Assembly (NCBI RefSeq): GCF_014641495.1
Contig: NZ_BMHV01000010.1
Location: 1-64,000, forward strand
Length of the DNA: 64,000 nt
Reading direction: 5' to 3'
DNA from: Terasakiella brassicae
GTDB taxonomy: Bacteria; Pseudomonadota; Alphaproteobacteria; Rhodospirillales; Terasakiellaceae
How positions within the stretch are numbered: position 1 is the stretch's first letter; each line of letters opens with the position of its first letter. This document shows, piece after piece, positions 1-64,000 of this stretch. The notes below the pieces were generated by a model that did no database searches, had not been told where the DNA came from, and saw only the letters and a list, made by a program, of their open reading frames with translations. The position numbers were made by a program, and so were the translations under genes.

Positions 1-178
1 CCAGAGCATCATCTGGTTGTCCGAATACTGCGATACCCAAAAGGCCGGTGATCGCACCGACAGTATGATTTTGACCCATACCAGCCCAGTATCTGAATTA
101 ATCAAGGACCGTGGAGTGAAATGTTCCGTATAGATACGGTAGCCATGACAGTTTTTTTGCTTTTTCTGTTGCAGACAT
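1..178 (-). pseudogene. Possible minus-strand gene start interrupted by an in-frame TAA
   Basis: An ATG at 176-178 follows an AAGGA ribosome-binding site at good spacing. The frame reads MSATEKAKKLSWLPYLYG and on to a TAA at 98-100 (26 codons). The same frame then stays open to the window edge with a hydrophobic, membrane-like stretch (GAITGLLGIAVFG). This could be a 26-residue peptide, a broken gene, or chance. It overlaps the plus-strand frame at 2-133, and the family is not recognised. Confidence 0.25.
2..133 (+). CDS. 3' end of an unidentified reading frame entering from the left edge
   Basis: An open frame runs in from the window edge and ends at TAG 131-133, giving 43 residues ending in KDRGVKCSV. 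Its codons look plausible for this genome, but I recognise no family. A competing minus-strand start with a good ribosome-binding site covers the same bases, so at most one of the two is likely real. Sequence to the left of the window would settle it. Confidence 0.25.
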   Translation, partial: QSIIWLSEYCDTQKAGDRTDSMILTHTSPVSELIKDRGVKCSV

Positions 179-243
179 GATTTCATTCCTTCTTTATAAT
201 TGCGTCAAGTATATCCGAAACTTGTCAAAGTGTTGAATATTCA

Positions 244-1656
244 ATGGCTGCTTCGAAGAAGACCTTAAATGCTGCAAACCTCGAACAATTGGGTGCCAAA
301 CGGTTAGCCGAATTGTTGACGGAAATTTCCAAAGGGGATGCCGCAGCAAAGCGCAAACTCCGTCTGGAATTGGCGGGAAACCTTAGCCCCAAAGAAGCCG
401 CCAAAGAAGTTCGCAAACGCTTGAATTCAATTGCACGATCTCGTTCTTTCATTGACTGGCATAAAGTCCGTGATGTGGGTACTGATCTTGAAGCCCAACT
501 CAATGCCATATCCAAAACAGTAGCACCGAAGGAACCTGCCGAAGCGTTTGATTTGCTCAAGAAGTTTCTATCGCTGGCGGAGAATATTTTTGAACGCAGT
601 GACGATGGCAGCGGTTATCTGGGAAGTATATTTGATCAAGCCCGTGAAGATATGGCAGCGATTGCCCCAAACGCGAATCTTAATCCCATTGATACGGCAG
701 ATTACGTTCTTACCTGTATCAAAGACAATGGATATGGCGAATATGATGGATTAATTTCCATCTTAGCACCCATCATGAAAGAAGGTGGTTTGAAACATCT
801 GAAAAAATCCGTTCTGGATTGGGGGAAAGAAGCCATCAGCATGCCTGATGATGAACGTGATTTCAGATATTATGATGAAGACACATACAAACGTTATCGT
901 GACGATCATGTGAAATATGCTTTACAGGAAATCGCGGATGCACAAGGTGATGTCGATGGTTTTATCGCTCAATATACAGAAGATAATCAAACGGTTCCCG
1001 TAATCGCGGCTGAGATTGCAGATCGATTGTTAAATGCAGGGCGCATTGATGAAGCATGGACAGCAATCAATAAGGCAGAATCATCAAATCCATATATTTG
1101 GTCAGAATGGGAACATACCCGTATCAAGGTTCTGGAAGCCAAGGGTGACATAGATGAGGTGCAGAAATTCCGTTGGTCCTGTTTTGAACGATCCTTGAGT
1201 GCTGAACATCTAAAAGCCTATCTCAAACAACTTCCCGATTTCGATGATCTGGAAGCCGAAGAGAAAGCCTTCGAGTATGCCTACAATTATAAGCATCCGC
1301 TACAAGCATTAAGTTTTCTGCTCGATTGGGGGAAACTGGATTATGCTGCAAAATTCGTCATTGAACGTTGTGAGGAACTGGATGGTGATCGCTGGGAGTT
1401 TCTACCATCTGCGGCTCAAACCTTAGAAGAAAAGTCCCCACTGGCGGCAATGGTCATCTACCGCACCATGATTGATTATAATTTGGAGCATAACAAAAAC
1501 ACCCGCTACAAACATTCAGGCAAACATCTGATGAATTGTTATAGCCTTGCTACGATGATTGAAGACTATCAAGGGCTACCTTCACACGAAGAATATGTGC
1601 AGGGGTTGCAGAAAAAATATCCTCGCCGGGATAGTTTCTGGCGGCATGTTCAATAG
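244..1656 (+). CDS. DUF6880 family protein
   Basis: A 470-residue cytosolic protein with no signal peptide or membrane segment. The N-terminus (KTLNAANLEQLGAKRLAELL, then RLRLELAG-like and KEVRKRLNSIARSRSFIDW) matches what I recall of the DUF6880 family of alphaproteobacteria. The rest is helical and repeat-like, resembling TPR or HEAT solenoids, with many Trp, Tyr and acidic residues. No catalytic motif is visible and the function is unknown. No clear ribosome-binding site precedes the ATG, which follows an AT-rich leader. It lies 49 bases upstream of a DUF1186 gene on the same strand, in a segment that probably belongs to an island next to tRNA-Arg(CCU). Confidence 0.8.
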   Translation: MAASKKTLNAANLEQLGAKRLAELLTEISKGDAAAKRKLRLELAGNLSPKEAAKEVRKRLNSIARSRSFIDWHKVRDVGTDLEAQLNAISKTVAPKEPAEAFDLLKKFLSLAENIFERSDDGSGYLGSIFDQAREDMAAIAPNANLNPIDTADYVLTCIKDNGYGEYDGLISILAPIMKEGGLKHLKKSVLDWGKEAISMPDDERDFRYYDEDTYKRYRDDHVKYALQEIADAQGDVDGFIAQYTEDNQTVPVIAAEIADRLLNAGRIDEAWTAINKAESSNPYIWSEWEHTRIKVLEAKGDIDEVQKFRWSCFERSLSAEHLKAYLKQLPDFDDLEAEEKAFEYAYNYKHPLQALSFLLDWGKLDYAAKFVIERCEELDGDRWEFLPSAAQTLEEKSPLAAMVIYRTMIDYNLEHNKNTRYKHSGKHLMNCYSLATMIEDYQGLPSHEEYVQGLQKKYPRRDSFWRHVQ

Positions 1657-1705
1657 GTTAGTGCTTTAACTGAATATCTCTTGGTTTAATTATGGAAAGA
1701 CGAAA

Positions 1706-2587
1706 ATGAATAACGACGAAATTCTGGCAGTTTTTGCAGAAACAACAAATGAATTACCAGAAGAAGCCTTACGATATTGCCTTGCGCATCAAGAGCAGGT
1801 CACACCCTATTTTTTGCAAAAATTGCAAGACTTCGTTGATGAAGATGGCGATAACTGGCAAGTCCATGAAGGTATCTTCTTTATCACTCATTTACTGGCG
1901 GACATGGAAGCGCAGCAAGCCTTTCCCCTTTTTATTCGCTTGCTTGAAAAAAATAACATCAACGCATTGGATGAAGCATTTGGTCCTGATTTAACAACTG
2001 TATCAGGTTCGTTGATATCAACATATAACGGAGACCAACAGGCATTGGAACGTATTATTATGGATGCAAGCCTGAATGAGTTTCATCGTGATTTTGCATT
2101 CAATGCATGGGGGTATCTTGTTGCTGATAACAGAATTGATAGAAAACACGCAGAGCAATTTTTAAAGAAATGCGGTGATGAAATGCTGCCAAGATCAGAA
2201 AATATGGTCTGGGGAGGCTGGCTGAGTAATTCATCCTTGCTGGGGTTTGAGAGCCTAAAGGAAGAAGGCTTGAAAATTATTGTCGATGGTCGGATGCCGG
2301 AGAGATTAACGTCATCAGATTATTATCTTAAAGACCTTGAAAATGGCATGGAAACACAAGACCGTAGCAAACTGTTTCATGAATTTCATGTGTACCCCTT
2401 TGAAGATATTATCGGCAACCTCAAGACTTGGGCAGCGTTTAATAAGCAAGATGATGTGCACCCTGCATATTCATGGAACCCCAGTCATCAAAATATGCCT
2501 GTCTTTAATGATTACAGAGATGTGGGACGCAACGATCCGTGCCCATGTGGGTCAGGGAAGAAATTCAAGAAGTGTTGTTTGCACTAA
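1706..2587 (+). CDS. DUF1186 domain protein with C-terminal SEC-C zinc motif
   Basis: 293 residues, with a GGAAAG ribosome-binding site just before the ATG. The N-terminal three quarters are helical and match DUF1186 ([12 protein letters not shown] near residue 17, then repeated helices). The C-terminus, about residues 272-293, is a SEC-C motif, [18 protein letters not shown], the zinc-binding peptide best known from the tail of SecA, where it contacts SecB and ribosomes. In family knowledge, SEC-C tails occur on many proteins of unknown function. It follows the DUF6880 gene on the same strand and may be co-transcribed with it. It converges with the antitoxin remnant, leaving only 3 bases between the stops. 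Confidence 0.85.
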
Positions 2588-2590
2588 GTA

Positions 2591-2844
2591 TTATTGTGTT
2601 GCCGTTTCACGGCACGGCGTGATTTCTGACAAATCAACTTTGGTGACAGACATGTCGTAAGCATTTTGCAAACGCAGCCAAAATTCCACGGTTGTACCAA
2701 AAAACTTGGACAGGCGCATGGCGGTTTCTACCGTAATCGCACGTTCGCCATTGACGATTGCAGTCATGCGATTGACGGGGACATGAAGTTCTTTTGCCAA
2801 ACGATATGTTGTCATATCCAGTGGTTTCAGAAAATTTTCCAGAA
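2591..2844 (-). pseudogene. HigA-type antitoxin remnant truncated at a tRNA 3' end
   Basis: The frame encodes a Cro/C1-type helix-turn-helix of the HigA (VapI) antitoxin family: FLKPLDMTTYRLAKELHV, then a second helix with VNRM, then NGERAITVETAMRLSKFFGT and EFWLRLQNAYD. Full-length HigA proteins have about 20 more residues ahead of FLKPL. Here those are missing, because the upstream bases are the 3' end of tRNA-Arg(CCU), whose CCA ends at 2845. The first internal ATG (2813-2815, 74 residues) has no ribosome-binding site. No HigB toxin gene is next to it. I read this as a gene cut by tRNA-directed integration. A frame reaching back into the tRNA is open, so expression as a fusion cannot be excluded. 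Confidence 0.65.
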
Positions 2845-3138
2845 TGGTGTCCCCGAGAGGATTCGAACCTCCGGCCCTCAGATTCATACCCGCTACGGCT
2901 TTCGCCGCCACCGCGAACTTGCGGCTTTGTGGTCTGGACTTTCTCTTTGCCTTATCCCGAAGGACGTAGGCACCGCCCGTCAAGTCTCTGCACCTTCCCG
3001 AATGTTTTCGGGCTTGGCTCAGGATTACCAGTTTAAAGGCTTCCCTGAGTTTGAGCGGATTCATTAAGGCGTTTCCAACCTTAATGCCCAATTTCTCTTT
3101 TAGGAATCTGATGCTCTATCCTGCTGAGCTACGGGGAC
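2845..3138 (-). tRNA. tRNA-Arg(CCU), split by a group I intron
   Basis: The 5' exon is 3102-3138: acceptor GTCCCCG, D arm GCTC/GAGC, anticodon stem TCAGA and loop up to the anticodon CCT. The 3' exon is 2845-2884: AA of the loop, stem TCTGA, T arm GGAGG-TTCGAAT-CCTCT, acceptor CGGGGAC, discriminator A and an encoded CCA. Joined, they give a 77-nt tRNA with fully paired acceptor and anticodon stems. The interruption lies between positions 36 and 37, the site known for the intron in Agrobacterium tRNA-Arg(CCU). Sequence downstream of the CCA is a truncated antitoxin gene, as expected for an integration site. Confidence 0.95.
2885..3101 (-). ncRNA. Group I (IC3-type) self-splicing intron in tRNA-Arg(CCU)
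   Basis: A 217-nt intron. It follows a U (last base of the anticodon) and ends in G (2885), as group I introns do. A GGG at 3087-3089 can pair with the anticodon CCU to make P1 with the required U-G wobble. A perfect 8-bp hairpin (CATTAAGG at 3079-3086 with CCTTAATG at 3062-3069) fits P2. Core blocks match those I recall from the Anabaena tRNA-Leu intron: AATCCTGAGCCAAGCC at 3011-3026 (P4-P6), GGTGCAGAGACTTGACGGG at 2976-2994 (P6/P7) and AAAGAGAAAGTCCAGACC at 2931-2948. There is no homing endonuclease reading frame. Splicing activity is inferred. Confidence 0.93.
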
Positions 3139-3180
3139 ACTTAGGGCAAAATAGCAAAAAACCATCCAAAAGCAAGTTAC

Positions 3181-3217
3181 AAAAAAAGCAGGCTATACAG
3201 ATAACTGTAAGCCTGCT
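3181..3217 (-). terminator. Rho-independent terminator of the DUF411 gene
   Basis: Reading the minus strand, AGCAGGCT pairs with AGCCTGCT, with a further TACAG/CTGTA pairing inside and an ATAA-type loop, followed by seven T residues. It lies 40 bases after the stop of the DUF411 gene and upstream of the tRNA. Confidence 0.85.
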
Positions 3218-3256
3218 GTGAGGTTGTCGGTGGGGGATTATTGGCCTTTTTTTAAA

Positions 3257-3697
3257 TCAGTGACGGGCAAAGGCGCTCATATTATTGTCTTCGTCAAAGA
3301 GAACGGTAACATAGTTGTCTTTCATGCCGCCCTGTTCCATGCCTGGTGAGCCCATCGGCATACCCGGGGCGGACAGGCCTTTGGCCTTGGGGCGTTCTTT
3401 AAGAAGGCGTTTTACGTCATCTGCCGGAACATGGCCTTCAACCACATAGCCGTCGATCATGGCGGTGTGGCAGGATTCCAGTTGTTCGGGGACGCCCATT
3501 TCTTTTTTGATGGTGTCCATATCTTCGCGTTTAATTTCCGTGACAGTAAAGCCATTGTCGCGCATATGTTCACTCCAGGCCGTACAACAGCCACAATAAG
3601 GCGACTTGTAAACGGTCACGTCTGTGGCGTGCGCATGTGTGAAAGCGGCGCTCATAAGAAAAACGCCGAGGATGGAAAAGAGTCTTAAGTACGTCAT
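3257..3697 (-). CDS. DUF411 periplasmic metal-binding protein
   Basis: 146 residues from the ATG at 3695-3697, which has an AAAGGA ribosome-binding site; a longer frame to 3724 lacks one. A Sec signal peptide (LFSILGVFLMSAAFTHAHA) precedes a thioredoxin-like DUF411 domain: VTVYKSPYCGCCTAW with the CGCC cysteines, later SCHTAMIDGYVVEGHVPADD and a Met-rich segment GMPMGSPGMEQGGM. DUF411 proteins are often found near copper resistance genes and are thought to bind metal in the periplasm. No copper genes are adjacent here. It is a single-gene unit with its own terminator. Confidence 0.85.
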   Translation of the reverse strand: MTYLRLFSILGVFLMSAAFTHAHATDVTVYKSPYCGCCTAWSEHMRDNGFTVTEIKREDMDTIKKEMGVPEQLESCHTAMIDGYVVEGHVPADDVKRLLKERPKAKGLSAPGMPMGSPGMEQGGMKDNYVTVLFDEDNNMSAFARH

Positions 3698-3801
3698 CTG
3701 AATGTCCTTTCGTCGGATTGTCACAAGAAAACATTATAATTAAGACCGAATTGTGACTTTCGCGTTGCTGGAAGGTTGAAAAAATAGGTATAAATCGCCC
3801 C

Positions 3802-4668
3802 ATGACAGAGATAACAACCCTGCGCCCCGTTATTCTGGCCGGTGGATCGGGCACGCGCCTGCAACCGCTGTCCAGTGAAGGGCGACCAAAACAGTTCCTG
3901 CCTTTGTTGGATGACGACAGCCCCTTTCAGGAGGCACTGGAACGCATTGATATAGCTGAATGCCTGCTCCCCTTGGTCATTGCAAATGTCCGCCTGAAAG
4001 ACCTTGTTCTGGAACAGGCCGATGATATCGCCTTTGATCTGGAAGACCTGTTGTTGGAGGTCGAAGGCAAAAACACCTTGGCGGCCTGTTTAAGTGCCGC
4101 CCTTTGGGCACAGGTGCGCGGGGAAAATTATCCCTTATTGATTTGTCCCAGCGACCATTTCATTGGTGATGAAACAGCCTTTTCGCGCGCCGTGATTGAT
4201 GCGGCAAGTGCGGCAGAAAATGGCTGGATCGTCACCTTTGGGGCCGTGGCAGACCGACCTGTCACCCATTATGGCTATATCGAGGTCGGCACCCGCCTGC
4301 ATGCCGGTTATAGCGGACATAAGGTCGAACGTTTTGTTGAAAAACCCGATGAAGAAACCGCCCGCGATTTACTGGCACAAGGGCGTTTTGTTTGGAATGC
4401 CGGTATATTTTGCGTCACACCGGAAACCTTGATTAAACTGGCCCAAACCCATTGCCCGGATATTTTACAGGCCTGCGAGGAAGCACTGAAACACAATCAG
4501 GATGGCATTCTGGATTATGGCCCCTGTGCATCGCAATCCCTTGATGTGGCCATTCTGGAAAAAACAGATCAGTGCGCGGTGGTGTCCCTGCTGACGTCAT
4601 GGTCTGACCTTGGGACATGGCCCGGAATTTGGAAAGCCCTGCAATTAATCGCCGATCAGTCGGAATAG
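3802..4668 (+). CDS. Mannose-1-phosphate guanylyltransferase-like sugar nucleotidyltransferase
   Basis: 288 residues. The N-terminus carries the nucleotidyltransferase signature GGSGTRLQPLSSEGRPKQFL (about residues 14-33), followed by the CPSDHFI metal-site region, FVEKPDEETA and WNAGIFC, all typical of ManC/RfbM GTP:mannose-1-phosphate guanylyltransferases. It stops after the catalytic domain and lacks the C-terminal cupin isomerase half of bifunctional ManC (about 470 residues) and the beta-helix of shorter GMPs. The likely product is GDP-mannose for surface polysaccharide, but substrate choice is inferred. Its 3' end overlaps the convergent peptidase gene by 13 bases. Confidence 0.85.
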   Translation: MTEITTLRPVILAGGSGTRLQPLSSEGRPKQFLPLLDDDSPFQEALERIDIAECLLPLVIANVRLKDLVLEQADDIAFDLEDLLLEVEGKNTLAACLSAALWAQVRGENYPLLICPSDHFIGDETAFSRAVIDAASAAENGWIVTFGAVADRPVTHYGYIEVGTRLHAGYSGHKVERFVEKPDEETARDLLAQGRFVWNAGIFCVTPETLIKLAQTHCPDILQACEEALKHNQDGILDYGPCASQSLDVAILEKTDQCAVVSLLTSWSDLGTWPGIWKALQLIADQSE

Positions 4669-5615
4669 ACTTTAAACGCCTGTGTGGCATTGACCAAAGC
4701 GTTGCGAATGCCGGGTTCCAGCGCACTATGCCCGGCATCGGGAACGATGATCAATTGAGAGTTCGGCCAACTGCGTGATAAGTGCTCAGCCGTCACAGGC
4801 GGGCAGACCACATCATATCGCCCCTGCACAATGATGCAGGGTAAATGAAGAATACGGTGCAGTTTGTTTAAAAGATGGTCTTTTTCCATGAAAAACTTGT
4901 GCTGGAAATAATGTGCTTCCATCCGGGCAAGACATAAGGTGCTGTGCGGGTCCGGTTGTCCGGGGTTGTGAAACGGCATGAGTGTCGCACAGGCTTCTTC
5001 ATAAGCCGACCAGGAAACAGCCGCAGGTAAATGAATGTCCGAGTCAGGATGGTTAAGGCGGCGCACGTAATTATTTAAAATGTCTGTGCGTTCCTCTGTT
5101 GGTAGAAAATGAATAAAGGCGCGTGCCGCTTCGGGTTGGAAGGTGCCCATTTTATTGAGGAACCAGTCCCCTTCATAATCCTGGCCCATGAAAACACCGC
5201 GCAGAATGAAGCCTTTGCACCGGGCTGGATGGGCCACACCATAAGCCAGCGCCAAAGTACTGCCCCACGAGCCGCCAAACACAAACCAGCTATCGATTTT
5301 AAGCAAACGGCGCAGTTTTTCCAAATCAGCCACCAGATGATCGGTAGTATTGTGTTCGATAGAGGCCGCCGGGACAGACCGCCCGCAACCGCGTTGATCC
5401 AGTAAGACGATACGATAATGATCAGGGTCGAAAAAACGCCGATGCACCGGGGCGCACCCTGCCCCCGGCCCACCGTGTAAGAACAGGATCGGTTGTCCAT
5501 CGGGGTTCCCGCATTCTTCCCAGTAAATCGAATGTCCATCGCCGACATCCAGCATGCCACTATGATTGGGGGAAAGCGCGGGAAACAGGTTTGATCCGTG
5601 ATGATTAAAAGGCAT
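4656..5615 (-). CDS. pip: Proline iminopeptidase (alpha/beta hydrolase, S33)
   Basis: 319 residues. It removes N-terminal proline from peptides in the cytosol. Visible features are the oxyanion segment FLHGGPGAG (46-53), the LDQRGCGRS motif, the nucleophile elbow GGSWGSTLAL with Ser116, Asp268 in QGRYDVVCP and His296 in DAGHSALEPG. Length is normal for the bacterial family. Its ATG overlaps the stop of the upstream nuclease-fold gene (TAATG), so the two are likely translated from one mRNA. Confidence 0.93.
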   Translation of the reverse strand: MPFNHHGSNLFPALSPNHSGMLDVGDGHSIYWEECGNPDGQPILFLHGGPGAGCAPVHRRFFDPDHYRIVLLDQRGCGRSVPAASIEHNTTDHLVADLEKLRRLLKIDSWFVFGGSWGSTLALAYGVAHPARCKGFILRGVFMGQDYEGDWFLNKMGTFQPEAARAFIHFLPTEERTDILNNYVRRLNHPDSDIHLPAAVSWSAYEEACATLMPFHNPGQPDPHSTLCLARMEAHYFQHKFFMEKDHLLNKLHRILHLPCIIVQGRYDVVCPPVTAEHLSRSWPNSQLIIVPDAGHSALEPGIRNALVNATQAFKVYSD

Positions 5616-6331
5616 TATTTTTCTATTACTTCCAATTGGGCCGGATGTTCGGGCGCTATCATAGGACCGTTTTGTTGAAAAACCCAGCCTCGAATACGCA
5701 CGTCACGTTCCTTTAATGTGGGAAAGTCAAAACCGAATGCACGAAATTTTTTCTGCATCTTTTTCGAAACCTTAATCGTGAAGTCGCTGCGCCAGTTATT
5801 GCCAAAATTCAAATAGGTTGTGCCCTTAATCACCGCAACATCAATCACACGTCCCTCGACAATAGCGAATTTATCCAGCGCAATGGTTTCTGACAGGGCC
5901 GAATGGGCTTGACGTGTTTCCAACAAATAAAGATCGCGGATGAAGGCGGTTTCACCGGGATAGGGAAAGGGCGTTGCCTTGCCTTCGCGCACCAGTTCAC
6001 CTTGAACCCAACGTCCGTCTTTTAAATACATATGGGCCGGTTTTCGACCATACCTGTCGGGTTTGTCTGATAACAGGCGCACAGTGACCCGGTCGCCTAT
6101 TTTGACAAGATCGTTCAAACTTGTTGATTGCGGATCAAACAGCAGACCCGCCAGACGGATGTCACCGTTTTTTTCAAGGGTGACATGAAAGGGTAATTGG
6201 ATATCTTTGATCGTATCGGTTACGGATTGGGCGAATGCCCCCTTGACCCAAAAGCCCGATAGCCCCACAAACAACAGAGTGGAAATAAGGTAAAGATAGC
6301 TTGGAATGAACCGCTTCACACTGCTTGCCAT
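5615..6331 (-). CDS. Secreted staphylococcal-nuclease-fold (thermonuclease-like) protein
   Basis: 238 residues from the ATG at 6329-6331; the frame is open up to 6436 but the extra N-terminus looks non-coding. A signal peptide or membrane anchor (YLYLISTLLFVGLSGFWVKG) is followed by an SNase-like barrel with DIRLAGLLFDP and later DRYGRKPAHMYLKDGRWVQ and GELVREGKA. The Arg of RLAG and of YGR are present, but the catalytic Glu expected in the RLxGIDAPE motif is replaced (Asp-Pro-Gln), so nuclease activity is doubtful. The C-terminal 90 residues resemble the extra OB-like region found in alphaproteobacterial homologues. Translationally coupled to pip downstream. Confidence 0.75.
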   Translation of the reverse strand: MASSVKRFIPSYLYLISTLLFVGLSGFWVKGAFAQSVTDTIKDIQLPFHVTLEKNGDIRLAGLLFDPQSTSLNDLVKIGDRVTVRLLSDKPDRYGRKPAHMYLKDGRWVQGELVREGKATPFPYPGETAFIRDLYLLETRQAHSALSETIALDKFAIVEGRVIDVAVIKGTTYLNFGNNWRSDFTIKVSKKMQKKFRAFGFDFPTLKERDVRIRGWVFQQNGPMIAPEHPAQLEVIEK

Positions 6332-6415
6332 AATGATTACGTTGGGACTGCTGCTGGCATTGGGCCAAATGAGCCGTCTGGGATTATTGAATTGAAACAA
6401 CAAGAAGAACATGAC

Positions 6416-7903
6416 ATGAGCCGCGCTTACACACAATTGGAAAAGAAATTTAAACGGACCGAGGTTTTGGGCGAAGCCTCGGCAATGTTACAGTGGGATA
6501 TGGCGGCCATGATGCCCAAAGGCGGCGCTGAAGCCCGCGCCGAACAGCTTGCCTTACTGGCAACTTTGCAACATTCCATGATGACGGAACCGGCTGTGGC
6601 TGATTTGCTGGACGAGGCCGAAGCTGACAACGATCTGGATGACTGGCAAGCGGCAAACCTTTATGAAATGCGCCGCACCTATACCCATGCAACCGCCTTG
6701 GACGAAGATTTGGTCGAGGCCATGTCGCGCGCGACCTCAACCTGTGAAGGCATTTGGCGTGAAGCCCGCCCGAATGGTGATTTTGCCCGTGTCGTTCCGG
6801 CTTTGAAAGAAGTCCTGAATCTGTCGCGTCAATCCGCACAGGCCAAAGCGCAAAAACTGGGCTGCGCTCTTTATGATGCCTTGCTTGATCAATATGAACC
6901 CGGTGGGAAAGCAGCAGATATCGACCCGATTTTTGCCCGGCTTGAAAAATTTTTACCCGATTTTCTCCAATCCGTTCTGGAAAAACAAAAAGGCAAAGCA
7001 CCGATCCGTCCCTCAGGTCCGTTTGCCATCGAAAAACAAGAAGCCCTGGGACGTAAATTTATGTCTGACTTGGGCTTTGATTTTGATCATGGCCGTCTGG
7101 ATGTCAGTGCCCATCCGTTTTGCGGGGGTGTGCCCGACGATATCCGCCTGACAACCCGTTATGATGAAAATGATTTTACCTCTGCCATGATGGGGGTTCT
7201 GCATGAAACCGGACATGCTCTTTATGAACGGGGATTGCCGAAAGAATGGCGTTATAACCCGGTTGGTGCGGCACGGGGCATGAGTATGCATGAAAGCCAG
7301 TCTTTGCTGGTGGAAATGCAGGTTTGTCGTTCCGATGCATTTTTACGTTATGCCGTCCCCCATATGACGGCGGCCTTTCAGGGCAAGGGCGAAGCATGGA
7401 ACCTTGAAAACTTTATCCGCCTGTATCGCGAAGTCAAACCCGGTTTTATTCGCGTCGATGCCGACGAGGTCACCTATCCTGCCCATGTGATTTTACGTTA
7501 CAAGCTGGAACGCGCCTTGATCGAAGGCGATATGGAAATTGAAGATATCCCGGGTGCATGGAACGCATTGATGGAAAAAATGCTTGGGATCCGGCCCGAA
7601 AGTGATCGTGATGGATGCATGCAGGATATTCACTGGTTTGACGGTGCGTGGGGATATTTCCCGACTTATACCTTGGGCGCAATGACAGCCGCACAGATTT
7701 TTGACGCCGCCCAAAAAGCCTTGCCCGGTCTGGATGAAGATATTGCGCAGGGGCGTTTTACGCGACTGATGGATTGGCTTGGGGCCAACGTACATGGGCA
7801 AGGTTCAAAACTTTCTACACCAGAACTTTTAAAACATGCCACAGGCAAAACCCTTGATCCCGAGGTGTTTATTACTCATCTTAAAAAGAGATATATGGAT
7901 TGA
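6416..7903 (+). CDS. Carboxypeptidase Taq (M32 metallocarboxypeptidase)
   Basis: 495 residues from the ATG at 6416; an upstream TTG at 6392 would add eight residues. Zinc-dependent removal of C-terminal residues, cytosolic. The metal site HETGH is at residues 263-267 in MGVLHETGHALYERG, preceded by the family motif HPFCGGVPDDIRLTTRY and followed by GMSMHESQSLLVEMQ. The whole length fits M32. It is divergent from the nuclease-fold gene. The next gene begins 25 bases later and is likely in the same transcript. Confidence 0.93.
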   Translation: MSRAYTQLEKKFKRTEVLGEASAMLQWDMAAMMPKGGAEARAEQLALLATLQHSMMTEPAVADLLDEAEADNDLDDWQAANLYEMRRTYTHATALDEDLVEAMSRATSTCEGIWREARPNGDFARVVPALKEVLNLSRQSAQAKAQKLGCALYDALLDQYEPGGKAADIDPIFARLEKFLPDFLQSVLEKQKGKAPIRPSGPFAIEKQEALGRKFMSDLGFDFDHGRLDVSAHPFCGGVPDDIRLTTRYDENDFTSAMMGVLHETGHALYERGLPKEWRYNPVGAARGMSMHESQSLLVEMQVCRSDAFLRYAVPHMTAAFQGKGEAWNLENFIRLYREVKPGFIRVDADEVTYPAHVILRYKLERALIEGDMEIEDIPGAWNALMEKMLGIRPESDRDGCMQDIHWFDGAWGYFPTYTLGAMTAAQIFDAAQKALPGLDEDIAQGRFTRLMDWLGANVHGQGSKLSTPELLKHATGKTLDPEVFITHLKKRYMD

Positions 7904-7928
7904 GAAGAAAAAGACGGGCGGAGTAACC

Positions 7929-8429
7929 ATGCATAAAAGAATCGTTGAAAAGAATTTAAAAACACTGGATGCGGAACGGGCCAACTATTTCAACGATGTG
8001 ATTGGTTACCTCGAAGACATTGAAGAAACACAACGTTTCCCCAATCTCGTTTATTTAACGTTGAAGGATATCCTTGATATTGCCCCAACCTATATCGAGA
8101 AAAAAGCCTTTGCCTTGTTGTTGCTGAAATTTGTGACCCATCATCGTCTGGAATTACAAAAAATCATCTTCGACAAAGAATATCTTTATGATGAAAATGT
8201 TTTGCGCAAAGTAACCGGAAAGCTCATTGAGGCCATCGTGGACCAAACCATTCAGGGATATGAAGAGGGCCAGATTGATACGGGCGAAGCCGTGGTGCAG
8301 AAATACACCTATCCATATCGCGCAATGGACCTTGTTGATGTCGACGATGAAGAAGAACTGGAACGCGCAAAACAAGAAGAACACCGCCGCCAAGCCGCCT
8401 ATACAGGGCCAGAACGTCGCCGCAGATAA
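7929..8429 (+). CDS. Conserved hypothetical protein, helical, Arg-rich tail
   Basis: 166 residues from an ATG with a GGAG ribosome-binding site; the frame is open upstream but overlaps the peptidase gene. Predicted mainly helical (FNDVIGYLEDIEETQRFPNL, FALLLLKFVTHHRLELQKII), with a charged C-terminus ending GPERRRR. No signal peptide or catalytic motif. I do not recognise the family. It sits between an M32 peptidase and the ClpXP adaptor SspB, which hints at, but does not show, a role in protein turnover. Confidence 0.75.
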   Translation: MHKRIVEKNLKTLDAERANYFNDVIGYLEDIEETQRFPNLVYLTLKDILDIAPTYIEKKAFALLLLKFVTHHRLELQKIIFDKEYLYDENVLRKVTGKLIEAIVDQTIQGYEEGQIDTGEAVVQKYTYPYRAMDLVDVDDEEELERAKQEEHRRQAAYTGPERRRR

Positions 8430-8565
8430 AGCGGTGCTGGACCCTTTAATTTTCTCTATACCAAAGGTTGGTACAAGAGGGATGGAAAAATAAGTTTACC
8501 TTGCTCTGCGTTCGGTTCTATATTGAGGGCAAGTTATAGTATTTTCCAAGCCAAGAAAGCTTTTC

Positions 8566-9078
8566 ATGGATATCATGGACACCTTACGATACGACCGCTG
8601 GATCGAAGACGCACTAAAAAGCGTGGTGCGCAAAGCCCTGACCTATTGTCAGGAAAACGGCCTGCCGGGCGACCATCATTTTTATATTACATTTGCAACC
8701 GATCATCCCGATGTGATCATGCCCGACAGCTTGCGTGATCAATATCCGGAAGAAATCACAATTGTGATTGAACACGAATATTGGGATCTGGAAGTGACGC
8801 AAGATTACTTTGATGTGGTTTTGAGCTTCAGCGAAGTAAAAACACCGATCCACGTGCCGTTTGAGGCCGTTACAGGGTTTGCCGATCCGAGCGTGAAATT
8901 TGGATTACAGTTCAAGATGGAAATGCTTGATCCGGAAGATCTGGATGACGACGACATGATGGATGATGACGACGAAGACATGATGCAATCGCAATCGGAT
9001 GAAGAGAAGACATCCGATACCCCTGAAGAGGGCAAAGACAATGTGATTGCACTGGATGCCTTTCGCAATAAGAAATAG
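8566..9078 (+). CDS. sspB: ClpXP adaptor protein SspB (alphaproteobacterial type)
   Basis: 170 residues. SspB tethers ssrA-tagged and other substrates to ClpXP. The N-terminal domain (about 1-120) has the alpha-SspB pattern: LPGDHHFYITFATDHPDV, LRDQYPEEITIVIEHEYWDL and IHVPFEAVTGFADPSVKFGL. A flexible acidic linker (DPEDLDDDDMMDDDDED, about 125-142) leads to the C-terminal tail VIALDAFRNKK, which matches the ClpX-binding XB motif of this family. It has its own downstream terminator. Confidence 0.93.
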   Translation: MDIMDTLRYDRWIEDALKSVVRKALTYCQENGLPGDHHFYITFATDHPDVIMPDSLRDQYPEEITIVIEHEYWDLEVTQDYFDVVLSFSEVKTPIHVPFEAVTGFADPSVKFGLQFKMEMLDPEDLDDDDMMDDDDEDMMQSQSDEEKTSDTPEEGKDNVIALDAFRNKK

Positions 9079-9086
9079 TTTTTTTC

Positions 9087-9115
9087 GGGCTGGATTTCTT
9101 CCAGCCCCTTTTTTT
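9087..9115 (+). terminator. Rho-independent terminator after sspB
   Basis: GGGCTGG pairs with CCAGCCC around an ATTTCTT loop, followed by a run of T residues, starting 8 bases after the sspB stop. Confidence 0.92.
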
Positions 9116-9147
9116 GTTTCACAGACCTATTGAATGAGAAGATAGAG

Positions 9148-10755
9148 ATGAGCGATTCCGTTTATTATGACATGTTTCCTGTGGGTGATGACACCACTCA
9201 ATATCGTAAACTAACTTCGGATTTTGTATCCACGATCGAGGTCGATGGCAAAGAGGTGTTGAAAGTTGATCCCGAAGCCATCCGTTTATTGACCAAAGAA
9301 GCGTTCAAGGAAATCTCTCATAAACTGCGCCCGGCCCATATGAAACAGGTTGCCAGCATTCTGGATGACCCGGAAGCATCTGATAACGACCGTTTTGTCG
9401 CCCTTGAAATGATCAAGAACGCAACCATTGCCGCCGATGGTATTTTGCCGCTTTGTCAGGATACGGGAACGGCGATTGTTATGGGCAAACGTGGGAAATA
9501 TTGCTGGGTTGATGGGCAAGACGAAGAGGCCATTTCCCAAGGTGTTGCACAAGCTTATACTGACCTGAACCTGCGTTATTCGCAAGTCTCACCTGTCGAT
9601 ATGTATGAAGAAGTCAACACAGGCAATAACCTGCCCGCACAGATTGACCTTTATGCAACCGAAGGCAATGCCTATAAATTTATGTTTATGGCAAAAGGCG
9701 GCGGGTCGGCAAACAAGACCTATCTGTATCAACAGACCAAAGCCTTGTTAAACCCCGCCTCCCTGAAAGCATTTTTGGATGAAAAAATCCGCACATTGGG
9801 AACAGCCGCCTGTCCGCCCTACCACCTTGCGATCACTATCGGTGGGACATCGGCAGAAACCAACCTGAAAACAACCAAGCTGGCCTCTGCAAAATATCTG
9901 GATAACCTGCCGACAAGCGGCGGCGATAAAGGGCAAGCGTTCCGCGATGTGGAATTTGAACAGGAAGTCCTGAAAATGACACAGGACATGGGCATGGGTG
10001 CCCAGTTTGGCGGTAAATATTTCTGCCATGATGTGCGTGTCGTCCGCCTGCCACGTCATGGTGCAAGCTGCCCGGTTTCCATCGGTGTGTCTTGTTCCGC
10101 AGACCGTCAGTTGTTTGCAAAAATCACCAAGGACGGTGTCTTCATCGAACAATTGTGCGATAACCCGGCAGATTATTTGCCCATCGCTGACGCTGAAAGC
10201 GCACAGGAAGTGTCCATCGATTTGAATCAGCCTATGGCAGATATCCTGAAAACCCTGTCTGAATATCCGGTGAAAACCCGTGTGAAAATGACAGGTACCA
10301 TGATTGTGGCGCGCGATATCGCCCATGCCAAGCTGAAAGAACTGCTGGATGCAGGCAAGGAATTGCCGCAGTATTTCAAAGATCACCCGGTTTATTATGC
10401 CGGTCCAGCCAAAACACCAGAAGGGTATGCCTCTGGTTCCTTCGGTCCGACAACAGCCGGACGTATGGACGCTTATGTTGACCTGTTCCAAGCCAATGGC
10501 GGGTCCATGTTAATGGTCGCCAAAGGAAACCGTTCACAAGCTGTAACGGATGCTTGCAACAAACATGGTGGCTTCTATCTGGGGTCTATCGGTGGGGTTG
10601 CTGCGGAATTGACGCAAAAATCCATCAAAAAAATGGAATGTCTGGAATATCCTGAACTGGGTATGGAAGCCATTTGGAAAATCGAAGTTGAAGATTTCCC
10701 CGCGTTTATCATCGTGGATGACAAAGGCAACGATTTCTTCAAAGAATTCGTGTAA
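9148..10755 (+). CDS. Class I fumarate hydratase (iron-sulfur)
   Basis: 535 residues from the ATG at 9148; a TTG at 9130 would add six. Interconverts fumarate and malate using an oxygen-sensitive [4Fe-4S] cluster. The N-terminal domain has the cluster motif [12 protein letters not shown] and [10 protein letters not shown]; the C-terminal domain has [27 protein letters not shown] and [15 protein letters not shown], all standard for the FumA/FumB type. Monocistronic, with terminators on both sides. A reductive TCA branch fits the rquA gene 1.5 kb away. Confidence 0.95.
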
Positions 10756-10769
10756 TTACAAAACAAAAC

Positions 10770-10798
10770 GCCCCTGTGTCAAAACAGGGGCTTTTCTT
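10770..10798 (+). terminator. Rho-independent terminator after fumarase
   Basis: GCCCCTG pairs with CAGGGGC around TGTCAAAA, followed by TTTTCTT, 14 bases after the fumarase stop. A second inverted repeat (AAAGGCTC ... GAGCCTTT) just downstream may serve the convergent ribbon-helix-helix gene. Confidence 0.88.
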
Positions 10799-10837
10799 CA
10801 AAGGCTCTCCGGCAATTATGCTGCGGGAGCCTTTATT

Positions 10838-11119
10838 TTATCGGCGGGTATTTTCCAGAATAAAGACACGAATTGCACTGGACAGATTGCCTGTGCGTTC
10901 TTTGTCAATTTCGGTGATCAGCGCATTCATCGACATGTCGCGTTCATCCGCGAGGTCTTTCAGCGCATCCCAAAAGGCATTTTCCAAGGATACACTGGTC
11001 CCGTGTCCGGCAATCGTTACCGATCTTTTTCGTAAAGAAAGTTTTTCAGTCATAAGTGGCACAGCCATTCCGCGATGTTCCCAGTAAATGTTAACCGCTT
11101 GTGCAGATTGCGTCATCAT
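10838..11119 (-). CDS. Ribbon-helix-helix domain protein (RHH_4 type)
   Basis: 93 residues from the ATG with a GGGGAG ribosome-binding site; later ATGs at 11068 or 11053 would give the more usual 70-80 residue size. The core RKRSVTIAGHGTSVSLENAF with WDALKDLADERDMSMNALI, then ERTGNLSSAIRVFIL, is the arc-like ribbon-helix-helix family common in alphaproteobacteria. These are small dimeric DNA-binding proteins. Targets are unknown. It is convergent with the fumarase gene and divergent from the LysR gene. Confidence 0.85.
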   Translation of the reverse strand: MMTQSAQAVNIYWEHRGMAVPLMTEKLSLRKRSVTIAGHGTSVSLENAFWDALKDLADERDMSMNALITEIDKERTGNLSSAIRVFILENTRR

Positions 11120-11264
11120 ATTGTCGAAACTCCCCGTGAGAAAATTTAATTGTTTAGCTCTATTGGCTTTTTGTTTTTCTTATTTCTTTATTCTTATGCC
11201 TTTCCATTGCCTTGAACAAACGATAAGATTTCATTGATATGTTGAATTTAATTCATGTGAAGTA

Positions 11265-12182
11265 ATGTCCAGATCCCTTCCCCCTCTTCCTCAATTACGG
11301 TCTTTTGAAGCGGCCGCCCGGCTTTTAAGCTTTAAACAAGCTGCGGAAGACCTGCATGTCACACCGTCTGCCGTCTCTCATGCCGTACAGGCCTTGGAAG
11401 ATTATCTTGGGGTGAAACTGTTTCACCGTATTGCAAAAGGAAAACGACAAGACAAGGCCTTGCGATTAAGCGATGCGGGCAAGGCGCTTTTACCCAGTTT
11501 GACACGTTCTTTTGATGAGATTGAAAAGGCGGTTGTCTCGGTTATGGCACAAGGGGCCGCCGATATTTTAACGGTGGCAACCGCACCGATCTTTGCAAAA
11601 TCATGGTTGATGCCGCGCTTGCATCGTTTTGTCAGTGCTTATCCCGATGTCAATATTCGGGTCAATTCCACCTTAAATCCGACCGAAAGCCTGTCCGGGC
11701 AATTTGATGTCGGCTTGATGTACGGGCGAGGCGTTTGGCCGGGTTTGGTCTGTGAAATGCTTTTCCCGGAAACAATGGTACCGGTCTGTTCACCAACGTT
11801 AATTCAACAAGCGGCTCCCCTCACCTGCCCGCAGGACCTTGCGGGCCATACCTTAATCCATAGTGAGGCACGCCTGACGTCATGGTCCATGTGGCTGGAA
11901 AATGCAGGTGTGGAAGGTATTAACCCGGCAAAGGGACTGCATTTCAACCGCGCCACCCTTGCCATTGCAGCCGCCATTAACGGATTGGGGGTGGCATTGG
12001 AAGGAAAAACCGCCGTGTTGGACGAATTACAAAGCGGGGAGTTGATTATCCCCTTCGAAGCCCCGGTCATGCCGGACCAACAAGACGGTTATTATCTCGC
12101 CTATCCCGAAGGACGCGGCGATATTGAAAAAGTCGTTCTCTTTCGAAAATGGGTGCAAGAAGAAGCAGCTATGCAAAATTGA
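11265..12182 (+). CDS. LysR-family transcriptional regulator (GcvA-like)
   Basis: 305 residues. N-terminal winged helix (LPQLRSFEAAARLLSFKQAA, DLHVTPSAVSHAVQALEDYL, about residues 7-65) and a C-terminal LysR substrate-binding domain from about 90 onward. The pattern PLPQLRSFEAAARL is typical of the GcvA/AmpR subgroup. It is read in the same direction as rquA, 81 bases upstream of it. Whether it controls rquA, itself or a distant gene cannot be told from the sequence. Confidence 0.93.
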   Translation: MSRSLPPLPQLRSFEAAARLLSFKQAAEDLHVTPSAVSHAVQALEDYLGVKLFHRIAKGKRQDKALRLSDAGKALLPSLTRSFDEIEKAVVSVMAQGAADILTVATAPIFAKSWLMPRLHRFVSAYPDVNIRVNSTLNPTESLSGQFDVGLMYGRGVWPGLVCEMLFPETMVPVCSPTLIQQAAPLTCPQDLAGHTLIHSEARLTSWSMWLENAGVEGINPAKGLHFNRATLAIAAAINGLGVALEGKTAVLDELQSGELIIPFEAPVMPDQQDGYYLAYPEGRGDIEKVVLFRKWVQEEAAMQN

Positions 12183-12263
12183 CGGAGCTATGCCCCAAAA
12201 CCGTCACTTTACGTGCATTCAAAAGTATGAATATATTTTAGAACGTATCAAATGAGGGGGCTC

Positions 12264-12992
12264 ATGACTTTTTATAGAAAGCAGGATGGCGATACATCTG
12301 CTGCACAGGCCTGTGCGTCAACATCAACAGGCGTGCCGGACTATTTGCGCGAAACCTATACATGGGCCTATTTGAATCCTAAAACAGTGCCGTGGCTGAG
12401 TTCCGCTCCTGTGGTGGCCGCTATTTTGTGGGGCAACGCATCGCGTTTGATCCGTAAAACGGTGGAAGAGATTGAACCGGGCACGCGCGTCTTGCAGGCC
12501 GCCGCCGTTTATGGACGGTTTTCAACCAAACTTGCACAGGCTGTTGGTGAAAACGGCCAACTTGATGTGATCGACATTGCCCCTATTCAGGTGGAAACGG
12601 CACGCAAACGGGTTCAAGGCATGAACCAAGCCAAGGTAATGATCGGGGATGCGTCTGTTGTGCGTTCAACCCCATATGATACGGTGGTTTGTTTTTTCTT
12701 GCTGCATGAAGTCCCGGAAGCCATGAAAAACAAAATTGTTTCGGCTTTACTCGCATCCACAAAGCCGGGCGGCAAAGTCGTGTTTGTCGATTATCACAAA
12801 CCTTCCCCGCTTCATCCGTTAAAGCCCGTTATGAGCAAGATTTTTGACTGGCTGGAACCTTTTGCAAAAGGTCTGTGGCACAAGGAAATTGAGGAATATG
12901 CACCAGACAACAACGATGTTATCTGGCGCAAAGAAACCTTGTTTGGCGGTATGTATCAAAAAGTGGTTGCCGAACGCCGCAAACCTACTTGA
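12264..12992 (+). CDS. rquA: Rhodoquinone biosynthesis methyltransferase-like protein RquA
   Basis: 242 residues from the ATG at 12264, which has an AGGGGG ribosome-binding site; the ATG at 12252 lies before it. RquA converts ubiquinone to rhodoquinone, the low-potential quinone for fumarate reduction. Family features visible are PDYLRETYTWAYLNP near the start, ILWGN, the altered SAM motif RVLQAAAVYGRFSTKLA in place of the usual acidic-glycine loop, LDVIDIAPIQVE, CFFLLHEVPE, GGKVVFVDYHKPSPLHPLKP, LEPFAKGLWHKEIEEY and a C-terminal FGGMYQKVV. This combination separates RquA from UbiE/UbiG. Its 3' end overlaps the convergent LysE gene by 8 bases. Confidence 0.88.
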   Translation: MTFYRKQDGDTSAAQACASTSTGVPDYLRETYTWAYLNPKTVPWLSSAPVVAAILWGNASRLIRKTVEEIEPGTRVLQAAAVYGRFSTKLAQAVGENGQLDVIDIAPIQVETARKRVQGMNQAKVMIGDASVVRSTPYDTVVCFFLLHEVPEAMKNKIVSALLASTKPGGKVVFVDYHKPSPLHPLKPVMSKIFDWLEPFAKGLWHKEIEEYAPDNNDVIWRKETLFGGMYQKVVAERRKPT

Positions 12993-13614
12993 TTAAATGT
13001 TCCCATAACATCAAACCTGCGAAAAACAGCAGGAAAGCCCCGGTCGTCGCATTCACCGTTTTTTGAACACGCGGACGCGACAGCCACGCCTTAACCGCGT
13101 CCGCTGCCCAAGCCAATGGGGCTTGCCATAAAACATTAATCAGGACCAAGACAAGGGCAAGGATAACCAATTGCAAAGTGACCTGCCCTTTTTCTGGATC
13201 AACAAAGTTCGGCAGCAAGGCCAAAAACAGGATAATGACTTTCGGATTCAGCAAGTTGCACACCGTGGCGTCGATCATGGCCTTTTTCCACGTAATCTGC
13301 GGACCTTGGCTATCAAACTTCAGGGTTGTCCCCCGAAAGCCCTGAATGCCGATCCATGCCAGATAGGCCGCCCCGAAGGTCGCCACCAATTTAAACAAAA
13401 TGGGGCTGGAAGCAATGATGACGGAGATACCGAAAATCGCCAGCAAGGTATGACCAACCAGCCCGATTTGCACCCCAAGAACCGTTGCAAACCCGACATT
13501 ACGCCCTGAATTCAAGGCATAGCGCAAAATCAAAACCGTATCAGGACCGGGGGAAAGCACAATGGCCCCGGCCGTAAGTGCAAAGGCCAGTAAAGTTGCA
13601 GGATCAATCGGCAT
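12985..13614 (-). CDS. LysE/RhtB-family amino acid exporter
   Basis: 209 residues, about six membrane segments. LSPGPDTVLILRYALNSGR near the N-terminus is the family signature, with LLNPKVIILFLALLPNFV in the middle. Exports amino acids or homoserine lactones across the inner membrane; the substrate is not predictable. The ATG at 13612-13614 overlaps the stop of the upstream hydrolase gene (TGATG), so the two form an operon. A GTG at 13617 is an alternative start. Confidence 0.92.
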   Translation of the reverse strand: MPIDPATLLAFALTAGAIVLSPGPDTVLILRYALNSGRNVGFATVLGVQIGLVGHTLLAIFGISVIIASSPILFKLVATFGAAYLAWIGIQGFRGTTLKFDSQGPQITWKKAMIDATVCNLLNPKVIILFLALLPNFVDPEKGQVTLQLVILALVLVLINVLWQAPLAWAADAVKAWLSRPRVQKTVNATTGAFLLFFAGLMLWEHLIK

Positions 13615-14252
13615 CACACATGTTCTTTCAACCAGTTTGCAATCGCGTCAATGGCTTCCATCTGGTTTTCACGCATGGTCCGCCCGGATAAAACGCGCGG
13701 TTTAAGGTCGTGATCCCCGTCATCGGCCCAATGAAAATCAATTGTATCGGGCAAGCCATATTCGACAACCTCGTCCCACCAACCAAAACTGTCGCGTGCG
13801 CCTTGGCAAATCAATGTCGGGGTTTTAAGCGTCATCAGATGATCAATACGCAGATATTCTTTTTCTGACTTGCCCAAGGGATGAAACGGATACCCGGTCA
13901 CGCAGACACCCTTAACCGGGGCACCTTCATCTTCCAACTCGGCCGCAACCATTGTCGCCATACGTCCCCCCAGTGATTTTCCACCGATGAACAGTTTCTC
14001 ACTACCGCCAAGGTCCGTTATAACCTCCCGCCAGGCCTTCAACAATTTGGGTGTGCGATCTGGCGGACGTTTCTTGCCCGTTTCCCGGCGTTTTTGCATA
14101 TAGGGAAATTCAAAACGAACAACGCGTATATCGCGTTCGCCCAGCCCTTCAGCAACGCGTTCCATGAACTTGCTATCCATTTGTGCACCAGCGCCGTGGG
14201 CATAAACAAACGTAATATCGGCATTTTCGGGGCCGTTGAACAAATAGTTCAT
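13614..14252 (-). CDS. Alpha/beta-hydrolase family protein (KANL3/Tex30-like)
   Basis: 212 residues with an AAGGAAA ribosome-binding site. A small alpha/beta hydrolase: VYAHGAGAQMDSKFM near residue 18, FEFPYMQKRR, the nucleophile elbow FIGGKSLGGRMA (Ser about 93), TLICQGARDSFG with the acid and DDGDHDLKPR with the catalytic His. This matches the predicted-hydrolase family that includes human TEX30 and KANSL3. Substrate unknown. Translationally coupled to the LysE exporter. Confidence 0.88.
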   Translation of the reverse strand: MNYLFNGPENADITFVYAHGAGAQMDSKFMERVAEGLGERDIRVVRFEFPYMQKRRETGKKRPPDRTPKLLKAWREVITDLGGSEKLFIGGKSLGGRMATMVAAELEDEGAPVKGVCVTGYPFHPLGKSEKEYLRIDHLMTLKTPTLICQGARDSFGWWDEVVEYGLPDTIDFHWADDGDHDLKPRVLSGRTMRENQMEAIDAIANWLKEHV

Positions 14253-14336
14253 GGTATTTTCCTTTTGAATTGTGTAAGGCCTTCGCCTAGAGTTTAGACA
14301 ACATTAAGCTAACGCAAATAAAAAAGGATGCAAGCC

Positions 14337-14708
14337 ATGCTCAACGCGATTGATGCAATTCGTATTTTTTCCGGTGATTTTGAAGAAACACGGGACTTTT
14401 TTGTCAATGCATTAGGGTTCGTCATCGGGTTTGAGGGCGAGGGGGTCGCCGTTTACGATTTGGCAGGAACTAAATTGATTCTGGAAGAATTGGACCTGAG
14501 CGAACCGGAAGCCGCCGGCATGGTTGGGCGTTTTACCGGCATTTCCTTTGCTGTTGATGATATTGACACTGCCTATAAAGACTTGAAAGCCAAGGGTGTT
14601 CATTTCGAAGGAAAGCCGGAACGCGAAGAATGGGGCGGCGCGCTCGCTCATTTCCGTGACCCGGCCAACAATGTCTTTACCCTGGTTCAATATCCGCAAC
14701 AAAACTAA
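14337..14708 (+). CDS. VOC (glyoxalase/dioxygenase superfamily) protein
   Basis: 123 residues from the ATG at 14337, which has AAGGA eight bases upstream; the earlier ATG at 14328 overlaps that site. The beta-alpha-beta-beta-beta pattern of the vicinal oxygen chelate fold is seen in AIRIFSGDFEETRDFFVNAL, VAVYDLAGTKLILEE, ISFAVDDIDTAYKDLKAKGV and HFRDPANNVFTLVQY. Could be a glyoxalase-like enzyme, a dioxygenase or a resistance protein; the sequence alone does not decide. Confidence 0.9.
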   Translation: MLNAIDAIRIFSGDFEETRDFFVNALGFVIGFEGEGVAVYDLAGTKLILEELDLSEPEAAGMVGRFTGISFAVDDIDTAYKDLKAKGVHFEGKPEREEWGGALAHFRDPANNVFTLVQYPQQN

Positions 14709-14790
14709 TCACCAAGTCCGAATGTGGCGAGAAAGCCCGCACGACCATCGCTATCCTGCCCTGACATATAAAATTTAGGAAGGATAAGAG

Positions 14791-15699
14791 ATGGGACGTA
14801 TGCGGGCTTTTGATTGGGGACTCCTTCTAACATTGTCCCTTTTGTGGGGCGGGTCATTCTTTTTTACCGAAATCGCCTTGCGTGAAATTACCCCCCTTGT
14901 CACCGTCTGGGGGCGCGTGGCTTTGGCTTGCATCATCCTTTGGGCCATCCTTCGGTTTCGGGGTGTACGTGTGAGGTGAGATCGACGACTCTGGGCCGCT
15001 TTTCTTGTTATGGGCTGTTTGAATAATGTCATCCCTTTCAGTCTAATCGTCTGGGGACAGCAGGAAATCAGCGGCTCTCTTGCCTCTATTTTCAATGCGA
15101 CAACACCTTTTTTCACCGTAATTCTTGCGCAGTTTTTAACACAGGATGAACGTTTGACCCTGCCCAAAGTCATAGGGCTTGTGGTCGGATTTTCCGGTGT
15201 CGTTCTTATGGTCGGGATGGAAGCTCTTCATGGTTTGGCAAGCGCATTTTGGTCCCAAGCAGCTATTTTGTTGGCAGCTATTTCTTACGGATGCGCAGCG
15301 ATTTGGGGCCGGCGGTTTAAGGGGATAGATCCGATGGTGAGCGCCACCGGACAGGTCACGGCCTCAAGCCTGATTATGACACCTCTGGCCTTATGGTTTG
15401 GGTTCCCCCACGGCTATTTTATACCGTCCGGTGATGTTCTGGGGGCCATATTGGGGATTGCCTGTCTGTGTACCGTGGCTGCTTATATTCTGTATTTCAA
15501 AATATTGGAAACCAGCGGCGCTACCAATTTAATGTTGGTGACATTCCTGATCCCGCTGAGTGCGATTGCACTGGGCAATGTCTTTTTGCAGGAAACATTG
15601 TCCACGGACCAAATCACAGGAATGGTTTTAATCTTGTTAGGCTTACTCATCATGGACGGACGAATGCTGCGCAGCATTCGTTTTAAAACAATAGGCTAA
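14791..15699 (+). pseudogene. EamA/DMT-family permease gene with in-frame TGA
   Basis: Two frames in the same register, 14791-14979 and 14980-15699, form one 302-codon EamA transporter of normal length. The first encodes membrane segment 1 (LLLTLSLLWGGSFFFTEIAL) and segment 2. Codon 63 is TGA (14977-14979), and the next codons read DRRLWAAFLVMGCLNNVIPF, exactly as homologues continue. A single C-to-T change from CGA (Arg) would explain it. The downstream part could restart at ATG 15010 but lacks a ribosome-binding site and two membrane segments. A pseudogene or a sequencing error; no selenocysteine context is seen. The ribosome-binding site before 14791 (AGGAAGG) is intact. Confidence 0.85.
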
Positions 15700-16166
15700 G
15701 TCTTGGCGATCGTAGAAAATTGTGCTCGGGTCAAGCTTTGCAAATCTATGGGGCTAAGCTCAATTTCAAGACCACGTTTACCGGCACTGACAAAAATGGT
15801 GTCTTGTCCTTGTGCGCTGTCATCAATGAGCGTTGGCAATGATTTTTTTTGACCCAACGGACTGACCCCGCCCAAAACATACCCCGTTGTGGATTGCACT
15901 TTGCGCGCATCCGCCATAATCGCCTTTTTGACCTTCAGTGACTTGGCCGCAGCTTTTAGATCCAACATCGTATTTACAGGGACAATACAGACCGCCAACT
16001 GGTTTTGATCCGTGGCAACAACCAGTGTTTTGAAAACCCGGTTCATCGCAATATTCATTTTCTCAGCAGCCTCTTCCCCATAGGAAGGGGCACCGGGGTC
16101 GTGTTCATATTGATGGATTTGAAACGGGATCTTTTTCTTTTTTGCCAAATCAATAGCGGGGGTCAT
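15696..16166 (-). CDS. ybaK: Cys-tRNA(Pro)/Cys-tRNA(Cys) deacylase YbaK/EbsC
   Basis: 156 residues from the ATG at 16166. Hydrolyses mischarged Cys-tRNA(Pro), a trans-editing activity. Family features: MTPAIDLAKKKKIPFQIHQY, FKTLVVATDQNQLAVCIVPV, KVQSTTGYVLGGVSPLGQKK, and GLEIELSPIDLQ near the end. Length is normal. It converges with the EamA gene, overlapping by 4 bases. Confidence 0.92.
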   Translation of the reverse strand: MTPAIDLAKKKKIPFQIHQYEHDPGAPSYGEEAAEKMNIAMNRVFKTLVVATDQNQLAVCIVPVNTMLDLKAAAKSLKVKKAIMADARKVQSTTGYVLGGVSPLGQKKSLPTLIDDSAQGQDTIFVSAGKRGLEIELSPIDLQSLTRAQFSTIAKT

Positions 16167-16489
16167 GCAAATCAACCAAGTTGTTGTCTCAGATCAGGCC
16201 CATAAAATCCTACAGAGAAACGCGTCTGTCAAATGTCATAAAAGATATATCGGGCGAATCAGTCTTTCTCTGCAGATTTATCCCCGACAGACCGAGTGTC
16301 ATATTTGATACTTAGAGAGGAAAAAAAACCATTTTCTTCGCAATAAAAATGCGCCAAACACCCCTTTTTTATAAAAATAAATCATAGGAGTTGCGTTCAT
16401 ATGTGGAAGGGATATTCTTTTATCGAACTTATAATACTATAAAAAGCTTGGGCACGAACCCGGGAAAACCTATGGCCTGAGGGGAAACG
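16167..16489. other. Intergenic region upstream of the hybrid kinase
   Basis: 323 AT-rich bases between divergent genes. A TATAAT at 16430-16435 could be a -10 box for the kinase gene, 55 bases upstream of its ATG, but no convincing -35 box is placed correctly. I see no RNA gene, repeat or extra reading frame. Confidence 0.5.
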
Positions 16490-18655
16490 ATGCCGTCGCC
16501 TGTGAAGAGATTGCCACAAAAACAAAAAACAACTGCGGTTGCACTCGTCTGTTTCATGGTATTTGCGTTGTGCGCCAATATGCGCGCTTATGCCGATTTG
16601 TCGTTTGAGAAATTTTCACAAAACCACAGTGCAATCATTTTGATGATCGACCCCAAAAGCGGGGCAATTATGGATGCCAATCCGCCAGCAATTGCATTTT
16701 ACGGTTACAGTCGTGATGAATTTTTAACAATGGGGATTCAGGACATTAACGTCCTGACCCAAGAAGAGGTCGCACAGGAACGCTTGCGCGCCAAAAATGA
16801 ACGGCGAAATTTCTTTATTTTCCGACATCGTTTAAAGAATGGTGAAGTAAAAACGGTTGAAGTCCTTTCTAACCCCTACGAATTTAACGGTAAAGATGTT
16901 CTGATTTCCGTTATTCACGATATTTCGCGTCAACGTGAAATACAGGATGATCTGTGGCATTATCAAACCCAACTCGAACAGATGGTTGATCGCCAGACAA
17001 GTAAACTGATCGATTCTTTCCAGACACAAGTAACCTTGCTGGTCAGTGGTATTGTTGCTTTGCTGGTTATGATTGTGGCCTTGAGCTGGGCTGTGAAACA
17101 ACAAAATGCCGCTAAAAAATCGGCTGAAGACAAACGCAAGCAACTGGATGAAATTATTTGGAGTACAAACGTCGGGACCTTTGAATGGAACGTCCAAACC
17201 GGGGGGGTCCGCATCAATGAGCGTTTCGCACAGATGCTGGGCTACACTGCTGCAGAACTGGAACCCGTCACTGTCGAGACCTGGCAAGAAAATACTCATC
17301 CCGAAGATTTAAAAATTGCCCTTAACCTCATTGAAAAGACTTTTGATCAGGATCTGGATTATTACGAGACTGAATTTCGCATGATCCACAAAAATGGCAG
17401 CTATATTTGGATCCTGTCAAAAGGCAATGTTGTTGAATGGACACAAGATGGCTTGCCCCTGCGCATGTCGGGTACACATAGTGACATCACCCAACGCAAA
17501 GAGATGGAAGTTGAACTGCGTGAAGCAAAGCAATCTGCGGAAGAGGCCAATCGTGCAAAAAGCGAGTTTCTAGCAACGATGAGCCATGAACTGCGCACCC
17601 CCATGATGGGGATACGCGGTATTCTGGAATTGTTGCGGGGCAATGACTTAATTGTCCGCGAAGAGGGCGACTTACTGGATGATCTGGAAGAATCTTCCAA
17701 CAATTTAATGGTTTTACTGGATGATATTCTTGATTTATCAAAAATCGAAGCGGGAAAACTGCATCTGGATAAAACCGCCTGTTCTCCGGCTGAAATTCTA
17801 AACAACGTTGTTGGGCTGTTTCGTCCGGGCGCCGTGAAGAAAGGGATAGATCTTAATAATTATAGCGGCCCGTTTACGGATTATTGGTGTGAAGTCGATG
17901 AAATTCGCTTGCGCCAAATTGTCTCAAATCTGGTGAGTAACGCGGTTAAGTTCACGGAACAGGGCCATATTGATATTTCAATGGATGTGGACAAAAAAGC
18001 AGATGGCAATGACGTGCTGAAAATTTCCGTGCGCGATACCGGAATTGGGATTAACGAAGATTATCTCGGCATTATTTTTAATCGTTTCTCACAAGCGGAT
18101 CAAAGCCTGTCCAAGAAATATGGCGGAACCGGATTGGGACTTGCCATCTCCCATGAATTAAGCGAGATGATGGGCGGTGAGCTCAGCGTAAAAAGCAAAA
18201 TCAATGAAGGAACCGTCTTTACGTTATGCTTGCCTGTAAAAACTGCTGCACAACCGGAAAACTCCCAGCTTTTGAAAGATGGTATTTTGCCGCCGTTAAA
18301 TATCTTAATGGCAGAAGACAACATGATTAATCAAAAAGTGATCAGTTCCATGTTAAGCAAGAACGGACATGCCATTACGATTGCCAATAATGGACGGGAG
18401 GCAGTTGAATATGCCGCAAAAGAAGCTTTTGATCTGATTTTGATGGATATTCAAATGCCGGAAATGGACGGGTTGGAAGCCTCGCGGGAAATCCGACGGA
18501 CCAGCGGCCCCAATGCACGTAAACCCATTGTGGCTTTTACGGCCGATGCGGTTAAAGAACATCGTGAGAATTTTCTGAAATCCGGGATTGATGCGGTTGT
18601 CATCAAACCTGTAAAATTTGACGTTCTCTGTGCCGAAATCGCAAAAATTCTATGA
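16490..18655 (+). CDS. Membrane hybrid sensor histidine kinase (PAS-TM-PAS-HisKA-HATPase-REC)
   Basis: 721 residues. A hydrophobic N-terminus (about 14-35, possibly a signal peptide ending ANMRAYA), a PAS domain (about 36-150), a membrane segment (about 181-201), a second PAS/PAC (about 218-335), a HisKA domain with His366 in ATMSHELRTP, an HATPase domain with N box NLVSNAVKF, DTGIGI (516-521) and GTGLGLAI (546-553), and a receiver with Asp653 in LILMDIQMPEMDG and Lys706 in VIKP. No response regulator gene is adjacent, so output probably passes through a separate phosphotransfer protein. The first PAS lies between the two hydrophobic segments. Confidence 0.93.
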   Translation: MPSPVKRLPQKQKTTAVALVCFMVFALCANMRAYADLSFEKFSQNHSAIILMIDPKSGAIMDANPPAIAFYGYSRDEFLTMGIQDINVLTQEEVAQERLRAKNERRNFFIFRHRLKNGEVKTVEVLSNPYEFNGKDVLISVIHDISRQREIQDDLWHYQTQLEQMVDRQTSKLIDSFQTQVTLLVSGIVALLVMIVALSWAVKQQNAAKKSAEDKRKQLDEIIWSTNVGTFEWNVQTGGVRINERFAQMLGYTAAELEPVTVETWQENTHPEDLKIALNLIEKTFDQDLDYYETEFRMIHKNGSYIWILSKGNVVEWTQDGLPLRMSGTHSDITQRKEMEVELREAKQSAEEANRAKSEFLATMSHELRTPMMGIRGILELLRGNDLIVREEGDLLDDLEESSNNLMVLLDDILDLSKIEAGKLHLDKTACSPAEILNNVVGLFRPGAVKKGIDLNNYSGPFTDYWCEVDEIRLRQIVSNLVSNAVKFTEQGHIDISMDVDKKADGNDVLKISVRDTGIGINEDYLGIIFNRFSQADQSLSKKYGGTGLGLAISHELSEMMGGELSVKSKINEGTVFTLCLPVKTAAQPENSQLLKDGILPPLNILMAEDNMINQKVISSMLSKNGHAITIANNGREAVEYAAKEAFDLILMDIQMPEMDGLEASREIRRTSGPNARKPIVAFTADAVKEHRENFLKSGIDAVVIKPVKFDVLCAEIAKIL

Positions 18656-18668
18656 CACTTTCTAACAC

Positions 18669-18697
18669 TTGCCTATACCAGAACCGGAAAATATTAA
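18669..18697 (+). promoter_or_regulatory. Candidate sigma-70 promoter for gmhA
   Basis: TTGCCT and TATTAA are separated by 17 bases, about 120 bases upstream of the gmhA start. A small hairpin (AAGAAG/CTTCTT) follows in the leader. Prediction by consensus only. Confidence 0.4.
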
Positions 18698-18818
18698 CCA
18701 ATATGATGAAGCGTAAAGAAGTTTTGCTTCTTCACCCTTGAAACGGTAGTGTGTAGCTCTTGCGTCTCATTGGGTTATGAGACAAATAAAAGAGTCAAAG
18801 CGATTCAGAGAGATAAAA

Positions 18819-19400
18819 ATGGCGGACTACACAACCAGACAACTTGAGGAAACGATTCGGGTCCTGAAGCTGATGAATGAAGATCAGGACTTAAAACAAA
18901 AGGTTGATCAAGCAGCACAGGCCTGCATTCACGCCCTTCAAAATTCCGGTAAAGTTTTGCTCGCAGGTAATGGCGGCAGTGCGGCAGATGCCCAACATAT
19001 TGCAGGTGAATTGGTCAGTCGCTTTGCCTTTGACCGTCCTGGTCTCGCTGCCATTGCGTTAACGACAGACACATCCATTCTGACCGCAATCGGCAATGAT
19101 TATGGATACGAGCGTTTGTTTGCCCGACAAGTCGAAGCTTTGGGCGTTCAAGGTGATGTCTTTATCGCCTATTCCACATCGGGATCATCCCCCAACATTA
19201 TCGCTGCACTTGAAGAAGCCAAGGCGCGTGGCTTGACGACAATCGGCCTGACGGGAAACCGCAAAGGCAGCATGTGCGATCTATGCGATATTTTACTGGA
19301 AGTCCCGTCCGCCAATACACCCAAAATTCAGGAAGGCCATTTATTGCTGGGCCATACGATTTGCGGGCTGGTTGAAAACACTATTTTCAAAGCGCCTTGA
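18819..19400 (+). CDS. gmhA: D-sedoheptulose-7-phosphate isomerase (SIS domain)
   Basis: 193 residues from the ATG at 18819, preceded by GAGAG; the frame is open back to 18777. Makes D-glycero-D-manno-heptose 7-phosphate, the first step to ADP- or GDP-heptose for LPS or surface glycans. SIS-domain features: VLLAGNGGSAADAQHIAGEL, ALTTDTSILTAIGNDYGYE, VFIAYSTSGSSPNIIAALEE and IQEGHLLLGHTICGLVE. DiaA is a related fold, but the metal-site residues and ending favour GmhA. It heads a region rich in surface-carbohydrate genes. Confidence 0.9.
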   Translation: MADYTTRQLEETIRVLKLMNEDQDLKQKVDQAAQACIHALQNSGKVLLAGNGGSAADAQHIAGELVSRFAFDRPGLAAIALTTDTSILTAIGNDYGYERLFARQVEALGVQGDVFIAYSTSGSSPNIIAALEEAKARGLTTIGLTGNRKGSMCDLCDILLEVPSANTPKIQEGHLLLGHTICGLVENTIFKAP

Positions 19401-20267
19401 TTAAGAGCCAGTCCCTGTTTGCGTGAGGCTTTGTAGAATCGGCTGATGGTATTTCCCCCAATAGGCCCCCCAACAGCAATCATGGTCCATGTCCGGTTCA
19501 ACCCGATAGAGAATCCGGGCGCGGATTATGTTCTTCATTTTATTAATTTCATTGATGGTTAAGGCATTAGGGATAATTGCATCACTCTTTCCCAATACAT
19601 GGATTTGAGGAATGGTTGTAATTTGCGCATAAATCGGATCGGTATCCAAAGATTGCACCAAAGGGGTGATCCGGTGATGGCGCGTCCAGCTTTTATGATT
19701 GAGCAAACCTGCTAAAGAAACAATTCCCTTCACATCATTGCGTCTGGCCGCAACCAGCATGGCAACCGTTGCCCCCCCAGATCCACCGACCAAAATGACA
19801 TTGCGCCGGGCTTTTTGCTTCAAGGCCTTGTCAATGGCCTCGTTCATATCTGCAATGACAACCTCGTTAAAACGACCATCTGTCCATAATGCATATTGGC
19901 AATTAATGCCTTTTCCCTCGTTAATCACATATTGACAGGGCCGGGCAATATAGACGGCATCAAATGTGGTGTCCTGCAGGGCAACCGACAGCATAAAAGG
20001 TTCCTGAGGGGTTGGGTCCGGCGAGATACGATTGACATCAATCCAGGCCGACCCGTCCCCTTCGATATAAACGATTAAAGGAAGATCAGGTGCAGAACGC
20101 TGTGGTGACAAATAACTTTTAAGCGTGAAATGTGCCGTTTCAATATAGCTGGAAACCCACTGGCTATGTCGAGTTAATTCGTAGGCTTTGTCATAGGCGC
20201 GATCAGTGTGGATATTCAAACAGCCACCTAAAAACAAAACAAGCAAAAGGGCCATGCATTTCTGCAT
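19401..20267 (-). CDS. Alpha/beta-hydrolase lipoprotein
   Basis: 288 residues from the ATG at 20265-20267. The N-terminus MALLLVLFLGGC is a lipoprotein signal with the lipobox LGGC. The body has an alpha/beta hydrolase core: LPLIVYIEGDGSAWID, FDAVYIARPCQYV, the nucleophile elbow ILVGGSGGATVAMLVAARR and a C-terminal DMDHDCCWG with the probable catalytic His. A family of bacterial putative lipoprotein esterases; the substrate is unknown. The start codon lies inside a strong hairpin that follows the upstream barrel gene, so initiation could be affected by RNA folding; other starts at 20297 or 20255 are possible. Confidence 0.82.
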   Translation of the reverse strand: MQKCMALLLVLFLGGCLNIHTDRAYDKAYELTRHSQWVSSYIETAHFTLKSYLSPQRSAPDLPLIVYIEGDGSAWIDVNRISPDPTPQEPFMLSVALQDTTFDAVYIARPCQYVINEGKGINCQYALWTDGRFNEVVIADMNEAIDKALKQKARRNVILVGGSGGATVAMLVAARRNDVKGIVSLAGLLNHKSWTRHHRITPLVQSLDTDPIYAQITTIPQIHVLGKSDAIIPNALTINEINKMKNIIRARILYRVEPDMDHDCCWGAYWGKYHQPILQSLTQTGTGS

Positions 20268-20276
20268 GACCCTTTT
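20245..20276 (-). terminator. Strong hairpin after the barrel gene, overlapping the next start codon
   Basis: On the minus strand AAAAGGGTCATGCA pairs along 14 positions (one G-U) with TGCATGGCCCTTTT around a GAAA tetraloop. It begins 36 bases after the stop of the outer-membrane barrel gene. The U tract is short and partly within the stem. It contains the ATG of the lipoprotein gene, so it may act as a terminator for the barrel gene, as a translational control element, or both. Confidence 0.6.
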
Positions 20277-20312
20277 TACTTGATGACAAACTGTCATACT
20301 GCAAACTTACGC

Positions 20313-21392
20313 TTAGAACTTGAAGCGAACAGTTGCGGCAGCAGTTGTGCTTTCAAAGTTGTCGCGACCCAGTTGAGTTTTCACACTGAGGTTACCGTCA
20401 ACGGAACCATCTTTGGAACCCAAGCGCAGGCCAAGACCAACGTCAAACGCATCAGCATCGTCATTGATTTCGTCTTTGAAATCACGCAGGTAATCGACAG
20501 AAGCAAACGGTGTCAGGTTCATCTTTCCAGACTTGATACCGAAATAGCTCGCTTCTGCACCGATACGACCTTGGCTGGTTTTGCTTTGAGAAGCAGCAAC
20601 AACGTTGCTGTTACTTTCTACGAAACCATCCGTGTCACGGTCAGACCACAAGTAGCCCAAACGACCTTGCAAACCGATGTTTTTAATGTTCTTGGATACA
20701 GACAGTGAACCTGCTGCGAACCAAGTTTTTGCATCGGTAGAAGCTGTGACCGCACCATTTTGGCGATCCTGATCAACGTCACCCCATGTATGACCGAACA
20801 AGCCGGACAGAGTTACGTTGTCAGTGATACGGATAAGACCATACGGCGCAATAGTAGTAGATTTCTCTTCGTAAGTACCGCTGTTGAACGTAGTGCTTAC
20901 ATCAGTAGACGCATAACCAATGGATACACCGGCCAACGCTTTGTCGGTGAACCACTTATCGATACCAACGTTGAGAGCACCAACGTTACCGTCGAAGTTA
21001 GCGTTCGCTACGTCACTTTCAAGCCAAGTATAAGACAGGTTTGCCCAAACAGATACTTTGCGGGTTTCATTACCCGCGCCATAACCTTTTTGTGCGGCAG
21101 AATCAAACAGGCTAACTGTTGTTTTCTGCATACCATCTTCAAACTTGGTTTGCGGTACGTTGACAGACGGTGCCGCAGCACCACCAGCAGCACCGGCTAC
21201 GGCACTTGTAATCGCATCCAAGTGAGCTGTAACGTTGCTCACGTTAGCGACTGCGACTGACTTGGCCACAACCGGAGTTACAACTGATGAACCCGCAGCA
21301 TCCGGACCGGACGAATACGTCTCGGCGGATGCTTGCGTTGAAATCAACGCAACGGCTGCACCAGCAATTAGAATTTTACATTTTGAGAACAT
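20313..21392 (-). CDS. Outer-membrane autotransporter-type beta-barrel protein
   Basis: 359 residues from the ATG at 21390-21392; an ATG four codons earlier sits directly on the GGGGA sequence. A Sec signal peptide (ILIAGAAVALISTQASA) precedes a short Ala/Val-rich linker (about 30-85), then a C-terminal beta-barrel of the autotransporter domain type: VSVWANLSYTWLESDVANAN, NVGIDKWFTDKALAGVSIGY, APYGLIRITDNVTLSGLFGH, ending in TVRFKF with the terminal Phe needed for outer-membrane assembly. There is no large passenger, so it is a porin-like or structural barrel. An 18-bp palindrome lies in its leader. Confidence 0.85.
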   Translation of the reverse strand: MFSKCKILIAGAAVALISTQASAETYSSGPDAAGSSVVTPVVAKSVAVANVSNVTAHLDAITSAVAGAAGGAAAPSVNVPQTKFEDGMQKTTVSLFDSAAQKGYGAGNETRKVSVWANLSYTWLESDVANANFDGNVGALNVGIDKWFTDKALAGVSIGYASTDVSTTFNSGTYEEKSTTIAPYGLIRITDNVTLSGLFGHTWGDVDQDRQNGAVTASTDAKTWFAAGSLSVSKNIKNIGLQGRLGYLWSDRDTDGFVESNSNVVAASQSKTSQGRIGAEASYFGIKSGKMNLTPFASVDYLRDFKDEINDDADAFDVGLGLRLGSKDGSVDGNLSVKTQLGRDNFESTTAAATVRFKF

Positions 21393-21424
21393 GGTTAGTT
21401 CCATTCCCCTTGATTATAGATTTA

Positions 21425-21442
21425 CTTCAATTGCAATTGAAG
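21425..21442. promoter_or_regulatory. 18-bp perfect palindrome in the leader of the barrel gene
   Basis: CTTCAATTGCAATTGAAG is its own reverse complement and lies 33 bases upstream of the barrel gene start. It could be an operator for a dimeric repressor or a folded element in the 5' leader. No regulator is assigned. Confidence 0.5.
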
Positions 21443-21589
21443 ATTTCAAACCGACCCAGACTGCTTGCACACTGTGCCAGCTCTCAATCAAGAACTAATA
21501 GACTTTGATTTGCCGGAGTTTGCAACTAAAAAAAGAGAGGTTTTCGTCCTACGCGTAACAGTGTAGTATTTTTGCTACAAATTCAGGGA

Positions 21590-23074
21590 TTAATGGCGCT
21601 CACCAAGGCCTAAAACCACAATCTTAAAGGTTTTCAGTGTGATTATAATGTCAAGCCAAACCGACCAATTTTGAATATACCAAGAATCCAGCTCCGCTCT
21701 TTTGGTAAAAGTCGTATGACTGCGTCCATTGACTTGCCACAAGCCCGTGATACCGGGAATCGTACGTGTATAATGTTCAAAGTTAACACCATAGCTTTTA
21801 ATTTCGCGCGGCAACAAAGGACGTGGACCCACCATACTCATGTCTCCTTTTACAACGTTTAGGAGTTGCGGAAGTTCGTCGATCGAATATTTTCTTAAAA
21901 AATGCGCCCCTTTAATCAAGCGCGGGTCTCTGTCCAATTTGAAGTTATTTTTTTCATACTCCGCCCATGTCTCCGGTGCATTTTTTTTCCAGCGCACAAG
22001 TGTTTGATGCGCGCCCACTTCCATTGTACGAAGTTTGAGACAAGGAAAATTTTCTCCGTTCAGCCCTATACGCTTTTGTCGAAAAAGAGCAGGCCCCTTG
22101 GATACCGAACGGATCCAAATCGCCGCCAGAACAAGTATAGGCATCGTGAGTATGAGAAGAATGCTCGCCATAATCAGATCAAAGAGACGTTTTATTTTTT
22201 TATAAAACCAGTTGTCCAGCGCATTTTGCATACGCATCAACAGATAATGTTCGCCAAATATGGGCTCAATGTTGGAATGAAAAATTGGCAACTGGAAGTA
22301 AGACGGTAAGAGCATAACCTGATGACCGTGGCGTAAAGCTTCTACGGCAACGTCTTGTTGTTCATGTTCTTTTTCTTTGGAGAAACAGATTAAAACTCTC
22401 AGGTTATGGCGAATTTTCAGATGGCCAAAATCTCGCAGATTCACCGTTTGATATTCATTTTTGGGATTCAGGTAGCTTTTGCCATTTGTTTTAAGAAACG
22501 ACTCGGCCAAGTAATAGCCTGAAAACTGTTCATTTCGAATCAGGTTTTTTACGATATCCAACCCATTTAAATCGCCAAAAAATAGGACAGGAAGTTTCCA
22601 GCATCTCATTCGTTTGAGAATTGCAATACTGACATAACGCCCAAAGAGGAGAATAAAAGGGGCCATCCCCCAGGTTAAAGCGACCCAAAGCCGTGGGAAG
22701 GCTTTTTGTAAAAGATAGGCGGAGGCAAAATCGGCGACACCGACAATTAAGACCATTAAGAAAATTTCGTTAAACAGCATAATCGGCATACGTCTGCGCG
22801 TGTAATGCCCTTTTGCCGTAAAAACCAGCAATAAAATCAAGATAAAGGCGCCGTACAGCCATAATCGTTCGACAAAAAGGCTCACGTTCCATTCAAACAA
22901 AATCTCGGCATTAGGATAATCAACAAACAACCAGCGTATATAACGCGCCAGTAAAACAGAAGCGGCTAAAGACAAAAAATCAATACCGAGTGTAATGCAA
23001 AAAGCGATTGTCGTTTTTTTCCATACAGGTATCGCATTAATGCGGTCTTCTATTTTTTTGAGTTTGGCATTCAT
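21590..23074 (-). CDS. Polyprenyl-phosphate sugar-1-phosphate transferase (WbaP-like)
   Basis: 494 residues. Four or five N-terminal membrane segments (about 20-150), a CoA-binding-like middle region starting at LPVLFFGDLNGLDIVKNL, another membrane segment (about 290-312) and the C-terminal bacterial sugar transferase domain: ALFRQKRIGLNGENFPCLKL, DELPQLLNVVKGDMSMVGPR and PGITGLWQVNGRSHTTF. It starts repeat-unit synthesis by loading a sugar phosphate onto undecaprenyl phosphate; galactose or glucose is likely. Its ATG overlaps the stop of the O-antigen ligase-like gene (ATGA), so they form an operon. Confidence 0.92.
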   Translation of the reverse strand: MNAKLKKIEDRINAIPVWKKTTIAFCITLGIDFLSLAASVLLARYIRWLFVDYPNAEILFEWNVSLFVERLWLYGAFILILLLVFTAKGHYTRRRMPIMLFNEIFLMVLIVGVADFASAYLLQKAFPRLWVALTWGMAPFILLFGRYVSIAILKRMRCWKLPVLFFGDLNGLDIVKNLIRNEQFSGYYLAESFLKTNGKSYLNPKNEYQTVNLRDFGHLKIRHNLRVLICFSKEKEHEQQDVAVEALRHGHQVMLLPSYFQLPIFHSNIEPIFGEHYLLMRMQNALDNWFYKKIKRLFDLIMASILLILTMPILVLAAIWIRSVSKGPALFRQKRIGLNGENFPCLKLRTMEVGAHQTLVRWKKNAPETWAEYEKNNFKLDRDPRLIKGAHFLRKYSIDELPQLLNVVKGDMSMVGPRPLLPREIKSYGVNFEHYTRTIPGITGLWQVNGRSHTTFTKRAELDSWYIQNWSVWLDIIITLKTFKIVVLGLGERH

Positions 23075-25104
23075 TGCATTTTGCTATGTTGTACGAGGGC
23101 TGTATGTGCAGTTTTTAATTGCTGGATTAAACTATCCGGAATTTCCAAAAAACGTCTTAAGTCGTGTTTTTCGACAGCATCTACCATATTTTCAATAGCC
23201 TTGATACGCTTTTTGTTATCGGTGTTCGCGAGTTCCAGTTGTCCGATAAACCAAAGCGCAACTGGATTTTCATTATCGTACTGATAGAGATCATTTAGGA
23301 TAATGCCCGCCCATTCCCGTTCGGATTGCTGAGTTTGAGGCGAAACGGCATAAGTCAGATAGGGAATGAGAAGCTCACTGCGATGCGGTGCCGTTTCCAA
23401 CAAGACCGATGCCGCATATGACCACTCGGACAAAATAACGGATTTTAATGCCTGATATTCTTTTTCCGGGCGCTGAATATTCTGGAAGTCAGACGCCAGC
23501 AGGAGATATTCCATAATAAGGGCATTTCCGGGACTTGAGCGCAATTGCTGTTGCGCCGCTTCCACAAGATATTGCACCCAGAGAAAATCATCATATTGCA
23601 GATTTTGCCCGTCAGCGGGGGCGGTAATACCGCGATACCCCTCCCTTAAGGCGCGTTGGAAAGAAATATTCCCCCGTAAATGATCGTCCGCAATTGTGTT
23701 GAATGCTTTATCCTGACGTGCCAGAAAAACTTGCTTATCCAGATGCATGTTGTGCTGATACAGCCAAATTGAGGCCCATATAAGCCCCCCCGCAATAATA
23801 ACGCCCACACTTGCCTTTAGGATTTTAAGTTTCGCACCTGCTTTTTTGTAAGAAGCATGCCCCAGCGTTGTTGCCATAATAAAAGCCAGCAGCGGAATAA
23901 CGGTTGCAAATTCAAACCAAAGAGAGGCAATCGCGATATAGCTGGCAGCGGTGGCGACAACGATCGCTTTATGTTGAACCGCTGCTTCTTTTATCCAGAA
24001 GATGAAAATGGCAAGATACAGAATGAGAGCGATCGGCCCGCTGGAAAAAAGGATTTCATAAGGAATGGAATGGGTATGAACATAATCCCGCGAGAATGTA
24101 TCCCATGTCGGATTAAGAAAATCCTGCCCGGAAAAAACCAGATATTTCTGGATGGCAAAGAGTGAATGCCCAAAACCGTTACCAAAAATATATGTAAGCC
24201 ATCCCCCATCATCAAAGGCATGGGTTGTAATGTTAAACATTAAACTGCGCGACCACAAAGAATAGAACAAGGTAAACTCGCCCAATTGATTTGCCTGATA
24301 GTCACGCCCAACCCATAGTATGAGTGCAAAGATTGATGCCGGGATCATAACAATCGCAAGACTTGCCAGAAAAAGGACTGCTTTATTGATTTTTAGTGAG
24401 GCAAAACGCTGAACCAGAACCGTTATCAACCACCCGCCAAGCCCACAGACCAGCACAATGGCGATTGCCCCACGGTTGTCGCCCAGATACGCAACAGCCA
24501 TTCCCGCCACAAAGCCAAAAACCGTCACAGCGTTTCGAACGTTGGTGTTCGCGGTGATGTTATAGGCCAGAAGATACATCAGGGCCGGAACCAGAACGGC
24601 AAAAACACCCAAATAATCCGGGAAAAAGAAAAGCTTATAAGGGGACCCAACCGGAAGCGGGTTAACAATTGCCCCGTAGCCAATCAGGACCAGCGCACCG
24701 AGGCTGGCGGTAATCGTTATAAAACGTTTTCCTTGAGCAAAATAACCCGCAATCAGAAAACCGGACAAAACAAAAAAGAGGGCGGCTCCCTCTGCAAGTT
24801 GCGGGCTTCCCAGCAGGCTTAATAAAGGATAAGGCGCAAAGATAGAAGAAAGCGTCGACCATAACGCCAATGCAATGGATATCTGAATGGTGCGGGGCAC
24901 TGGTGTTTGGGAGTGCGAATATAAAAACCACGCATTCCACAACCATGTCAGTCCACCCAAGGCAAAAACACTGACAACCGTTGGCTCAGCATCTCGCCAG
25001 ACACCGAAGCGAAAAACGGGCAATGCGGCAAAAGTTGAGATTGCGCCCAAGCACAATATCAGGCTAACTGATAGGTATCTGAATTTATCGGCAGTCATTT
25101 TCAT
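23071..25104 (-). CDS. O-antigen ligase family (Wzy_C) membrane protein
   Basis: About 677 residues from the ATG at 25102-25104; starts at 25137 and 25098 are alternatives. Around a dozen membrane segments fill residues 1-430. The characteristic periplasmic loop contains YIFGNGFGHSLFAIQKYLVF with DYVHTHSIPYEILFSSGPIA, matching the Wzy_C/WaaL fold. A soluble C-terminal region of about 200 residues with helical repeats follows, as in larger PglL-like ligases. It joins or polymerises undecaprenyl-linked glycans at the periplasmic face. Divergent from the GT9 gene and coupled to the WbaP-like gene. Confidence 0.85.
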   Translation of the reverse strand: MKMTADKFRYLSVSLILCLGAISTFAALPVFRFGVWRDAEPTVVSVFALGGLTWLWNAWFLYSHSQTPVPRTIQISIALALWSTLSSIFAPYPLLSLLGSPQLAEGAALFFVLSGFLIAGYFAQGKRFITITASLGALVLIGYGAIVNPLPVGSPYKLFFFPDYLGVFAVLVPALMYLLAYNITANTNVRNAVTVFGFVAGMAVAYLGDNRGAIAIVLVCGLGGWLITVLVQRFASLKINKAVLFLASLAIVMIPASIFALILWVGRDYQANQLGEFTLFYSLWSRSLMFNITTHAFDDGGWLTYIFGNGFGHSLFAIQKYLVFSGQDFLNPTWDTFSRDYVHTHSIPYEILFSSGPIALILYLAIFIFWIKEAAVQHKAIVVATAASYIAIASLWFEFATVIPLLAFIMATTLGHASYKKAGAKLKILKASVGVIIAGGLIWASIWLYQHNMHLDKQVFLARQDKAFNTIADDHLRGNISFQRALREGYRGITAPADGQNLQYDDFLWVQYLVEAAQQQLRSSPGNALIMEYLLLASDFQNIQRPEKEYQALKSVILSEWSYAASVLLETAPHRSELLIPYLTYAVSPQTQQSEREWAGIILNDLYQYDNENPVALWFIGQLELANTDNKKRIKAIENMVDAVEKHDLRRFLEIPDSLIQQLKTAHTALVQHSKMQ

Positions 25105-25123
25105 TACATTTGATAAGATATTG

Positions 25124-26221
25124 ATGCGCGGCAACAAGTTATTACATATTTTGGACCGTTATGTCCTCCCTTTATGTTTGTACATACTTTCCCTTGTATG
25201 GCGGAAGAAAAAATTTACCCAAAGTCCAAGAAAAATTGGAATATTGAAATTGGTTGCGATCGGGGACCTGACCTTGGCGACATCCTTGTTGCTGGATATG
25301 CGCAAAACATACCCGGATGCAGAACTTCACCTTTACTTGGGGGAAGACAATTCAGCACTTGCCGATATGCTCCCCGTACATGATTTACATGTAAGCGTTT
25401 TAAGCATTGGAAATCTGTTGGGAAATATTTTCAAGTTGCGCAAAGAACGTTTTGACCTTTTTATCGATTTAGGGGACTGGACTCGTTATGAAGCCTTACT
25501 CAGCGGCTTATCCGGGGCTAAACAGATTTTAGGGTTTGAGACACCGGGGCAAAACCGTCATTACCTTTATAGCGATTGCGTGATCCATGATGCAGCACTT
25601 CACCAGCTCGGCAACATTCAGAATCTGGCCCGCCTTGCCGGGGGTAAAGGAGATCAGGCCGCAGCCTTATCCTGCCCGGATTTGGAAAATGTCCCTGTCG
25701 CTGTCGATCCAGATCAACCCGTTGTCCTTTTGCACCCTTGGCCATCGGGTATTTATCGCGAGCTGAAAGAATGGCCCAATGATCATTGGGCGCGTTTGAG
25801 CCAAGGCCTGATAAAAAAAGGCTATCAAGTTTATGTCAGCGCCGCCCCGAATGATCGGGATCGACAGAATCGTCTGTTTGAAGAATTTGAATTATATAAA
25901 ATTCACGTCCATGATCTGTGTGGCAAACTGACTTTAGCGCAATTGGTTTGGCTTTTTTGTAAACATCCGAATTTAAAATTGGTCAGTGTCAATACGGGTA
26001 TTATGCATATGGCCGCAACATGCGCTGTACGCACCATTGCCTTAAACGGGCCGACGGACCCCAAGCGTTGGGGGGCAGTTGGACCCAAAGTTACAAATAT
26101 CGCGCCACCCGGTCATATTAAATCAGGATATCTGAACCTTGGTTTTGAATATCCCGAAGACAAAACACCGATTATGCAGCATATTGCCGTGTCCTCTGTT
26201 TTACGGGCGTTGGAGGATTAA
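25124..26221 (+). CDS. Glycosyltransferase family 9 (heptosyltransferase-like)
   Basis: 365 residues from the ATG at 25124; the upstream open frame overlaps the divergent ligase gene. The N-terminal Rossmann half has KIGILKLVAIGDLTLATSLL and AELHLYLGEDN; the C-terminal nucleotide-sugar half has VVLLHPWPSGIYRELKEWPN, LVSVNTGIMHMAATCAVRTI and LNGPTDPKRWGAVG, the GT9 pattern. These enzymes add heptose from ADP-heptose to LPS core or to other surface acceptors, which agrees with gmhA nearby. The 3' end overlaps the convergent hydrolase gene by 21 bases. Confidence 0.9.
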   Translation: MRGNKLLHILDRYVLPLCLYILSLVWRKKKFTQSPRKIGILKLVAIGDLTLATSLLLDMRKTYPDAELHLYLGEDNSALADMLPVHDLHVSVLSIGNLLGNIFKLRKERFDLFIDLGDWTRYEALLSGLSGAKQILGFETPGQNRHYLYSDCVIHDAALHQLGNIQNLARLAGGKGDQAAALSCPDLENVPVAVDPDQPVVLLHPWPSGIYRELKEWPNDHWARLSQGLIKKGYQVYVSAAPNDRDRQNRLFEEFELYKIHVHDLCGKLTLAQLVWLFCKHPNLKLVSVNTGIMHMAATCAVRTIALNGPTDPKRWGAVGPKVTNIAPPGHIKSGYLNLGFEYPEDKTPIMQHIAVSSVLRALED

Positions 26222-27439
26222 CCAAATCACATCACCGGCTTTTAAAGCAAAAGCCGCCTGTGGTTGCAAATCGACAAAACCATCAGAAGGTGCTTCCCCC
26301 TGATCGCTTAAGCGTTGTGCCTTGATTACCTGATACGGCCCATCAATATCAACGGTGATGTTGTCAGGCGCGTTGCTGGCCTCTGCCAAACCAAACAGCA
26401 TTTGCGCCCGCCCATGATCATCTTCCCACGCAAGCGCAGGTAACCAGACCGTCTGCCCTTTAATCATAAGGCGCACAGCGTTGCGGCTGTCATTATATTT
26501 GGCAAATAACCACCACGGGGCACGTTTGGCACGAAGGTCATCTGTCAATAAACCGCTTAATGTATCGCTGTCACAATAATAGAGGCTCTCCTCCAAATTC
26601 GGCCAACAGGCTTTGGCCGCCGCATCAATGCGGGCATTTTCCAATTGCCATAAATAGGTCAAGGTTGTACCGGGCGAATATTGCGACCAGCGCCCGCCAA
26701 ATTCATCAATATGAATGCGCTTGATTTTCAATGGGGTATAGCGTGGATTATCCATAAAGTGATGGCGAACATAAGCAACATTTTCAGGAATCGCTGAAAT
26801 CCGCGTATGCAGCGAATGCCAGGTTAAAACATCGACCTGAAGGTTTTCCTGCAAGGCAAAATCAAGGAAGTCTTGCAAATATTCTTTATCAAATTTGACA
26901 AATGACGGCCCGGCAATCAGGGCTGTGTCACCTAATTCTTCACGAATGACATCATGGGCAATTTTCCAGGTTTCAAAATACTCTTTCCGGGAAAACCGCC
27001 AAAAATGTTTTAAATCCGGTTCGTTCCATATTTCCCAGATCCAGACTTTATCTTTAAGCGCCCGGACAAGCTGTCGCACATGGTTTTGCCATTCGGTTTT
27101 CAACTCATGGGGCGGCTTCATATGTTCCCCAAATCCCCAACTGTCGGCCAAAACAAATTGATACGGCGCTTTTCGTTGTTGAAGGCGCGCGATAAAATCT
27201 TCAGCCGTTCGCCCAGATCGCCAATAATCAAAACCGGCTTGATCAATGACATCATCAGCGGGTTGCTGCCCATTGATCCCGTGAATAAGCCCCATTACAA
27301 AAGACGGATTAGCCTGAGTTTGCGACGATAAATGCAAGGTCAGTCGTTTGGGGTACGCCGGTGTATCGCCATATAGCGCACCAGAGAAAAACAGCCCGAT
27401 CACACAGATATAAATGATAAAAGAATAAGTTGGCTTCAT
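26201..27439 (-). CDS. Secreted clan GH-A glycoside hydrolase (GH39/PslG-like)
   Basis: 412 residues with a signal peptide (FIIYICVIGLFFSGALYG). TIM-barrel hydrolase with the acid/base Glu140 in WEIWNEPDLKHFW and the probable nucleophile Glu246 in RIHIDEFGGRW. The tail from about 330 is a small beta domain. The arrangement resembles GH39 enzymes such as PslG, which trim exopolysaccharide in the periplasm. Being next to a WbaP-like transferase and an O-antigen ligase supports a role in polysaccharide processing. Substrate not predicted. Confidence 0.8.
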   Translation of the reverse strand: MKPTYSFIIYICVIGLFFSGALYGDTPAYPKRLTLHLSSQTQANPSFVMGLIHGINGQQPADDVIDQAGFDYWRSGRTAEDFIARLQQRKAPYQFVLADSWGFGEHMKPPHELKTEWQNHVRQLVRALKDKVWIWEIWNEPDLKHFWRFSRKEYFETWKIAHDVIREELGDTALIAGPSFVKFDKEYLQDFLDFALQENLQVDVLTWHSLHTRISAIPENVAYVRHHFMDNPRYTPLKIKRIHIDEFGGRWSQYSPGTTLTYLWQLENARIDAAAKACWPNLEESLYYCDSDTLSGLLTDDLRAKRAPWWLFAKYNDSRNAVRLMIKGQTVWLPALAWEDDHGRAQMLFGLAEASNAPDNITVDIDGPYQVIKAQRLSDQGEAPSDGFVDLQPQAAFALKAGDVIWLILQRP

Positions 27440-27628
27440 ACGGTCGTATTATTCATTTTTTTCAATCTGGAAAGCAAATTCTTTATTTTATGATATAAAG
27501 GGCACTTAGCTTGAATTGTGTGATCATCATCACCGCAGCAGATTTATAATCTGTTATTGATAATTAATGTTGCGGAAGTCTTCCGTACCCCTTATTAAGC
27601 CCGTCCCATTTTCACAAAGGATATTGAT

Positions 27629-27904
27629 ATGAACAAAACCGATCTCGTCACTGCTGTTGCCACTGCGGCTGACCTTTCTAAAGCCGATGCGACACTTGCA
27701 ACCGATGCTGTATTCGATGCCATTACAAATGCATTAAAAGATGGCGATACAGTGCAATTGGTCGGGTTTGGTTCTTTTGGTATTACAGAACGTGCTGCAC
27801 GTGACGGTCACAACCCGCGCACTGGCGAAACCATTAAAATTGCGGCTTCCAAACAGCCGAAATTCAAAGCAGGCAAAGGTCTTAAAGACCTCGTAAATGC
27901 GTAA
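27629..27904 (+). CDS. hup: HU family DNA-binding protein
   Basis: 91 residues, the normal HU length. MNKTDLVTAVATAADLSKAD at the N-terminus, VQLVGFGSFGITERAARDGH and NPRTGETIKIAASKQPKFKA with the intercalating Pro loop, ending AGKGLKDLVNA. A dimeric nucleoid protein that bends DNA. A good ribosome-binding site (AAAGGA) precedes it, and a hairpin follows. Confidence 0.95.
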   Translation: MNKTDLVTAVATAADLSKADATLATDAVFDAITNALKDGDTVQLVGFGSFGITERAARDGHNPRTGETIKIAASKQPKFKAGKGLKDLVNA

Positions 27905-27917
27905 ATCCTAAGCCTTT

Positions 27918-27938
27918 AGGGGTGATCATATCACCCCT
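27918..27938. terminator. Hairpin between HU and the LysE-type gene
   Basis: AGGGGTGAT and ATCACCCCT pair perfectly around CAT, 14 bases after the HU stop and 14 bases from the stop of the convergent gene. It has no long T run in either direction, so it is probably a shared, partly Rho-independent terminator. Confidence 0.65.
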
Positions 27939-27951
27939 ATTGCACTTCTGT

Positions 27952-28584
27952 TCAAAGGGTATCACTCACCAGTTTGATCCCTAAGGCCCCTAAAAGCCCG
28001 GCTGTTACACGGTCAATCGTTGTCTTGGCTTGCGCGTAGATTTTACGGGATCCGCTGTTCGATAACAGGATGGCGACAACTGTGTACCAGACGAATTCCA
28101 GCAGAAAAATCATCGGAACCAATACAAGGTACAGCACCATGTCCGGTTCGCGGTTCATAAACGTCGCAAAGACACTGGCAAAAACAATGGCTGTTTTTGG
28201 ATTGCTGATTTGCGTCAAGAAACCAAGGATCACACCCTTGAGCACCGGACGTTTCGCCTGTTGTCCCGTTTGAACCCGTACCTCGGATAAAGTTTTTTTC
28301 GCATTTACAAATATTTTGTATGCGAGATAGACAAGGTAACTCCCGCCCAAAACTTTAAATCCGACATAAAGCCAGGGCACCGTTTCAAAAATAACGTGCA
28401 AACCGCCCAAAGCCAGCACGGCAAAAACGGCACTGGCCAATCCGATCCCAAACGCAACCGCAACCCCTTTGCCCCGGGAACCACCCAAAGACGATTTAGC
28501 CACAACAATAAAACTCGGCCCCGGACTGATCGCACCGATGAACAACGTCCCAATAATCGGAAGAACGATAACCAAAAGACCCAT
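27952..28584 (-). CDS. LysE/RhtB-family exporter
   Basis: 210 residues with about six membrane segments. GAISPGPSFIVVAKSSLGGS is the N-terminal signature and LTQISNPKTAIVFASVFATF the mid-protein one. A second exporter of this family in the window (the other is at 12985), not closely similar in sequence. Substrate unknown. Convergent with HU. Confidence 0.92.
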   Translation of the reverse strand: MGLLVIVLPIIGTLFIGAISPGPSFIVVAKSSLGGSRGKGVAVAFGIGLASAVFAVLALGGLHVIFETVPWLYVGFKVLGGSYLVYLAYKIFVNAKKTLSEVRVQTGQQAKRPVLKGVILGFLTQISNPKTAIVFASVFATFMNREPDMVLYLVLVPMIFLLEFVWYTVVAILLSNSGSRKIYAQAKTTIDRVTAGLLGALGIKLVSDTL

Positions 28585-30955
<2,371 letters not shown>

Positions 30956-30974
30956 TATTTCTGTACACTAAGAT

Positions 30975-31020
30975 AACAAGGCCAGCCCCGGAGTCACACT
31001 TCGCGGCTGGCCTTGTTGTT
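30975..31020 (+). terminator. Rho-independent terminator after nirS
   Basis: AACAAGGCCAGCC pairs with GGCTGGCCTTGTT over 13 bases, ending in a T-rich stretch, 20 bases after the nirS stop. Confidence 0.85.
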
Positions 31021-31278
31021 TCAGATGAACAAAATAGTTGAAATTATAGTTCAGAGAACAGTTAGCGAACTCATCCCCCAAAAAAGCTGTATAATCAACT
31101 TTTACACGTAAAATGACTTGCCCTCAAAAGGCATTTCACACGCTCTTCTTCATCCCTCTCCCCCACCTTGTTACAATTCGTTACACAAAGGGGCTTCCAA
31201 GACATTTCAGAGTTACATAATCTTGTTAAACATGCATTTATGGCATTCGATTAAACAGATTAAAAGTTTTGTGAACTG

Positions 31279-32673
31279 ATGACGTCTTTAAAGACCTTTT
31301 TGCTCCTGAGCGGGTGTCTGGCCCTTAGTGCCTGTAATGCCGATCTTAATCGGCTGATAACACGTGATGCCATTGAAGCGCCGGCCAATTGGCAGGAAGC
31401 CGTGCAAGTCGACCCCATTGATGAAAACTGGATCGATAGCTTCCAAAGTACAGAGCTTTCCAGCCTGATCGACCGCGCCCTGCAACATAATATCGAATTA
31501 AAACAACTGGCTTATGATGTGCAAATCAAGGAACAGCAGCTCATCTCGGCACAGAGTTCTTTTTTTCCAACACTGGATTTCAGCTTTTCACAAAAACGTT
31601 CCGGCCTGACAGAAGGCGGGAGTGCGACCAACGCAGCCTCCATTGGTCTTGATCTGGCTTATGAACTGGATGTCTGGGGCAAAATGTCGGATAGCGAGCG
31701 CGAAGCCAAGCTTGCCTTGATGTCTTCGCAAGCGACCTTTAAACAGGCCCGCCAACAATTGGCCGCTGACGTTGCAACCGCATGGCTGGATATTATTGAA
31801 GCCAAAAAACTGTTAAGCCTGTATCTGCAACGGTTTGCCAATGCACAAGACAACCATACCATCATTGAAAGCGGTTATGAGAAAGGGTTGAACGAAGCCC
31901 TTGATGTCTATCTGGTGCGTAACGAACTGGATGCAGAACAAGCCACGATTGAACAACAAAAAACCGCCATTACCACCGCCATCCGCACCTTGGAACGCTA
32001 TCTGGGGGAATACCCGAAAGGTTTGCGTGCCATTAACGATGATCTCCCGGTTTTAAACAGTCCGATGCGCACCGGACTCCCCAAGGATTTAATTGAGCGC
32101 AAAGCCTCCCTCAATGCAAGCTGGCGTGATTTACTGTCTGCCAATGCCGCCCTTGCCTATGCTCATAAATCCCGTTTACCCAGCCTGAAATTCACCGCCG
32201 ACATCAAGGATTCAGCCACCCTTGCCAATCGATTGTTTAGCGGGGCCCCCTTTGCATGGTCCTTGTTGGGGAGTCTCACTGCGCCTATTTTTGATGCGGG
32301 CAAGCTGGCGTCTGCCGAAGAAGTCGCACGTTTAGAACTACGTCAAGCCGAAGCCCAATATCTCAGCGATGTTTTTGAGGCCTATAAAGAAGTCGAAAAC
32401 GCCATTTCCGAAGAACTCAGCCTTAAAAAAAGATTTGAATCGACAAAATTTGCTGCAGAAAACGCAAAAATCGCCGCTGATCTTTCTTTCCAGCAATATC
32501 AACGCGGCCTTGTTGAATATACCACGGTTTTAGAATCACAGACCCGGTATTATGATGCTGAAGTCAATGCCATTAAAATTCAAAGCCAATTGGCCGCCAA
32601 CCGTATTCAGCTCCATCTGGCCTTAGGCGGAGACTTCGCCCCAGCGGAAACAGCAGTTGAGGAAGCCCGATGA
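31279..32673 (+). CDS. Outer-membrane efflux lipoprotein (NodT/OprM-like TolC family)
   Basis: 464 residues. Lipoprotein signal with lipobox LSAC (Cys19) after LLLSGCLALSAC. Two OEP repeats with the usual patterns: IDRALQHNIELKQLAYDVQI, LGLDLAYELDVWG-like segment near 130, LTAPIFDAGKLASAEEVARL and YKEVENAISEELSLKKR. Forms the outer-membrane channel of the tripartite pump encoded with the next two genes. The stop overlaps the next start by four bases (ATGA). Confidence 0.93.
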   Translation: MTSLKTFLLLSGCLALSACNADLNRLITRDAIEAPANWQEAVQVDPIDENWIDSFQSTELSSLIDRALQHNIELKQLAYDVQIKEQQLISAQSSFFPTLDFSFSQKRSGLTEGGSATNAASIGLDLAYELDVWGKMSDSEREAKLALMSSQATFKQARQQLAADVATAWLDIIEAKKLLSLYLQRFANAQDNHTIIESGYEKGLNEALDVYLVRNELDAEQATIEQQKTAITTAIRTLERYLGEYPKGLRAINDDLPVLNSPMRTGLPKDLIERKASLNASWRDLLSANAALAYAHKSRLPSLKFTADIKDSATLANRLFSGAPFAWSLLGSLTAPIFDAGKLASAEEVARLELRQAEAQYLSDVFEAYKEVENAISEELSLKKRFESTKFAAENAKIAADLSFQQYQRGLVEYTTVLESQTRYYDAEVNAIKIQSQLAANRIQLHLALGGDFAPAETAVEEAR

Positions 32674-33854
32674 AACACAAAAAACTTTTACAAATCGCCC
32701 TTCCTGTTGCCCTTGTTGTCTTCACCGCCCTGATTGTTGCGCTGATTATGAAAAATCCGCCACAAGCCCAGTACGGCAAACCAGCCGCAGCCGCCAAGAT
32801 CCCGGTGCGCACCCAAGTTATTGAACGCGCACCTTTTAACGTCACCATTGACAGTTACGGCACCGTTCGCCCCCGCACCGAAACCCTGCTGAGTGCGCAG
32901 GTGTCCGGCCAAATTATCGATATTAACGACAATTTTCGCGAAGGTGGTTTCTTTAAAAAAGGGGATATCCTGATCAAACTGGATGCCCGCGATTACCGTG
33001 CCAAGGTGAAGGTGGCAGAAGCCGATCTCATCCTTGCCAAACAGACCTTGTCTGAAGAAGCCGCCCATGCCGCGCAAGCCCGGGATGATTGGGCACGACT
33101 GGGTAAAAAAGGCAAACCCAACGATCTGGTTTTACGCATTCCCCAACTGGAAGCCGCCAAGGCAAGCGTTCTGTCTGCCCAAGCCCAACTGGATATCGCC
33201 CGTCTTGATCTGGAACGGACCGAGATTAAAGCCCCCTTTGATGGCCGCATTCTAACCAAATATGTCGATATGGGCCAAGTGGTCGCGAGCAATGCCCAAC
33301 TCGCCGATATTTATGCCACCGATTATGTGGAAGTGCGCCTGCCAATCAAAAATAAAGACCTGCCCCTGATTGATTTGCCAACAGAAAATGCCCAGAACGA
33401 CGATACAAACGGCCCAACCCCGGTCTTGCTTTATTCAGACTTGATCGGCAGTCAACAATGGCAAGGCAATCTGGTCAGAACCGAAGGGGCCATCGACAGC
33501 GACACACAACAGCTTTATGCCATTGTGCAAATCGAATCCCCATTTAGCCAACAAGGCCCGCTGATTAAAATCGGGCAATATGTCACCGCCAGTATCATCG
33601 GGGTCACCTTGCCTGACGCAATCAAAATCCCGACAAGCACGATCTATCAAGGCAGTTTCGTCTATGTCGAAAAAGACGGATTGATTAATCGACGTGACAT
33701 CAAGATTTTATGGCAAAATCAGGAAGATGCGCTGATATCCACAGGTTTGGAACCGGGTGAAAACCTTGTACTGACACCGCTTGGCAATGTGACATCGGGC
33801 ACAGCCGTCAAAGTCATACAGAACAGCGACACACCTGAGGACAAACAGTCATGA
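32670..33854 (+). CDS. RND efflux periplasmic adaptor (MFP/HlyD type)
   Basis: 394 residues. An N-terminal membrane anchor (LLQIALPVALVVFTALIVAL) and the adaptor layout: a lipoyl half-motif ETLLSAQVSGQIIDINDNF, a coiled-coil hairpin (about 105-170), the second lipoyl half RTEIKAPFDGRILTKYVDMG and a beta-barrel from about 205. It links the inner-membrane pump with the outer-membrane channel. Overlaps the genes on both sides by four bases, so all three are one operon. Confidence 0.94.
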   Translation: MKHKKLLQIALPVALVVFTALIVALIMKNPPQAQYGKPAAAAKIPVRTQVIERAPFNVTIDSYGTVRPRTETLLSAQVSGQIIDINDNFREGGFFKKGDILIKLDARDYRAKVKVAEADLILAKQTLSEEAAHAAQARDDWARLGKKGKPNDLVLRIPQLEAAKASVLSAQAQLDIARLDLERTEIKAPFDGRILTKYVDMGQVVASNAQLADIYATDYVEVRLPIKNKDLPLIDLPTENAQNDDTNGPTPVLLYSDLIGSQQWQGNLVRTEGAIDSDTQQLYAIVQIESPFSQQGPLIKIGQYVTASIIGVTLPDAIKIPTSTIYQGSFVYVEKDGLINRRDIKILWQNQEDALISTGLEPGENLVLTPLGNVTSGTAVKVIQNSDTPEDKQS

Positions 33855-36800
33855 TTACATGGTTTGCCAAAAACAGCGTTGCCGCCAATCTTTTGATGAT
33901 CAGCATTCTGGTTGCCGGCCTGTTCAGCCTGAATACCAGCATCCCGCTGGAGGTTTTTCCGTCATTTGAAACGCATGTGGTTTCCGTTAGAGTTTCCCTG
34001 CCCGGTGCAACACCGCAGGATGTGGAAAAAAGCGTTACCATCCGTATCGAAGAAGCCGTGCAGGATCTGGAAGGTATTGATCAAATCCGCAGTACTTCCG
34101 GTGAAGGCAGCGCCGCCGTTTACATCGATATTGATGATAATTACGACCCGCAGACCTTGCTTGCCGATATCAAAAGCCGTGTCGATGCGGTCAACACCTT
34201 CCCCGCAGATGCCGAACGCCCGGTGATTTCATTGGCCCAACATACCCATGATGTCATTACGGTAACCCTTGCCAGTGATTACGGCGAACATGAAACCCGC
34301 GAATATGCCCAAAATTTACGTGATGAAATGCTACGCCTTGATGGTGTAACCCAATTGGAACTGGACGGTATCCGCAATTATGAAATCACCATCAATGTCT
34401 CGCAAAACAGTTTGCGCCAATATGGCTTGACATTGAGTGATATATCCAGTGCCATCGGCAAATCCAGTATTGATATTTCATCCGGGAATTTACGCACCTT
34501 GGGTGGTGATATTTTGCTGCGTTCTTCCGGGCAGGCCTATCGTAAAAACGACTTTGCAAAAATTGCCATCAAAACCAATAAAGACGGTTCTAAACTGCTG
34601 TTGGAAGACATTGCCCAGATCAACGATGGTTTTGAAGAAACCCCCGTTCGCACCCGTTTCAACGGTAAAAATGCCGTTTTTGTCGAAGTGTACCGGATCG
34701 GGGATCAAAGCGCGATTGAGGTCGCCGACAAGATCAAGACCTTCATTAAAGATCGTCAAGCCACCTTGCCACAAGGTTATGAACTTAGTTATTGGGATGA
34801 TGATTCCGCCATTGTTAAAAACCGGATTTCAACCCTGACCAACAGTGCCTTGCAAGGTGGTATTCTTGTGTTGGCCCTTTTGACCCTGTTTTTACGCCCA
34901 GCCATTGCGTTTTGGGTTTTTATTGGGATTCCGATCTCTTTCATGGGGGCGTTTTTGCTTATGCCGGTCTTCGGTGTGACCTTGAATATCCTCAGTCTAT
35001 TCGGGTTCATTCTGGTTTTAGGGATTGTCGTGGATGACGCGATTGTCACCGGGGAAAATATCTACACCCACCTGAACCGGGCGGAATCCGGTGAAGATGC
35101 CGTCATCAATGGGACACTTGAAGTCGCAAAGCCCGTCACATTCGGTGTTTTAACCACGGTTGCCGCCTTCCTGCCCCTTGCCTTTATCGAAGGCATGCGC
35201 GGTCCGATGTTTAGCCAAATCCCCGCTGTCGTTATCCCTATCTTATTATTCTCTCTTATTGAATCGAAGTTTGTCCTTCCTTCCCACCTCAAACACATAA
35301 AACTGAGAACGCAAAAAACCAAAGTCAGCCGATTTGAACACTATCAGCAAAAATTTGCCGATGGTTTTGAACGCGCGATTTTAAAATATTATCGTCCTAT
35401 ACTGGATGTCTGTTTAAACAACAAACTGACAACATTGCTGTCTTTTTTGTCAATTTTCTGCATCCTGATTGCACTAATTCTCAGCGGCTGGACCAAATTC
35501 ACCTTTTTCCCACGTATCCCCAGTGAAACGGTACGTGTGACCTTGACCATGCCAGCAGGAACCCCGTTTGAAGTCACCAACCGTCACATTCTGACCCTGT
35601 CAGAGAATGCGAAAAAACTTCGCGAAAAATATCGCGACCCGGAAACGGGCGAGAGCTTTATCCTCAACATCCTGTCCGTCACCGGTGGGCGTGGCGGAAC
35701 CAGCAACGAAGGCCGCGTGCGTTTTGAAATTACCCCGCCCGAACAACGCAGCGTGGAGATTTCATCGCAACAGTTGGTCAATGAATGGCGCAAGCTCAAT
35801 GGGGATATCGCCGGGGCGGAAAGCCTTGCCTATCGTGCAGAATTCGGGCGTGGGGGAAACCCCATCGATATTCAATTAAGCGCCAATTCCCTGCAAACAC
35901 TGCGTCAGGTCAGTGAAATTGTCAAAGACCATCTTGCAACCTACCCCACTGTATTTGACATTGCCGATACCCTGTCAGACGGCAAGGAAGAATTGCAGAT
36001 TGAACTGACCGATCAGGGGAAAGCCATCGGCCTTACCCGTCAGGAAGTCGCCAGCCAAATCAGAAATGCCTATTACGGGACACAAGCCCAGCGCATTCAA
36101 CGCGGGCGCGATGATGTAAAAGTCATGGTCCGCCTGCCACTGGAAGAACGCCGCTCCATTGCAAATTTACAAAACCTGTTGATTAGAACAAGCAACGGTA
36201 ATGAAATTCCATTGGCTCAGGTCGCCAGCTTACAACCCGGAAAAGGGCCGTCTGCCATTAACCGGATTGATCGTTTTCGCACCGTCAATATCAGTGCTGA
36301 TATCGAAAAAGGCAAAACCAACATGACAGTACTGACCACCAGCCTGCGTGGTTTTATGGATGAACTGGTCACACGTTACCCGGATGTCGGTTACAGTCTG
36401 GAAGGCGAAGCCCGCGAACAACGGGAATCTTTTGGCTCCCTCGGTTGGTCACTGCTGGGGGTCTTGTTTGCCATTTACGTTCTGCTTGCCATCCCGTTTA
36501 AATCCTATGCTCAGCCCCTTATTGTCATGAGCGTTATTCCCTTCGGCCTTGTCGGTGCTGTTCTGGGTCATTGGATCATGGGCAGCAATCTGACGTTACT
36601 CAGTCTCATGGGCATGCTGGCCCTGACCGGTGTTGTTGTGAATGATGCCCTTGTTCTTGTCGATTACATCAACCAGCAACGCGCACGCGGTATGAGCTTG
36701 CAACACGCTGTCTTGAATGCCGGAACGGCACGTTTTCGCCCGGTCATGCTGACCAGTCTGACCACTTTTATCGGGCTAGTTCCCTTATTGTTTGAAAAAT

Positions 36801-36979
36801 CTACACAAGCGCAATTTTTGATCCCAATGGCGATTTCATTGGGGTTCGGCATATTGTTTGCAACCTTTATCACCTTAATTATGATCCCGGTGAACTATAT
36901 ATTGCTGGAAAATGCCCGCCGGTTCCTCAACCAACTCTATTCCCGTGGTGCAAAAGAAAGCAAAGCGCCCTCTGTTTGA
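33851..36979 (+). CDS. RND-family efflux permease (AcrB-type)
   Basis: 1042 residues, the full length of the hydrophobe/amphiphile efflux RND family. N-terminal ITWFAKNSVAANLLMISILV, two periplasmic loops, twelve membrane segments, the proton-relay Asp pair in LGIVVDDAIVTGENIY, and LTGVVVNDALVLVDYINQ in the second half. The sequence is closer to the less-characterised RND pumps (YrbG/VexB-like paired with NodT-type channels) than to AcrB itself. No local regulator is present. Confidence 0.94.
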   Translation: MITWFAKNSVAANLLMISILVAGLFSLNTSIPLEVFPSFETHVVSVRVSLPGATPQDVEKSVTIRIEEAVQDLEGIDQIRSTSGEGSAAVYIDIDDNYDPQTLLADIKSRVDAVNTFPADAERPVISLAQHTHDVITVTLASDYGEHETREYAQNLRDEMLRLDGVTQLELDGIRNYEITINVSQNSLRQYGLTLSDISSAIGKSSIDISSGNLRTLGGDILLRSSGQAYRKNDFAKIAIKTNKDGSKLLLEDIAQINDGFEETPVRTRFNGKNAVFVEVYRIGDQSAIEVADKIKTFIKDRQATLPQGYELSYWDDDSAIVKNRISTLTNSALQGGILVLALLTLFLRPAIAFWVFIGIPISFMGAFLLMPVFGVTLNILSLFGFILVLGIVVDDAIVTGENIYTHLNRAESGEDAVINGTLEVAKPVTFGVLTTVAAFLPLAFIEGMRGPMFSQIPAVVIPILLFSLIESKFVLPSHLKHIKLRTQKTKVSRFEHYQQKFADGFERAILKYYRPILDVCLNNKLTTLLSFLSIFCILIALILSGWTKFTFFPRIPSETVRVTLTMPAGTPFEVTNRHILTLSENAKKLREKYRDPETGESFILNILSVTGGRGGTSNEGRVRFEITPPEQRSVEISSQQLVNEWRKLNGDIAGAESLAYRAEFGRGGNPIDIQLSANSLQTLRQVSEIVKDHLATYPTVFDIADTLSDGKEELQIELTDQGKAIGLTRQEVASQIRNAYYGTQAQRIQRGRDDVKVMVRLPLEERRSIANLQNLLIRTSNGNEIPLAQVASLQPGKGPSAINRIDRFRTVNISADIEKGKTNMTVLTTSLRGFMDELVTRYPDVGYSLEGEAREQRESFGSLGWSLLGVLFAIYVLLAIPFKSYAQPLIVMSVIPFGLVGAVLGHWIMGSNLTLLSLMGMLALTGVVVNDALVLVDYINQQRARGMSLQHAVLNAGTARFRPVMLTSLTTFIGLVPLLFEKSTQAQFLIPMAISLGFGILFATFITLIMIPVNYILLENARRFLNQLYSRGAKESKAPSV

Positions 36980-36998
36980 TGAAAGATACCAAAATTTA

Positions 36999-37028
36999 CG
37001 GATTTCGAATCCGGGCCGTTTTTATTTT
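36999..37028 (+). terminator. Probable terminator of the RND operon
   Basis: CGGATT pairs with AATCCG around TCG, followed within 6 bases by TTTTTATTTT, 20 bases after the permease stop. The stem is short, so confidence is moderate. Confidence 0.5.
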
Positions 37029-37270
37029 CAAACGGTTCTTATTCCTATTTTCTGACAAAACACATGCTTTAATCGTTAGATTTTAAATTTTCTGTTTTTA
37101 TTCCAATTGTCAGTAAAGAATTTTTCAGCTGCCAGCATAAGTAGAACCCTGTTCAATGAATAGGGAAACAAGCCCTCAACCCTTGTATGTAAGTGGCTAG
37201 AATTTAAGTCTCATTCCAATCTTGAAAATCAATTTTAAATTGCCACCTTTCGAATAGTAAAAGGCAATTC

Positions 37271-37298
37271 AGTATGAATCGGTACTAAAATTCATACT
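37271..37298. repeat. Inverted repeat upstream of the FNR-like regulator
   Basis: AGTATGAAT and ATTCATACT pair perfectly over 9 bases with a 10-base loop, 113 bases upstream of the regulator start. The AGTATGA/TCATACT arms are the same as those upstream of nirS. Confidence 0.6.
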
Positions 37299-37410
37299 TT
37301 ATAACTTAGTTTGGTATTGAAACATTTCTAAAAATACGTAATTTTACCGAGAAGTTACCACCGACTGAGAAACTTTTTATAATGACAACAATAAAGCGGA
37401 AAGTTTTTGT

Positions 37411-38124
37411 ATGAACGATTGTTCCCATAATTCATCCCTGCACTGTGCTGTCTGTCGGGCAAGCAATTCACATTTGCTAGAGGGCCAACTCGATAATATC
37501 GTAGCAGAAAGCAATCTGAGAAAAAGATGCCTCGATTTTAAAAAAGGGGAACCTATTTTTCTCGAAGGTGACCCTTGCGAAGGTGTCTATTGCCTGAAAA
37601 AAGGTGTCATCGCCATTCGCAAATATGGCAGTGATGGTACATCTGCTGTTATGAAACTGATTTTCCCCGGGCAAAATTTCGGCTACCGTTCTGTTTTATT
37701 TGATAAACCACATAAAACATCAGCAGAGGCCCTGACGCCTGTTTCCCTCTGTATGCTCAGCAAATATGACGTTAAAGCGGCCATTGACAAAAACCCAAAG
37801 GTTCGCCAGGACCTGATCAATCTGATTGAACAGGACTTAGGCGCAATGGAAGAAAAGCTGCTTTTGACCGTGACCAAAACCATTCGCAGTCGATTTGCAT
37901 TTTTACTTTTCACCATGTCCAAACATATCGACCCGACCGCAAATACGGTAACGTTTCATTTGCCTGTCAGTAAAAAAGATCTCTCCAACATTACCGGGAT
38001 TACGGTGGAAAGCCTGTCGCGCCTTCTGAAAAAGTTTAAGTCACTCGGCCTCATTGATGAAAAGAAGGGACTTATCACCATTTTGGATCGAGAAGCCTTG
38101 CACGAGATGATTCAGGAAGACTGA
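37411..38124 (+). CDS. Crp/Fnr-family regulator with FNR-type DNA recognition helix
   Basis: 237 residues. Cyclic-nucleotide-fold sensor domain (about 40-125) without the Arg needed to bind cAMP, dimer helix (about 130-160) and a winged helix whose recognition segment GITVESLSRLLKKF carries Glu200, Ser203 and Arg204, the E--SR pattern that reads TTGAT half sites in FNR. Cysteines at 4, 12, 15 and 114: Cys114 aligns with FNR Cys122, but the N-terminal spacing (C-x7-C-x2-C) differs from FNR. It may hold an oxygen- or NO-sensing Fe-S cluster. Monocistronic; it may control nirS or the nearby pump, which is inference. Confidence 0.9.
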   Translation: MNDCSHNSSLHCAVCRASNSHLLEGQLDNIVAESNLRKRCLDFKKGEPIFLEGDPCEGVYCLKKGVIAIRKYGSDGTSAVMKLIFPGQNFGYRSVLFDKPHKTSAEALTPVSLCMLSKYDVKAAIDKNPKVRQDLINLIEQDLGAMEEKLLLTVTKTIRSRFAFLLFTMSKHIDPTANTVTFHLPVSKKDLSNITGITVESLSRLLKKFKSLGLIDEKKGLITILDREALHEMIQED

Positions 38125-38180
38125 ACCTGCTTTAAAAAGGACCATTGCATTGATATGTTAATATGCTACATTCCCCTAAT

Positions 38181-38195
38181 TGTAACATTATAACA
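38181..38195. promoter_or_regulatory. Zur-like box upstream of the DUF1007/NicO genes
   Basis: TGTAACATTATAACA matches the pattern TGTTATA-N-TATAACA in 12 of 14 arm positions. It ends 10 bases before the DUF1007 start codon and overlaps a possible -10 box (TATAAC). The reference pattern is the perfect palindrome upstream of znuA in this window. Repression by Zur in the presence of zinc is inferred. Confidence 0.65.
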
Positions 38196-38205
38196 TGACA
38201 GTTCA

Positions 38206-38853
38206 ATGCCGCTTCTATATCGTTTTTTCCTGACTTGCCTCTTTTTTACCTTGGCTCATACCACAGCCAAGGCCCATCCCCATTCGTGGATTGATTTGGA
38301 AACCAGCCTGATTTTTGACGATCAAGGGCATGTGATCGGCTTGTGGCAAGGGTGGTTATTCGATGATTTTTATTCTGCTTTCACACTTGAAGGCATGGTA
38401 GCGGACAAAAACGGTAAGTATGACCAAAAGGCACTCGATAGCCTTGCGGAAACAAACCTGAAAAACCTGTCGGAATACTCTTACTTCACCTTCATTCATA
38501 AAGACGGGGAACAAGCTGCGTATCAACCCGTTCAGGATTATAAAACCTTCGTCGAAAATAATCGTTTATGGATGGAATTCAGCGTTATGCTGCAAGAACC
38601 GATTGATCCCAAAGCCCATAAAGTCGATTACGCGGTCTACGACCCGACCTATTATGTCGAAATCCTGCACACCACTACAGGCGATCCGGTTCAACTCAGC
38701 GGTAAGGGGGCTTTGGGGTGCAGCTACCGTTTGAATAACCCCGAGCCACCCAAGGAAATGAGCCTCATGGCCGCAGCTATGGATAAATCAGAAAGTGCCG
38801 GTGACGGTATCGGTATTTATTTTGCCCAACATGTCGAAATCTCATGCCCATAA
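38206..38853 (+). CDS. DUF1007 periplasmic protein associated with metal uptake
   Basis: 215 residues. Signal peptide (FLTCLFFTLAHTTAKA) directly followed by HPHSWIDLETSLIFDD, the metal-binding-looking N-terminus of DUF1007 proteins, and GWLFDDFYSAFTLEGM. In family knowledge DUF1007 genes sit next to NicO-type nickel/cobalt/zinc permeases, as here. There is no ribosome-binding site: the Zur-like box is only 10 bases upstream, so the transcript may be leaderless. Overlaps the NicO gene by 10 bases. In this context zinc is the likely metal. Confidence 0.88.
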   Translation: MPLLYRFFLTCLFFTLAHTTAKAHPHSWIDLETSLIFDDQGHVIGLWQGWLFDDFYSAFTLEGMVADKNGKYDQKALDSLAETNLKNLSEYSYFTFIHKDGEQAAYQPVQDYKTFVENNRLWMEFSVMLQEPIDPKAHKVDYAVYDPTYYVEILHTTTGDPVQLSGKGALGCSYRLNNPEPPKEMSLMAAAMDKSESAGDGIGIYFAQHVEISCP

Positions 38854-39770
38854 TTTTCCTTTTTCTGGCCTGCCTGCTTTTTCCTGTTGATGCCTTTGCC
38901 AACGAGGCTGGTTACTGGTCAGAAATGATCTTCTACATTCGCACCCAGCAACAACTTTTCCACCGCGAAATGGCGGGGGCTATTCGCGCCATTCAGGATG
39001 GTGGGCTTCACGCCATCTGGGCCATGATCACCATCAGTTTCCTTTATGGCGTCTTTCATGCCGCAGGTCCCGGTCATGGCAAAGCTGTTATTGGCACCTA
39101 CCTTCTCAGTCACGAAAGCAAGTTGAAAAAAGGCATCGCCCTTTCGTTTGCGTCCGCTTTCATTCAAGGCTTAAGCGCGATTGTACTGGTTGAAGGGCTG
39201 GTGGGGATCATCGGCCTTTCCCGATCCGATGCAAAAGATGCGGTTCCCATGCTGGAAATGGTCAGTTTCGCCCTCATCGCCCTGATCGGATTGGTCTTGG
39301 TTAAACGCGGGGTTCAGGCGTTGTGGCAACGCAACCACCATAAGCATAAACATGATCACCACCATAGTGACCACGTGTGCAGTACGTGCGGTCATAGCCA
39401 TGCCCCCGACCCTGCGCTTTTGACACCCAAAAGCAGTTTGAAAGACGTTCTCGCCATCATTTTTTCCGTTGGGATTCGCCCATGCAGCGGTTCCGTCTTG
39501 ATGTTGATTTTTGCTGAACTCATTGGTCTGAGATTTGCCGGAATTGCTGCCGTGATGGCGATTTCACTTGGGACCGCAATCACCGTCAGCAGCCTTGCCC
39601 TGCTGGCGATTTATTTTCGCAAAACGGCCCTTTACATTGCCGAACGCCAAAGTGGATCGTTTATGCAAAATCTATCTCTCATCGGTGCCATCAGCGGGGG
39701 GGCCTTTATCTTTGCAATCGGGCTATCCTTACTCTGGCAAGCCAGCCAGACCAGCCACCCTTTATTTTAG
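38844..39770 (+). CDS. NicO/RcnA-family metal permease, probably for zinc
   Basis: 308 residues, about six membrane segments after a signal-like N-terminus. The NicO motif FHAAGPGHGKAVIGTYLLSH (about 73-92), a His-rich cytosolic loop (HHKHKHDHHHSDHVCSTCGH, about 165-184) and GIRPCSGSVLMLIFAEL. The family moves nickel or cobalt, but the Zur-like box in front and the zur-znu genes behind suggest zinc. Import or export cannot be told from sequence; repression by Zur would favour import. Its end overlaps the convergent zur gene by 9 bases. Confidence 0.85.
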   Translation: MPIIFLFLACLLFPVDAFANEAGYWSEMIFYIRTQQQLFHREMAGAIRAIQDGGLHAIWAMITISFLYGVFHAAGPGHGKAVIGTYLLSHESKLKKGIALSFASAFIQGLSAIVLVEGLVGIIGLSRSDAKDAVPMLEMVSFALIALIGLVLVKRGVQALWQRNHHKHKHDHHHSDHVCSTCGHSHAPDPALLTPKSSLKDVLAIIFSVGIRPCSGSVLMLIFAELIGLRFAGIAAVMAISLGTAITVSSLALLAIYFRKTALYIAERQSGSFMQNLSLIGAISGGAFIFAIGLSLLWQASQTSHPLF

Positions 39771-40148
39771 ACAGTTGGCACACAGGCCACGAATTTCAAC
39801 GGTGGTGCTTTTGGTTTTAAATTGACTGGCCAGTGCCCAATCCTGAAGCTGTGTCGAAATTACATTATCACTAAATTCCGTCACCTGCCCGCAAGCCTCG
39901 CATATGGCAAAGGCACAAAAGCCGCTGTGACAGTGAGGCTCCCCATGATTGCACGCGATAAACGCATTCACGCTTTCCAGACGATGAACCAGTTCCAGTT
40001 CAATCAATTTATCCAAAGCCCGATAAATTTGCAGCGGGGCACGCAAGCCGTCTTCACGCAAGCTGTCCAATAACTCATAGGCACTTTGCGGCGTACTGGA
40101 TTTTTGCAATCGCCCAAAAACGAGTTCCTGATTTTTTGTTAGTTTCAT
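39762..40148 (-). CDS. zur: Zinc uptake regulator Zur (Fur family)
   Basis: 128 residues. N-terminal winged helix (KLTKNQELVFGRLQKSSTPQ to about 85) and a C-terminal metal domain with IACNHGEPHCHSGFCAFAIC and EACGQVTEF, and a final GLCANCLK whose two cysteines complete the structural zinc site. The gene order zur-znuB-znuC on the same strand supports Zur rather than Fur. With zinc bound it should repress the znu genes and the DUF1007/NicO pair. Starts 3 bases after the znuB stop. Confidence 0.92.
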   Translation of the reverse strand: MKLTKNQELVFGRLQKSSTPQSAYELLDSLREDGLRAPLQIYRALDKLIELELVHRLESVNAFIACNHGEPHCHSGFCAFAICEACGQVTEFSDNVISTQLQDWALASQFKTKSTTVEIRGLCANCLK

Positions 40149-40150
40149 GT

Positions 40151-40945
40151 TTAAGAACCTCTTTGAGACGGCATAGATAAACTCAGGACAAACAATAACA
40201 TAGCCGCAACCACAACAGAAGGGCCGGACGGCGTGTCATAATACAACGATAAAAACAATCCGCCCACAACAGCCACACCGCCGATCAATGAGGACAGCAA
40301 AGCCATCATTTCCGGGGAGGGGGCAAATCGGCGCGCCGTGGCGGCAGGGATAATCAATAATGATGTCACCAATAGAATACCGACAATTTTAATCGCAATC
40401 GCCACAACGCCCGCCATCAATAACATAAAAATCAACTTGCTGCGCTGTGGGTTCAACCCTTCAACCTCCGCCAGTTCTTCGCTGACACTGGCGGCCAAAA
40501 GGGGGCGCCACGTCAATCCCAATATGGCAAGGATCACACAACCCCCACCATATATCAGGGCGATATCCCCTTTGGAAACAGCCAGAATATCACCAAACAA
40601 ATAGCCCATCAGGTCAAGGCGCAACCACGCCATAAACGCCACGAGAACCAACCCGATTGCCAAGGTGGAATGCGACAGGATCCCCAACAACGCATCTGTC
40701 GGCAGTGTTTTCTTTTTCTGCAAAAACACCAGTAATAAAGACACAAGGGCGGCGATACCAAACACCCCCAGCGTCATTGAAATATCAAATAAGAAGGAGA
40801 GCGCCACCCCAAGAAGCGCGGAATGGGCCATTGTATCACCGAAATAGGCCATACGGCGCCAGACGACAAAACACCCCAACGGCCCGACAATCAAGGCCAA
40901 GCCGACACCCGCGATTAGGGCCCGTGTAAAAAAATCATCGAGCAT
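40151..40945 (-). CDS. znuB: Zinc ABC transporter permease ZnuB
   Basis: 264 residues from the ATG at 40943-40945 (ATG 40951 is an alternative); the open frame upstream to 41089 belongs to antisense of znuC. Seven or eight membrane segments of the ABC-3 family: LALIVGPLGCFVVWRRMAYF, GDTMAHSALLGVALSFLFDI, and GILLVTSLLIIPAATARRFA. Inner-membrane channel of the zinc importer. Overlaps the end of znuC by 11 bases, which indicates translational coupling. Confidence 0.93.
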   Translation of the reverse strand: MLDDFFTRALIAGVGLALIVGPLGCFVVWRRMAYFGDTMAHSALLGVALSFLFDISMTLGVFGIAALVSLLLVFLQKKKTLPTDALLGILSHSTLAIGLVLVAFMAWLRLDLMGYLFGDILAVSKGDIALIYGGGCVILAILGLTWRPLLAASVSEELAEVEGLNPQRSKLIFMLLMAGVVAIAIKIVGILLVTSLLIIPAATARRFAPSPEMMALLSSLIGGVAVVGGLFLSLYYDTPSGPSVVVAAMLLFVLSLSMPSQRGS

Positions 40946-41741
40946 GATCATGGCCTTCCTCTTCCTTATGACAATGATCACTGACACTGCCATCCGCATG
41001 TAAAACACGGCCATCCGATAAATGCGTGTGATCATGGTGATGTCGATAAATCGCGATAGATTCAGCCGCGCGTGCACCAAACAGGTCACTGTATTGTTTG
41101 CTCGACATCACACTTTGCGGGGTGCCCGTACAACAGACATGACCGTTCAGACATAAAACACGGTCCGTTTTCGCCATGACCACGTGCAGATCATGTGAGA
41201 TTAATAAAACCCCGCATCCGGTTTCATCACGAAACCGTCCAATCAGATCATAAAGGGCAGCTTCACCCGCGTAATCCACGCCCTGAACCGGTTCATCCAA
41301 CACCAGCAAATCCGGTTTTCCGATGAAGGCACGGGCCAAAAGGGCGCGTTGGAGCTCCCCACCGGAAAGATGCTGCACCAAGTCATCTGTACGCCCGCTT
41401 AAGCCCACTTGACCCAGCGCGTCTTCTATTTGCGCCGTGCTGTAATGTGCCCCCAATGTCATCAACCGCCGAACGGTTAAAGGTAAGGTGGCATCTACGG
41501 AAAATTTTTGCGGAACATAACCGATGCTCAGGTCAGATTTCCGCAAAGCGCGCCCTTCATCTACCTTTTCCAGCCCGATCGCACATTTCACTGTCGTGCT
41601 TTTACCAGACCCATTGGGGCCGATTAACGTCACGATTTCACCCGGTTTGACATGCAAATCCACATTGCGGATCAGCCAGCGCCCCTGACGGTAAACGCCC
41701 GCGCCAGTCAATGCAATCAGGTCCTGTTGTTGGGTATTCAA
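40935..41741 (-). CDS. znuC: Zinc ABC transporter ATP-binding protein ZnuC
   Basis: 268 residues. Walker A GPNGSGKST near residue 38, Q-loop GYVPQKFSVDATLPLTVRRL, signature LSGGELQRALLARAF, Walker B LLVLDEPVQGVDYAG and the switch His in LISHDLHVVM. The C-terminal 40 residues are His-rich (YRHHHDHTHLSDGR and DHCHKEEEGHDHAR), typical of zinc transporters of this family. It is the first gene of a znuC-znuB-zur transcript divergent from znuA. Confidence 0.94.
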   Translation of the reverse strand: MNTQQQDLIALTGAGVYRQGRWLIRNVDLHVKPGEIVTLIGPNGSGKSTTVKCAIGLEKVDEGRALRKSDLSIGYVPQKFSVDATLPLTVRRLMTLGAHYSTAQIEDALGQVGLSGRTDDLVQHLSGGELQRALLARAFIGKPDLLVLDEPVQGVDYAGEAALYDLIGRFRDETGCGVLLISHDLHVVMAKTDRVLCLNGHVCCTGTPQSVMSSKQYSDLFGARAAESIAIYRHHHDHTHLSDGRVLHADGSVSDHCHKEEEGHDHAR

Positions 41742-41806
41742 GGTAGATCACCTTCTGTTTTTTTCTGCTTGATCGGTCTTTTAGCATACGTTATATCATT
41801 ACGTAA

Positions 41807-41829
41807 ATATTGTTATAGTATAACATTTC
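41807..41829. promoter_or_regulatory. Zur box between znuC and znuA
   Basis: TGTTATAGTATAACA (41811-41825) is a perfect 7-1-7 palindrome with flanks ATT/TTC that also fit the GAAATGTTATA-type Zur consensus of proteobacteria. It lies 20 bases before the znuA start and includes a TATAAC that may be the -10 box. A weaker related sequence (GTTATATCATTAC at 41790-41802) lies toward znuC and could serve that promoter. Confidence 0.82.
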
Positions 41830-41844
41830 ATTTAGGACCCTCCC

Positions 41845-42750
41845 ATGAAACGCCCCTTTTTTCTTGCCACCGCCCTTGCCTTTGCCACTTTTTCCCTGCC
41901 CGCTTTTGCTTTGGACGTTGCTGTCACCATCAAACCATTACATTCCCTCGTTTTTGGTGTGATGTCCGGTGTTGGTGAACCAACCCTGATTGTGAAAGGC
42001 GCCGGTTCGCCCCATGATTATCATTTACGTCCATCGGATGCCCAAAACCTGCAAAAGGCCGATGTTATTTTCTGGATCGGGGACGAGTTGGAAACATTCA
42101 TGGAAAGTCCGTTAAAATCTTTGGGACAAAACGCCAAAGTCGTCGCAATGGAAGATGCCGCCGGTCTTCATATGATTAAAAACCATGAAGAAAACGAACA
42201 TCACGACCACGACGAAGATGGACACCACCACGGTGACATGGATATGCATCTTTGGCTGGACCCCCAAAACGCCAAAGCAATGGTTGGTACAATTGCACAA
42301 ACCCTGATCGAGCACGACCCGCAACACAAAGCCCAATACCAAGCCAACGCCGAAAAAATGCACGTCCGTCTGGATCAGATGGCCCATGATATCGGACAGC
42401 GATTGGAAAATATCCACGATATCCCCTTTGTCGTCTTCCATGATGCCTATGCCCATTTTGAACATCGTTTTCACATCAATATCGTCGCATCCGTTACGCT
42501 GTCTCCAGAAAAAATGCCCGGCGCCAAACATCTGGAGGAAGTCCGCCAGACCATCCAAAAAAGCAAAGCGGTCTGTGTCTTCAGGGAACCTCAATTCCAG
42601 CCTAAACTGGTCAAAACCGTCATTGAAGGCAGCACCGCCAAAAGCGGCGTGCTCGACCCACTTGGCGCTTCCCTCGAAGAAGGACCGGATATGTATTTCA
42701 AACTTATAGATAACCTTGCGAGCTCGCTTGAAACTTGCCTAACGTCCTGA
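41845..42750 (+). CDS. znuA: Zinc ABC transporter substrate-binding protein ZnuA
   Basis: 301 residues. Signal peptide (FFLATALAFATFSLPAFA), then the cluster 9 (ZnuA/TroA) fold: VTIKPLHSLVFGVMSGVGEP, AGSPHDYHLRPSDAQNLQKA with a zinc-ligand His, the acidic His-rich loop (NHEENEHHDHDEDGHHHG), MDMHLWLDPQNA and FVVFHDAYAHFEHRFHIN. Binds zinc in the periplasm and delivers it to ZnuBC. AGGA ribosome-binding site; controlled by the Zur box just upstream; terminator follows. Confidence 0.95.
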   Translation: MKRPFFLATALAFATFSLPAFALDVAVTIKPLHSLVFGVMSGVGEPTLIVKGAGSPHDYHLRPSDAQNLQKADVIFWIGDELETFMESPLKSLGQNAKVVAMEDAAGLHMIKNHEENEHHDHDEDGHHHGDMDMHLWLDPQNAKAMVGTIAQTLIEHDPQHKAQYQANAEKMHVRLDQMAHDIGQRLENIHDIPFVVFHDAYAHFEHRFHINIVASVTLSPEKMPGAKHLEEVRQTIQKSKAVCVFREPQFQPKLVKTVIEGSTAKSGVLDPLGASLEEGPDMYFKLIDNLASSLETCLTS

Positions 42751-42790
42751 TTTCACATTCAGTCTTTTGAACCCGAGAATTTTTGTATAA

Positions 42791-42829
42791 GCTAGCGTCC
42801 CGCCCACAAACAGGACGCTGGCTTTTTTT
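42791..42829 (+). terminator. Rho-independent terminator after znuA
   Basis: AGCGTCC pairs with GGACGCT, extended by GC/GC on either side of one unpaired base, with a 12-base loop, followed by seven T residues. The T run touches the ATG of the next gene. Confidence 0.88.
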
Positions 42830-44248
42830 ATGACGACGCCTCCCGCTATCGAATTCAACAAATTGCCACCAGAAGAAAAAGCACAACTGCTTTTCCAAAA
42901 GGCCGTGCGCCTGCATCAATCCAATAAACTGGACGAAGCCCTTAAATATTACGCACAATGCACCCAATTGGACGGGACTTTTGCCGATGCCTACAACAAT
43001 ATGGCTGTGGCCTTACGTAAATTGGGGCGGTTTAATGCTGCCCTGACCTGTTACAAACGATCGCTTGCCATTCGTCCTGATCATGGGGCGACCTATTCTA
43101 ATATGGGCAATGTCCTGAATGATCTGGACCGTTTAGAAGAAGCCCTTGCGGCCCATACCAAAGCCATCGAACTGATGCCGGACGAGCTTCTTTACCTCTA
43201 TAATGCTGCCCTTGTTTTACGCGATGCGGGTAAATGCAAAGATGCCATTGCCCTTTTCAATAAAATTCTGAACATAGACCCAGATTATAAAAATTGCCGT
43301 TGGGACCGTGCCCTGACCTATCTTATGTCTGGTGATTTTGAAACCGGATTTGCCGAATATGATGCCCGTTGGTCACTGGACCGAAGCCCGCCGCGCACCT
43401 TCATACAACCGCGTTGGACCGGGGAAGCCTTAACCGATTGCACCTTGTTTATTCACCGTGAACAAGGTTTTGGTGACGCCATCCAGTTTGTCCGCCTGCT
43501 CCCCCTCATTAAAGAGAAATTCGGCGGCACTGTTATTTTAGAAACCCCGCCTGAACTCATGCGCCTGTTTGAACAAATGGACGCAGTCGATCAATTGATC
43601 CCCAGTGGACAGGTTCCTCCTGTCTTTGATTTCTGGGTTCCGTTAATGAGTTTGGGACATATCCTGCATATTCGTGAAAATTGCATCCCCGGCACACCGC
43701 CTTATTTACACAAACCGGACAAACATCCCCTTCATCTTCGCCCCGCGCCCAAAGGCGGCATGAACATCGGTATTGCATGGGCAGGCAGCCCGACCCATCA
43801 AAATGATCGCAGACGATCTGTTGCGCTGGACCTTTTTCTGCCACTGGCCAATGATGCCGACACCACATTGATCAGCCTGCAAAAAGGACCGGCCTGCAAA
43901 GATTTAATGACCACCGGGGCCAATTGTGTGGTTCTTGATGCAGGCAAGGATTTAAAAGATTTTGCAGACAGTGCCGCCCTAATCGACCAGTTGGACCTTG
44001 TTGTCACCGTTGATACCTCTGTCGCTCATTTAGCCGGGGCAATGGGCAAAGAAGTCTGGGTTTTATTGCCCTTTACACCCGATTGGCGCTGGATGTGGCA
44101 TCGAAACGACAGCCCGTGGTATCCCGACATGCGCCTTTTCAGGCAAGATCATCCTGGTGATTGGGAAGGTTGTTTCAGAAAAATTTACCGCGCACTGGCT
44201 GAAAAACGTCTGCGGCAGATGCGCAATAGAGATACTACTCCAACATGA
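42830..44248 (+). CDS. TPR protein with C-terminal glycosyltransferase-like domain
   Basis: 472 residues. About four TPR units (15-165): KAVRLHQSNKLDEALKYYAQ, FADAYNNMAVALRKLGRFNA, GATYSNMGNVLNDLDRLEEA, LLYLYNAALVLRDAGKCKDA. From about 185 a GT-B type half follows: REQGFGDAIQFVRLLPLIKE, NIGIAWAGSPTHQNDRRRSV, VVTVDTSVAHLAGAMGKEVW and LPFTPDWRWMWHRNDSPWYP, as in GT9/GT41-like proteins and flagellin-modification FlbA-type proteins. Possible role in protein or surface glycosylation. The ATG directly follows the T run of the znuA terminator and has no ribosome-binding site, so the start or its expression is uncertain. Confidence 0.82.
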   Translation: MTTPPAIEFNKLPPEEKAQLLFQKAVRLHQSNKLDEALKYYAQCTQLDGTFADAYNNMAVALRKLGRFNAALTCYKRSLAIRPDHGATYSNMGNVLNDLDRLEEALAAHTKAIELMPDELLYLYNAALVLRDAGKCKDAIALFNKILNIDPDYKNCRWDRALTYLMSGDFETGFAEYDARWSLDRSPPRTFIQPRWTGEALTDCTLFIHREQGFGDAIQFVRLLPLIKEKFGGTVILETPPELMRLFEQMDAVDQLIPSGQVPPVFDFWVPLMSLGHILHIRENCIPGTPPYLHKPDKHPLHLRPAPKGGMNIGIAWAGSPTHQNDRRRSVALDLFLPLANDADTTLISLQKGPACKDLMTTGANCVVLDAGKDLKDFADSAALIDQLDLVVTVDTSVAHLAGAMGKEVWVLLPFTPDWRWMWHRNDSPWYPDMRLFRQDHPGDWEGCFRKIYRALAEKRLRQMRNRDTTPT

Positions 44249-44426
44249 CCATAGGTCTTGCACGTTGCAAAAACCTAACTTGCAGTCATCCACCCCCCCT
44301 GTTTTACAAGATATATCCCCCTGTCAAACAGGAGATTGCATTTACAATTTCATTTTCTTGCATGATAATTTTCCCTTAAGAGAATTTCTGTATAATACAG
44401 AAAGACTTGAAAGAGGTAAGACAAAG

Positions 44427-46286
44427 ATGTCCGACGGCGGGACCATCAAAAAGTTTAAGAACGGCGAGATCATTTTTAATGAAGGCGAGGCCAGCGGGGC
44501 TGCCTATGTCATCATTAAGGGGGCTGTTGAACTGACCAAAAACAGCAAACACGGTGCTGTGCGTCTCGCCAACTTGAAAGCCGGTGAGCTGTTTGGTGAA
44601 ATGGGTATTATTGATGCCAGCCCCCGCAGTGCCACGGCACGTGCAGTTGGTTCGACTACACTCAAAGAGATACAACCCGAAAACCTGCTGAAAGGCATTC
44701 AAACCGACCCTGACCTTTCCTCCAAAGTCATGTCAAAACTGGTGGAACGTCTACGCGCCGCCGATGAAATGCTGGCCAAAGCGGGGATTTCTTCCAAAGC
44801 CGCACAACCGTCACCCGACCCGACAAAACCGGCGGCAAGCCTCCCAAAGAAAAAGGGATTTTTTTCCCGCTTGTTCAGTGCAGACAAAGGACGTCAGGCC
44901 ACATTCGAAATTTTACTGGCCGATTTGCACGATGACCCGGATAATCAAATCACGAGCGCGTTTTACGAAAGCCTGAAGACATTGGCCCAACGTTTGGGCG
45001 GTGCACATATTAATATCCGCCGCACCGAATCGCCTTTTGCGCTGAATGATTTCAACGACAGTCCGATGGTTTGGGGACAGATGAAATCAACCGCACAACG
45101 CTGGCTCAATGAACTGGATGGCGATTTGCTGGTATGGGGACAGGCGCGAAACAATGCGCAAACCGTTCACTTGCGACTGGCTCAATTACACCCTTTGCGC
45201 CACGAGCGCGCCGGCAGCATATTGCCCTGCGATGGCATTGATATGCCCAGCGAATTGGACGATATCCTTGCCCCCTACCTTTACGGTGTCGTTCTGGCCG
45301 CCTTGATCCCGTCCAATAAAACGCAACTTGACTGTATGGAAAGTTTGCTGGAAAGCGCATTAAGCGATGCCCGCCCCGCCTTGCAAAAACGCATGCGCGA
45401 ATTAAAAACACCGCAACAAGCCCGCTTTGAAACCGGACTGGCCAACCTGATGGCCTCTTGCGGGTATTTCACCAAAAAAACGATCTATCTGAAAGAAGCT
45501 GAAGAAACCTATCTCAAGGTTTTGCGCTCCATCCGGCGTGGGTCCGGCGACCTGTGGGAAGGGATTGTCCATCGCCACCTTGCCTATACGCAAAACAGCT
45601 GGTTCGAAATGGGCGGGGAGAAAAACCTGCTTGAGGCCGCTATCGAATCTTTACGCGAAGCCAGTCGGGTCTTTGAAAAAAGCACCTTTCCAACCGAATG
45701 GGCTGATCTACAGGCCATGACCGGGCAATTGCTTTATAAAAAAGATCAAATCAGTGATGACGATAACGCGCTGGAAGAATCAATTTCGGCTTATCAAAAT
45801 GCCTTGCAGGTCTTTACGGCGTCTGCCACCCCGCAACGCTGGGGGGAAGCCAAACATCATTTGGCCCGTGCCCTTCAATTGCTGGGCAGCCAACGCGGTG
45901 ATCTGGATATGATTGCCCGTTCTGCCGAAGCCTGCCGCGAAGCCCTTGCTGTGCGCAGCAAAACCCATACCCCCATGTTGTGGGCCGCAACGCAAAATAA
46001 TTTGGGGTCTGCTCTGTTCATGCTTTGTCAAAAAACGCGAAAACCGGAAACCGCCGATGCCGCTGTCAAAGCCTTTCAGGCGGCGCTGGACGTTTACGAA
46101 GCCCGCAAAGCAACCAAACTGGCACAAGTCACCCAGAAAAACCTGACACGCGCACAGGAAGTTGCCATCGACCTTGGCCCCCTACCCGAAACACAAAATA
46201 GTACAGAAACCGAAAACTTCACGCTGGAAGATTTTGATGACAGTGCCGAAACAGCGGCTGAAGAGGAGACATTGCGCGAAGAATAA
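44427..46286 (+). CDS. Cyclic-nucleotide-binding domain protein with TPR region
   Basis: 619 residues from the ATG at 44427 with GAGG upstream; the longer frame from 44157 overlaps the previous gene. Residues 6-110 form a Crp-like sensor fold with an intact phosphate-binding cassette: GELFGEMGIIDASPRSATA, including Glu58 and Arg67, so cAMP or cGMP binding is plausible. There is no DNA-binding domain. A linker rich in Pro, Lys and Ser (120-155) leads to a novel-looking domain (about 158-330) and a TPR-like helical array (about 340-580), ending in an acidic tail. Possible cyclic-nucleotide-controlled scaffold; partners unknown. Confidence 0.85.
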   Translation: MSDGGTIKKFKNGEIIFNEGEASGAAYVIIKGAVELTKNSKHGAVRLANLKAGELFGEMGIIDASPRSATARAVGSTTLKEIQPENLLKGIQTDPDLSSKVMSKLVERLRAADEMLAKAGISSKAAQPSPDPTKPAASLPKKKGFFSRLFSADKGRQATFEILLADLHDDPDNQITSAFYESLKTLAQRLGGAHINIRRTESPFALNDFNDSPMVWGQMKSTAQRWLNELDGDLLVWGQARNNAQTVHLRLAQLHPLRHERAGSILPCDGIDMPSELDDILAPYLYGVVLAALIPSNKTQLDCMESLLESALSDARPALQKRMRELKTPQQARFETGLANLMASCGYFTKKTIYLKEAEETYLKVLRSIRRGSGDLWEGIVHRHLAYTQNSWFEMGGEKNLLEAAIESLREASRVFEKSTFPTEWADLQAMTGQLLYKKDQISDDDNALEESISAYQNALQVFTASATPQRWGEAKHHLARALQLLGSQRGDLDMIARSAEACREALAVRSKTHTPMLWAATQNNLGSALFMLCQKTRKPETADAAVKAFQAALDVYEARKATKLAQVTQKNLTRAQEVAIDLGPLPETQNSTETENFTLEDFDDSAETAAEEETLREE

Positions 46287-46321
46287 AATCACACGCCTAA
46301 AAAATATACTGTTGAAAAGAA

Positions 46322-46353
46322 CAAAGCCCCAAGGCGTTAACCTTGAGGCTTTG
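46322..46353 (-). terminator. Rho-independent terminator after tRNA-Arg(ACG)
   Basis: On the minus strand CAAAGCC-TCAAGG pairs with CCTTG-GGGCTTTG around TTAACG, followed by TTCTTTT, 5 bases beyond the tRNA CCA. Confidence 0.8.
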
Positions 46354-46357
46354 AAAA

Positions 46358-46434
46358 TGGCGCGCCCAGAAGGAGTCGAACCTCCAACCGCCTGATTCGT
46401 AGTCAGGTACTCTATCCAGTTGAGCTATGGGCGC
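46358..46434 (-). tRNA. tRNA-Arg(ACG)
   Basis: A 77-nt cloverleaf: acceptor GCGCCCA with TGGGCGC, D arm GCTC/GAGT, anticodon loop CTACGAA giving ACG, T arm with GTTCGAC, discriminator G and encoded CCA. No intron. No gene truncated at its 3' end is seen, so it does not look like an integration site. Confidence 0.95.
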
Positions 46435-46751
46435 TTATTTTATTTACCGTCCCGGAAAGAACCGTTGGGCAACCCCTTGTGGGGTGGCGCGGAAAGTAGC
46501 GATATGAAGCACATCGGTCAAGAGGAAAAATGCACTTTTTTTCAAAAAAATTACGTTCCAGATAAAATATCCTTAGGATATTGCAAAAAAACACAAATAC
46601 GCCCTTGTCGCCTACGGTTTATTTAGGGTAAGATTTGCCCGCATTTAACTGGGGGGAACCAAGGGCTTACCTCAGGGGAAATCAACAAATCATAGAGTTC
46701 GGTAGTATCCTCTGCCGAATTTGAGACTTAAAACAAAGGTAGCCGTACACT
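46435..46751. other. Intergenic region between tRNA-Arg(ACG) and the lipoprotein gene
   Basis: 317 bases with divergent promoters expected. TTGTCG and TAAGAT spaced 18 bases apart (about 46606-46635) could drive the lipoprotein gene. A small CCCC/GGGG hairpin near 46475 lacks a T run. No further gene is supported. Confidence 0.45.
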
Positions 46752-47915
46752 ATGGTTCTTAAGTGGTCAAAGGCAGGGATTGTTGTAACAACGCTCGCGT
46801 TGTCTGCGTGCTCTTTTACAGAAGAGGCATTATGGCCTTCCCTGACAGGGGAAGATCCGGCAGAAAACACTGCTACGTCTGAACAAGTTGCGCAAGAAGA
46901 AGCAGCTAGTCAATCAATCGCCAGCACGGGCCAGCCCGTCCTTGGTACAACGAATTTCGATCCGGCCCCTGTGACGCAGGGTGAAGCAACCGGCACTTTT
47001 GTTGGCAAAAAAGTCGTGAGCATGCGCAGTGAACTGGCACAGTTGATTGACCAGATCCGCGTCCACAACGGCGAATTGCAGGCATTACGTGGAAAAACGG
47101 TTCAGGATTCGCAACGTTATCATGGCACCGTTGCCGCCATTAACGCACGTTTGCAGGTCGGCACCACCCCCGGCAACCCAATCCTGGTTCAACAATTCAA
47201 CAGTTCACTAAGCGATCTGGATCGTATCAGCAGCGATATTGCGCAAATGAGCTCTCTGGCACAAAAGGTTGCCGAAGATTCCGCCATGTCGGCTTATATG
47301 CTGGAATCGGTTCAATCCGCATTCGGTCTGTCCGGTGCCGTTGATGAAGATCACCGTCAATTGGCGATTTTGCAGGATGAGGTTAATCAAACCGTTGTCT
47401 TGATCGAACGCCTCCTCAAAGAAGTCACCGAAGATGTGCGCCGCCAAACCAATTATGTTGCCGCTGAACGCGCCAACCTGAATGCACTGGCTGCGGGCGT
47501 GAAAGCCGGTGAAATTTACGGTGCATCCCTGTCCAACCGCATGAGCGGGTCCGCAACAGGCATTACATCCAGCATTACCCGTCCGAGCTTCCAACGCAGT
47601 GCGCTGCCGACAAACCGTCGCCCGCTCGTTGTTATTCGCTTTGACCGTAATAAAGTCAACTATCAGCAAGCTTTGTACACAACCGTTAGTCAGGTGCTGG
47701 ATCGTCGCCCCGATGCGACCTTTGATCTGGTTGCCATTACACCGCAACAAGCTGCGGTCGGGCAGCAGGCACTGGGTTCCACACAAGCGCGCCGTCAGGC
47801 CGAACAAGTTCTGCAAAGCCTGACTGAAATGGGCCTTCCGCCCAGCCGCGTTGCCTTGAGTGCCAGCACCAGCCGCACGGCACAGTCTAACGAAGTGCAT
47901 CTCTACTTGCGCTAA
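46752..47915 (+). CDS. Lipoprotein with coiled-coil middle and OmpA-like C-terminus
   Basis: 387 residues. Lipoprotein signal VTTLALSAC with Cys20 as the lipidation site. A Ser/Thr/Glu-rich linker (about 25-80) precedes long helices (about 85-260; ELAQLIDQIRVHNGELQALR, and VNQTVVLIERLLKEVTEDVR). The C-terminal 100 residues (RPLVVIRFDRNKVNYQQALY, LVAITPQQ, RRQAEQVLQSLTEMGLPPSR) resemble an OmpA-like peptidoglycan-binding fold, though the usual Asp and Arg ligands are not obvious. It could bridge membrane and cell wall. Family not recognised. Confidence 0.8.
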   Translation: MVLKWSKAGIVVTTLALSACSFTEEALWPSLTGEDPAENTATSEQVAQEEAASQSIASTGQPVLGTTNFDPAPVTQGEATGTFVGKKVVSMRSELAQLIDQIRVHNGELQALRGKTVQDSQRYHGTVAAINARLQVGTTPGNPILVQQFNSSLSDLDRISSDIAQMSSLAQKVAEDSAMSAYMLESVQSAFGLSGAVDEDHRQLAILQDEVNQTVVLIERLLKEVTEDVRRQTNYVAAERANLNALAAGVKAGEIYGASLSNRMSGSATGITSSITRPSFQRSALPTNRRPLVVIRFDRNKVNYQQALYTTVSQVLDRRPDATFDLVAITPQQAAVGQQALGSTQARRQAEQVLQSLTEMGLPPSRVALSASTSRTAQSNEVHLYLR

Positions 47916-47932
47916 GACAATTGACCACACGC

Positions 47933-47973
47933 AAAAAAGCCGATCCGAATAAAAAAAGCGGGTCGGCTTTTTT
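47933..47973 (+). terminator. Rho-independent terminator after the lipoprotein gene
   Basis: GCCGATCCG pairs with CGGGTCGGC (one G-U) around an A-rich loop, with flanking A and T runs, 18 bases after the stop. Confidence 0.9.
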
Positions 47974-48044
47974 ATCTTCTTTGACTTGACCGATCGTTCA
48001 AGTTATTAGAAGGGGCATTTTACGTAGAAAATTGAAGGTAAGTC

Positions 48045-48542
48045 ATGACCTCTTTGGAAGACGATATCGTTTCAGAAGTCGTATCTTGGGCTGAAGTCCA
48101 TAAAGATACGCGCGCCCTTGCCCGCCAAATCCACACAAAGGGCACATTCAAAGGCATTATCGCGATTACACGCGGCGGCCTGATACCGGCGGCCATTATG
48201 GCCCGTGAACTGGGAATTAAACTGATCGAAACCGTTTGCGTTGAGGCTTATCGCGACGATGCCGCAGAACTGAGTGGTTCCGTCAATGTAATGAAAGAAG
48301 CCAGCATGGCAGGTGACGGCGAAGATTGGCTGATGATTGACGATCTGGTCGATACCGGGACAACCGCCAAAGCCGTGCGCGAGATGATGCCGAAAGCCTT
48401 TTTCGTGACGCTTTATGCCAAACCGGAAGGCCGTCCTTTGGTTGACAGTTTTGTCAAAGAAGTTGCGCAGGAAACATGGGTGTTCTTCCCTTGGGATACC
48501 CAACTGCAATACAGCAAACCGATCGGAACCGATAAAGGTTGA
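48045..48542 (+). CDS. gpt: Xanthine phosphoribosyltransferase
   Basis: 165 residues. Salvages xanthine and guanine with PRPP. The PRPP loop WLMIDDLVDTGTTAKAVREM (about 100-119), the N-terminal IAITRGGLIPAAIMARELGI and the C-terminal ETWVFFPWDTQLQYSKPI are those of the Gpt/XGPRT family. Length is typical (about 152-170). Monocistronic with flanking terminators. Confidence 0.93.
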   Translation: MTSLEDDIVSEVVSWAEVHKDTRALARQIHTKGTFKGIIAITRGGLIPAAIMARELGIKLIETVCVEAYRDDAAELSGSVNVMKEASMAGDGEDWLMIDDLVDTGTTAKAVREMMPKAFFVTLYAKPEGRPLVDSFVKEVAQETWVFFPWDTQLQYSKPIGTDKG

Positions 48543-48563
48543 TCAAACACCCTTTGCTTTAAA

Positions 48564-48604
48564 AAAATCCCCGTACAGCAACAGTTTGTGCGGGGATTTT
48601 TATT
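48564..48604 (+). terminator. Rho-independent terminator after gpt
   Basis: AAAATCCCCG pairs with CGGGGATTTT, followed by TATT, 22 bases after the gpt stop. Confidence 0.9.
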
Positions 48605-48641
48605 GTATGCGCAACGAGAATGAACCTGCTATACTTCTTAT

Positions 48642-49715
48642 ATGAAAATCTGCTTGTTCCTTGTTACGCTTTTTGCGTCTTTTTCGGCATTTGCAAATCC
48701 CATTTTGCCCGATGGTTTTCGCCTGAACACCTTTGCCTATATCCCCGGTGCGCGCACGCTTGTCGGCGTTCCGCAACTAGGGGTCGTTTTTGTCGGGACA
48801 CGTGAGTCGTCTATTTATGCGATTCTGGATGAAAATCGGGATGGCAAAGCCGAAGAGGTCCGCCTCCTCAGCAGTAACCTGACTGTCCCGAATGGATTGG
48901 CATGGAAAGACGGTTTTCTCTATGTTATCGAACAACATCGACTGATCCGCTATGAAATCGGCACCCGACTGCCGGAAAATCTGCCGAACCCCGAAATTCT
49001 TTTTGATCAATTCCCAAACAAGCGCTGGCATGGTTGGCGTTACGGGGTCTTTGGACCGGACGGCGGTCTTTATGTCAGCATTGGCACACCTTGCAATATC
49101 TGCCGCACCCGGAGAATGGAGGGCACTATTCTTCGTTTTGATCCCGACACATGGGTTCCGGTTGTTTTTGCCCGGGGCATTCGCAACAGTGTCGGCTTGG
49201 CCTTTGATCCCGTTACGCGTGATTTATTTTTTACCGATAATGGCGCCGACAATATGGGGGATGATATTCCCGCCGATGAATTGAACCGCGCACCTGTTGC
49301 AGGTTTGCATTTCGGTTATCCCTATTTCGGGGGTGGACAATCCCGCGTCAGCGACTTTATTGATGAAACACCCCCGGCCAACCGCCCCCCGGTTCATGCT
49401 TTTCAGGCACACGTTGCCCCGTTGGGTCTGGAATTTTACACAGGAACCCGTTTTCCCGAACGTTTTACACGCGGCCTTTTTGTGGCCCAGCATGGCTCAT
49501 GGAATCGCAGCGCGCCCGTTGGCTACCGCATTTCCTTTCACCCCTTTGATGTACGCGGCAATATTGCAGGGGAGGAAATCTTTATCGACGGTTTTCTTGA
49601 CCAGGACGATCACCCGATTGCGCGCCCTGTAGACCTTGAACAATGGGCCGATGGTCGTATGTTGATTTCAGATGATTATGAGGGAACCGTCTTTATTCTT
49701 GATTATGAAGAATAA
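48642..49715 (+). CDS. Periplasmic PQQ-dependent sugar dehydrogenase-like protein (sorbosone dehydrogenase family)
   Basis: 357 residues. Signal peptide (LFLVTLFASFSAFA), then a six-bladed propeller: ILPDGFRLNTFAYIPGARTL, VPNGLAWKDGFLYVIEQHRL, the metal/PQQ-side segment GPDGGLYVSIGTPCNICRTR, FARGIRNSVGLAFDP, FTDNGADNMGDDIPADELNR and a final blade with WADGRMLISDDYEGTVFILD. The family oxidises aldoses or sorbosone in the periplasm, but many members have unknown substrates. The 3' end overlaps the convergent nnrU gene by 13 bases. Confidence 0.9.
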   Translation: MKICLFLVTLFASFSAFANPILPDGFRLNTFAYIPGARTLVGVPQLGVVFVGTRESSIYAILDENRDGKAEEVRLLSSNLTVPNGLAWKDGFLYVIEQHRLIRYEIGTRLPENLPNPEILFDQFPNKRWHGWRYGVFGPDGGLYVSIGTPCNICRTRRMEGTILRFDPDTWVPVVFARGIRNSVGLAFDPVTRDLFFTDNGADNMGDDIPADELNRAPVAGLHFGYPYFGGGQSRVSDFIDETPPANRPPVHAFQAHVAPLGLEFYTGTRFPERFTRGLFVAQHGSWNRSAPVGYRISFHPFDVRGNIAGEEIFIDGFLDQDDHPIARPVDLEQWADGRMLISDDYEGTVFILDYEE

Positions 49716-50347
49716 GGAATAACGCCAATTACAGGCCCATGCGCCATCACTAATCCACCATAAAGAACAAGGGCAAGAAGCCAGCGCCACCATCCAATAT
49801 GCGGCCAGCCTTTTTTGACACGGTTTTGTAAATCCTGCCAGTTCTCAATCCCCATTTTATCTTGTCTTTTCTTATTCAGCGAGATCGGACCATAAAGACT
49901 AAGCCCGCCCATCAAACCAAAAAACAGAACAGAAGCCACATCCCCATTGGGTAAAATATGCACAAACGACCAAAGTGCAAAAGCCCAGAAAGCCGGGTGT
50001 TTCGTCAATGCGACAATGCCGGGGTGGTCCGGGTCAAAGTTTTTGCCACCAATCCCCAACGAAAAGGGGTTCGGCTGCGAAAATGTACAGACCAAAAGCA
50101 AGCATACCCAAAACATAACGAACAAAACGGTATGACGCATCCATTGGCTCATCATCCATAATTCGACATAGGGTGCTTGCTGATAGCTGTAAATGAGCCA
50201 GACAAACAAGGCCAGACTAATCACGCCATAAACGGACATGAAGGACCGCTCCCCCATTTTCGCCACCACGCTATGACGTAAGGGGGCATAGGATGGAATG
50301 ATATGTGCAGCCAAAAAGACCGCAACACTGAACAAAAGATCCGACAT
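49703..50347 (-). CDS. nnrU: NnrU family membrane protein
   Basis: 214 residues with six or so membrane segments: VAVFLAAHIIPSYAPLRHSV, LFVMFWVCLLLVCTFSQPNP, and KHPAFWAFALWSFVHILPNG with the conserved His-Pro. NnrU is required for nitrite and nitric oxide respiration in Rhodobacter sphaeroides and lies in nor/nir loci of many alphaproteobacteria; the biochemical role is not settled. Here it is about 19 kb from nirS and without other denitrification genes next to it. Confidence 0.88.
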   Translation of the reverse strand: MSDLLFSVAVFLAAHIIPSYAPLRHSVVAKMGERSFMSVYGVISLALFVWLIYSYQQAPYVELWMMSQWMRHTVLFVMFWVCLLLVCTFSQPNPFSLGIGGKNFDPDHPGIVALTKHPAFWAFALWSFVHILPNGDVASVLFFGLMGGLSLYGPISLNKKRQDKMGIENWQDLQNRVKKGWPHIGWWRWLLALVLYGGLVMAHGPVIGVIPYSS

Positions 50348-50412
50348 AATCTTTGCAAAGCTCCTTTCGGGTCGTTAGGCTAGGGATACTGATGTAGAAT
50401 AAAGGAAATATT

Positions 50413-50622
50413 ATGGCCAACAACGCTGAACTTGCTGCAAAACTTTTACGCGCGGCATCCAACTTCTTTCGTGCAATTGCCGATCAAAACCCGGAACTGA
50501 AAGAACAGATGTTGACCAATGCGGACGCCTGCGAATTAATCGCAGATCGCGTTGAAGTTGACCCCCTCGGCATACCGGCAGACGAAGCCGAAAGCCCCCA
50601 TAATCCAGAGCAGTTAAACTAA
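50413..50622 (+). CDS. Small conserved acidic protein
   Basis: 69 residues. Helical N-terminus AELAAKLLRAASNFFRAIAD, then NADACELIADRVEVDPLG and an acidic C-terminus. A good upstream AAAGGAA supports translation. No signal peptide. I do not recognise the family, though similar small proteins occur in Rhodospirillales genomes. Its last 9 bases overlap the convergent rppH gene. Confidence 0.75.
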   Translation: MANNAELAAKLLRAASNFFRAIADQNPELKEQMLTNADACELIADRVEVDPLGIPADEAESPHNPEQLN

Positions 50623-51090
50623 ATTTTTAAACTGTCTTACGATTTCAGCATAAATATCGCGTTTGAACGGAACAATTAAGTCGACAATCTGGTCCAATTC
50701 CACCCACTGCCAACGGGCAAATTCCGGGTGTTCTGTTTCGATATCAATATCGCTATCGCTTCCTTCAAAGGCAAATGCATACCAAATTTGCTTTTGCCCG
50801 CGATATTTGCCTTTCCAGACTTTGCCGATCAACTCGTCCGGTAAATCATAGGTCAACCACCCTTCGGTCCGCCCTAAAAAGCGGGCCTTATTGGTGCCGA
50901 TCTCTTCTTCAAGTTCGCGCAAGGCCGCTGCTTCGGGATCTTCCCCTTTATCAATGCCCCCTTGTGGCATTTGCCAGGCATCCGGCGTATCCAGCCGTTC
51001 TGCAACAAAAACCTTACCATCCGAATTAATCAGACAAATCCCGACACAGGGGCGATAGGGTAAATCCTTTTTTTTCTTTTTATTTGCCAT
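50614..51090 (-). CDS. rppH: RNA pyrophosphohydrolase RppH (Nudix)
   Basis: 158 residues. Removes pyrophosphate from the 5' end of mRNA to start decay. N-terminal YRPCVGICLINSDGKVFVAE, WQMPQGGIDKGEDPEAAALR and ELEEEIG form a complete Nudix box (about 44-66), and WQWVELDQIVDLIVPFKRDI is the C-terminal family motif. It is the last gene of the long minus-strand block and follows yibQ by one base. Confidence 0.95.
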   Translation of the reverse strand: MANKKKKKDLPYRPCVGICLINSDGKVFVAERLDTPDAWQMPQGGIDKGEDPEAAALRELEEEIGTNKARFLGRTEGWLTYDLPDELIGKVWKGKYRGQKQIWYAFAFEGSDSDIDIETEHPEFARWQWVELDQIVDLIVPFKRDIYAEIVRQFKNLV

Positions 51091-51091
51091 G

Positions 51092-52522
51092 TCAGGATTT
51101 TTGCCTTCCCGCCAGAAAACTCATGGGTGTTAATTGCACGCCCTGAGCTTGCAAACTCCCGGCCCATGTCTTCAGGATTTCCAGACTATTGGGCGTTGCA
51201 CGCATCATGGCAACCGTCATCCCCTGATTTTTGGCAACCGCTGCCAAAGTTTCCAGCTGTGCCCGGATCCGTGTCGGTGCCACATTGGTATCGACTTGGC
51301 TGTTGGCAATGGCGCGGGGCAATTGCATCTGGTCTGCCATTTCCAAGGAAACACTACCTTGCGCCGTATGCGGATCCATAAAGAACAAACCACGGGCTTT
51401 CAATTCCCCCAACACCGGCGCCATCGCTTTGGCATCCCGCAAAAAACGTGTTCCGTATTCACCGACAAATCCGGTATAGCCTTGCGCCTGCCCCATAATC
51501 AAACTTAACAGTTTCAGGTTTTCCGCCGGTTTTTTCGTCGTCATCATGGCCAAGGGGCCGGGATCATCAACCGGAAAGCTTTCCGCTTCCATCGGTAAAT
51601 CCAACAAAACTTCATGGCCCATCGCACGGGCTTTTTCCACCCATTGCTTCACGCCGCGTCCATAGGGGCTAAAGGCAAGTGTTGCCTCTGCCGGGGCATG
51701 ATCGATGACGGCTTGCGTCAAACTTTCACTCATGCCCAACCCGGTGATGACAAGGCCGATCATAGGTTTGCTGGGATCCCCGCCAAAGGGACGGGCATAT
51801 GTTTTCCACGATTCACGACCGTCTTCTGAAATAATCGGCAGCAAACCTTCCTGTGTTTGTTCCAACAACTTCCCATCTACGGCTTGGGCGGCACCTTGCG
51901 CGGCTTTTGGTGTTCCCAATCCTGCCACGGCCGTTGGCAAAACAGCCGGGATCATCACGCCGACCTCACCCACAGCCGCTGTTGACAATGGGGCATCCGG
52001 GTTTTCAGGATTATATCCCCCCATATTCCCCCCCATAGAAGGGGCTGGACTTGATGGGGCTTCAGACAAAGCGGCCCCAGCTGTCAATTTACCTGTTGTG
52101 GCACCACCTGCGGTCAGTTTTGCACCACCCGTCACACCCCCTGCCGTCAATTTTGTTTGTGGCGTCAGGCCGGATGTGGCCTGTTGTTGCAGGGCCAGAC
52201 CAACCGCCGTCCCCACACCGCCGGATTTTGCCGCCCCGGCCTCTGCCATTTCAGCATCATCACCGTCGGACATAAAATACCATGCCCCGCCGCCGATAGC
52301 CGACAGTCCCAAGACCGCCGCAACACCAATGATCGCCAGCTTCTTTTTATCTTTCAGCAGCTCTTTGAATTTAGATGATCCGCCCCCTTCATCATAATCG
52401 AAATCGTCTTCTAAATCGAAGTCGTCATCGTCATAATCGGTGGGGGCGGGAACGCCGCTTTCCCCACTTGGCATATCATCGTCATCATCCAGATCAAAGT
52501 CGTCGAGGGTGTCGTCGGCCAT
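51092..52522 (-). CDS. yibQ: Divergent polysaccharide deacetylase family protein (YibQ type)
   Basis: 476 residues. An acidic cytosolic N-terminus (DDFDLDDDDDMPSGESG and more), one membrane anchor (LAIIGVAAVLGLSAIGGGAW, about 72-91), a low-complexity linker with repeated KLTAGG and a C-terminal divergent deacetylase barrel (about 245-476): IGLVITGLGMSESLTQAVID, LAFSPYGRGVKQWVEKARAM, GHEVLLDLPMEAESFP, and FFMDPHTAQGS. YibQ-type domains lie next to envC and ctpA in many proteobacteria and are thought to act on cell wall or glycans. The long acidic N-terminus is more elaborate than in enterobacterial YibQ. Confidence 0.87.
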   Translation of the reverse strand: MADDTLDDFDLDDDDDMPSGESGVPAPTDYDDDDFDLEDDFDYDEGGGSSKFKELLKDKKKLAIIGVAAVLGLSAIGGGAWYFMSDGDDAEMAEAGAAKSGGVGTAVGLALQQQATSGLTPQTKLTAGGVTGGAKLTAGGATTGKLTAGAALSEAPSSPAPSMGGNMGGYNPENPDAPLSTAAVGEVGVMIPAVLPTAVAGLGTPKAAQGAAQAVDGKLLEQTQEGLLPIISEDGRESWKTYARPFGGDPSKPMIGLVITGLGMSESLTQAVIDHAPAEATLAFSPYGRGVKQWVEKARAMGHEVLLDLPMEAESFPVDDPGPLAMMTTKKPAENLKLLSLIMGQAQGYTGFVGEYGTRFLRDAKAMAPVLGELKARGLFFMDPHTAQGSVSLEMADQMQLPRAIANSQVDTNVAPTRIRAQLETLAAVAKNQGMTVAMMRATPNSLEILKTWAGSLQAQGVQLTPMSFLAGRQKS

Positions 52523-52537
52523 GTCAGTTACTTTCCG

Positions 52538-53854
52538 TTATTCTTCCGTTGTACGCGGCATTTCAGAATAAAGGGCAATCCCGGCGATCAGATCCAGCGC
52601 ACGGCTTAACTGATAGTCTTCCGGTTTTTCTTCTTCTTTATCCTTGCCGTTACGTTCGGCTTCAACTTTCTTTTGCCGTTCTTCTGCATTCTCATCGGTA
52701 TTTTCAAGAGAACCACGCAAATCCGCCTCGCGTGTTCCCACACCCGTTCCAATTTTTTCAATACGGGCGATTTCAACCTTGATATCGGGTTCGATCCCAA
52801 CCGCCTGAATAGAACGCCCGGATGGTGTGTAATAACGCGCGGTTGTCAAACGCATCGCCCCATTTGTTCCCATCGGAATGATAGTTTGAACGGACCCTTT
52901 CCCAAAAGAACGTGTCCCCAAGATCAAGGCACGGGCATGATCCTGTAACGCCCCGGCAACAATTTCAGACGCAGACGCAGACCCACCGTTAATCAACACC
53001 ACAATCGGCAAACCATCGGCAATATCGCCGGGACGGGCGTTAAAACGTTGAATATCTTCGACACGCCGCGAACGCGTTGAAACAATCTCGCCTTGGTTCA
53101 AAAACGCATCTGAAACAGAGATTGCCTGATCCAGCAAACCACCCGGATTGTTTCGCAAATCCAGAACAAGCCCTTTCAGGCGGTCGCCTTTTTCTTCATT
53201 AAAGGCATCAACCGCTTTTTTCAGGCCCATCTCGGTCTGCTCGGTAAAGCTTGTGATGCGGATATAACCGACATCGCCTTCCAGATGGTGACGCACGGAA
53301 GGCACCTTGATCACAGCCCGCGTCACGGTCACATCAAACGGTTTTTCCCCGTTTCTGCGAATCGTCATTGTCATATCGGCGCCAACCGGGCCGCGCATTT
53401 TATCAACGGCCTGATTAAGCGTTAATCCATTAACCGGTTGACCATCCAAATGACTGATCAAGTCACCGGCCTTGATACCTGCTTTAAAGGCCGGTGTTTC
53501 ATCAATGGGGGAAATTACTTTGATCAATCCGCTCGGGTCCATAGAAACCTGAATGCCCAAACCGCCGAACTGCCCTTTGGTTTGCACTTGCATATCTTTG
53601 AAATGATCGGCATTCAAAAAGCTGGAATGCGGATCAAGTGAGCTCAGCATCCCCTGAATCGCGGCTTCTATGATTTCTTGATCGGTTTTCTCTTCCACAT
53701 AATCGGTGCGGACTTTTTCAAAAACATCACCGAACAAGTCGAGAAGCTGATAAGTCTTGCTCGGATCGTCTTTCTTGACCTCTTGGGCCCCAAGTTGGGT
53801 CGCCAACAAAAATGTGCCGAGGAAAGCGATCGTTGTGGAAAGTCGAATGGTCAT
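52538..53854 (-). CDS. ctpA: C-terminal processing peptidase CtpA (S41)
   Basis: 438 residues from the ATG at 53852-53854, which overlaps the envC stop (ATGA). Signal peptide (IAFLGTFLLATQLGAQ), a PDZ domain (about 85-165; GGLGIQVSMDPSGLIKVISP), and the S41 catalytic core with Ser294 in NGGSASASEIVAGAL and Lys319 in GTRSFGKGSVQT. A charged tail with Glu/Lys repeats follows. A periplasmic protease that usually controls cell-wall hydrolases, which fits its place after envC. Confidence 0.94.
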   Translation of the reverse strand: MTIRLSTTIAFLGTFLLATQLGAQEVKKDDPSKTYQLLDLFGDVFEKVRTDYVEEKTDQEIIEAAIQGMLSSLDPHSSFLNADHFKDMQVQTKGQFGGLGIQVSMDPSGLIKVISPIDETPAFKAGIKAGDLISHLDGQPVNGLTLNQAVDKMRGPVGADMTMTIRRNGEKPFDVTVTRAVIKVPSVRHHLEGDVGYIRITSFTEQTEMGLKKAVDAFNEEKGDRLKGLVLDLRNNPGGLLDQAISVSDAFLNQGEIVSTRSRRVEDIQRFNARPGDIADGLPIVVLINGGSASASEIVAGALQDHARALILGTRSFGKGSVQTIIPMGTNGAMRLTTARYYTPSGRSIQAVGIEPDIKVEIARIEKIGTGVGTREADLRGSLENTDENAEERQKKVEAERNGKDKEEEKPEDYQLSRALDLIAGIALYSEMPRTTEE

Positions 53855-55110
53855 CCTTGCGCCTTTGCATTGCGTTGCCGGATCCATGGCAACGGATTGA
53901 TCGGTGCGCCGTTTTTGCGCAGTTCAAAATAAAGAGGGTCACTATTGGATTTATCCACAGACATGGTTCCAACAGGTTCCCCCGCCAAGAGCCATTGCCC
54001 CACAGATACATCAATACGATCCATCCCAGTCAGTAGTGTATGATATCCAGCGCCATGATCAATGATTAACAGCTGCTTATACCCCCGAAAAGGGCCTGCA
54101 AATGCAATTTGACCGTCATAAGTGGCAACAATTTGCGCCCCACGCCGGGTTTGGAAGCTAAGTCCCTTGTGTTTCCCCCCCAATTTTTCACGTTCCCCAA
54201 ACTGCATGACAATTGCGCCGCTCGCCGGACGTGTCAAATTCCCTTTGGATTTTGTGATCGGTTTCCCGCTGGGTGGTTTGCCCAAAACGATTTCAAGATC
54301 GTTATCGTCTTCCTCAGTTTGCGGTGTATCGGGTTTACGCGGTGGTGTCGCAGCCTGAATTTTGGCCTGACGTTTTTTTTCGCGCTCAATCTCAGCCAAC
54401 AAATTACGCAATGAATTTGCCTTTTGGCTGAGTTTCTCAATCCGCTGCCCTGCTGCCTTGCTATCGGCAAGATATTTCACACTCAGGGCTTTTTTCTCTT
54501 CGATCAAAACATTCAGGCGGCGGCGTTCATCCTCAAGATCACGATTGGCATAACCCAGTCGCTTTTTTTGATCTTCCAGCTTTTCACGCTTTTGCGCGTA
54601 TCCTTCAACTTCTTGGCGCAAAGCCTCTGCCTGCGCCTGAATATGGGGCACAATAGAGCGTAATAAAATCGCACTGCGCACCATATCAGCAGGCGGTTGC
54701 GGCAAGGCAATAATGGCTTCGGGCGGGTTCAGCGCCATACGTTGTAATGCCATTAAGGTTTCCACAGATTGACCGTGGCGTTCTTCCAGAACTTTTCGCG
54801 CCTGCTTTTCTTCAAACGTAATTTCCGCCAATGCCTTTTCCAAACGCGTCACATTGGCTTCGCGTTGTTGAACAGATTGTGACAAGGCAATCAGTTCGGC
54901 CCGCAGGGCGGAGGCTTCTTTTTTAAGTTGTTCGGATTTCAGACGGAAATCCGTTTTATGTTGTTCGCTGGTTTTAATATCGCTTTCAATACGGCGCAAT
55001 TCATCCTGTTGACTGGCCGCATCGGCTGTGATCGCCATTGTGCATAAGAACAACGCCGAACACCCTGTTAAAATTGTGCGATATTTATTCCGCTGCACGA
55101 AGTCCTGCAC
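53851..55110 (-). CDS. envC: Murein hydrolase activator EnvC-like protein (degenerate LytM domain)
   Basis: 419 residues. Signal peptide (LTGCSALFLCTMAITADA), a long coiled coil (about 30-250; repeated KxLxxxxE patterns) and a C-terminal M23/LytM domain (about 295-410). The zinc-binding motifs are degenerate: GGKHKGLSFQTRRG lacks the metal Asp, and GYHTLLTGM replaces HxH. As in E. coli EnvC, this predicts an activator of amidases and not an active peptidase. SDPLYFELRKNGAPINPLPW closes the domain. Overlaps gpmI by 26 bases and ctpA by 4. Confidence 0.92.
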   Translation of the reverse strand: MQDFVQRNKYRTILTGCSALFLCTMAITADAASQQDELRRIESDIKTSEQHKTDFRLKSEQLKKEASALRAELIALSQSVQQREANVTRLEKALAEITFEEKQARKVLEERHGQSVETLMALQRMALNPPEAIIALPQPPADMVRSAILLRSIVPHIQAQAEALRQEVEGYAQKREKLEDQKKRLGYANRDLEDERRRLNVLIEEKKALSVKYLADSKAAGQRIEKLSQKANSLRNLLAEIEREKKRQAKIQAATPPRKPDTPQTEEDDNDLEIVLGKPPSGKPITKSKGNLTRPASGAIVMQFGEREKLGGKHKGLSFQTRRGAQIVATYDGQIAFAGPFRGYKQLLIIDHGAGYHTLLTGMDRIDVSVGQWLLAGEPVGTMSVDKSNSDPLYFELRKNGAPINPLPWIRQRNAKAQG

Positions 55111-56647
55111 CTTTGATCAAAGAAGTCCCCGTCATTTGTGCCGGTTGCGGCAATCCCATCAACTGCAATAAAGTCGGTGCCACATCAGACAGCGCCCCTT
55201 CGGACAGTTCTTTCACGTCACCCGGCGCATTGACTAATATCACCGGCACCGGATTTAAGGTATGTGCCGTATGCGGTTGCCCGCTTTTTTCGTCTTTCAT
55301 CATTTCCGCATTGCCATGATCGGCCGTGACAAACATGACCCCACCCGTTTTTTTGATAGCCGTTTCCAAACGGGCAAGGCAGTTATCAACTGTTTCTGCC
55401 GCCTTGATCGCCGCATCTAAAACACCCGTATGTCCCACCATGTCGCCATTGGCATAGTTCACAACGATCAAATCGTATTTTTCGCTTTCAATGGCACCAA
55501 CCAATTTATCGGTTAATTCAGGGGCCGACATTTCCGGCTGCAAATCATAGGTCGCAACTTTGGGCGATGGGACCAAAATACGATCTTCGCCTTCAAAGAC
55601 CTGTTCTTCGCCGCCATTGAGGAAGAACGTCACATGCGCATATTTTTCCGTTTCGGCAATACGCAGCTGCTTCAAACCGGCCTCCGCAACCACTTGACCC
55701 AGAATGTTTTGTAATTTTTCCGCCGGGAACAAGGCTGTCATAAACCCGTTATGATGAGTGGAATATTCCACCATGCCTGTTTTTTCCACCCAGGAAACAA
55801 CCTTCTCACGCACAAAACCGTTAAAAGCCGGGTCTGCAAGGGCTGACAGGATTTCACGGGCACGATCAGCACGGAAATTCGCCATCAACAAGGCATCACC
55901 ATCTTCCATTCCGGCATAATCCCCGATAATGGTTGGCAGTACAAATTCGTCTGTTTCGTCTTTGGCATAAGATTGTGCAATCGCCTGATCGGCACTATCG
56001 GCTGTTTCACCGGTTGCACAAACCATTGCAGCATATGCTTTGGACACACGGTCCCAACGTTCGTCACGATCCATCGCATAAAAACGCCCACTCAGCGTAA
56101 CGATTTTTACATCCACACAATCGGCAATATCATTTTCAAATGTCGCCACATAGTCACGCGCACTGCTGGGTGGGGTATCGCGCCCATCCAAAAAGGCATG
56201 AATACGCACGGCAATACCCTGTGCATCCAACGTCTTGGCAAGCGCCACCATATGATCTTGTGAAGAATGCACCCCACCCGGTGAGAGCAATCCCATCATA
56301 TGACAAACCCCGCCGCTTTTTTTCAAAGCAAGGGCGAGGTCTTTCATGGCATCGGTTTCACCCAATGCATTTTCGGCAACCGCCTTGTCAATGCGGGGTA
56401 GGTTTTGCATCACAATGCGACCGGCGCCCAAATTCATATGACCGACTTCTGAATTTCCCATTTGACCACGGGGCAGACCGACATTTTCCGCCGAAGCATT
56501 CAAACGTGTTGTCGGGCATTCCCGATAAAGGCGGTCCCACGTTGGTGTGTTTGCCAGCGCAATCGCATTGTCATTCTGTTCGCTACGCTCGCCCCAGCCA
56601 TCCAAAATACAAAGAACGGTCGGGCGGGGTGTCAAGGTCTGGGTCAT
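55085..56647 (-). CDS. gpmI: 2,3-bisphosphoglycerate-independent phosphoglycerate mutase
   Basis: 520 residues, the normal length. Glycolytic 3-PG to 2-PG conversion using two Mn ions. The phosphorylated Ser is in GQMGNSEVGHMNLGAGRIV (about 61-79), followed by FLDGRDTPPSSARDYV, LSGRFYAMDRDERWDRV, LMANFRADRAREI, and the C-terminal metal sites NYANGDMVGHTG and FVTADHGNAEMM. It begins the downstream envC-ctpA-yibQ-rppH set by overlap. Confidence 0.95.
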   Translation of the reverse strand: MTQTLTPRPTVLCILDGWGERSEQNDNAIALANTPTWDRLYRECPTTRLNASAENVGLPRGQMGNSEVGHMNLGAGRIVMQNLPRIDKAVAENALGETDAMKDLALALKKSGGVCHMMGLLSPGGVHSSQDHMVALAKTLDAQGIAVRIHAFLDGRDTPPSSARDYVATFENDIADCVDVKIVTLSGRFYAMDRDERWDRVSKAYAAMVCATGETADSADQAIAQSYAKDETDEFVLPTIIGDYAGMEDGDALLMANFRADRAREILSALADPAFNGFVREKVVSWVEKTGMVEYSTHHNGFMTALFPAEKLQNILGQVVAEAGLKQLRIAETEKYAHVTFFLNGGEEQVFEGEDRILVPSPKVATYDLQPEMSAPELTDKLVGAIESEKYDLIVVNYANGDMVGHTGVLDAAIKAAETVDNCLARLETAIKKTGGVMFVTADHGNAEMMKDEKSGQPHTAHTLNPVPVILVNAPGDVKELSEGALSDVAPTLLQLMGLPQPAQMTGTSLIKGAGLRAAE

Positions 56648-56785
56648 TGTTGGTCTTCAAGTCTGAATTAAAAGAAACAGGGGGTGTAATTTATGTGGGT
56701 CGCCCCCGCAAAAAAGCCAGAAAAAACGGCTTTGATACGAGAGACGACCCACAAGAATTCATTTCAAATCGAAAGGGAACGTGCC

Positions 56786-57508
56786 TTAACGCCCGCCGGC
56801 TTCGATTTCTTTCAGGCTTTTTTCAGCACGGAACGCTTTTTCAATCGAATCTTGCGCCCGTGTTACCATATTTTTCAAGGTATCCACAAAGCCACGCATA
56901 TCGTTGGCAACGTTTGTAAAGGTATCTTCGTACTGGCCTGCCGTTGCCGCCTCAATCGCCATGTTGGTCGCGATAGAGTTCGACTGGGAAACAACCTCGG
57001 CAATGCGTTTGGCCTGATCGTTCAGATACTTTACGCCCCCATTGTCATCATTGAATTTTTGCAGGGCATAAGCGATGCCGTCCATTTCAGCAGCGTTTTG
57101 TTCCTCATCGTATGCATATTCTTCTGTCGCATATTCAGCGCCATCTTCATATTCTTCATAAGACGCATCCGACTGATCCGCACTGTATTCAACCGTCTGA
57201 TTGTCCGTTGCATCCGCTTCATCTTCTTCAAATGCTTCAATCTTTTTCATTTCCAGATTGATTTGCTCAAGACGGTTCACCAACTCACGGGTATATTGGG
57301 TCAAGGCACGAATAGACACACCATAAGTACCGGCACGACCGGCGGCCAATTCTGCGTTCAACGACAAGATACGCATGTCTTCCGCAACATCACCCAAGCC
57401 TTGAAATGCCTCAAACGTATTACGGCATTGTTGGAAAAGTTCATGCTGATAGTGCGACACCTGACGGTCTGGCGCATCCAACGTATATGAGCTTAATGAG
57501 TCTTGCAT
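56786..57508 (-). CDS. Soluble chemoreceptor-like protein with two receptor-tip segments
   Basis: 240 residues, no membrane segment. Residues 40-80 resemble the cytoplasmic tip of methyl-accepting proteins: DMRILSLNAELAAGRAG, then YGVSIRALTQYTRELVNRL. Residues 165-210 resemble it again: AKRIAEVVSQSNSIATNMAI, EAATAGQYEDTFTNVANDMR. Between them (about 92-142) is an acidic insert rich in Glu, Asp and Tyr (EEYEDGAEYATEEYAYDEE). It has neither ligand-binding nor HAMP domains and no CheB/CheR tail. Located between rlmH and gpmI. It might bind CheA/CheW or be a structural relative; the function is unknown. Confidence 0.8.
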   Translation of the reverse strand: MQDSLSSYTLDAPDRQVSHYQHELFQQCRNTFEAFQGLGDVAEDMRILSLNAELAAGRAGTYGVSIRALTQYTRELVNRLEQINLEMKKIEAFEEDEADATDNQTVEYSADQSDASYEEYEDGAEYATEEYAYDEEQNAAEMDGIAYALQKFNDDNGGVKYLNDQAKRIAEVVSQSNSIATNMAIEAATAGQYEDTFTNVANDMRGFVDTLKNMVTRAQDSIEKAFRAEKSLKEIEAGGR

Positions 57509-57704
57509 TTTTATCGCTATGCCCCTTATTGCTGAAAGTCGTTTCTCAATTTATAGGGATTATGCCTCGTTTCGTCAAAACCGCAAATGTCTTTATTGCA
57601 CAAAAGTGAATAAAGTGACGAAAAAGAAAGAAAAAAGGGAAAGAGAACAAATCCCCGATGCGTAATTTCAGCGCCCAACGATACATTTGCGCTCAATTTA
57701 AAAA

Positions 57705-58169
57705 TCAATCCCGATGATAAGGATGACCGGATAGAATCGCATCGGCACGAAACAATTGTTCGGCCAACATCGGACGCACCAGCATATGAGGCCATGTCAT
57801 CGCCCCGAAACTGATCAACAGATCCGCACGTTGGCGCACCGTTTCATCCAGACCGTCCGCCCCACCGATAATAAAGGTAATATCACCAACGCCCCGATCC
57901 TGCCATTGACCAATTTTACCGGCAAAATCACGGCTGCTCATGGTCTTGCCCCGTTCATCCAACGCAACAACCACCGCCCCGTTCGGGATCGCATTTAACA
58001 ACAGTTCGGCTTCAGCCTGTTTCAGTTCCGGCCCTGAAAGTTTTTTGCGCACATCCAGTTCTTTAAGAACCGGGGCAGGTCGCATGCGCGCACAATAGGT
58101 ATCGAAGAGGTCTTTTTCAGGCCCCTTCTTCCACTTGCCCATCGCAAGGATATGGCAACGTGCCTGCAT
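57705..58169 (-). CDS. rlmH: 23S rRNA (pseudouridine1915-N3)-methyltransferase RlmH
   Basis: 154 residues from the ATG at 58167-58169; the open frame upstream overlaps rsfS. Methylates pseudouridine 1915 of 23S rRNA (helix 69). SPOUT features: GAVVVALDERGKTMSSRDFA, VGDITFIIGGADGLDETVRQ, LISFGAMTWPHMLVRPMLAE and the C-terminal LSGHPYHRD. The rsfS-rlmH order is conserved widely. Starts 5 bases after rsfS. Confidence 0.95.
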   Translation of the reverse strand: MQARCHILAMGKWKKGPEKDLFDTYCARMRPAPVLKELDVRKKLSGPELKQAEAELLLNAIPNGAVVVALDERGKTMSSRDFAGKIGQWQDRGVGDITFIIGGADGLDETVRQRADLLISFGAMTWPHMLVRPMLAEQLFRADAILSGHPYHRD

Positions 58170-58174
58170 GGCAC

Positions 58175-58543
58175 TTAACCGATATGTTCGGAATTTTCTT
58201 CGCTGGTTCCGCTTTCCGGTATGGATACATTCCACATCTTTTCAAGATTGTAGAATTCACGGACTTCCGGGCGGAAAAGATGAACAATCACATCGAATGC
58301 GTCAATCACGACCCAATCGCCTTGTTCTTTACCTTCGGCAAACAGGCCTTTCAGACCTTGCGCTTTGAGCTTTTCCATCAAATGTTCCGCCATCGCGACA
58401 ACTTGACGCTGGGATGTACCGGACGCAATAACAAGGTGATCGGCAATGCTGGATTTCCCTGCCAAATCGATGGTAACGATATCTTTCGCCTTGTCGTCAT
58501 CAAGTGAGGTGACAGCCAATTCCAAAATTTCCTTGGAAGTCAT
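58175..58543 (-). CDS. rsfS: Ribosomal silencing factor RsfS
   Basis: 122 residues. Binds L14 and blocks subunit joining in starvation. Features: VTSLDDDKAKDIVTIDLAGK, SSIADHLVIASGTSQRQVVA, QGLKGLFAEGKEQGDWVVID and DVIVHLFRPEVREFYNLEKM. Normal size for the Iojap family. Between nadD and rlmH, the classical order. Confidence 0.95.
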   Translation of the reverse strand: MTSKEILELAVTSLDDDKAKDIVTIDLAGKSSIADHLVIASGTSQRQVVAMAEHLMEKLKAQGLKGLFAEGKEQGDWVVIDAFDVIVHLFRPEVREFYNLEKMWNVSIPESGTSEENSEHIG

Positions 58544-58571
58544 CTGGCCGTTTTGTTTGCGTGCTATGGTC

Positions 58572-59171
58572 CTAGTCCTTCATTTGTTTTCGAATCTCGC
58601 TCGCTGATATCGGCATCCCGCGAATGGGCAAAAAAACCCAGGACGGTGGCGTTTTACGTTTTAAAACAGAGGCTTTGCGATCTGACAATCTGTAATGCGT
58701 AAAACGTTGTGCCGCCAGCGACGACAGCGCCCTTAAAGCATAGGACGGACGGTGAAAAATGGCAATCCCGCAGGTGCCAAAGATTTTCTGCCAATTCTTC
58801 CAGCGATGAAAGCTCGCCAGATTATCGGCACCCATAATCCAGACAAAACGAATATTGGGATAACGTCGCTTCAATGCTTCAAGCGTGTCGGCGGTATAGC
58901 GGGTGTTGAGTTGCGTTTCAAGTGTTGTAATCTGAATCCGCGAATTACGCACCACTTTTTGCGCCGAAGCCACCCTTTGGGCAAGCGGTGCCATCCCTTT
59001 TGTCGGTTTTAACGGGTTTTGCGGACTGACCAGCCACCAGACATGATCCAGTTTCAATTTACGCAAGGCCAACTCGGAAATATAGACATGACCGGAGTGG
59101 GCCGGATTAAACGACCCCCCCAGAAGCCCAACTGTCATTTTCGTTTGCGGTCCAAAAGACGGAATTGCCAT
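58572..59171 (-). CDS. nadD: Nicotinate-nucleotide adenylyltransferase NadD
   Basis: 199 residues from the ATG at 59169-59171; TTG 59177 and ATG 59138 are alternatives, and homologues often begin near MTVGLLGGSFNP. NAD synthesis step from NaMN and ATP. Motifs: GGSFNPAHSGHVYISELALR, VWWLVSPQNPLKP, FVWIMGADNLASFHRWKNW and the final IRGMPISASEIRKQ. Starts about 10 bases after proA; probably the same operon. Confidence 0.93.
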   Translation of the reverse strand: MAIPSFGPQTKMTVGLLGGSFNPAHSGHVYISELALRKLKLDHVWWLVSPQNPLKPTKGMAPLAQRVASAQKVVRNSRIQITTLETQLNTRYTADTLEALKRRYPNIRFVWIMGADNLASFHRWKNWQKIFGTCGIAIFHRPSYALRALSSLAAQRFTHYRLSDRKASVLKRKTPPSWVFLPIRGMPISASEIRKQMKD

Positions 59172-59180
59172 TGCCAATAT

Positions 59181-60455
59181 TTACGGACGGCACTGACCGT
59201 CACCGCGCACCTTATATTTAAAGCTGGTGAGCTGTTCGACCCCCACCGGACCACGGGCATGCATTTTACCCGTGGAAATGCCGATTTCCGCCCCCATGCC
59301 AAATTCACCGCCATCGGCAAATTGTGTGGAGGCATTAAGCACACAAATCGCGCTATCTACCCGATTGAGGAAGTTTTCCGCCGTTGCACCGTCTTCGGTA
59401 ATGATGCAATCGGTATGGTGCGATCCATAAGTATTGATATGGTTCACCGCCTCGTTCACATCGCCCACAACCTTAATGGAAAGAATGGCATCGAGATATT
59501 CTGTGCCCCAGTCTTCCTCAGTTGCAGGGGTAATCCGGCTATCCACGGCGCAAGCTTCCGCATCGCCGCGCAATTGACAGCCGGCCTCAATCAAATCATT
59601 CACAATCGCACCAAGGTGGCTATCGACAACCGCACGATTGACCAACAAGGTTTCTGTCGCCCCGCAAATTCCCGTGCGGCGCATTTTGCCGTTTACAACA
59701 ACCTTGCGCGCTTTTTCCAGGTCGGCGGCTTCATCCACATAGATATGGCAAATCCCGTCAAGGTGCTTGAACAAGGGAATTTTTGATTCGCGTGTGATAC
59801 GTTCAATCAATCCTTTGCCACCACGCGGTACAATCACGTCGATGACATCGGACATGGTCAGCATTTCACCAACGGCGGCACGGTCTGTTGTCGGGATCAT
59901 TTGAATACAAGTCTTGGGCAGACCCGCTTGTTCAAGGGCTTCAACCAGACAATCCATAATCGCATGGCTGGAATGAAAACTTTCAGATCCGCCACGCAAA
60001 ATCGCCACATTGCCCGACTTCAACGACAAAGCACCGGCATCTGCCGTTACGTTGGGACGCGATTCGTAAATGATACCGATCACTCCTAACGGTACGCGCA
60101 CGCGCGCGATGTTTAAACCGTTGGGGCGGTCCCATTGGGACATGACTTCGCCGACCGGATCGGGCAATTGGGCAATGGCTTCCAACCCTTTTGCCATTGC
60201 TTCCACACGAGCATCATCTAACATCAGGCGATCCAGCAAAGAACTGCTTAGACCCTTTTGCTCCCCGGCGGCCATATCCTTGGCATTGGCCTGCTTGATC
60301 TTGTCCGTATGGCTACGCAGAAGGGCGGCCGCTTTTAACAGCGCATCATTTTTTTGCTCAGTTGGGGCAACGGACAGTTCCAAAGCGGCCGCTTTTGCAT
60401 TTTGGCCGAGGTCTGTCATCATCGCCTTGATATCTTGAGCTTCTTGCGCTGTCAT
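59181..60455 (-). CDS. proA: Gamma-glutamyl phosphate reductase
   Basis: 424 residues. Second step of proline synthesis, NADPH-dependent reduction of glutamyl phosphate. Features: [40 protein letters not shown], the cysteine loop [20 protein letters not shown] and the C-terminal [36 protein letters not shown]. No proB adjacent in this window. First gene of the minus-strand block. Confidence 0.95.
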
Positions 60456-60583
60456 TGCACTAAATCCTTCAGGTTAAATAAAACGCTCTCTTTATATATA
60501 GCTGATATAGAAGAACGTCGAATTTCAATTGGGGTGCTAAAATAAGCATTTCCAATCGTGCTGGCAACCTGTATCACAAGCTT

Positions 60584-61798
60584 ATGAGCACACAGACATA
60601 TACGTACAATTGGAACGCAGACCGCTGGCAGGTTTTTTTACTGGCAGGCTGTCAAGCCATGATGATGAGCGGGTCCAGCCTGATTATGACGCTGACCGCC
60701 CTGACCGGAACCTATCTGGCGAAAGATCCGGCAATGGCAACCCTGCCCCTTGCCATCCAGTTTGTCGGTATGATGTGCGCAACGATCCCGGCCTCCCTTC
60801 TCATGGGGAAAATTGGTCGAAAAGCTGGATTTTTCGTTGGCTTTTGCATCGGTGTCAGTGCCGCTCTGCTCGCCACATGGGGGATTTTTGAAAATTCCTA
60901 CTGGATCTTTACAGCAGGCAGTTTCGGGCTTGGCATCACCAATGCGTTCAGCCAGTATCTACGTTTTGCCGCAACAGAAGTGGTTGACGCGCCCCATCGC
61001 CCCCAAGCGATTTCTTATGTGATGGCAGGCGGCATTATTGCGGCCTTCTTAGGGCCGTGGCTTGCCGCACAAACACGCGATTACTTCGAACCAATTTTAT
61101 TTGCAGGCGGTTTTGCCTCGCTGGTAGGGCTGTATCTTTTGGCGATTTCGATTGTCCTGTTTGTCAAATTTCGCGATCCCGGCGCCCATGACGAAAGCCA
61201 CGGCCCGGCCCGTGCGCTCAAAGAAATTGCCCGACAGCCCGCCTTTATCACTGCGGTTCTTTCCGGGGCCATCGGTTACGGTGTTATGAGCTTTGTTATG
61301 ACCGCAACCCCGTTGGCAATGGTGGCCTGCGGTTTTGAATTTGACGATGCTGCCTTTGTTATCCAATGGCACGTGGTCGGCATGTTTCTGCCCAGCTTTT
61401 TCACGGGGAAACTAATCTCCCGTTTTGGCGTTCTCAATATCATCAGTATCGGGGCAATCCTCAACCTTGCCTGTATGGTGTTGGCACTCAGCGGAATCGA
61501 TCTAATGAACTTCTGGTTCGGCCTCGTTGCCTTAGGCATTGGCTGGAACTTTATGTTCGTTGGTGGCTCCAGCCTGTTAACTCAATGTTACCGTCCAACA
61601 GAACGCGCAAAGGTTCAAGCAATGAACGATTTTATTGTTTTTGGCACCGTCGCGCTTGGGAGTTTTTCAAGCGGAGCCATTCAAAACGCATGGGGTTGGG
61701 ATTGGGTCAATATCTCCATCGCTGCACCCATCCTCATTTCCTTAATCGCGGTTATCTGGCTTGGTCTGTTGCGCAAACGTGAAACCGCTACGGTCTGA
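60584..61798 (+). CDS. MFS transporter
   Basis: 404 residues with twelve membrane segments. The A-like motif GKIGRKAGFFVGFCIG lies between segments 2 and 3. Other segments: MMMSGSSLIMTLTALTGTYL, FGLGITNAFSQYLRFAATEV. It resembles YfkL/riboflavin- or nitrate-unrelated generic exporters; substrate not predictable. Divergent from proA; its end overlaps the convergent oxidoreductase gene by 11 bases. Confidence 0.9.
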   Translation: MSTQTYTYNWNADRWQVFLLAGCQAMMMSGSSLIMTLTALTGTYLAKDPAMATLPLAIQFVGMMCATIPASLLMGKIGRKAGFFVGFCIGVSAALLATWGIFENSYWIFTAGSFGLGITNAFSQYLRFAATEVVDAPHRPQAISYVMAGGIIAAFLGPWLAAQTRDYFEPILFAGGFASLVGLYLLAISIVLFVKFRDPGAHDESHGPARALKEIARQPAFITAVLSGAIGYGVMSFVMTATPLAMVACGFEFDDAAFVIQWHVVGMFLPSFFTGKLISRFGVLNIISIGAILNLACMVLALSGIDLMNFWFGLVALGIGWNFMFVGGSSLLTQCYRPTERAKVQAMNDFIVFGTVALGSFSSGAIQNAWGWDWVNISIAAPILISLIAVIWLGLLRKRETATV

Positions 61799-62768
61799 TT
61801 TTCACAACCACCTTGCCGGTCGATTTGCGTGACAACAAGGCTTCGTAAGCTTCTTTCACCTGATCCAGATTAAACGTCAAAGACACATGCGGTTTTAAGC
61901 TGCCGTCTTCAATCCAACCCATCAATTGCGCAAAAGAGGCCCGTAAGGCATCGGGATCAAGGCTGCGATACGCCCCCCAATGATAGCCAATACAAGTGAT
62001 ATTTTTCACCATAATAATATTGGCCGGGATTTGCGGGATATGCCCACTGGCAAACCCGACCACCAAAATTCGCCCGTCTTGTCGTGTCGAACGCAAAGTC
62101 TCGGTAAACAGATCCCCACCGACCGGGTCATAGGCCACATGCGCGCCCAGACCACCTGTCAGTTCCTTTATTTTTTCACGCACACCGCCTTCGCGATAAT
62201 CGATCAAATGATCCGCGCCGTGTTCTTTACAAATGGCCAGTTTTTCCGGCCCGCCTGCTGTGGCAATCACCGTTGCCCCAACCCGTTTGCCGATTTCCAC
62301 CGCCGTTAGACCGACACCACCAGCAGCCCCATGCACAACCAGCGTTTCGCCCGCCTTTAAGCCAGCTTTCACGATCAAACCATGATGGGATGTGCCATAG
62401 GCAACCGGGATAGCTGCCGCCGTGGTAAAATCCAGATTATCGGCAATCGGGTAAACATCTGATGCTGTTGCCAGGGCATATTCGGCAAACCCACCCCAAT
62501 CCAGCACGGCCATCACCCGTTGACCGACTTTACAGCTTTCCACATCTGCACCCATTGCCTCCACCACACCAGCGCATTCCAGACCGGGGGAAAACGGCAA
62601 AGGTGGCTTGACCTGATACTTGCCTTTTACAATAAGGCTATCTGCAAAATTCAAAGCGCTCGCTTGCACACGAATTAAGACCTGTCCGGCCCCCGGTTCG
62701 GGGACTGCAACATCCGCAAGGTCAAGGGACTGATATCCATCAAATGACGTACACAGGGCCGCTTTCAT
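61788..62768 (-). CDS. NADPH:quinone oxidoreductase family protein (zinc-free MDR)
   Basis: 326 residues. Medium-chain dehydrogenase fold: GAGQVLIRVQASALNFADSL, PPLPFSPGLECAGVVEAMGA, a nucleotide site VVHGAAGGVGLTAVEIGKRV and DHLIDYREGGVREKIKELTG. It lacks the zinc-binding cysteines of alcohol dehydrogenases, as in QOR-type enzymes. Reduces quinones or enones with NADPH; the exact substrate is unknown. Confidence 0.92.
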   Translation of the reverse strand: MKAALCTSFDGYQSLDLADVAVPEPGAGQVLIRVQASALNFADSLIVKGKYQVKPPLPFSPGLECAGVVEAMGADVESCKVGQRVMAVLDWGGFAEYALATASDVYPIADNLDFTTAAAIPVAYGTSHHGLIVKAGLKAGETLVVHGAAGGVGLTAVEIGKRVGATVIATAGGPEKLAICKEHGADHLIDYREGGVREKIKELTGGLGAHVAYDPVGGDLFTETLRSTRQDGRILVVGFASGHIPQIPANIIMVKNITCIGYHWGAYRSLDPDALRASFAQLMGWIEDGSLKPHVSLTFNLDQVKEAYEALLSRKSTGKVVVKIRP

Positions 62769-62852
62769 GTAAGAACTCCTTGATCAATGTGGGTGAGCGC
62801 GATAGGTAGAGAACACTTTTGTAGCAAGCTTTGCGTTCTGGAGAAAGACACT

Positions 62853-63431
62853 ATGCGCGGATATTTCGGCATTGGCATTCACGGCGTCAACAAACCGTTC
62901 AACGTTGGCAATCTGTTTCGCACCGCGCATGCTTTTGGCGCAAGTTTTGTCTATACGGTCGATGCCCAATATACAAAACGCAAAGGCAACAAGGCCGATA
63001 CCTCCAAATCACTAGAGCACACCCCGTTTTATGCATTCCCCACGTTGGAAGATATGCTCTTGCCCAAAGGTTGCCAATTGGTCGGGGTGGAACTCACCGA
63101 AGATGCTATTGAACTGCCGAGTTTTCGCCACCCCACCCAAGCGGCTTATATATTAGGCCCCGAACGATCCAACTTGCCGCAAAGCACGATTGATCGTTGT
63201 GATCATATTATCAAAATTCCAATGAAATTTTGCGTCAATGTCGGGGTTGCCGGTGCACTTGTTATGTATGACCGGGTTCAAAGCATGGGACGTTTTGCCC
63301 CACGTCCGGTGCGCGCAGGTGGCCCGACCGAAGAATTGCCCACACAGACCAGTCACGGCAGTCCAATTTTTCGCAAAGGCTCCCCCTTTGAAGAAAGCCC
63401 ACCGGGCGTGCCTGAGAAGTGGGACGAGTGA
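62853..63431 (+). CDS. SPOUT-class RNA methyltransferase (TrmH/SpoU family)
   Basis: 192 residues from the ATG at 62853 with GGAGAAAG upstream; the open frame to 62787 lacks a site. Motif 1 NVGNLFRTAHAFGASFVYTV, motif 2 AAYILGPERSNLPQSTID, motif 3 IKIPMKFCVNVGVAGALVMY (here KFCVNVGVAGAL in place of the usual SLNVSVAAAL). Methylates ribose of tRNA or rRNA. A C-terminal Pro/Gly-rich tail of about 45 residues is an extension. Target not assigned. Confidence 0.9.
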   Translation: MRGYFGIGIHGVNKPFNVGNLFRTAHAFGASFVYTVDAQYTKRKGNKADTSKSLEHTPFYAFPTLEDMLLPKGCQLVGVELTEDAIELPSFRHPTQAAYILGPERSNLPQSTIDRCDHIIKIPMKFCVNVGVAGALVMYDRVQSMGRFAPRPVRAGGPTEELPTQTSHGSPIFRKGSPFEESPPGVPEKWDE

Positions 63432-63721
63432 CCTATAAGTTGCATATAACTTTAGAACAATTTTCATTCTCAGAACGTTCTTTCATTGTGCATTGCAACG
63501 AATCCACGACATAAATACGCATTCCAATACCGATTTTGTTCGCTCTCCCATCGAAATTGTCCGATTTTGCCGCTCAGCGGTCATACCACTCGCCTCTGAA
63601 CCCCTATATTTTCCTTAATTTTAACCGAAATGCGTGGCGGCGATTGACTTCGGTCGTTCGGAGGGGTAAACCCAGAATGTTTTTCAGCATCCCTCTTTTT
63701 CATGGTTAAAGGAACCGCTCC

Positions 63722-64000
63722 ATGACAACGGGAAATCGGCCCTTATCGCCGCACCTACAAGTTTATAAACTGCCGCTCGCCGGCAAAATGTCAATTACAC
63801 ACCGGATGACAGGGATTATTATGTCCCTTGGTCTGGTCTTTTTCACTTATTGGATTGTCGCAGCCGCGTACGGTCCAGAAGCTTTCGCAACGGCACAAGC
63901 CCTGATGACGTCCTGGTTTGGAATGATCATCGTCTTCGGCTGGACTGCGTGCCTGTTTTATCACCTCGTAAACGGGATCCGTCACCTGCGTTGGGACACG
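63722..64000 (+). CDS. sdhC: Succinate dehydrogenase cytochrome b556 subunit, 5' part
   Basis: The first 93 codons, cut by the window edge; the full protein should be about 125-130 residues. ATG with AAAGGA nine bases upstream. RPLSPHLQVYKLPLAGK at the N-terminus, the quinone-site segment SITHRMTG (Ser24, Arg28), a membrane helix IIMSLGLVFFTYWIVAAAY, and FYHLVNGIRHLRWD where His81 corresponds to the heme b ligand. Anchors complex II to the membrane. sdhDAB is expected beyond the edge. The 290 bases upstream hold a possible TTGACT -35 near 63644 but no clear -10. Confidence 0.95.
   Translation, partial: MTTGNRPLSPHLQVYKLPLAGKMSITHRMTGIIMSLGLVFFTYWIVAAAYGPEAFATAQALMTSWFGMIIVFGWTACLFYHLVNGIRHLRWDT

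Follow-up and report, generated by a model that had tools for sequence, protein, structure and literature searches.

A compact group I intron in the anticodon loop of tRNA-Arg(CCU) of Terasakiella brassicae, found in one of six congeneric species

In the genome of Terasakiella brassicae a single tRNA-Arg(CCU) gene was found, and its anticodon loop is interrupted by what we conclude, with a probability of about 95 %, is a compact self-splicing group I intron, probably of the IC3 type. The gene lies on the minus strand (3138-2845) of the 64,000 nt stretch of DNA analysed here (the window), and is interrupted between positions 36 and 37 by 217 nt (3101-2885). An earlier sequence-only reading had placed an intron of this length at this position, leaving the strand unstated, and its proposal was confirmed by a covariance model, an intron-aware tRNA search, empty orthologous sites in related genomes, and covariation. 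The intron is real yet ordinary, and is notable mainly for its absence at this place in five sister species.

ARAGORN run in intron mode, a check that the earlier reading had suggested, recovers a tRNA-Arg(cct) with a 217 nt intron, reported as i(38,217), between a 5' exon ending in ...CAGATTCCT and a 3' exon beginning with AATCTGAGG... (intron termini in Table 1). When introns were disallowed, the same program did not find the gene. Joined without the insert, the exons form a complete tRNA-Arg(CCU) fold with an encoded CCA, in line with the claim that they are intact. No second CCU tRNA was present among 30 typed tRNA loci, the highest-scoring of 43 tRNA matches in the genome, and no further full match to the spliced tRNA-Arg(CCU) sequence was found in the genome; a tRNA-Arg(UCU) is present. 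The intron explains the failure of a standard tRNA search on the only CCU tRNA found in this genome.

The insert matches the Rfam model Intron_gpI (RF00028) over the whole of the model (model 1-253; window 3111-2912, minus strand) at 68.4 bits, with an E value of 3.1e-15 in 64 kb. The gathering score of RF00028 is 50, so the covariance search proposed in the sequence-only reading gave a score above threshold, and the match is the only one across the 3.6 Mb genome. The hallmarks of a group I intron are all there, namely the core helices P1-P9, a U.G pair in P1, a terminal G, and GAAA loops in L2 and L9, and the columns that are invariant among aligned introns are kept. P1 is formed as had been supposed, by pairing of the anticodon with the guide GGG (U3102.G3089, C3103-G3088 and C3104-G3087), which places a U.G wobble at the 5' splice site.

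For a count of covariation, a pseudoknotted structure was written from the window sequence and applied to 51 related introns. In a core of 39 pairs, a chosen set from which poorly kept pairs such as the outermost P4 pair and the variable P9 stem were left out, 95.7 % of cells were paired and double changes were seen in 26 pairs; a wider count of 50 pairs gave 77.0 % paired, with P6 and P6a one column off. None of 500 shuffles reached any of the measures, and sliding the partner by one column reduced the paired fraction to 43.5 % or less. The counted pairs of P4, P5, P7 and P8 were formed in all 51 introns. Together with the whole-model match, this covariation bears out the claim of a complete group I core. 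The host tRNA, the GAAA loops in P2 and P9 and the compact core fit the IC3 label, which is a tentative assignment. A homing endonuclease had been said to be absent, and a Pfam search of the three frames that overlap the intron gave no endonuclease match; the longest open frame through the intron continues into the downstream HTH gene. That gene (2591-2848, minus strand), which is HigA-like, begins right at the 3' end of the tRNA, seemingly lacks the usual N-terminus and has no adjoining partner gene; its frame stays open backwards through both the tRNA-Arg(CCU) and the intron.

Table 1. Features of the interrupted tRNA-Arg(CCU) gene, in window coordinates and in the order in which they are transcribed
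Feature	Positions	Strand	Basis
5' exon of tRNA-Arg(CCU), to position 36, end ...ATTCCT; anticodon CCU = 3104-3102	3102-3138	-	ARAGORN, intron mode
Group I intron, 217 nt, AAAAGAG...GGGTATG, conserved terminal G at 2885	2885-3101	-	Rfam RF00028, 68.4 bits; ARAGORN; empty site in four sister species
UU, potential partner of intron AA (P1 extension) or of 3' exon AA (P10)	3091-3090	-	Sequence
Internal guide sequence GGG; P1 with anticodon CCU, U.G at splice site	3087-3089	-	Sequence; guide-anticodon loop pairing in 51/51 aligned introns
P2 hairpin, loop with GAAA	3062-3086	-	Double changes in 7/7 counted pairs; 86 % of cells paired
P3 (3058-3053 with 2978-2973), pseudoknotted with P7	2973-3058	-	6 pairs; 96 % of cells paired; double changes in 4
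P4 (3048-3044 with 3023-3019) around P5, short loop	3019-3048	-	Counted P4 and P5 pairs, 100 % of cells paired
P6 and P6a	2993-3017	-	99 % and 95 % of cells paired
P7 (2986-2982 with 2941-2937); guanosine-binding helix by analogy	2937-2986	-	100 % of cells paired; double changes in 2 pairs
P8	2949-2971	-	3 counted pairs; 100 % of cells paired
P9 domain, GGC-GAAA-GCC hairpin (GAAA loop)	2888-2933	-	Counted pairs, 95 % of cells paired
3' exon of tRNA-Arg(CCU), position 37 onward, CCA encoded	2845-2884	-	ARAGORN

The locus was compared with those of five other genomes of the same genus (G001-G005). In four of them (G001, G002, G003 and G005), the orthologous tRNA-Arg(CCU) runs without interruption across exactly this junction, and sequence similar to the genes upstream of the tRNA in the window adjoins it, apart from the DUF411 gene, which is unmatched in G005. 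Since the orthologous tRNA lacks the insert in four congeners, the insert is not a chance reading of the sequence. At this site the intron is thus present in one of six congeneric species and in none of the five sisters; G001 carries a group I intron in its tRNA-Leu(UAA) instead, its Arg(CCU) site being empty. The stems of tRNA-Arg(CCU) differ between the sister species by double changes that keep the pairing, the interrupted gene included, which speaks for use of the spliced tRNA.

In group I introns, splicing is started by a guanosine bound in P7, and in the second step the 5' exon attacks the junction behind the terminal G. For the precursor RNA of the window this would mean that the intron core folds and that an external guanosine, bound in P7, attacks the junction behind U36, which the U.G pair of P1 holds in place; the freed 5' exon would next attack behind the terminal G (2885), so that U36 and A37 are joined and the CCU anticodon loop is restored. 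This guanosine-initiated chemistry is predicted for the window RNA by analogy with group I introns in general and with the same-site intron in Bartonella bacilliformis tRNA-Arg(CCU), for which splicing has been demonstrated both in vivo and in vitro and which is self-splicing (PMC7717549). From the intact core, the compensatory exon changes relative to the sister species and the proven splicing of the Bartonella intron, we infer that the window intron is very probably active.

The window intron does sit on a long branch (0.75) of the tree described below, and shares at most 73 % identity with any relative in that tree, so that efficient self-splicing could have been lost. A tRNA-Arg(UCU) occurs in the genome and might read AGG, and hence an unspliced tRNA-Arg(CCU) need not be lethal. 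It could therefore be argued that this is a degenerate group I intron which keeps its fold but splices poorly, leaving the tRNA gene silent and AGG to tRNA-Arg(UCU). Every core helix and the invariant columns are retained, however, and the exon pairing has been preserved by double changes relative to the sister species, and we consider decay of this kind very improbable.

In the fifth congener, G004 (locus L081, G004:C49, about 2906-4440), an insert of approximately 1.4 kb, with TTCCTAATCC at both ends, splits the tRNA-Arg(CCU) at the anticodon loop. Within this insert lie a complete spare tRNA-Arg(CCU) and a gene matching PD40 (beta-propeller), and it looks like what is left of an integrated element. 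As to integration beside the tRNA, no integrase was apparent, as judged by eye, in the adjoining frames of the three sister stretches read. That the window insert is likewise an integrative element disrupting the anticodon loop, and not an intron, is scarcely credible given that it is only 217 nt long, includes a full group I core without a spare tRNA or a gene of its own, and has both the RF00028 match and the covariation in its favour as an intron.

The same intron at the same site is already known and is widespread in the Alphaproteobacteria (Agrobacterium, Bartonella, Methylobacterium, Azospirillum and Acetobacteraceae). The sequence-only reading had correctly cited proteobacterial introns in tRNA-Arg and tRNA-Ile, leaving unsaid that the exact host and site are those of a known alphaproteobacterial family, attributed in PMC7717549 to Paquin et al. 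(1999). A scan of the named genome collection with a degenerate pattern describing the 3' portion of Arg(CCU) introns gave at least 119 matching stretches, from genera that include Agrobacterium, Bartonella, Methylobacterium, Microvirga, Azospirillum, Skermanella, Magnetospirillum, Gluconobacter, Acetobacter and Rhodobacter. When set against the 80 matches listed, which were read at their splice sites, the window intron has the insertion after U36 and the guide GGG of the family. With the introns of Agrobacterium and BbgpI of B. bacilliformis (PMC7717549) it shares its host, the 36/37 site, the guide, the terminal G, a size of around 200-250 nt, the core fold, the lack of an endonuclease and a sporadic distribution. 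It differs from them in its low identity (at most about 72-73 %), its long branch, its occurrence in one of the six congeners compared, and a short P5 loop, in which it resembles the Leu(UAA) and Thr introns of the same order.

The tRNA-Leu(UAA) introns of cyanobacteria, plastids and many alphaproteobacteria also have a compact core, an anticodon-loop host and GAAA loops, but they lie at 34/35 and use the guide GAG. The IC3 intron in the tRNA-Ile(CAU) of Azoarcus is described as a further compact tRNA intron without an ORF, in a different host tRNA.

RF00028 matches were found in 32 of 199 genomes drawn from the same order and in 31 of 385 drawn from the class. Judged by exon sequence, the hosts are Leu(CAA) at 33/34, Leu(UAA) and Arg(UCU) at 34/35, Lys(CUU, UUU) at 35/36 (one UUU case being called at 34/35), and Arg(CCU) and Thr(CGU, UGU, GGU) at 36/37. 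At least nine tRNA anticodons serve as hosts for related introns in the class, with the guide matched to each, and among the 51 aligned introns the guide follows the host (CCU-GGG, CUU-GAG, CGU-GCG, UGU-GCA and GGU-GCC).

Several individual cases were recorded in the course of this survey. The intron in tRNA-Arg(UCU) at 34/35 (L080, G092) is the sole case of this host seen. In three genomes from two families (L057 in G066, L061 in G149 and L252 in G696), group I introns that are 89-90 % identical apparently interrupt tRNA-Leu(CAA) in its D-loop instead of its anticodon loop, with the layout ...GGAACTGGT, about 230 nt, AGACGCG...; in the two cases where the exons were joined without the intron, the tRNA-Leu(CAA) was complete. 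Two of these three genomes have the 5' half of another tRNA-Leu(CAA) directly upstream, and G149 has a phage-integrase match below threshold on the downstream side. An enterobacterial resistance plasmid (L242, CP041648.1, 2501-2638) has, near aac(3)-IId, a tRNA-Leu(UAA) interrupted by a related group I intron, the core of which is 76 % identical to the window intron; the 299-base query has some match in 1,273 plasmid records, of which one was read for this arrangement. In the Pelagibacter phage HTVC120P (L243, 2001-2088), a stretch that is 76 % identical to the intron core, and below the Rfam gathering score, is flanked on either side by a CDS annotated as capsid protein, which gives the impression of a capsid gene split by a related group I intron. 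The tRNA-Leu(UAA) intron of L091 (G276) has a very different, A+T-rich make-up and by far the longest branch of the tree, and may represent plastid DNA within a binned genome.

The tree was built once from 109 introns, with the guide omitted and with near-duplicates and two odd rows removed. Hosts are strongly clustered on it (17 changes versus 45.8 when shuffled), and the Arg(CCU) label requires at least three gains or losses, even when well-supported branches alone are counted. There is no supported set around the long branch of the window intron, where long branches meet, and the tree gives it no supported place either inside or outside the main Arg(CCU) group. By region, the window intron is nearer to the Arg(CCU) introns in the guide-P2-P3 part and nearer to the Leu/Thr introns in P4-P6, though these stretches are short and the short P5 loop alone could cause the Leu/Thr likeness in P4-P6. 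An origin outside the main Arg(CCU) group, either as an independent arrival or as a mosaic at the CCU site with an Arg(CCU)-like guide-P2-P3 and a Leu/Thr-like P4-P6, is conceivable, but we regard it as unlikely. If true, it would be one case of repeated retargeting among tRNA anticodon loops through changes in the guide. As to its presence in this genus, either the intron was gained by this lineage, probably horizontally, or it was lost in its sisters.

The additions made here to a known family are modest, namely the presence of the intron in one of six congeners and the occupation class-wide of at least nine anticodons, with the guide matched each time. The genus provides a clean case of patchy presence, with one species containing the intron and four with empty sites. 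Combined with the range of hosts across the class, this case could serve as a test of how introns that lack an endonuclease move between tRNA genes.
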